Below, one piece after another: positions 1-22,822 of a stretch of 22,822 bases of DNA (position 1 is the first letter of the stretch; the number at the start of each line of letters is the position of its first letter). The stretch comes from a virus. The stretch is taken from positions 1 through 22,822 of the IMG/VR virus record IMGVR_UViG_3300037119_001147; one strand, written 5' to 3'. The translations under genes were made by a program, and so were the position numbers. Below the pieces are notes generated by a model. The model made no database searches. It was given only the letters and a program-made list of their open reading frames with translations, and had not been told where the DNA came from.

Positions 1-30
1 GGGTTAAGGGAGTCGCATCCCTCCCGGTAA

Positions 31-234
31 TTACTTCACCTTAGTAATTACTCCATCCTTCAAAGTTACGCGAGCGTACCATGTATGCATTTCGTAGTTC
101 GGTCCTTCGATAGAAGTTTCGCCGTTAGTCTGATTGTTGGGGAAAGGTCCGGGTGAAAAGATACCGATTTGCTCTCCGTTTGCAACTGCCTCCTTGAGAG
201 CTTTCTTTGTCTTGAAGCTACGATCTGCGTACAT
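31..234 (-). CDS. Small phage protein of unknown function (67 aa)
   Basis: I do not recognise this protein. It begins MYADRSFKTKKALKEAV, a basic helix-like N-terminus, followed by a Gly/Pro/Asn-rich stretch (residues about 24-45). It ends in a beta-like segment (WYARVTLKDGVITKVK). The start is supported by a good Shine-Dalgarno sequence, AAGGAG, about 7 nt before the ATG on the minus strand. It is the last of four small leftward genes and is separated from the next one upstream by about 80 nt, so it may have its own promoter. Short leftward genes at the edge of a structural block are common in phages and often act on the host, but nothing here shows a specific role. Confidence 0.6.
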   Translation of the reverse strand: MYADRSFKTKKALKEAVANGEQIGIFSPGPFPNNQTNGETSIEGPNYEMHTWYARVTLKDGVITKVK

Positions 235-316
235 TTCTTTTCTCCTTCACTTGACTAATTACAGAATAGCACGTTGTAGGTTTGTTGTCTACTATACTTT
301 AGTCTAGGTTTCTTGG

Positions 317-514
317 TTAGGCAGGAATCGTCAATCGGAACTGTCCATCGCTATTTACTGCCGATGATCTAAACCTATCCAAGACTTTATGCAATCCTTC
401 GGTTTTAGGAGTGAACCAAACAATTTCCCAACCCTTACTACCCTTGAATTCACAAGTGTAGTATTCATCCCAGTCAGTAATTTCATCCTGACGGGTTACG
501 GTAATATCAGGCAT
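317..514 (-). CDS. Small phage protein of unknown function (65 aa)
   Basis: This 65-residue protein (MPDITVTRQDEITDWDEYY...) is acidic and aromatic at the N-terminus and has an alternating beta-like pattern through KGWEIVWFTPKTEG. It has no signal peptide or membrane segment and no motif I can name. The start codon follows AAAGGTGAG on the minus strand, a good ribosome-binding site. The start overlaps the end of the upstream leftward gene (507-701) by 8 nt, which indicates a co-transcribed, possibly translationally coupled pair. Function unknown. Confidence 0.65.
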   Translation of the reverse strand: MPDITVTRQDEITDWDEYYTCEFKGSKGWEIVWFTPKTEGLHKVLDRFRSSAVNSDGQFRLTIPA

Positions 515-701
515 CTTTACTCACCTTTCGCAAGTAGTAACCATGATCGCGCATCAAACTTTTCAGTAGTGGTTCAAGTGTCTTACACTCTCGGATTTCT
601 CCGGTACGATGTAGAACAGCGCGATAACCAAATCCCGTTTCTTCGATTGTAAGTAGCCTATCTTCGATAACTAGAGATTTATCTACATCATCGTTACACA
701 T
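507..701 (-). CDS. Small phage protein of unknown function (64 aa)
   Basis: A 64-residue protein (MCNDDVDKSLVIEDRLLTIEETGFGYRAVLHRTGEIRECK...). The N-terminal half looks beta-rich and the C-terminal half (TLEPLLKSLMRDHGYYLRKV) helical. No recognised domain. An AAGGACG Shine-Dalgarno sequence precedes the start. Its ATG shares one base with the end of the upstream gene (701-919), and its end overlaps the next gene, so it sits in the middle of a tight leftward operon. Role unknown. Confidence 0.65.
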   Translation of the reverse strand: MCNDDVDKSLVIEDRLLTIEETGFGYRAVLHRTGEIRECKTLEPLLKSLMRDHGYYLRKVSKDA

Positions 702-919
702 TACGTTACGTCCTTGTGCGAACCATCAGTATAAATTTCGTAATGTCGTGAGCGTTGATCGTAGTCTACAAAGTGAGCGTACAAGATTGTATTGTCGGCA
801 CAATCTGAACCGATTTGAATACCGACTAGTGAATCTGCGCTCAAACCAACTAGACGTAGCAATTGAGCGTTGGTGAGATAAATCTCTACCGGATTCTTAG
901 GGATACGATCCTCGGTCAT
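701..919 (-). CDS. Small phage protein of unknown function (72 aa)
   Basis: The first gene of the leftward operon, 72 residues (MTEDRIPKNPVEIYLTNAQLLRLVGLSAD...). It has a helical stretch at residues about 17-30 and a Tyr/His-rich, beta-like C-terminal half ending in YEIYTDGSHKDVT. No catalytic motif or membrane segment is visible. AGAGGG lies just before the ATG as a ribosome-binding site. The operon promoter should lie in the gene-free stretch to its right; the TA-rich repeat tract at 997-1047 is the most obvious regulatory candidate there. Function unknown. Confidence 0.65.
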   Translation of the reverse strand: MTEDRIPKNPVEIYLTNAQLLRLVGLSADSLVGIQIGSDCADNTILYAHFVDYDQRSRHYEIYTDGSHKDVT

Positions 920-996
920 TTACCCTCTAATCACTTGTGGGCGAACTACAGATTTAGCGTTACAACTTAAAACAACTACGGTACGTGTGTGTTACT

Positions 997-1047
997 TGTA
1001 TATATATTTATGTATATATAGATGTATATAGACTATAGACGTCTATA
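997..1047. repeat. TA-rich repeats with a 14-bp palindrome
   Basis: The element TGTATATA(TA) occurs at 997-1006, 1011-1020 and 1023-1030. It is followed by the perfect palindrome TATAGACGTCTATA at 1034-1047. The tract is almost pure A/T in an otherwise mixed sequence. It lies about 80-130 bp upstream of the first leftward gene (start at 919). It could be an operator array, a promoter region or an easily melted origin-like element. A dimeric repressor site at the palindrome is plausible but unproven. Confidence 0.5.
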
Positions 1048-1077
1048 TGGTGGAGATTGCATACCCTTGTGCGGTTA

Positions 1078-1089
1078 ACGTACTCTAGT
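1078..1089 (+). promoter_or_regulatory. Repeated promoter-like 12-mer, copy P1 (rightward)
   Basis: Exact copy of ACGTACTCTAGT, identical to copies at 2039-2050 and 11340-11351 and nearly identical to a leftward copy at 1993-2004. The core TACTCT fits a TANNNT-type -10 hexamer. Unlike the other rightward copies it has no gene just downstream; the long hairpin at 1178-1273 follows instead. It is therefore a candidate promoter for a small RNA. Confidence 0.5.
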
Positions 1090-1177
1090 AGCCTTACTCG
1101 GTTTTAGAATGAACCGAAAAAATGCGGCATTCGGTGTCTTGATTATTCGTGGTGTCCTTTCTTTAGGGTTGCGCTTT

Positions 1178-1273
1178 CTAGTCGCAAAGCTAGATATGCA
1201 CTAGTGCGGTATCCCTACGTTGTCAGTTATGTTAGACCGTAGTGGACTAGTGCATACCTAGCTTTGCAGCTAG
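1178..1273. ncRNA. Long imperfect hairpin, candidate structured RNA
   Basis: Arms at 1178-1205 and 1246-1273 (28 nt each) are reverse complements except at three positions. Seen as rightward RNA, one of these is a G-U wobble and two are A-C mismatches. An inner 5-bp stem, CTACG (1215-1219) with CGTAG (1238-1242), continues the structure around an 18-nt loop. The region is not translated. It lies about 90 nt downstream of promoter-like copy P1 and is followed by another hairpin at 1352-1383. It could be a phage small RNA, a protein-binding cruciform or part of an origin. The structure is visible; the RNA itself is inferred. Confidence 0.35.
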
Positions 1274-1351
1274 ATTAGTTCTAGTATCCCTTACCGATGC
1301 GAGCGTAGTATAGGTTCATGCAATGTAGGCGGGATGATGTGTGCTGATACT

Positions 1352-1383
1352 GAGCGTATGCGTAGATGCGATCGTATGCGCTC
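1352..1383. other. Second hairpin (11-bp stem, 10-nt loop)
   Basis: GAGCGTATGCG (1352-1362) pairs with CGTATGCGCTC (1373-1383) over 11 positions when two G-U wobbles are allowed, around a 10-nt loop. It lies between the long hairpin and the end of the leftward gene at 1422. It could close the 3' part of a rightward small RNA or help end leftward transcription, but there is no T-run after it on either strand, so it is not a textbook terminator. Confidence 0.4.
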
Positions 1384-1421
1384 ATGTTCGTCCATGTTTT
1401 GCAGCTAATCACGTTATCCTC

Positions 1422-1805
1422 CTAGTCTCGATCATTCTCGCCGAGCGTTCCGGCTATGTTCAGTAGTTTTACAGTCTGCGCTCTGCGCTCTGCGCGAGTC
1501 TCTGCGACAGTCTTACCGTGTTGCGCGGAGGGTACAGTCTTGCGACGATTATCTAGTTCGGATTCGTCGCGCATCATAGAGTAGGAGTAATCCGTATAGA
1601 TGTTTACCGGGGTACTCCGGCGAATAGACTTTGGCCGTGTTACGAGGATTCGTCTAGGCGAGACTACTCCGGCTCCGCGCATCTCTAGCGCGTCATATGC
1701 TCTGCGGGGTTTTACGGGTTTCTGCGCAGGGGCACACTTTGCGCATAGTTCCCCCTGTACCGGGTCTATCCACTCGTTACAATCGTTCCTGCGACACGGG
1801 ATCAT
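1422..1805 (-). CDS. Small four-cysteine zinc-ribbon-like, Arg-rich protein
   Basis: From the preferred ATG the protein is 127 aa. Its N-terminus has cysteines at residues 4, 9, 21 and 24 (CX4C then CX2C), the arrangement of a small zinc ribbon. The rest is rich in Arg, Lys and Pro, with a basic helical segment near the end (TVAETRAERRAQTVKLLNIAG). This suggests a nucleic-acid-binding or transcription-associated protein; that is inference. An in-frame GTG at 1814 overlaps the strong Shine-Dalgarno site AGGAGG (complement of 1814-1819). The ATG at 1805, 8 nt after that site, is therefore the better start. The gene is more GC-rich than its neighbours. A leftward copy of the promoter-like 12-mer lies 187 nt upstream, leaving a long 5' leader with no obvious ORF. 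It does not match WhiB, whose cysteine pattern differs. Confidence 0.65.
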   Translation of the reverse strand: MIPCRRNDCNEWIDPVQGELCAKCAPAQKPVKPRRAYDALEMRGAGVVSPRRILVTRPKSIRRSTPVNIYTDYSYSMMRDESELDNRRKTVPSAQHGKTVAETRAERRAQTVKLLNIAGTLGENDRD

Positions 1806-1992
1806 CGTATCCACCTCCTATCTGCTATTCGTTATTCCGTATCTGACTTACAAGTGGAACTATAAGCGCAGGGGCACGAAACAACGGCCACCATCAGTTT
1901 ATAACTTCAAAATCGTTTTCCCCAAAATCAAAAAATTAGGTCTGTACCTCCCCTGAAAATTTAAAAATGATATTTCTAGAAACCCATAAACT

Positions 1993-2004
1993 TGTAGAGT
2001 ACGT
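1993..2004 (-). promoter_or_regulatory. Repeated promoter-like 12-mer, copy P3 (leftward)
   Basis: On the minus strand this reads ACGTACTCTACA/G-like: the first 11 bases are ACGTACTCTAC, matching the rightward copies up to the last two bases. It points towards the four-cysteine gene (start 1805). It lies 34 bp from the rightward copy P2, so the two form a divergent pair. The -10-like core TACTCT is fully kept. Confidence 0.5.
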
Positions 2005-2038
2005 ACCCATGCTACACTCTCTCCCGAAGCGACATTTT

Positions 2039-2050
2039 ACGTACTCTAGT
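2039..2050 (+). promoter_or_regulatory. Repeated promoter-like 12-mer, copy P2 (rightward)
   Basis: Exact ACGTACTCTAGT. It lies exactly 38 nt before the ATG of the first rightward gene (2089), the same distance as copy P4 to the portal gene. A T-run (TTTT) sits just upstream, as in P4. No TTGACA-like -35 box is seen at 16-18 bp. This is the best candidate for the promoter of the small terminase block. Confidence 0.6.
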
Positions 2051-2088
2051 TCCGGCTTAATCGAAATCGAGTTAAGAGAGGTTTTACA

Positions 2089-2400
2089 ATGAGTGAAGAT
2101 GAATCACTCGGACAGAATCTCAAGACTTATGAAGAAGCTCGTAAAGAGGAATTTGACGTAGCTGAGAATGGCTTAAGCGATGAGATTGCTACTAGAGCGA
2201 GAACTCATTTAGCGAATCTTTTGCCTGACGCGGCAGAAGAACTTACGCACATTGTTCGCGTTGGTAACAAAGATGACGCTGTTCGGTTACAGGCAATTAA
2301 ACTAGTTTTTGAATATACGCTTGGTAAGCCTGCTGCGAAATCCACAAAGGAGGACGACGTAGATAAGGTAATCAAGGCACTAACTCGCGTAGACGAATAA
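2089..2400 (+). CDS. terS: Probable terminase small subunit
   Basis: A 103-residue, mostly helical, acidic protein. The segment at residues about 35-80 (ARTHLANLLPDAAEELTHIV, then DAVRLQAIKLVFEYTLGKP) has the helix-rich pattern ending in GKP that is typical of many small terminase or terminase-associated phage proteins. In that family the subunit recognises the packaging site and presents DNA to the large subunit. It is the first gene of the rightward block, 38 nt after promoter-like copy P2. A ribosome-binding site, AGAGAGG, precedes the ATG. The large subunit lies almost 8 kb downstream, which is unusual, so the call rests on the helical pattern and position only. A small helical DNA-binding protein of another kind is possible. 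Confidence 0.5.
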   Translation: MSEDESLGQNLKTYEEARKEEFDVAENGLSDEIATRARTHLANLLPDAAEELTHIVRVGNKDDAVRLQAIKLVFEYTLGKPAAKSTKEDDVDKVIKALTRVDE

Positions 2401-2421
2401 ACTTGCTCACAAAGGATTACA

Positions 2422-2643
2422 ATGGCTGATGAATCAAGAATGAATCGTTTTCGTGTAGGAGACATTGTAGCTTGGGAGGATGCTTCTGTATTTCCTCCCG
2501 TTCAGTATGAAGGTGAAATAACAGGCTTTGGTAATGACGAACTTACTTACGTTACAGTAGAAATGCGTGCAGTAGGTTCAGATAAGAAAAAGGATGCTGT
2601 AGAAAAGACACTTACCGAAGATGAAGTAAGGCGCGTAGCTTAA
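2422..2643 (+). CDS. Small SH3/KOW-like phage protein (73 aa)
   Basis: The 73-residue protein contains RFRVGDIVAWEDASVFPPVQYEGEITGF-type sequence at residues about 8-38 (two halves of a small beta-barrel pattern, with RVGDIV and GEITG). This is the look of an SH3/KOW-like fold, and a charged helical tail follows (KKDAVEKTLTEDEVRRVA). It follows the probable small terminase by 21 nt with AAAGGA as ribosome-binding site. The next gene starts with GTG directly after its stop. Function unknown; a head-completion or packaging accessory role is a guess from position. Confidence 0.65.
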   Translation: MADESRMNRFRVGDIVAWEDASVFPPVQYEGEITGFGNDELTYVTVEMRAVGSDKKKDAVEKTLTEDEVRRVA

Positions 2644-2901
2644 GTGAAGATTCCAGTAATTAAGGTTGGTACTGCAAAAGTAAAAAGAGCTGAATTGCAT
2701 GCTGTTGTCACAGTTGGCCCTGAGACAGCAAAACTTCTCAGCGACAAACTTGGAAGAAAGGTTGAAGTTGGAGAACAGATTGATTTAGGGATGGTAGCAA
2801 TGTATGATTCATCTCCCTGGACTCGTTTCAAGGAGAATGTAAAAATTGCTATCGCTCAAACAAAGTCACCATTTCGCAAACCACTTAAAAAGGCTAACTG
2901 A
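2644..2901 (+). CDS. Small phage protein of unknown function (85 aa)
   Basis: It starts with GTG immediately after the stop of the preceding gene. The likely Shine-Dalgarno sequence (AAGGCG or similar) lies inside that gene's last codons, so translation is probably coupled. The 85-residue protein begins with a beta-like segment (MKIPVIKVGTAKVKRAELHAVVTVG). It has a short Leu/Lys helix (TAKLLSDKLGRKVEVGEQI) and ends in a strongly basic tail (KSPFRKPLKKAN). No known domain is recognised. A structural or accessory role with the next gene is plausible. Confidence 0.6.
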   Translation: MKIPVIKVGTAKVKRAELHAVVTVGPETAKLLSDKLGRKVEVGEQIDLGMVAMYDSSPWTRFKENVKIAIAQTKSPFRKPLKKAN

Positions 2902-2925
2902 ACATAAGCTGGAAAGGGCCAACAC

Positions 2926-3327
2926 ATGGCATTCGGTGTAGCAACAGTTCTTACGAACAAAGGTAAGGCGTTATTCGCAGATCGTGCTAGAGTAACTCCA
3001 GGTACATATTCAAACGCGCCCCGTTACATTGGAATTGGAACGGGTGCTACCGGAGCAGCTCGCACGGCAGTAGCAGCAGATACAGCATTATCCACAGAAG
3101 TAGAAACTCGTTCTGCGGGTACTGAATCTACTGTTACAACAACTCAGACAGGTGACACGTATCAGTCGCAAGGCACTATTTCTATTACTGGTACACGTGC
3201 AGTAGATGAGTCTGGTTTATTTGATGCTTCCACTACAGGGAACATGATTACGTCTGCAACTCTAAACGTAATCAACCTCCTGAACGGAGACTCACTACAG
3301 CTTACGTGGAAGGTGCAGATCACCTAA
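2926..3327 (+). CDS. Small beta-rich virion structural protein (133 aa)
   Basis: The N-terminus reads MAFGVATVLTNKGKALFADR. It is followed by PRYIGIGTGATGAARTAVAAD-type sequence at residues about 33-55, then a Thr-rich beta segment (TVTTTQTGDTYQSQGTISIT). It finishes with VDESGLFDAST and NLLNGDSLQLTWKVQIT. This pattern (IGIGTG, DTALSTEV, SGLFDA, final GDSLQ.TWKV) is shared by a group of small phage virion proteins, usually tail-fibre or collar associated and built as a beta-sandwich. The gene follows a GGAAAGG ribosome-binding site and ends just before a strong hairpin, closing this first transcription block. The structural assignment is fairly sure; the exact place in the virion is not. Confidence 0.6.
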   Translation: MAFGVATVLTNKGKALFADRARVTPGTYSNAPRYIGIGTGATGAARTAVAADTALSTEVETRSAGTESTVTTTQTGDTYQSQGTISITGTRAVDESGLFDASTTGNMITSATLNVINLLNGDSLQLTWKVQIT

Positions 3328-3337
3328 TGGCTCATTT

Positions 3338-3373
3338 GAAATAGCACCTAGTAATTCTGCTAGGTGCTATTTC
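3338..3373 (+). terminator. Perfect 14-bp hairpin between structural gene and sigma-like gene
   Basis: GAAATAGCACCTAG (3338-3351) and CTAGGTGCTATTTC (3360-3373) form a perfect 14-bp stem, 15 bp with the flanking T-A pair, around an 8-nt loop. It lies 11 nt after the stop of the preceding gene. There is no long T-run after it, so termination may be partial. The 3' arm holds AGGTG, the only Shine-Dalgarno-like sequence for an ATG at 3377; the hairpin may therefore also limit translation from that start. Confidence 0.6.
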
Positions 3374-3376
3374 ATT

Positions 3377-3940
3377 ATGAGGGGGAAAAGGTGGTGCCGT
3401 CGATTGGTTTCTGATGAACAACTCGTCGAAGATGGTAAGAGAGTATTCAAAGACTTAAAAAGAAAAATGGATATTGGTCCAGAAGATCAAGAAGATGTTC
3501 AACAAGAAATTTACATTGATCTTCTAAAGGCAAGAAAGAGATTTGATCCTACCAAGAGTAGCTGGCTGCATTTCGTTTGGGTAACTGCAACCTTTACAGT
3601 AAGAAGCTATTTTAGAGATTATCCACGCGCCGGCGTTAAATGGTTAAGATCAGAAAAAGAAAGTTCATACAATGTACCTTTAGATGATCTAGTAGAAGTA
3701 CCTGTTACACACGATGAACATGAATACCTTACTATCATAGATAGTGTTAAAGATTTCTCTCCTATAGAATGCAGCATCGTGATAATGACATTAGCGGGCT
3801 ACTTACCCAGAGAGATCGCAAATTATCTAGGTATCGGAGAAAGCTTCATATACCATCGTATCGCAAACTTACGGATCAAGAGTTCTCCGTCCTTTTCTTT
3901 GCATCATTCGGTTACACAGCAATTGAAACAGGCGGCATAA
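3377..3940 (+). CDS. Sigma-70-like phage transcription factor
   Basis: The protein (187 aa from ATG 3377) has the layout of a small, ECF-like sigma factor. A region 2-like segment lies at residues about 36-84 (DQEDVQQEIYIDLLKARKRFDP, SSWLHFVWVTATFTVRSYFRDYPR). A region 4-like helix-turn-helix lies at residues about 127-168 (FSPIECSIVIMTLAG, then PREIANYLGIGESFIYHRI). Such proteins redirect host RNA polymerase to specific promoters, and the repeated 12-mer in this window is an obvious candidate target. The ATG at 3377 sits right on the hairpin and has a poor ribosome-binding site. TTG at 3404, 9 nt after AAGGTGG, is a credible alternative that removes the odd MRGKRWCRR start. The last 60 or so nucleotides overlap, in another frame, the HTH of the next gene. 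An annotation as a generic HTH protein is the main alternative. Confidence 0.75.
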   Translation: MRGKRWCRRLVSDEQLVEDGKRVFKDLKRKMDIGPEDQEDVQQEIYIDLLKARKRFDPTKSSWLHFVWVTATFTVRSYFRDYPRAGVKWLRSEKESSYNVPLDDLVEVPVTHDEHEYLTIIDSVKDFSPIECSIVIMTLAGYLPREIANYLGIGESFIYHRIANLRIKSSPSFSLHHSVTQQLKQAA

Positions 3941-4053
3941 TCTTTCTATCTGAGCAAACTGTTAAATCCTACCGTAAGAGTATTGCTCTCAAGCTCGAGA
4001 CTAAGAGTATTACTCATTCAGTAGCTTTTGCTCTACGAAACGATTGGATATAA
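3769..4053 (+). CDS. LuxR/GerE-type HTH protein overlapping the sigma-like gene
   Basis: Residues about 32-94 match the LuxR/GerE DNA-binding domain: KLTDQEFSVLFFASFGYTAI, then LSEQTVKSYRKSIALKLETKS and a closing AFALRNDWI. Such domains bind promoter DNA as dimers. The frame is -1 relative to the sigma-like gene and overlaps it by 172 nt. The HTH itself begins while the sigma-like HTH is still being encoded. ATG 3769 is the only ordinary start before the domain but has no clear Shine-Dalgarno sequence. Expression could be by internal start, translational coupling or a -1 frameshift giving a sigma2-HTH-HTH fusion, but I see no canonical slippery heptamer. A sequencing error is less likely, as both HTH motifs look whole. 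The stop abuts the next ATG (TAAATG). Confidence 0.6.
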   Translation: MQHRDNDISGLLTQRDRKLSRYRRKLHIPSYRKLTDQEFSVLFFASFGYTAIETGGIIFLSEQTVKSYRKSIALKLETKSITHSVAFALRNDWI

Positions 4054-5067
4054 ATGGACTTTACAGGATTAGATGCTCAAGTAGCTAAGTTTCGAAAAGC
4101 ATCACCAAATATTGCTAGTGCTTTTGATGAAGTAAAGAAACTCTTTAATTCATTAGAAGAACCTATTACTGCGCCGGCGAAGTATTTCGATAACTCTCCT
4201 AAGCCTTTTGTTCCTAATCGTGTAATTCAGTGTGGAACACGACAAGCTTTCGATACAGCATTTAACAGCATTGTAAATGGCGACCGTATTAATGCTTATG
4301 GATTTAACTATCCTGGCCAGTGGAACATGCATAAGCAACTCACTGGTAGAGCACAAATCTACTTTGCTCCTGATGTTAAGTTCGTAGGTGGTGGATCATA
4401 TGACCTAAATGCTGTTTGGGTTAAAGCAAGAGGACTAGAGCTATTTGGCGGTTCTCTGTATAATCCTACTGGTCACGGTTTGCTGTTTTATGTTAGTGCT
4501 GGTGTTGTTTGGCATGGACTTAAGATTGGTGTTGATGGAAAGATTGGTGGAACTGGCTTACGTGTGTTAGGTGTGGAGGGTAATATAACAAACCTGAATT
4601 TGGAGTATGAGACAACTAACTGCGGACACGACTTATCTCTAGATGCACACGGACGAGTTGGTGGAGAACCGGGAACAGGTGTGCATCCTTCATATATTGG
4701 TGGAGGTAGTGGACCTTATGAAACTACTGATTCTATGTTTGTTATTAATTCCCATGATTGTGCTACTGGCTCTAACCAAATTGGTCCGTTTGCTAAACGA
4801 AACAAGTTTGACATTCGAGCCAAGAACCTAACTTTTGATGCTACACGTCAGACAGCAGGTAACGCTGCTCAAATCTTTGGAGATCAAATCTCAGAACTTG
4901 ATATTTGGGTAGAAGCTGACAACGTAGCTCAAGTAGTTAGAGCTAATGGTAACTTTGTTGGTCCAGTAAGAGTTAATCGTGGACGTAGTGTAAACGTTCG
5001 CGGTGCTTACGATTCTGCTGCAAAATACTATCCTCATCCAAAAGTAGCTTACATAGACTGCACCTAA
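4054..5067 (+). CDS. Beta-helix tailspike- or tail-fibre-like protein
   Basis: A 337-residue protein. A helical N-terminal part (about 1-40, FTGLDAQVAKFRKASPNIASAFDEVKKL) would suit attachment or trimerisation. From about residue 65 there is a series of short beta segments rich in Gly, Asn and Val (INAYGFNYPGQW, AQIYFAPDVKFVGGGSYDL, LELFGGSLYNPTGHGLLFY, VVWHGLKIGVDG, NITNLNLEYETTNCGHDLSL). This is the pattern of a right-handed parallel beta-helix (pectate-lyase-like). In phages this fold is typical of tailspikes that bind or degrade surface polysaccharide. No catalytic residues can be assigned safely. The ATG abuts the stop of the LuxR-type gene, and a lectin-like gene follows 10 nt later. 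The short length for a spike and absence of a C-terminal trimer domain suggest it works with the following proteins. Confidence 0.6.
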   Translation: MDFTGLDAQVAKFRKASPNIASAFDEVKKLFNSLEEPITAPAKYFDNSPKPFVPNRVIQCGTRQAFDTAFNSIVNGDRINAYGFNYPGQWNMHKQLTGRAQIYFAPDVKFVGGGSYDLNAVWVKARGLELFGGSLYNPTGHGLLFYVSAGVVWHGLKIGVDGKIGGTGLRVLGVEGNITNLNLEYETTNCGHDLSLDAHGRVGGEPGTGVHPSYIGGGSGPYETTDSMFVINSHDCATGSNQIGPFAKRNKFDIRAKNLTFDATRQTAGNAAQIFGDQISELDIWVEADNVAQVVRANGNFVGPVRVNRGRSVNVRGAYDSAAKYYPHPKVAYIDCT

Positions 5068-5077
5068 TGGGCGTACT

Positions 5078-5824
5078 ATGAGCAGATTCTTTGATGGCGG
5101 TGGAACCGATGAATGCCTATGGACGTTGGGTAACGTAGTTGGCACGGGTGCATTCACCATTGCAGTTGTTGCGAAGCTAGCGAGTACTTCGAGTCAGTGG
5201 GCTTCAATGATAAACCTCCTTGATGCGGGCGACCTAAGTAAACTTGAGTTTACTCGTCGTGGTACTAGTGACAACCTTTGCGTTACACGTCAATCAGAAG
5301 CGACACTAGTTGATTCTACCGGGCCGGATTGGGTAACTGCCGATGATTGGAGTTTAGTAGCAGTATCTAAAGCAGCAGGAACTAATACTCCAACATTTAC
5401 GCACTATCCTCTTGGTGGATCACCTACACATTCTGCTGGTAGTGGAACTCTTGCAAATGCGGCTGCATCAATCCAAATCCTATTTGGAAATATTGAAGGT
5501 GCAGATGACTTCGCTGGATGGGTAGCTGCAATAGGTATTTGGAATTCTGCACTCAGTGATGCGAACCGTGCATCACTAGGTAGTACGCTTACTCTCGCTA
5601 ACTGGCAGTCGTTGAGTCCTGCATTTCTTGTAGACGAGCGTGATGCTTTCGCCACGGATTATGCAGGAACATCTACGTTGGCGATTGATACTTCTGCTGA
5701 CGATGCTGACGATCCGCCAGGGTGGGCATCGTGGGATGTACCTGGTGATGATCCCGGCATTCCTATCAATGTTGATTACTCACAGCATCTGAAAATTCCA
5801 ACAGCAGGAAGGAGTACGGTCTAA
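5078..5824 (+). CDS. LamG/concanavalin-like lectin virion protein
   Basis: This 248-residue protein has a concanavalin A-like (LamG) jelly-roll pattern over residues about 1-185. It opens with MSRFFDGGGTDECLWTL and a GAFTIAVVAKL strand. The diagnostic closing motif is DDFAGWVAAIGIWNSALSDA, the equivalent of the usual I..V.IYN.AL(S) ending. The remaining 60 residues are acidic and Pro/Gly-rich (DDADDPPGWASWDVPGDDPG) and look like a linker. In phage tails this fold binds host glycans. It lies between the beta-helix protein and another beta-rich protein and is joined to the next gene as TAAGTG, so the set is probably one adhesion operon. No enzyme activity is implied. Confidence 0.65.
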   Translation: MSRFFDGGGTDECLWTLGNVVGTGAFTIAVVAKLASTSSQWASMINLLDAGDLSKLEFTRRGTSDNLCVTRQSEATLVDSTGPDWVTADDWSLVAVSKAAGTNTPTFTHYPLGGSPTHSAGSGTLANAAASIQILFGNIEGADDFAGWVAAIGIWNSALSDANRASLGSTLTLANWQSLSPAFLVDERDAFATDYAGTSTLAIDTSADDADDPPGWASWDVPGDDPGIPINVDYSQHLKIPTAGRSTV

Positions 5825-6724
5825 GTGCATAACCTTCTGACTACATCTACCGACCTGCTAAGGGTCGTAACAGGATCGGCAGCAGACCTAGACTGCATTG
5901 TTTCATTCATCGAATATACAAATGCTTCTCCCCCGGTACTTGATGCAATGGATACACAGTTCACGAATATTTCGACTGCAACTACTACAACAATTCTTGG
6001 AGCACCTTCATCGGGTTCAGATCGTCGTCGTATCAAGTCGGTGTCGATTGTCAATACACATGCATCAGTCTCTACTACGTGTCGTGTTGTCATTGAACGA
6101 ACTGGCCCTGTACTGTGGGACATGTTCAATACAGTTACTCTGGCTCCTGGCGAGTCGCTGACATTCACAGAAGGTATCGGCTGGTTCTATAACAGAACTG
6201 CACCTACCAATCTTGCTACTGGTGTTGCTACTACTGCACAGATTGCATCACATTCCGCAGATACTTATTATCTTGGAATGGCAACTACGTACAACGGAGT
6301 TACCCGGCTACGTGCAGGTACGTTCTTCCGTTGGGCATTTCGTGCAAACAAGGGTGGTGGTACTGCTACTCCTACTTACATCATTCGTTATGGAACAGCA
6401 GGAACCACGGCAGATACAGCTCGTGTTACTTTAACAGGTGCAGCACAGACAGCGGTAGCAGATGAAGCTTATTTTATTATTGAGGCTGGTTTCCGTGTTA
6501 TTGGTTCATCAGCAGTTTTGGTAGCACATCACTTGCTTTCTCACCGTTTAGGAACAACTGGTTTCAGTGTTACTGCTGCAAACGTTGCAATGACTCCAGT
6601 TGTATCAGGTACGTTCGACTCAGGTGTTGCAGGAAGTATTATTGGATTAAGTGTTAACCCTGGTGCTTCTGGCGCATGGGTTACAGACCTAGTTACACTT
6701 GACGGCGTAAACATGGTGATGTAG
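5825..6724 (+). CDS. Beta-rich minor tail or fibre protein (299 aa)
   Basis: It starts with GTG directly after the preceding stop. Residues about 70-125 form an Ig-like beta pattern often seen in virion proteins: RIKSVSIVNTH, TCRVVIERTG, NTVTLAPGESLTFTEG, then GWFYN. The C-terminal part (about 130-299) is a second beta-rich domain with DTYYLGMATTYNGVTRLRAG and RANKGGGTATPTYIIRYGTAG, ending in TDLVTLDGVNMVM. No signal peptide or membrane segment is present. The stop TAG shares its last base with the GTG of the next gene, implying translational coupling with the giant fibre. Most likely a minor tail or receptor-binding component; no named family is recognised. Confidence 0.6.
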   Translation: MHNLLTTSTDLLRVVTGSAADLDCIVSFIEYTNASPPVLDAMDTQFTNISTATTTTILGAPSSGSDRRRIKSVSIVNTHASVSTTCRVVIERTGPVLWDMFNTVTLAPGESLTFTEGIGWFYNRTAPTNLATGVATTAQIASHSADTYYLGMATTYNGVTRLRAGTFFRWAFRANKGGGTATPTYIIRYGTAGTTADTARVTLTGAAQTAVADEAYFIIEAGFRVIGSSAVLVAHHLLSHRLGTTGFSVTAANVAMTPVVSGTFDSGVAGSIIGLSVNPGASGAWVTDLVTLDGVNMVM

Positions 6725-9693
6725 TGAATTTTGATTATGAATTCGAGAGTGCTTATGGTGTTCCTGGTTGGCTTGATTTAGACTACTCGCCAGTAACAGG
6801 CACTTTGGAAACTGCCACTCTTAGTGCAACAGCTACAGGTACTGCAACTTTAGTTAGATCACCAACTAAAGTATTAATTGCTGTAGCTGTTGCTGTTGCT
6901 ACCTTTATTCGTGCAGTATCTATTATTCGTGCAGCAACAGGTTTAGCAGTTCCAAAACTAATCCGTAGTATTGCTAGAACCTACTCAGTTGTAGGAACTG
7001 GTGTAGCTGTATTAGTACGTACTCCACAAAGAATCTTATCTGCTACAGGAAGCGGAACTGCTACCTTAATTAGATCACCTACTAAGGTACTTAGTGTTGT
7101 TAGTACAGGAGTAGTATCACTTATTAGAGCACCTAGCAAAGTATTCTTACGTACTGCTACTGCTGTACCTGTTTTACTGAAATCTCCTATTAGAGCATTT
7201 GTTGTAGTAGGTACTGGTGCTGTTACACTAGTACGTGCTCCCAGCAAAGTTTTCTTTGTTGGTGGAATTAGTTACGAACAGGATGCACTAACTTATACAC
7301 CCAAAGCATTTTGGCCATTACAGGAAGCTTCTGGTAATCCACAAGATGTATCAGGTAATGGTAACCATTTTACCTCAGTAGTAGGTTCACCTACTTATCA
7401 GCAGCCTGGAGTAATGGGAACATATGCAGTTCTCTTAAACGGGGGAGCTGGCTTCTCGCGTTCTTCAGTTGTTTCTACAGTTGTTGATAATCTAACTATT
7501 GAAATTGTTGTTAATGTAACTGTCGTTACTGTTAACGATCAACGTATTTTCTATATGGGTAATGGTGGGTCAAGTGGATATGGAATTCTAGTAGATGTAG
7601 ACGGCGGATTCCGTCTACTATTAGGTGGAGTAGCTTTCGGAGCTAAAAGCTTTGCGTTAACTTCTGATGCTTTACTTCATGTTGTGCGTGAAGCTGGAAC
7701 GTGGAAATACTATGTTAATGGTTCACTTGCACATGGTAATGCAAGCACTTCTGCACCTAATGCTCCTTCTGGAACAGTTGATGTTGGTGATGGATCAATT
7801 CAGCAGGAAGTATCTTGGCTTGCATTTTATGAACAAGCATTTGATTCAAGTGAAGTAGCTGCTCGTTATGCTGCAATGTCAGCTCCTGGAGGAGTTCTCG
7901 CAGTTCCTTCATTAATCAGAACTCCCACAAAAGTTCTTGGGGCTATTGGTACAGGATTAGGTTCACTTGTTAGATCACCTAGTAAAATTCTTACAGCGAT
8001 TGCAATTGCAGTTCCTACAATTGTTCGTTCTGCATCTAGAACATTATCTGTTGTAGGAACTGGCACAGCTACTTTAATTAGAAATCCGACAAGAGTTTTG
8101 GCGGCTATTGGTTCTGCTGTCGTTACTCTAACTACACAGGTTGTTCAAAATGTAACTCTTAGTGCTATTGGTACTGGTGTGGCGTCTTTAGTTAGGGCTC
8201 CCGCGAAAATTCTTTCAACCTTAGGAACTGGAATTGTCACAATCATCAGATCGCCTTCTAGAACTCTTACCGCAAGTGCAACAGGAATTGCAACACTTGT
8301 TAGATCACTTTCACGAACTCTCTCTACAACAGCAATTGCAATTGCTACAATTACTCGTAGTCCGAGTAGAACCTTAAGTGTTATAGGAACTGGTATTGCT
8401 ACATTAGTTCGTAGTGCAACAAAAATTCTATTAGCAACAGGAGCCGGCGTTGCTACATTAGTAAGATCACCAACAAAGGTTCTTTTAGCTACAGCTACAA
8501 GTGTTGCAAGTATTGTTCGATCTGTTTCAATTACTTTAAGAGCAACTGCTGTAGGAGTTGCTACTCTCACAACAGTTAAAGTTATCCTTGCATCCTTTAC
8601 TGCAATTGGAACGGGAGTAGCATCATTAGTAAGATCACCACAACGATTACTATTAGCAACTGGTACAGGAATTTCTACATTAGTACGTTCAGTCCTGAAA
8701 AATCTAAATGCAATTGGAACTGGATTAGCTTCTGTTATTCGTTATGTGAGTAAGGTGTTTGGAGCAATTGGAACTGGTATCGCAGATGTTACAACAACTG
8801 GAGCTACACAAGTTGCTCTTTCAGCAATTGGTACAGCAGTACCGAAATTAGTCAAAAATCCTCAAATTATCCTGTCAACCCTCGGCTCGGGAGTGGCGTC
8901 CGTTGTACGCGCTATATATACTGCGTGTCTAGCTACGGGAATCGGCGTGTCTACAGTGATTCGCTACCCTGCTCGTACCTTACTAGCCACAGGAGCAGGA
9001 GTAGCAACTGTAACCACATTAAAAGTAATCCTACAAACTCTAAGTGCAACTGGAACAAGCATCGCAACTTTAGTAAGAGGCCCAATCAAGACACTATCTG
9101 CGATTGGCACATCATCAGCTTCTATTAACAGAAGCGTGAGTAGAGTATTAGGAGCAATTGCTGTATGTTCGTCATTCTTGGTGAAAAGACCTACGCGCGT
9201 GTTGCAGGCAATTGCCACAACGGTGTCAATGCTCACCACATCGAGATTATTGCAAGCCGTCTTAACTACTTCTGGCTCGGCAGTTGCTACTATTTTAAGG
9301 TCACCAACTAAGGTCCTAATTGGAGTAGGAAGTGGAATTAGTACAATCGCAAGGATTGTATCAACTTCATACAATGCGACAGGAACGGCGATTGTTACTT
9401 TCACAAGGAACGCAGCTACTTCTGTTGAGTTCCTCGTTACCGGGATTCTTCTACCCAAGCTTAATGTTAGACCATCAAGAATCCTACAAGCAGTTGCAAC
9501 TGGACTTGCATCAGTAACCTCAGTTGTTCAAGGATTCGCAGGATATGTAGATGCGACTGGACGAGCTTTTGCAGCATGGTTAGCAGAAGCAGAACAACAG
9601 TGGCATGCTCATCCACTTCACGGATATATTGGAGAAGCTATAGAACAGTTTAAGGGTATTGCGATGAAACCATTTAGAAAGGACGATTCGTGA
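6724..9693 (+). CDS. Giant 18-residue-repeat fibre protein with inserted LamG domain
   Basis: A 989-residue protein unlike its neighbours. After a 32-residue acidic N-terminus come eight consecutive 18-residue units (33-176), of consensus about LSAIGTGVATLVRSPTKV. A LamG-like lectin domain follows at residues about 182-388 (AFWPLQEASGNPQDVSGNGN near its start; WLAFYEQAFDSSEVAARY near its end). Then come about 28 more units (405-920) and a helical 50-residue tail. The units alternate two beta-like strands with GTG and SPTK turns, which suggests a fibrous beta-solenoid or triple beta-spiral shaft carrying a lectin. From residue 605 every fourth unit is 20 residues long, lacks the Arg and carries a TT pair, giving a 74-residue super-period. 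GTG start overlaps the preceding stop. Likely a tail fibre shaft; the fold is inferred. Confidence 0.7.
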   Translation: MNFDYEFESAYGVPGWLDLDYSPVTGTLETATLSATATGTATLVRSPTKVLIAVAVAVATFIRAVSIIRAATGLAVPKLIRSIARTYSVVGTGVAVLVRTPQRILSATGSGTATLIRSPTKVLSVVSTGVVSLIRAPSKVFLRTATAVPVLLKSPIRAFVVVGTGAVTLVRAPSKVFFVGGISYEQDALTYTPKAFWPLQEASGNPQDVSGNGNHFTSVVGSPTYQQPGVMGTYAVLLNGGAGFSRSSVVSTVVDNLTIEIVVNVTVVTVNDQRIFYMGNGGSSGYGILVDVDGGFRLLLGGVAFGAKSFALTSDALLHVVREAGTWKYYVNGSLAHGNASTSAPNAPSGTVDVGDGSIQQEVSWLAFYEQAFDSSEVAARYAAMSAPGGVLAVPSLIRTPTKVLGAIGTGLGSLVRSPSKILTAIAIAVPTIVRSASRTLSVVGTGTATLIRNPTRVLAAIGSAVVTLTTQVVQNVTLSAIGTGVASLVRAPAKILSTLGTGIVTIIRSPSRTLTASATGIATLVRSLSRTLSTTAIAIATITRSPSRTLSVIGTGIATLVRSATKILLATGAGVATLVRSPTKVLLATATSVASIVRSVSITLRATAVGVATLTTVKVILASFTAIGTGVASLVRSPQRLLLATGTGISTLVRSVLKNLNAIGTGLASVIRYVSKVFGAIGTGIADVTTTGATQVALSAIGTAVPKLVKNPQIILSTLGSGVASVVRAIYTACLATGIGVSTVIRYPARTLLATGAGVATVTTLKVILQTLSATGTSIATLVRGPIKTLSAIGTSSASINRSVSRVLGAIAVCSSFLVKRPTRVLQAIATTVSMLTTSRLLQAVLTTSGSAVATILRSPTKVLIGVGSGISTIARIVSTSYNATGTAIVTFTRNAATSVEFLVTGILLPKLNVRPSRILQAVATGLASVTSVVQGFAGYVDATGRAFAAWLAEAEQQWHAHPLHGYIGEAIEQFKGIAMKPFRKDDS
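6820..9531 (+). repeat. Protein-level 18-residue (54-nt) tandem repeats in two blocks
   Basis: Block 1 covers 6820-7251 (eight units). Block 2 covers about 7888-9531 (partial first and last units and 28 full ones). The lectin-coding stretch 7267-7887 separates them. DNA copies have diverged through synonymous change, so the repeat is clear in protein but not as long identical DNA. Twenty-residue units begin at residues 459, 605, 679, 753, 827 and 901; the last five are exactly 74 residues apart. Confidence 0.8.
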
Positions 9694-10010
9694 CTACGTT
9701 AGCACAAGCACCAATTAGAGTAACAAAAGGTAGTGTGCAGTATTGGCCAGTTAAAGTTATGGATGCGTTCAATGCTTTAACTAACTTAGATACAGCCGAT
9801 CTTAGATTTGATTTATACAAAGCAGAAGCAGACGATACAGAAACTCCAATTGATTTAAATAGTTCTGCTGATAACAACGGCATGTATGCACTTCCTTTAG
9901 TTGATACAACTGGAGCATTTGAAGCAGGACACTATAATCTTTACATCACGTTCGTTGCTTCTCCACAAACTCCGAGACTAGGACCGTTTCGTTTCTTAGT
10001 AGATGGGTAG
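9690..10010 (+). CDS. Small beta-sandwich virion protein (106 aa)
   Basis: It starts with GTG overlapping the stop of the giant fibre gene (GTGA). The 106-residue protein has alternating strands: IRVTKGSVQYWPVKVMDA, ADLRFDLYKAEADDTETPID, NGMYALPLVDTTG, and HYNLYITFVASPQTPRLGPF. This suggests an Ig-like or baseplate-upper-protein-like fold. Small proteins of this kind often accompany phage fibres as attachment or accessory subunits. It closes the adhesion module, 3 nt before the large terminase gene, and shares that gene's operon. Structural role inferred from composition and position. Confidence 0.55.
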   Translation: MTTLAQAPIRVTKGSVQYWPVKVMDAFNALTNLDTADLRFDLYKAEADDTETPIDLNSSADNNGMYALPLVDTTGAFEAGHYNLYITFVASPQTPRLGPFRFLVDG

Positions 10011-10013
10011 GTT

Positions 10014-11384
10014 ATGAATACTCCTGTAATCGACAAAGAACTACTGTTTGAGAAGATTGGGTATTCACCCCATTCTGAGGAACAGTGGAAAATTCACAGA
10101 TCAAAAGCTAGGTTTAAAATTCCTTGCTGCGGTCGTCGATTTGGTAAGTCTCAGGCTGCTGGTCACGAAATGACCTACAACCTATTCGTACCTGAATCGT
10201 ACAACTGGATTTGTGGACCAACATACAAACTAGGTGAAAAAGAGTTCCGTGTTGTATGGAACGATTTACGTACACTTAAATTACTAGACAAGTGTACCAC
10301 CAAGACAAATAATGTTAACCAGGGACAGATGCGAATTGTAACACCGATGGGTTCAGTTCTAGAAGTTGTATCAGCAGAAAAGCAGGATTCTCTCGTTGGT
10401 GAAGGTTTGCATTCAGTTATTATGTCTGAGGCTGCCAAGCATAAAATGTCAACTTGGCAAATGTTCATTGAGCCTGCATTATCAGATCATCGAGGTAGTG
10501 CAATGTTCCCAAGTACCCCACAAGGTTTCAACTGGTACAAGGGACTATTTGATATGGGACAACTACCTGAACACCCCGATTATGAAAGTTGGCGCTTTCC
10601 TACCTGGACTAACAAAGCAATGTATCCTGGTGGATTCGATGATCCAGAGTTAGCACGTATTCGAGGAACTGTATCTAAGCAATATTGGGATCAGGAGTAT
10701 GCTGCTGACTTCACCTCATTTGAGGGACAAATCTATCCTATGTTCAATGAGGATATTCATGTTAAAAAGATTGAATACAATCCCGAATGGTTTAACTGCT
10801 TGGCGTTTGACTTTGGCTTCATTGATCCTTTTTGCTGCTATGACATTATGGTCGATCCGTCAGATAATGTCTATATTTGGAGAGAGTATCAGGTAACACA
10901 TCTTAGCTGTTGGCAGCATGCAAACATTATTAAGAATAGAGAACAACCTAGAGGATATCAAATTAATATGATGTACGCCGATCCAGCAGGAGCCGGCGAT
11001 ATTGCAACTCTCGAATTAGTATTAGGTAAAGTATTTGCTGATCGTGTTTCTTGGGAAGAAGGAATTGAAGCAGTAACACGTTGGCTTAAACCTTACAATG
11101 CTCCACCCAAGCTTTTCATTGATCCTAGTTGTATTCATCTACGTAGACAACTAAGCCAGCTTCGTAGAAAAGAAGGTAGAGAAGGTCATAACGAGCGTGT
11201 AGGACAACATGATTATGACGATCATGGACCTGACGCTATTAGATATTTCTTTTCTCAACATTTTGTTCTTGGTCGCAATACCACACTAGCGTCCGTGTAT
11301 ACTGGCAAGTACGCAGGGAGCGAAGCGGAGACGTTTTTTACGTACTCTAGTGGTATTAAGCAGCAAGACAAAATTCCTTATTAG
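10014..11384 (+). CDS. terL: Terminase large subunit (ATPase and nuclease)
   Basis: The 456-residue motor pumps DNA into the prohead and cuts the concatemer. Walker A is GRRFGKS at residues 40-46. The Walker B region is VIMSEAA at 135-141, with E139 the probable catalytic glutamate and Ser where Asp is usual. The coupling motif is FPSTPQG at about 165-171. The C-terminal RNase H-like nuclease shows acidic residues at D266 (AFDFGF), D323 (YADPAG) and D403/D407 (DYDDHGPDAIRY). Length is usual for the family. It follows a fibre-associated gene by 3 nt and its last codons contain promoter-like copy P4, which would drive the portal and capsid genes. The separation from the probable small subunit by an adhesion module is uncommon. 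Confidence 0.95.
   Translation: MNTPVIDKELLFEKIGYSPHSEEQWKIHRSKARFKIPCCGRRFGKSQAAGHEMTYNLFVPESYNWICGPTYKLGEKEFRVVWNDLRTLKLLDKCTTKTNNVNQGQMRIVTPMGSVLEVVSAEKQDSLVGEGLHSVIMSEAAKHKMSTWQMFIEPALSDHRGSAMFPSTPQGFNWYKGLFDMGQLPEHPDYESWRFPTWTNKAMYPGGFDDPELARIRGTVSKQYWDQEYAADFTSFEGQIYPMFNEDIHVKKIEYNPEWFNCLAFDFGFIDPFCCYDIMVDPSDNVYIWREYQVTHLSCWQHANIIKNREQPRGYQINMMYADPAGAGDIATLELVLGKVFADRVSWEEGIEAVTRWLKPYNAPPKLFIDPSCIHLRRQLSQLRRKEGREGHNERVGQHDYDDHGPDAIRYFFSQHFVLGRNTTLASVYTGKYAGSEAETFFTYSSGIKQQDKIPY
11340..11351 (+). promoter_or_regulatory. Repeated promoter-like 12-mer, copy P4 inside terL
   Basis: Exact ACGTACTCTAGT preceded by TTTTTT, within the terL codons for T-Y-S-S. It lies 38 nt before the portal ATG, identical to the spacing of P2 from the small terminase. 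This arrangement would start a separate capsid transcript that ends at the terminator at 16289-16320. Confidence 0.6.
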
Positions 11385-11389
11385 GGGAT

Positions 11390-12796
11390 ATGGCTAAACT
11401 ACCCACATTACGTAAAACGGATTCTACGCCCCGTAAGCAAGTTTCGGGAACTTCCTATTCTGCCAAGAGTGCGGTTTCTCCGCCTCCTAACTCCTATGGG
11501 GAATTAGGCTCTAGCAGATTAACTGCAATTCGTGATCCAGTTCCAGAACTAGGGAACAGGAACGCAGAACTACAAACTTACCGGAGAATGATTCGCGGAG
11601 ATGTTTCAGTAAGAGCATCTTTACGCGCTGGTAAGTCTACCATTCTCGGTGCGGAATTCTATATTGATCCGTACAGCGAGGCAGTAGAGGATATGGTTGT
11701 TGCAGAGTTTAACTCTGACAACATCTTCCACGGAATGAACTTACCGTGGCTCAAGACTCTAGAAGGAATTGTACGTTTCTTAGAAAATGGTTTTTCCTTC
11801 TTTGAGGAAGTCTACGAACTTAGAGAATGGGCACCTCGCGTATCTAAGCCGGGTGCTAATCTTGCGAAGTATACAATGCTTCGTAAATTAGCTGAACGTC
11901 CTGCACGGACAATTATTGGCTTTGAGTATGACGACAATGGTGGTCTGAATGGAATTACTCAGAACGCTATTGGTGCAGACAACAGAGTTAAAGAAGTAAC
12001 CATCCCTATTACAAAGGGACTTTTGTTTACCTTTGAAGGGGATGGACAAGCAGAAGGTGAGTCGATTCTTCGACCTGCTTTCCGAAACTGGTATTACAAA
12101 GATAAGCTTTACACGATTGACGCAATTCAGAAGGAACGTCATGGTATTGGCGTACCCGAAGTCGAGGTTCTTCCTGGTGCTACTACTGCTGATAAAGCAC
12201 TAGCAGAAGAACTCGCAGCAAACCTACGAACTAACGAACGAGGTTATATCGTTCGACCGTCTACATTGACGGTAGGCTTTGCCGAGGTTAAAACTAATCT
12301 CGTCGATGCACTAGAATCAGCACTTCATCATGATAACCAAATCATGAAGAACATTCTAGTGCAGTTTATCAATCTAGGTCTTGATGCTTCTGGTGGTGGA
12401 CGAGCAACAGGTGCAACAGCCTTCGATATGTTTATGAAGGCAATGGCATACATTGCGAATATGATTTGTGATTATTTCAATATGTATACCATTCCACGCC
12501 TGACAGCTTATAACTTCCCTACAAATAGATTCCCACAAATGATGGCTAAGAATATTGGGGAATCGAAAGAGAATCAGCAGTGGTCCTCAATGATTAAGAA
12601 TCTTCTTGAATCACAGGGAATCACTCCTGATATGCCACTGGAACAGCATTTGCGTAAGGTGGCAGACCTACCAAAGAAAACAGAACCAAGACCTGAACCG
12701 ATTGATAATAATGAACCCGCCGACGGAGATATTAAGAAAACAACTTCTCCGAATGGTGGAGCAGGTAATCTACCAAAGGGATCGGACCCGGAGTAA
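11390..12796 (+). CDS. Portal protein (Mu gp29/DUF935-like)
   Basis: A 468-residue protein. It matches the DUF935 portal pattern by YRRMIRGDVSVRASLRAGKS and ILGAEFYIDP at residues about 63-95, WLKTLEGIVRFLENGFSFFEEVYE at about 118-145, and a long helical stem region around residues 300-370. The C-terminal 45 residues are Pro/Asn/Lys-rich and probably disordered. The portal is the dodecameric ring at one capsid vertex through which DNA enters and leaves and to which the tail is joined. It directly follows the large terminase, with AGGGGA as ribosome-binding site, and is followed by the capsid protease, the usual order. Copy P4 lies just upstream. Confidence 0.88.
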   Translation: MAKLPTLRKTDSTPRKQVSGTSYSAKSAVSPPPNSYGELGSSRLTAIRDPVPELGNRNAELQTYRRMIRGDVSVRASLRAGKSTILGAEFYIDPYSEAVEDMVVAEFNSDNIFHGMNLPWLKTLEGIVRFLENGFSFFEEVYELREWAPRVSKPGANLAKYTMLRKLAERPARTIIGFEYDDNGGLNGITQNAIGADNRVKEVTIPITKGLLFTFEGDGQAEGESILRPAFRNWYYKDKLYTIDAIQKERHGIGVPEVEVLPGATTADKALAEELAANLRTNERGYIVRPSTLTVGFAEVKTNLVDALESALHHDNQIMKNILVQFINLGLDASGGGRATGATAFDMFMKAMAYIANMICDYFNMYTIPRLTAYNFPTNRFPQMMAKNIGESKENQQWSSMIKNLLESQGITPDMPLEQHLRKVADLPKKTEPRPEPIDNNEPADGDIKKTTSPNGGAGNLPKGSDPE

Positions 12797-12802
12797 TGAA
12801 TT

Positions 12803-12988
12803 ATGTCTGATGCCGAAGGTAGAGCAAAAGATAGATCAGACGCAGGAACTAATGCAGCACCCATTTATGAAGGTCCATCAAGAGATGCTCTCGAAGGTTG
12901 GAGACGTATCACACCTGCAATTGTCGAAAGTCTTGATGAAACATTCGAAGAAGTGATAGCTAAACAGGCAGGTAGACGTGAAGTATGA
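12803..12988 (+). CDS. Small protein between portal and protease (61 aa)
   Basis: A 61-residue charged, helical protein (MSDAEGRAKDRSDAGTNAAP... ITPAIVESLDETFEEVIAKQAGRREV). GGAG lies 9 nt before the ATG. It overlaps the protease start by 11 nt, suggesting coupled translation. No family is recognised. Its position between portal and protease suggests a role in prohead assembly, possibly as a short portal- or scaffold-associated helix; this is a guess. Confidence 0.6.
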   Translation: MSDAEGRAKDRSDAGTNAAPIYEGPSRDALEGWRRITPAIVESLDETFEEVIAKQAGRREV

Positions 12989-14531
12989 TAACATTTTAAA
13001 TCGGATTTACAGTTCTCCGTGGATGATTACATCTGAGGGTTTAGATGTAGTTCTTCAAATTATCGACAGGAGATTAGAAAATGTTAAGCTTAGTGAAGAT
13101 GAGTTAGCTGTTCTGCGTGATCGTAGTAAAGCAGAAGAACTAACCCTTCCTTCCACGCCTAGCATTGCAGTATTACCAATTCACGGTTCTATCTTCCCGA
13201 AGGCAAATCTAATGTCAGCTTTTAGTGGTGGAACTAGCCTCTCTAAGTTGAAGTCAGATTTCAACCAGTTGATGGAATCGGAAATGGTAACAGGTATTCT
13301 GCTTGATATTGATAGTCCTGGTGGACACGCAGATATGGTTAAAGAAATGGCAGACGTGATTTTTGAAGCACGTCAGTCAGGTAAGAAACCAATCCATGCA
13401 ATTGCTAATTCTCTTTGTGCTTCCGCAGGTTATTACCTCGGATCACAGGCAGAAAGATTGTATGCAACTCCATCAGCTATCGTCGGTTCAATTGGTGTAA
13501 TTGCAGTTCACACTGATGAGAGTAAGAAGGAGGCAGACGAAGGAGTTAAAAGAACAGTTTTAACAATGGGTGATTTTAAAGCAGATGGTCACCCATCTAT
13601 GCCTTTGTCTGATGGTGCGAAGCAGCGTAAGTTAGAGAACATGAAGGAGACTTACGATCAGTTTGTTTCCGATGTTGCCCGTGGTCGTGGAGTAACCACG
13701 GAAGATGTTGAAGCATCATACGGAAATGGTGGAGTTCTATATTCTAAGAAGGCCCTCGAAAGGGGACTGGTAGACGGAATCAATACTATTGAGCAAGTTT
13801 CTCAGTTGATGTTAGGTAGTAATAGAAGTAAGAATGCGTTACGTAACGGTAATTCGAATCGAGGAGTTACAATGCCTGAGCTTACTCCTGAGACACTAGA
13901 GATTCTAGGTCTTAGCGAGGATGCAACAGACGATGAACTCAATGCAGCTATTGGTTCATTGGCAACAACTCCTGCACCTGCACCAGTTGCTCCTACAATT
14001 CCAGAGATTACTCCTGAGTTTGAAAAGGCGTATCCTGAAATTGCAGAGCAGCTTAAAGCAGATCGGGAAACAGTTGCAACACTTCGTGCACAGGGACGAA
14101 TTGATGCAGCTAAGTTGTTTGCTTCTGGATATGAGGAATTCGTCAGTGAGAAGGGTAAGACTGGTTTTGGTTTCTCAGGGCTAGCTCTTACTCAGGTTGA
14201 GGAAATGCATCTTAAGATTGCAGATGGTCTTATGTCTCATGATGATCTTAAGGCATTCCTTGATAACGTTGCATCCGGTAGTGGTGTAGTTGATTACAAG
14301 GAACACGGTTCTAGTCGTGGTTCTGAGCCAGATGAGATTAATGTTGAATCTGCACATGAAGCTGGCATGGAAGTACGTCGGCTCGCCGAAGCATTGCAGA
14401 TTGAATCAGGAAACTCATATGGTGATTGTCTTGCAGCAGTAATGAAGAATCCTGAGCATAAGGGTTTAGTTGATCTTTATAATTCAGGACGACAGGCCCG
14501 CCCTACTCATAATTCGGGTGGTGACAACTAA
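12978..14531 (+). CDS. S49-family capsid maturation protease fused to scaffold
   Basis: A 517-residue protein beginning with GTG. Residues about 60-275 are a SppA/ClpP-like S49 peptidase: IAVLPIHGSIF at the start, DIDSPGG at 110-116, the nucleophile S149 in ASAGYY, SIGVIAVH at 171-178, and K201 in GDFKADG as the probable general base. This resembles lambda gpC and Mu gpI. The C-terminal part (about 299-517) is acidic and helical with Ala/Pro-rich linkers and resembles a scaffold. An internal start at 13872 can make the scaffold alone. The protease cleaves scaffold and other head proteins during prohead maturation. It lies between portal and decoration genes and its stop overlaps the next ATG (TAATG). 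Confidence 0.88.
   Translation: MKYDNILNRIYSSPWMITSEGLDVVLQIIDRRLENVKLSEDELAVLRDRSKAEELTLPSTPSIAVLPIHGSIFPKANLMSAFSGGTSLSKLKSDFNQLMESEMVTGILLDIDSPGGHADMVKEMADVIFEARQSGKKPIHAIANSLCASAGYYLGSQAERLYATPSAIVGSIGVIAVHTDESKKEADEGVKRTVLTMGDFKADGHPSMPLSDGAKQRKLENMKETYDQFVSDVARGRGVTTEDVEASYGNGGVLYSKKALERGLVDGINTIEQVSQLMLGSNRSKNALRNGNSNRGVTMPELTPETLEILGLSEDATDDELNAAIGSLATTPAPAPVAPTIPEITPEFEKAYPEIAEQLKADRETVATLRAQGRIDAAKLFASGYEEFVSEKGKTGFGFSGLALTQVEEMHLKIADGLMSHDDLKAFLDNVASGSGVVDYKEHGSSRGSEPDEINVESAHEAGMEVRRLAEALQIESGNSYGDCLAAVMKNPEHKGLVDLYNSGRQARPTHNSGGDN
13872..14531 (+). CDS. Nested scaffold protein from an internal start
   Basis: An in-frame ATG at residue 299 of the protease is preceded by GAGGAG about 6 nt upstream, a strong ribosome-binding site in the middle of a gene. 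It would give a 219-residue protein (MPELTPETLEILGLSEDATD...) with a Pro/Ala linker near residues 33-45. The remainder is helical and charged. Lambda (Nu3 within C) and Mu (Z within I) make their scaffolds this way; the function here is inferred from that precedent. Scaffold guides coat assembly and is then degraded by the protease made from the full gene. Confidence 0.7.
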   Translation: MPELTPETLEILGLSEDATDDELNAAIGSLATTPAPAPVAPTIPEITPEFEKAYPEIAEQLKADRETVATLRAQGRIDAAKLFASGYEEFVSEKGKTGFGFSGLALTQVEEMHLKIADGLMSHDDLKAFLDNVASGSGVVDYKEHGSSRGSEPDEINVESAHEAGMEVRRLAEALQIESGNSYGDCLAAVMKNPEHKGLVDLYNSGRQARPTHNSGGDN

Positions 14532-14917
14532 TGGCCGAAGGTGGTAATGACCTTCTAAGCTTAGGTTTTGATGCAGCAACTATTCTAGTTGCATTCACAG
14601 CCGTTAAGCTTTCAACTGATATGGCAGTTACACCTGTTACTGCCGAAGGTGATATGTGGATCGGCATTAATCAGTGGGCAGTTTCTGCTGCTGAAATTAC
14701 TGCTGGTAAGGGTGCAAGTGTTCGACTCGCAGGAACTTCACTTGTTAAGGTTGGTGTAGGTGGAGTAACTCGTGGTACTTCTGTTGTTTGTGATGCAGCT
14801 GGTTTAGCAATTGCAACTAATACTGGTGGTCGTCCGATTGGTATTGCAATGGTTTCGGGTGTCGCTGGTGATCTTGTTCCTGTCCTTCTAACTCCTGGCT
14901 TGCCAGTAGCAGCATAA
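14531..14917 (+). CDS. Head decoration protein (DUF2190-like)
   Basis: A 128-residue, Gly/Val/Ala-rich, beta-rich protein. It contains EGDMWIGINQWAVSAAEITA and AGTSLVKVGVGGVTRGTSVV, then GRPIGIAMVSGVAGDLVPVLL. That is the typical small capsid cement or decoration protein pattern (DUF2190-like). Such proteins sit on the outside of the expanded shell and stabilise it. The ATG overlaps the protease/scaffold stop (TAATG), so the genes are coupled, and the coat protein follows 14 nt later. The family assignment is by pattern only. Confidence 0.75.
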   Translation: MAEGGNDLLSLGFDAATILVAFTAVKLSTDMAVTPVTAEGDMWIGINQWAVSAAEITAGKGASVRLAGTSLVKVGVGGVTRGTSVVCDAAGLAIATNTGGRPIGIAMVSGVAGDLVPVLLTPGLPVAA

Positions 14918-14931
14918 GGGAGGTGAGATAA

Positions 14932-15957
14932 ATGGCTTATGATCCACAGCAGCTATACATTGATCCTATTCTGACTGGCTTTTCTACAGGCTACGAGGAA
15001 CAGACTTTGTATGGTACACGTCTCGCTCCCGAAATGCGTGTAGGTTCAAAGAGCGCACGTTATCGCGTATTCGATCGTTCACATTGGCTGATTTATCGTT
15101 CACGCCGTGAGCCTGGAACTTCGGCTCGCACGATCGGTCCGCGTAAGTGGAGTGAAGATACTTACAAGACACAGCAGTATGCACTTAAGCAGTTTGTTAC
15201 TGATGAAGAACTTCGTGAACTTCGTTCGGAGGGTGGTCTTGCTGATGATTCAGTCGGTGGAGACTTACAGATTGATCCTGCGCGCGAAGCAGTAGAAGAT
15301 ACAACTGGTTCACTTTTGCGTGAGCATGAGCAGCTTGTTGCTTCTCGTTTCCGCAACACTGGTAACTATGCAGCAGGTCACACTACTGCATTAGCTGGTG
15401 CTGCTAAGTGGTCTGATTACACCTATGTAACTGCTGGTATTCCTGAGTCGGTTGTTTCTAATCCGGTTGCGGATATCAAGGCAGCAGTTTTCAAGGTGTA
15501 TCTTGATACTGGTCGTTGGCCAAATACGATGATTATTCCGATTGACGCTCTTGGCGTTATTGAGGGGCATCCTCGTATTGTTGATAGGTTCAAGAACTTT
15601 GCATTGACTGATCCAGAAGCATGGAAGTCTCTGCTGAATGTTCCTGCACCTGCAAACTTCTTCGTTGTAGACTCTAAGTATAATGCAGCACAGAATGTTT
15701 ATGCTACAGAGTCTATTACTTCGTTCTGGGGTCAGGACGTTTGGATCGGTCTTGTTGATCCTACTCCTGGTCAGCGAACAAAGACGTTTGCTAAGACGTT
15801 CGTTTATCCGCAGCCTAACGGTGAGATTCGCGCAGTTGATACATGGCGTGATGAGGATATTCGTTCCGACTGGTATCGTACAACGTATGAATACGATGTG
15901 AAGATCGTTTCTAACGTTGCTGGTTATCTCATCCAGACCGCAGTTGCGGCTGTATAA
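14932..15957 (+). CDS. Major capsid protein
   Basis: A 341-residue protein directly after the decoration gene, with the strongest ribosome-binding site of the window (AAGGGAGGTGA, 14916-14926). It has an extended N-terminal arm (to about residue 60), a charged helical segment with KQFVTDEELRELRSEG at about 86-101, and a long helix in the AREAVEDTTGSLLREHEQLV region. Beta-rich domains follow, including TMIIPIDALGVIEGHP and FFVVDSKYNAAQ. This order and size suit an HK97-fold coat protein of the type that accompanies Mu-like portals and S49 proteases. It should be the most abundant virion protein. The fold is inferred; the role is supported by position and translation signals. Confidence 0.85.
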   Translation: MAYDPQQLYIDPILTGFSTGYEEQTLYGTRLAPEMRVGSKSARYRVFDRSHWLIYRSRREPGTSARTIGPRKWSEDTYKTQQYALKQFVTDEELRELRSEGGLADDSVGGDLQIDPAREAVEDTTGSLLREHEQLVASRFRNTGNYAAGHTTALAGAAKWSDYTYVTAGIPESVVSNPVADIKAAVFKVYLDTGRWPNTMIIPIDALGVIEGHPRIVDRFKNFALTDPEAWKSLLNVPAPANFFVVDSKYNAAQNVYATESITSFWGQDVWIGLVDPTPGQRTKTFAKTFVYPQPNGEIRAVDTWRDEDIRSDWYRTTYEYDVKIVSNVAGYLIQTAVAAV

Positions 15958-15976
15958 GGAAAGGAGATAACTTACA

Positions 15977-16291
15977 ATGGCTACCATGTACGCTTGGACA
16001 GACATTAAACATGCTGAGGGTACTCTTAAAGCTGGTGATACTGCTACTGCTAAGAAGCTAGGTATTGAGGATGAGGAGTTCGATCAGCTCGTAGAAGCTA
16101 GGGCTATTCGTTCTCGTAAGTATCCTGATATGCCTGCTGATTTCACTGGTTCTCCAGTTGATTTCGTAATTGCAGAGCATCGTAAGCAGCTTGAAGATGT
16201 TGAAGATGTTATGCTCGGTGAACTTGAAGCAGTTCAGGAAGCTGAGGATGCAACTTCACTAGAGGATGAAGAAGTTAAGGAGGACAACTAG
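15977..16291 (+). CDS. Small acidic protein after the capsid gene (104 aa)
   Basis: A 104-residue protein (MATMYAWTDIKHAEGTLKAGDTATAKKLGIEDEEFDQLVEARAIRSRKYPDM...). It has a small helical domain in the first 55 residues and a very acidic C-terminal tail (EDVEDVMLGELEAVQEAEDATSLEDEEVKEDN). AAAGGAGAT gives a strong ribosome-binding site. A head-assembly or head-tail joining accessory is likely from its position between the coat protein and the terminator at 16289-16320. No family is recognised. The longest runs quoted here are descriptive only; the key features are the helix and the acidic tail. Confidence 0.65.
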   Translation: MATMYAWTDIKHAEGTLKAGDTATAKKLGIEDEEFDQLVEARAIRSRKYPDMPADFTGSPVDFVIAEHRKQLEDVEDVMLGELEAVQEAEDATSLEDEEVKEDN

Positions 16292-16320
16292 TAGTAGGGG
16301 GAGCAATCCCCCTACTATTA
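16289..16320 (+). terminator. Intrinsic terminator after the capsid genes
   Basis: TAGTAGGGGGA (16292-16302) and TCCCCCTACTA (16307-16317) form a perfect 11-bp stem closed by a GCAA tetraloop, extendable outwards to 14 pairs through one G-U wobble. It directly follows, and includes, the stop codon of the preceding gene. The T-tract after it is short (TATTATCT). It would limit transcription from the strongly expressed capsid genes into the connector and tail genes. Confidence 0.75.
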
Positions 16321-16327
16321 TCTCATC

Positions 16328-16456
16328 ATGTTTGAGTATATTTATCCTCCATTAATTGCGTTATTTTCAACCATCGCTGTGTTAGCTTGGGGATGGTCCT
16401 TGCATCTTAACTATAAGCATAAGTTAGACAAGGAAAAAGATAATGGCCTTCGCTAG
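16328..16456 (+). CDS. Possible 42-aa single-span membrane protein
   Basis: Just after the terminator an ATG opens a 42-codon frame: a short N-terminus, a hydrophobic stretch at residues about 5-27 (IYPPLIALFSTIAVLAWGWS) and a basic/charged tail (NYKHKLDKEKDNGLR). This is a clean single-span membrane pattern. It overlaps the next gene by 14 nt, and that gene's ribosome-binding site lies inside it. No Shine-Dalgarno sequence precedes its ATG, which lowers confidence. It could alternatively be an untranslated leader. Small membrane proteins in phages may act in lysis or exclusion, but nothing here shows that. Confidence 0.4.
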   Translation: MFEYIYPPLIALFSTIAVLAWGWSLHLNYKHKLDKEKDNGLR

Positions 16457-16886
16457 CACAAATGATGTTAACGCACATCTACCGGATGATAAAGCTCAAG
16501 GTAGTGATGAGGATTACGAGTCCTTACATATTGATGCTGAACGGTTGATTGTCGGGAGACTGGCATCAACCGTTCAGTATTCAATTATGGTAGATTGGGA
16601 TACTCCAGAAGATACACCTGGAATCATTCGCCACATTTCAAGTTTGATTGTTGCAGCGAAATTCTATTCAAAGCTTGCTGCTGAGGATGAAGCAGACGGA
16701 TCACAATTTGCAAATGACTTGTATAATCAGGCTTTGATGGAGATTGATAAAATCCTATCAGGAGCTACTGTAATTATTGGTGTCGATGGTGAACCTATCG
16801 ACCTCGATATTACAAGTGATTTGCGTTTCTATCCTAACGCAGCAGCACCTGATCCATTCTTCGCAATTGCACAAGAGTTTTCTTAA
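16443..16886 (+). CDS. Head-tail adaptor (Mu gp36/DUF1320-like)
   Basis: The 147-residue protein starts MAFASTNDVNAHLPDDKAQG. A helical pattern continues as YESLHIDAERLIVGRLASTV and GIIRHISSLIVAAKFYSKLA, then a closing loop with ILSGATVIIGVDGEPIDLD. This order (short DVN-like start, acidic loop, helices with YSKLA) is that of head-completion adaptors, which sit below the portal and receive the tail (gp6/gp15/gp36 type). Its place as the first connector after the capsid genes fits. AAGGAAA is the ribosome-binding site. The stop overlaps the next ATG (TAATG). Confidence 0.7.
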   Translation: MAFASTNDVNAHLPDDKAQGSDEDYESLHIDAERLIVGRLASTVQYSIMVDWDTPEDTPGIIRHISSLIVAAKFYSKLAAEDEADGSQFANDLYNQALMEIDKILSGATVIIGVDGEPIDLDITSDLRFYPNAAAPDPFFAIAQEFS

Positions 16887-17569
16887 TGCCTTTTATTGCA
16901 ACTGACTTTGGACCACCACTCCAAGTAGTTGGTCAGTTCAACGCAGTTGAAGTTCAGCTACTTAACTTCGATGAAGCAGCAGTAGAATTAACAAGTCTAG
17001 CTCGTTATATCGAACATGCTGAATTACCATTAAGAGCAGTTAAAAGGATTGCACGTGATGATATTCGGGAAAGATTTGAGACAGAAACCGATCCTGACGG
17101 AGACGGATGGTTTGATCTTGAACCTAGTTACGCAAAGCGGAAACAACACGAAAAAGGGTTCGAGCATCCAATCCTTACCAGGGACGGAGAACTTAAGCGT
17201 AAGGCTACTGCTGATTCAGCCTTCGTAGTTGGTGGAGATACACTCTTTTATGATACAAGTGAATTGCCTGAATACTGGAGAGTTCATCAAGAAGGATCAG
17301 TTGATTTCGGTGCATCTTTCCACGCATCAGCTAATCCTGATCCTAACTCTCCTACAGTAGAAGGACAGCAGAATATTCCTCCTAGACCTTATATTGGTAT
17401 GAGTGTTAAAGCGGAAGCTAAGGCACTTGAGTTATTCGATATTTGGTTTAGTGAGGGAATTGAAATGGCTACACGAAAGTTCCACGTAGGTAGTTCGGGA
17501 GTTCTGCACCAGAGAATTGGCGGCAGAATTGGCCCAGGTATTGATATTGACAATCCAGACTTTGCATGA
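16886..17569 (+). CDS. Virion morphogenesis/tail completion protein (Mu gpG-like)
   Basis: A 227-residue protein. Residues about 60-175 show the phage virion morphogenesis pattern: IARDDIRERFETETDPDGDG, W then FDLEPSYAKRK, PILTRDGELKRKA, a beta hairpin ending YDTSELPEYWRVHQEG, and NIPPRPYIGMS. The HQ(E/F)G and PPRP(Y/F)IG signatures are diagnostic of this family, which completes heads or tails at the joining step. It overlaps the preceding gene by one base and the next by 4 nt (ATGA). The last 40 residues form an extra tail with no match I recognise. Confidence 0.75.
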   Translation: MPFIATDFGPPLQVVGQFNAVEVQLLNFDEAAVELTSLARYIEHAELPLRAVKRIARDDIRERFETETDPDGDGWFDLEPSYAKRKQHEKGFEHPILTRDGELKRKATADSAFVVGGDTLFYDTSELPEYWRVHQEGSVDFGASFHASANPDPNSPTVEGQQNIPPRPYIGMSVKAEAKALELFDIWFSEGIEMATRKFHVGSSGVLHQRIGGRIGPGIDIDNPDFA

Positions 17570-18048
17570 GTCAGTTAATCTCCACAATTCCAGATGCGGT
17601 CGATATGGTCGCAGCCAAGCTAACTCAGAATCAAGGTCAGTTAGGTCTTAACTATGTAGGTGCTTATGATGAAAAGCGGATTCCAAAGTATCCTGCTGTA
17701 GTATTAGTACCTGGTCCACTCAATAAGGAAATCCACTCTACACACACTTTTGAAGTAATCATGACAATTGATTTGTATGTATATCATGCAAATCTTACCT
17801 TAAAGAAAAGAACTAGATCAAAGGAGGACTTAAAGCTAGTAACAGATATCGAAACCTTATTGGAGACTGATTTCCAATGGTTTGCTGATCCTTTAGATTT
17901 GGAAACAGCACAGTTAATTTTTGGTTATGTAGCAGAAATTAGACCCGGTTCCATCCAGCCAAATGCGAACAAGTCTAGTTTAGTAATTGGTACGAGAATT
18001 GCATGGCGAGGTTTATCACAGCGGAGGTTCCACGCAAATGAAAGTTGA
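17566..18048 (+). CDS. Tail terminator / minor tail protein
   Basis: A 160-residue protein with an N-terminal helix (ISTIPDAVDMVAAKLTQNQG) and alternating strands typical of tail terminator or completion proteins (gpU/gp17-like): YPAVVLVPGPLNKEIHSTHT, FEVIMTIDLYVYHANLTLKK, then a helix (DLKLVTDIETLLETD) and a closing strand (KSSLVIGTRIAWRG). These form a hexameric ring that ends tail growth and docks the tail on the head. ATGA start overlap with the preceding gene. Its 3' end contains the ribosome-binding site and start of the next gene (11-nt overlap). Confidence 0.65.
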   Translation: MSQLISTIPDAVDMVAAKLTQNQGQLGLNYVGAYDEKRIPKYPAVVLVPGPLNKEIHSTHTFEVIMTIDLYVYHANLTLKKRTRSKEDLKLVTDIETLLETDFQWFADPLDLETAQLIFGYVAEIRPGSIQPNANKSSLVIGTRIAWRGLSQRRFHANES

Positions 18049-18337
18049 ATTTTATAATCCTGAAATGCCGGAAGGCATGGAGGTTGAAGTAGGCGGAGTT
18101 CTTCTAGTTAATGGTGGAGACTCCGTTGAAATTACTGAGGAAGATGAAGCAAAGTTCTTGGCCAATCACGGACGAGAACTAAAAGAGCATTTCCTCGGTA
18201 ATCAGTTTATGAAAGTTGGTAGTCAGAAGGGTAAAGTTGTATATTTAGATCAGGAAGATGTTGTGGAGGATTTTGAGCCACACCCGGAATTATCAGATGA
18301 GCCAACAACTGAAAGCCCTGAGAAAGAAGGTGAATAG
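18038..18337 (+). CDS. Small acidic protein before the tail tube gene (99 aa)
   Basis: An upstream in-frame ATG exists at 17987, but ATG 18038 follows GGAGG by about 10 nt and gives only an 11-nt overlap with the preceding gene, so it is the better start. The protein is 99 aa with a beta-rich first part (MKVEFYNPEMPEG, EVEVGGVLLVNGGDSVEI), a short helix with EEDEAKFLANHGRELKEHF and an acidic disordered tail rich in Glu and Pro. No family recognised. Its position suggests a small tail assembly or capping accessory. Confidence 0.6.
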   Translation: MKVEFYNPEMPEGMEVEVGGVLLVNGGDSVEITEEDEAKFLANHGRELKEHFLGNQFMKVGSQKGKVVYLDQEDVVEDFEPHPELSDEPTTESPEKEGE

Positions 18338-18340
18338 TTA

Positions 18341-19324
18341 ATGCCGCCTGGAATTGGGGCTACCGGGTTTATCGGTGTTGCCCAGGAAGTTACAATGGGT
18401 ACATATGTTGCTCCGTCGGTATATGTCCCTGTTCTTAGAGAGACACTTAAGTATACTGAGGATAAATACTATTCTCAGCAGTTGCGTCAGCAGGCAATGG
18501 ATTCAGAAGTTAAGCCAGGTTACTATCATGTTGAAGGCGAAATCGAAATGGAAGTGGATACTAATGTATTCCTTCTTTTCTGCTACGCCTCTCGTCATGC
18601 TATTGTTAAAACTGGTGCAGGCCCTTATGTCTATACCTTTACTCCTACAGTTGCAGGTTCTACCTCGACTGGCGCAGGACAGGTACAAAAGACACTTTCC
18701 ATTACTGCTGTAAGAAATGGTATTACGTTCGGTTTCACAGGTTGCACAGTAGGACAGTATGAGTTCACAATTGATGATGCTGTTCTTAAGTGCACAATGT
18801 CAATTCTTGGTCTTGCTGAGGCAGATCAGTCACTTCCTACAGCATCTTGGGTTGCTGCCGATCTACTTGGTGCAGACTCTCACAACATCTATACTGGTGC
18901 ATCCGGTATTACTCCGACATTTGCACAGGTCGAAGATTTCAACGGATTCACTTTCAACATCAACCACAATGCAGAAGCTCAGAATCGTATTAAGTCTCAG
19001 CGTTCTGCAAGTTATGTTAAGTTCGGAAAGACTGATCTTGAAATTCGTTCCGAACTCGACTTCGTTGATAAGACAGAATACACTAACTTCAAGGCTTCCA
19101 CGACAAAGGCTATTAAGCTAGAGTCAACAGTTGGTGGTGGAGCTTACTCTGCTGCAACTGATGGTGTTAAGTTGCAGGCTAACCGTGTTGCTTATGACGC
19201 ATACGATATTGAGAACGAATCAATCGAAGATATCGTTATGGCTAACTTCACAGGACACGGACTAGTTCAGGTTGGTGGCGACGCTTATCAGATCGGTGTT
19301 AAGTCAGCAATTAGCATCACGTAA
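18341..19324 (+). CDS. Major tail tube protein
   Basis: A 327-residue protein placed right before the tail chaperones and tape measure, where the tube gene lies in siphoviruses. Its N-terminus (GATGFIGVAQEVTMGTYVAP) is the usual phage tube start. It is followed by SEVKPGYYHVEGEIEMEVDT at about 54-73 and by several long strands, TFGFTGCTVGQYEFTIDDAV and LKCTMSILGLA among them. The C-terminal third has a second beta domain (VEDFNGFTFNINHNAE, KFGKTDLEIRSELDFVD). Hexamers of this protein stack into the tail tube. AAGGTGA precedes the start. Strong expression is likely. Confidence 0.8.
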   Translation: MPPGIGATGFIGVAQEVTMGTYVAPSVYVPVLRETLKYTEDKYYSQQLRQQAMDSEVKPGYYHVEGEIEMEVDTNVFLLFCYASRHAIVKTGAGPYVYTFTPTVAGSTSTGAGQVQKTLSITAVRNGITFGFTGCTVGQYEFTIDDAVLKCTMSILGLAEADQSLPTASWVAADLLGADSHNIYTGASGITPTFAQVEDFNGFTFNINHNAEAQNRIKSQRSASYVKFGKTDLEIRSELDFVDKTEYTNFKASTTKAIKLESTVGGGAYSAATDGVKLQANRVAYDAYDIENESIEDIVMANFTGHGLVQVGGDAYQIGVKSAISIT

Positions 19325-19359
19325 TAAGTAGTACAAACAGGAGACAGGAGTAGTTACAA

Positions 19360-19824
19360 ATGCCCGAAGCTGGAGTAACACAGGAACTAACTACGTATGA
19401 ACTAAAGTCACTTGAAGGTGCTTTCGTTAAGATTCGACAGCTCCCTTATTACGACATGCTTGTTCGTCGTGATAAGGGTTCTGTCGCATCTATGGAATCT
19501 CAGGTTGGTGGCAAGCGCAAACGAAATCAGCCACAAACTGCAAAGATGACAATTGAATCTTTGCAGACTTGGGAGCGAGAGTATATGTTCCGTGAATGCA
19601 TTGCGGATCATAACCTTACAATCGGTGGAGTACCAGTTGACTTCAATACTCCAATGGCACTTCGCAATCTCCGTCCAGATATCGGAATGGAAATTGAAAA
19701 GTATATTGATGAAGTCAATGGTGATACACCTGAGGATATGGAAGATTTTCAGAATGCTGCTTCCAAATCTACAGAACAGCCGGAGCCGGTACAGTTGATC
19801 CCACCAAGTACGGATTCGAACTAG
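19360..19824 (+). CDS. Tail assembly chaperone, G-type
   Basis: A 154-residue soluble protein just before the tape measure gene. It has an N-terminal beta-hairpin and helical core (TYELKSLEGAFVKIRQLPYY, DMLVRRDKG, ESLQTWEREYMFRECIADHN) and an acidic, low-complexity tail that ends at TAG 19822. An open -1 frame overlaps this tail and continues to the tape measure start, the usual G/GT arrangement. The chaperones coat the tape measure during tail assembly. Ribosome-binding site AGGAG lies 14 nt or so upstream. The tail region is where the ribosome would shift. Confidence 0.8.
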   Translation: MPEAGVTQELTTYELKSLEGAFVKIRQLPYYDMLVRRDKGSVASMESQVGGKRKRNQPQTAKMTIESLQTWEREYMFRECIADHNLTIGGVPVDFNTPMALRNLRPDIGMEIEKYIDEVNGDTPEDMEDFQNAASKSTEQPEPVQLIPPSTDSN

Positions 19825-20009
19825 AATTCGTTAACGAGTGTATCTACTGGATCACAATTCATAAACTCTGTAAAGAGTTTGGTTGTTTACCGTGGCCTGG
19901 GTCTTTAATGCAACAACCAAAAGGCACAGTGTTACGTTTGGAAGCAGTATCAGATGCAAATGCACGTTGGGAAGAACATAACTCTAAACAACAATTACCT
20001 GTAGAATAA
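19734..20009 (+). CDS. Tail assembly chaperone T extension (-1 frameshift of G)
   Basis: The -1 frame is open from 19734 (after a TGA at 19731) to TAA 20007-20009. It reads ...TKYGFELEFVNECIYWITIH, KLCKEFGCLPWPGSLMQQP, KGTVLRLEAVSDANARWEEH, and then ends. The WITIHKL and LPWPGSL segments resemble the T domain of lambda-type gpGT. There is no good start codon, so it should be made as a fusion with G. No canonical heptamer is seen. Good single re-pairing sites are TTTT at 19746-19749 and CCCA at 19800-19803, the second giving the more natural join (QLIP-TKYGFE). Its stop overlaps the tape measure ATG (TAATG). Confidence 0.72.
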   Translation, partial: GYGRFSECCFQIYRTAGAGTVDPTKYGFELEFVNECIYWITIHKLCKEFGCLPWPGSLMQQPKGTVLRLEAVSDANARWEEHNSKQQLPVE

Positions 20010-22822
20010 TGGCATTCAGAACACACGAACTAAATCTAATTATGCGCGTTCAGGATCGCGCTACTTCGCGCATCCGTAGACTCGCTAATGATTTAGGTGG
20101 AATGGAACGTGCTTCTGAATTACAGCGCAGGGGTGCGAGACTGGCTGCTGACCATAACAAACTTGCCGTACAACAGGCAAGAACTGTTGCAGCAGAAACA
20201 GCTCGCACCTCTGCGGTTGGTGAAAAGATGCTTGGGAATCAGGCTAAAATGCTTAGATTCCGAGCGCAGGAGTTACAGCTTGCTGATCGTTTAAGTAGAA
20301 TGAAGCCTGGAACTGCTCAGTTAGCAACTACAATGAGGTTGCAGGCAGTTAGAAAAGAAATTCTTAGATTAACCGAGCTCGAGAAATTTGAGAATGCCCA
20401 GATTACTGCACAGAAAGCAGAACAGTTAGCTTTACAGAAAGCTATTGAAAGAGAAATGGTTGCAAATGAAGCAGCATTAGCTCGCGCTGTTTCAAGAGAA
20501 CGTGCAGTAACAAGAGCTAGAACTGCTATTCATGCTGGTGGTGCAGCAGCAATGATTGGTGGTATTGGTTTAGTTGCAGCAGGTGGAGCATCATCAGAAT
20601 TTGCTGAGTTCAACAGAGACGCAGTAAATGCAGCTACTCAGATGCGTGGCGTTAATGAAAGCTTTGAGGCTACAGTTAAAATTTCAGGAACTCTACAAGC
20701 ACATATTCTAGACCTGACACGTAAATTCCCCGCTTCGGCCAATGAAATGGCTAACAGCATTTACGATATTGCGTCAGGTATGGACGTTCAGATTGATCGT
20801 AGTTCCACGCTTACTGAAACTCAGCAGCGTTATGTAGCTTCCAGTAAACTTCTAGTAGCAGCTAACAAGGTTGCTGTAGCTGGACAGTTAGACCTAGAAG
20901 ATGCAACTAACTCTTTGATCGGAGTTTTCAACAACTTCGATCCAATGGTTAAACGTCAGAATCAGGTACTTAACGAACTATTCGCAATTGTTCGTTTCGG
21001 TAAGGGATCATTTGCAGAGTTCGCGCCAGTATTCGGTAGAATGGCTGCGGCTGCAAATGCAGCAGGACAGACACTAGTAGAAGCTGGTGGTGCAGTTGCA
21101 TTCTTGTCTCAGCGATTAAGTCAGTCACAGGCTGTAACTGCATATACGAGATTGATGCAGATTATGTCTCGTAAGGAATTCAGAGTAGGCTTTGAAGATA
21201 TTTTCAACATTTCCGCTACTACAGGAAAAGGCGCCGCAGAAAAATTACGACAGTTATCTGATATTATCGGAATCATGGTAACGCAAATGCCTTCACTTAA
21301 AAAAGGTGGCGTTACACTACAGACTCTTATTCAAACTATTACTGCAAGAGGACAGGACCTTATTACTGGTCGTCCTGGTCATGTAGGTATTCAGGCTACT
21401 GAGAATGCTCGCGTTGGTGTAGTAAACTTAGCAAAAGGTGTAGATAACTATAGACAGACATTAGCGAATATTCGTGGCGACCAGACAGAATTCAATGATG
21501 CTTTAGCTGCAATGATGCAGACTCCTGGTGTTCAGTGGCAGATCGCAACTAACCAGTTCAAGGCATTTGCCATTGTGCTCGGCCAATCTGTAATCCCAGT
21601 TATGTTGAGATTCATGGATTGGGTAACTGCATTGTTCCATCGCTTCCAGGATTTGGACCCTCGCACAAGAAATATTATTGGACAGTTTGCTGCATGGGGT
21701 TCTATTGCCTTATTCTTAGGTGGAGCATTAGCAGCACTCATTGGTTCAATTGGATTAATTATTGCAAAGCTTGGTGGTCTTGGAAAACTTCTTGGATTTG
21801 GTGCAAGTGGTGTAGGAATTGTAGGACGCTTTGGACAGCTATTCTTACTTCTCAAGAAACTGTCTATTATCGGAGCTATTGCAATTGTTATTAAAACCGC
21901 TTGGACTGGAGATGCATCTGCTAAAGATTTCTTAATGGGCGCATTATCAGGAGCAGCCGCAGGATTTGCAGTAGGTGGACCTATTGGTGCATTAGTAGGT
22001 GGTATCACAGTTCCTGTAGTAATGGCAGTTACAGCTAAATCAGATCCAGGTAAGGTTCAACAGAATATGGCTGCAATGGCAGCTTTGGGACGAGGTAGTA
22101 AGTCGTCAGGTGCAAGAAATGCAGAAAAAGATAGACAGGCAGGAATGAATGTCTTTACTAATAAACAAAACTTTAAAGACCTTGACAAGAAGTTTGGCTT
22201 CGGTGCTTTTGTAGCAGCACAGAAGGCTAGATTAAATGAACTGAAAAAAGAGAACAATGCTGGCGCTCAGTCAATTCTGGAACGTTGGCAGCAGCTTGCA
22301 GGTGAATTAACAGGAGTTGACATCTTTAGTGGTATGACTCAGAAAGCAGCAATGGCTGCTGCACAAATGGGTCTTAGTCTCGCAAAAGCTATGGCTACTG
22401 GAAATGAAGCCAAAATTCGTGCAGCCTTACAAGCTGGTATTAAATTTGATCAGGGACAGATTGCGAAACTCGAGAAACTTCCTAAGACAGCAGATAATAT
22501 CAAGAAGCTTACAATCCTTTATACTGATCTTGCACAGAAGCAGCAGCAGATTACAACAATGGACAAAGCTGCAACCGCTGAAACTAAGAGAAGCAATAGA
22601 GAACATGAACGTCACCAGAAGGAACTTGAACGTACTGCCAAAGCATTAGATAAGGCACAGCAGAAGGTACAAACTCTTAAGCTTAAGATGAAGGGTCTAC
22701 GCGAAGAAATGCAGGATAAACTTCGCGCAGCATTTGGACAAGTCTTTGGTGGTCCTTTAATGCAAGGACCAATTGGAGGAATGTTCCAGAATATCTCATC
22801 CATGCTATCTGGAGTAGGACAG
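20009..22822 (+). CDS. Tail tape measure protein (5' part; runs off the window)
   Basis: Open from ATG 20009 to the window end, 938 codons without a stop. Residues 1-175 are strongly helical and coiled-coil-like, rich in Ala, Gln and Arg. Residues about 240-258 (FPASANEMANSIYDIASG) are the signature of the TP901-type tape measure domain. Hydrophobic stretches lie at about 176-192 (AAAMIGGIGLVAAGG), 553-610 (IALFLGGALAALIGSIGLII) and 645-676 (GAAAGFAVGGPIGALVGG). They may insert into the host membrane during DNA ejection. A Lys/Glu/Gln-rich coiled coil follows from about 840. The protein sets tail length and enters the cell with DNA. The chaperone stop overlaps its start. Confidence 0.92.
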   Translation, partial: MAFRTHELNLIMRVQDRATSRIRRLANDLGGMERASELQRRGARLAADHNKLAVQQARTVAAETARTSAVGEKMLGNQAKMLRFRAQELQLADRLSRMKPGTAQLATTMRLQAVRKEILRLTELEKFENAQITAQKAEQLALQKAIEREMVANEAALARAVSRERAVTRARTAIHAGGAAAMIGGIGLVAAGGASSEFAEFNRDAVNAATQMRGVNESFEATVKISGTLQAHILDLTRKFPASANEMANSIYDIASGMDVQIDRSSTLTETQQRYVASSKLLVAANKVAVAGQLDLEDATNSLIGVFNNFDPMVKRQNQVLNELFAIVRFGKGSFAEFAPVFGRMAAAANAAGQTLVEAGGAVAFLSQRLSQSQAVTAYTRLMQIMSRKEFRVGFEDIFNISATTGKGAAEKLRQLSDIIGIMVTQMPSLKKGGVTLQTLIQTITARGQDLITGRPGHVGIQATENARVGVVNLAKGVDNYRQTLANIRGDQTEFNDALAAMMQTPGVQWQIATNQFKAFAIVLGQSVIPVMLRFMDWVTALFHRFQDLDPRTRNIIGQFAAWGSIALFLGGALAALIGSIGLIIAKLGGLGKLLGFGASGVGIVGRFGQLFLLLKKLSIIGAIAIVIKTAWTGDASAKDFLMGALSGAAAGFAVGGPIGALVGGITVPVVMAVTAKSDPGKVQQNMAAMAALGRGSKSSGARNAEKDRQAGMNVFTNKQNFKDLDKKFGFGAFVAAQKARLNELKKENNAGAQSILERWQQLAGELTGVDIFSGMTQKAAMAAAQMGLSLAKAMATGNEAKIRAALQAGIKFDQGQIAKLEKLPKTADNIKKLTILYTDLAQKQQQITTMDKAATAETKRSNREHERHQKELERTAKALDKAQQKVQTLKLKMKGLREEMQDKLRAAFGQVFGGPLMQGPIGGMFQNISSMLSGVGQ

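Follow-up and report, generated by a model that had tools for sequence, protein, structure and literature searches.

A sigma factor-like gene overlapping a GerE/LuxR-type gene in a tailed phage: a likely two-gene regulatory cassette

The phage genome segment

The stretch of tailed-phage DNA analyzed here, hereinafter the window, comprises 22.8 kb and forms a virus record in which the small and large terminase, portal, major head and tail genes are recognized by comparison with PHROG. Between the small- and large-terminase genes, some 6 kb ahead of the large one, lies a pair of genes in overlapping reading frames, the first encoding a sigma factor-like protein and the second, in the -1 frame, a LuxR/GerE-type helix-turn-helix (HTH) protein; both genes, their domains and the inverted repeat described below are on the plus strand. 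The GC content shows no anomaly at this pair, and no anti-sigma gene was recognized near the sigma-like gene.

The gene immediately upstream (2926-3324) belongs to PHROG 5417 and is 89-91% identical in two related loci, L002 and L003, as against 73-77% for the terminase, and its next genes in these loci are unrelated. This pattern suggests either strong conservation or recent exchange of this gene. Further downstream, a 989-residue ORF (6724-9693) consists mostly of degenerate repeats of the GTGVATLVRSP type, and repeat proteins resembling it, albeit of different length, occupy the same position in L002 and several other relatives.

The sigma factor-like gene

The first ORF of the pair (3377-3940, frame 2) is of ECF size and matches both the Pfam domain Sigma70_r2 (PF04542; E 1.3e-7, 31.8 bits against a cut-off of 24, residues 29-81) and PHROG 1740, an RNA polymerase sigma factor family (E 3.3e-10, residues 25-168). 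The region 2 domain (residues 29-81, positions 3461-3619) is also the helix block with the highest pLDDT in the predicted model. The region 4-like HTH (about residues 126-166, positions 3752-3874) falls below the Pfam thresholds when the window protein is searched alone, but is indicated by the PHROG 1740 match, by predicted helices and by the aligned homologue from L003, which matches Sigma70_r4 (E 4.3e-6, 26.6 bits against a cut-off of 24.1), in agreement with the initial annotation, which had assigned to this protein a region 4 HTH of its own. The sigma profile further matches the sigma factor 3mzy in the PDB across both regions (E 7.9e-6), and Foldseek places ECF sigma factors such as CnrH and SigK among the best hits of the model, with a probability of about 1.0 and no E-value below 0.001. 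Judging from these sequence and model comparisons, the protein is a predicted ECF-like sigma factor, with regions 2 and 4 joined by a short linker and no region 3. The predicted fold consists of helices up to about residue 166, and pLDDT is below 50 for residues 167-187, that is, from base 3875; this low-confidence C-terminal tail (3875-3940) is what the sigma frame makes of DNA that codes for GerE. The sigma tails of the L003 and L041 homologues vary in length and sequence.

Two start codons are candidates for this ORF, namely TTG 3404, which is preceded by AAAGGTGGT and has a Shine-Dalgarno (SD) energy of -7.7 kcal/mol, and ATG 3377 (-3.7 kcal/mol), which is located directly 3' of a 15-bp perfect hairpin and is base-paired in the predicted fold. 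Because the SD is stronger at TTG 3404 and ATG 3377 is paired, translation probably starts at the former, with ATG 3377 as the alternative; the resulting N-terminus, MVSDEQLVED, aligns with the L041 sigma protein. The inverted repeat itself (3337-3374; fold z-score -6.1), immediately before the sigma gene, may terminate transcription of the gene upstream or may be involved in the control of sigma translation. A strong hairpin of unrelated sequence occupies the same place before the sigma gene of L003 (3392-3436), and none was found in L041.

The GerE-type gene and the overlap

The second ORF (3769-4053), in a frame that is open from 3751 to 4050 and closed by the stop that follows, encodes a GerE HTH domain (residues 33-88, positions 3865-4032) detected by Pfam with an E-value of 9.8e-10 (38.4 bits, cut-off 23.5), compared with 58.6 and 41.9 bits for the counterparts in L041 and L003, respectively. 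The protein also matches PHROG 3282 (E 1.4e-4), and a PDB profile search retrieves GerE itself (1fse) as well as the DNA-binding domains of response regulators of the LuxR type. The model contains confident helices at residues 36-46, 51-58, 62-75 and 81-90, with confidence setting in at about residue 32 (base 3862), and the codon usage of this frame is coding-like only from about 3870. The stop codon TAA is immediately followed by the ATG (4054) of the next gene, a junction (4051-4056) that suggests coupled translation of the GerE-type gene and its downstream neighbor.

The start of the GerE domain (3865) lies at the end of the sigma fold (about 3874), such that no more than about 3865-3880 is common to both domains. 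This is close to the segment 3853-3880 where the initial annotation had placed a LuxR/GerE HTH overlapping the sigma HTH. According to the models, true double coding involves the last part of the sigma recognition helix followed by the low-confidence sigma tail, with the two folds abutting on the DNA. At the junction, CTTACGGATC (3868-3877), which is identical in L041, specifies LRI in the sigma protein and LTD in the GerE protein, a peptide pair that nearly dictates these ten bases. Farther upstream of the GerE domain, the window and L041 have conserved G-L and R-D-R residues, but these were not accepted as support for the upstream part of the GerE frame, given that the sigma frame imposes the same bases. 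When codons of the sigma segment were replaced by random synonymous ones, with uniform codon choice, the GerE frame remained open across the overlap in 4% (window), 6% (L041) and 1.9% (L003) of the recodings, percentages that are not to be multiplied given that the three loci share descent. The initial annotation had called both options for expressing such an overlap unusual, which is partly right: 84% of the annotated viral gene overlaps are shorter than 50 nt, but one or more overlaps longer than 50 nt are present in 61% of the genomes of dsDNA viruses (PMC7017920).

Conservation of the overlapping pair in related phages

The relatives were obtained solely via the terminase, with a search that yielded 49 loci. 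In L041, the terminase of which is 52% identical to that of the window, both proteins are encoded, with 31% and 40% identity, again in the -1 relation. L003 (terminase 73% identical; the same contig as L058) contains the same -1 pair, which was found by Pfam search and is too divergent to be picked up by BLAST with the window protein. Across the three phages, the paired proteins are about 25-39% identical, residues of regions 2 and 4 are conserved among the sigma proteins and, in L041 and L003 as in the window, the GerE domain begins at the end of sigma region 4. The initial annotation had proposed comparing the frame arrangement in relatives: the two frames are kept in both L041 and L003, and no single continuous frame was seen.

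The -1 overlap represents a genuine pair of genes rather than an artifact of sequencing, and both accident and assembly error are excluded by the recurrence of the overlap with recognizable GerE domains. The window being a metagenome contig, an error of sequencing or assembly could, in principle, have split one gene, but this is extremely unlikely because two independent contigs, obtained from metagenomes other than that of the window, show the same frame relation; furthermore, both frames continue past the junction, as separate proteins should. Decay of the sigma gene, with the GerE-type gene as the sole functional partner and the overlap as a relic, would fit the sub-threshold region 4 of the window protein, the lack of the sigma gene in most relatives and the drop of the sigma codon scores toward the 3' end. 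However, decay would leave stops or frameshifts, whereas the sigma frame is intact in three highly divergent phages with conserved residues in both regions, so that we consider this explanation improbable.

Some of the relatives encode the second protein alone. L111 carries a GerE-type gene (4363-4698; E 1.2e-17) whose own ATG (4363) lies in an ATGA junction, whereas the match in L011 is weaker (4575-4970; GerE E 7.8e-4); both genes are located about 5-6 kb before the terminase, as in the window, and no sigma gene was detected at the corresponding place in either locus. An extended set of terminase loci (L097-L171) yielded no further addition besides L111. In Rhizobium and Vibrio phages, too, annotated GerE-type genes occur on their own, with lengths of about 70-100 residues. 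The loci L002, L057 and L059-L069 share with the window the gene upstream of the cassette and lack the cassette itself.

Beyond the terminase relatives, no matches were obtained in the viral collection by single-sequence search with the sigma-like or the GerE protein, or in the genome collection scanned with the sigma alignment; none of the 80 loci retrieved from the genome collection with the terminase alignment contains the pair, and no close sigma homologue was found among GenBank phages. Unannotated loci from Listeria, Staphylococcus and Enterococcus were set aside as full-length response regulators. Sinorhizobium phage AP-16-3 (L073) encodes two consecutive sigma-like genes (1983-2989) that overlap by 4 nt, both with Sigma70_r2 and annotated as hypothetical.

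Translation of the GerE-type protein

The pair likely gives rise to two separate proteins, the sigma factor and a GerE protein produced by internal initiation within the sigma gene. In L003, the GerE frame is interrupted by an in-frame stop (3958-3960) only 27 nt before the domain (near 3988), followed by ATG 3967, 21 nt before the domain; in L041, the candidate ATG (4377) is about 81 nt upstream of the domain and in the window, about 96 nt (ATG 3769, the only standard start in this frame). Internal initiation is favored because the GerE-type gene occurs by itself in other phages and, in L003, hardly any space is available for another route.

The SD energies at these ATGs are -1.0 (window), -5.1 (L041, with long spacing) and -3.0 kcal/mol (L003), against a background median of -2.6 kcal/mol for all ATGs in the window. 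Thus, ATG 3769 is indeed without a ribosome-binding site, as originally observed; the recognized genes of the window span SD energies from 0 to -11.8 kcal/mol, so that some of them use no SD. The residues added by a start at ATG 3769 have pLDDT values of 52-58; these low values, the weak SDs of L041 and L003, the unequal start positions in the three phages and the late onset of coding-like codon usage in the window count against the main reading. As a variant of the main reading, the protein could start at ATA 3850, which follows GGAG (3836-3852; SD -6.6 kcal/mol, gap 9), a far stronger site than that at ATG 3769. The domain would then begin after 5 residues, producing a short protein close to those of L003 and the free-standing homologues, and residues 1-30 of the ATG-3769 version are of low pLDDT. 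Nevertheless, ATA is a very rare start codon, no counterpart codon is found behind the GGGAAGG motif of L041, and the GGAG also codes for sigma residues, so that the motif may be accidental; this variant appears conceivable but unlikely.

The initial annotation had left the choice between an internal start and a frameshift-generated fusion; the L003 stop and ATG and the lone gene in L111 argue for the former, and the latter is not supported, given that a slippery heptamer X XXY YYZ is absent in the overlaps of the window, L041 and L003. A programmed -1 frameshift would join sigma regions 2 and 4 to GerE, with the sigma-only protein as the unshifted product, and would account for the identical -1 relation across the three phages, for the sigma and GerE domains abutting without a linker, and for the variable lengths of the sigma tails, as expected of unshifted leftovers. 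There are weak non-classical candidates for the shift site, AAACTTA (window 3865) and GGGAAGG (L041 4434), but these are at different places, and L003 lacks even a relaxed one. Moreover, there is no strong downstream structure (fold z-scores -1.25, 0.76 and -0.21), the shift in L003 would be confined to the stretch of about 27 nt between the stop and the domain, and related phages carry free-standing GerE-type genes, all of which leaves programmed frameshifting with a low probability. An unconventional -1 recoding without a classical slippery site, with both plain sigma and a sigma-GerE fusion made from one gene, is likewise quite improbable; if true, it would provide a sigma factor that carries its own second promoter-binding domain beside the plain sigma. 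Transcriptional slippage was judged unlikely, the overlap being devoid of long homopolymer runs, and stop-codon recoding is not needed, both frames being open under the standard code. Both domains, the overlap, its recurrence in three distant phages and a free-standing copy of the second gene in a related phage are thus directly observed; we infer that the pair is translated as two proteins, with ATG 3769 and ATA 3850 as candidate GerE starts in the window, and that it has the regulatory role outlined below.

Possible role and comparison with known systems

It is established for these families that two-domain sigma factors recruit RNA polymerase and that GerE-type domains occurring on their own bind promoters as dimers. 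The small phage sigma factor, with regions 2 and 4, should direct the host RNA polymerase to phage promoters; ribosomes initiating within the sigma gene would yield, as a product distinct from sigma, a minimal DNA-binding protein of the GerE/LuxR type with about 65-95 residues, and this protein probably binds beside the sigma-dependent promoters and tunes them, similarly to GerE acting with sigma-K in Bacillus, where both are part of the cascade that operates in the mother cell during sporulation (PMC517825). By analogy, the cassette is a probable combination of a phage sigma factor and a GerE-like co-regulator acting on the host RNA polymerase. The conserved out-of-frame overlap ties the two partners together, and a single mRNA segment could fix both their stoichiometry and their joint inheritance. 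The overlap also offers a natural test of a start codon working within another reading frame. Gene prediction programs that are restricted to short overlaps or require an SD may miss or truncate the GerE-type gene, so that such pairs could be under-reported; a literature search of partial coverage found no description of an overlapping sigma/GerE pair.

The individual components have known counterparts. ECF sigma factors and the members of PHROG 1740 and PHROG 351 likewise consist of region 2, a linker and region 4, with about 180-190 residues, but the window protein differs in its degenerate region 4, in the overlap of its 3' end with a -1-frame gene and in having no recognized anti-sigma gene nearby. 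Bacillus subtilis GerE and PHROG 3282 resemble the second protein in consisting of one HTH domain and lacking a receiver domain; unlike B. subtilis GerE, the gene described here is phage-encoded and overlaps the adjacent sigma gene, with which it would act jointly. The sigma factors of Bacillota phages are similarly supplied by the phage to the host RNA polymerase (PMC9429907); in the present case, a GerE-type partner is added. Finally, long same-strand overlaps of dsDNA phage genes (PMC7017920) also are terminal, exceed 50 nt and involve neighboring genes, whereas here both partners are predicted transcription proteins that bind DNA, and the overlap persists at a protein identity of about 25-39%.
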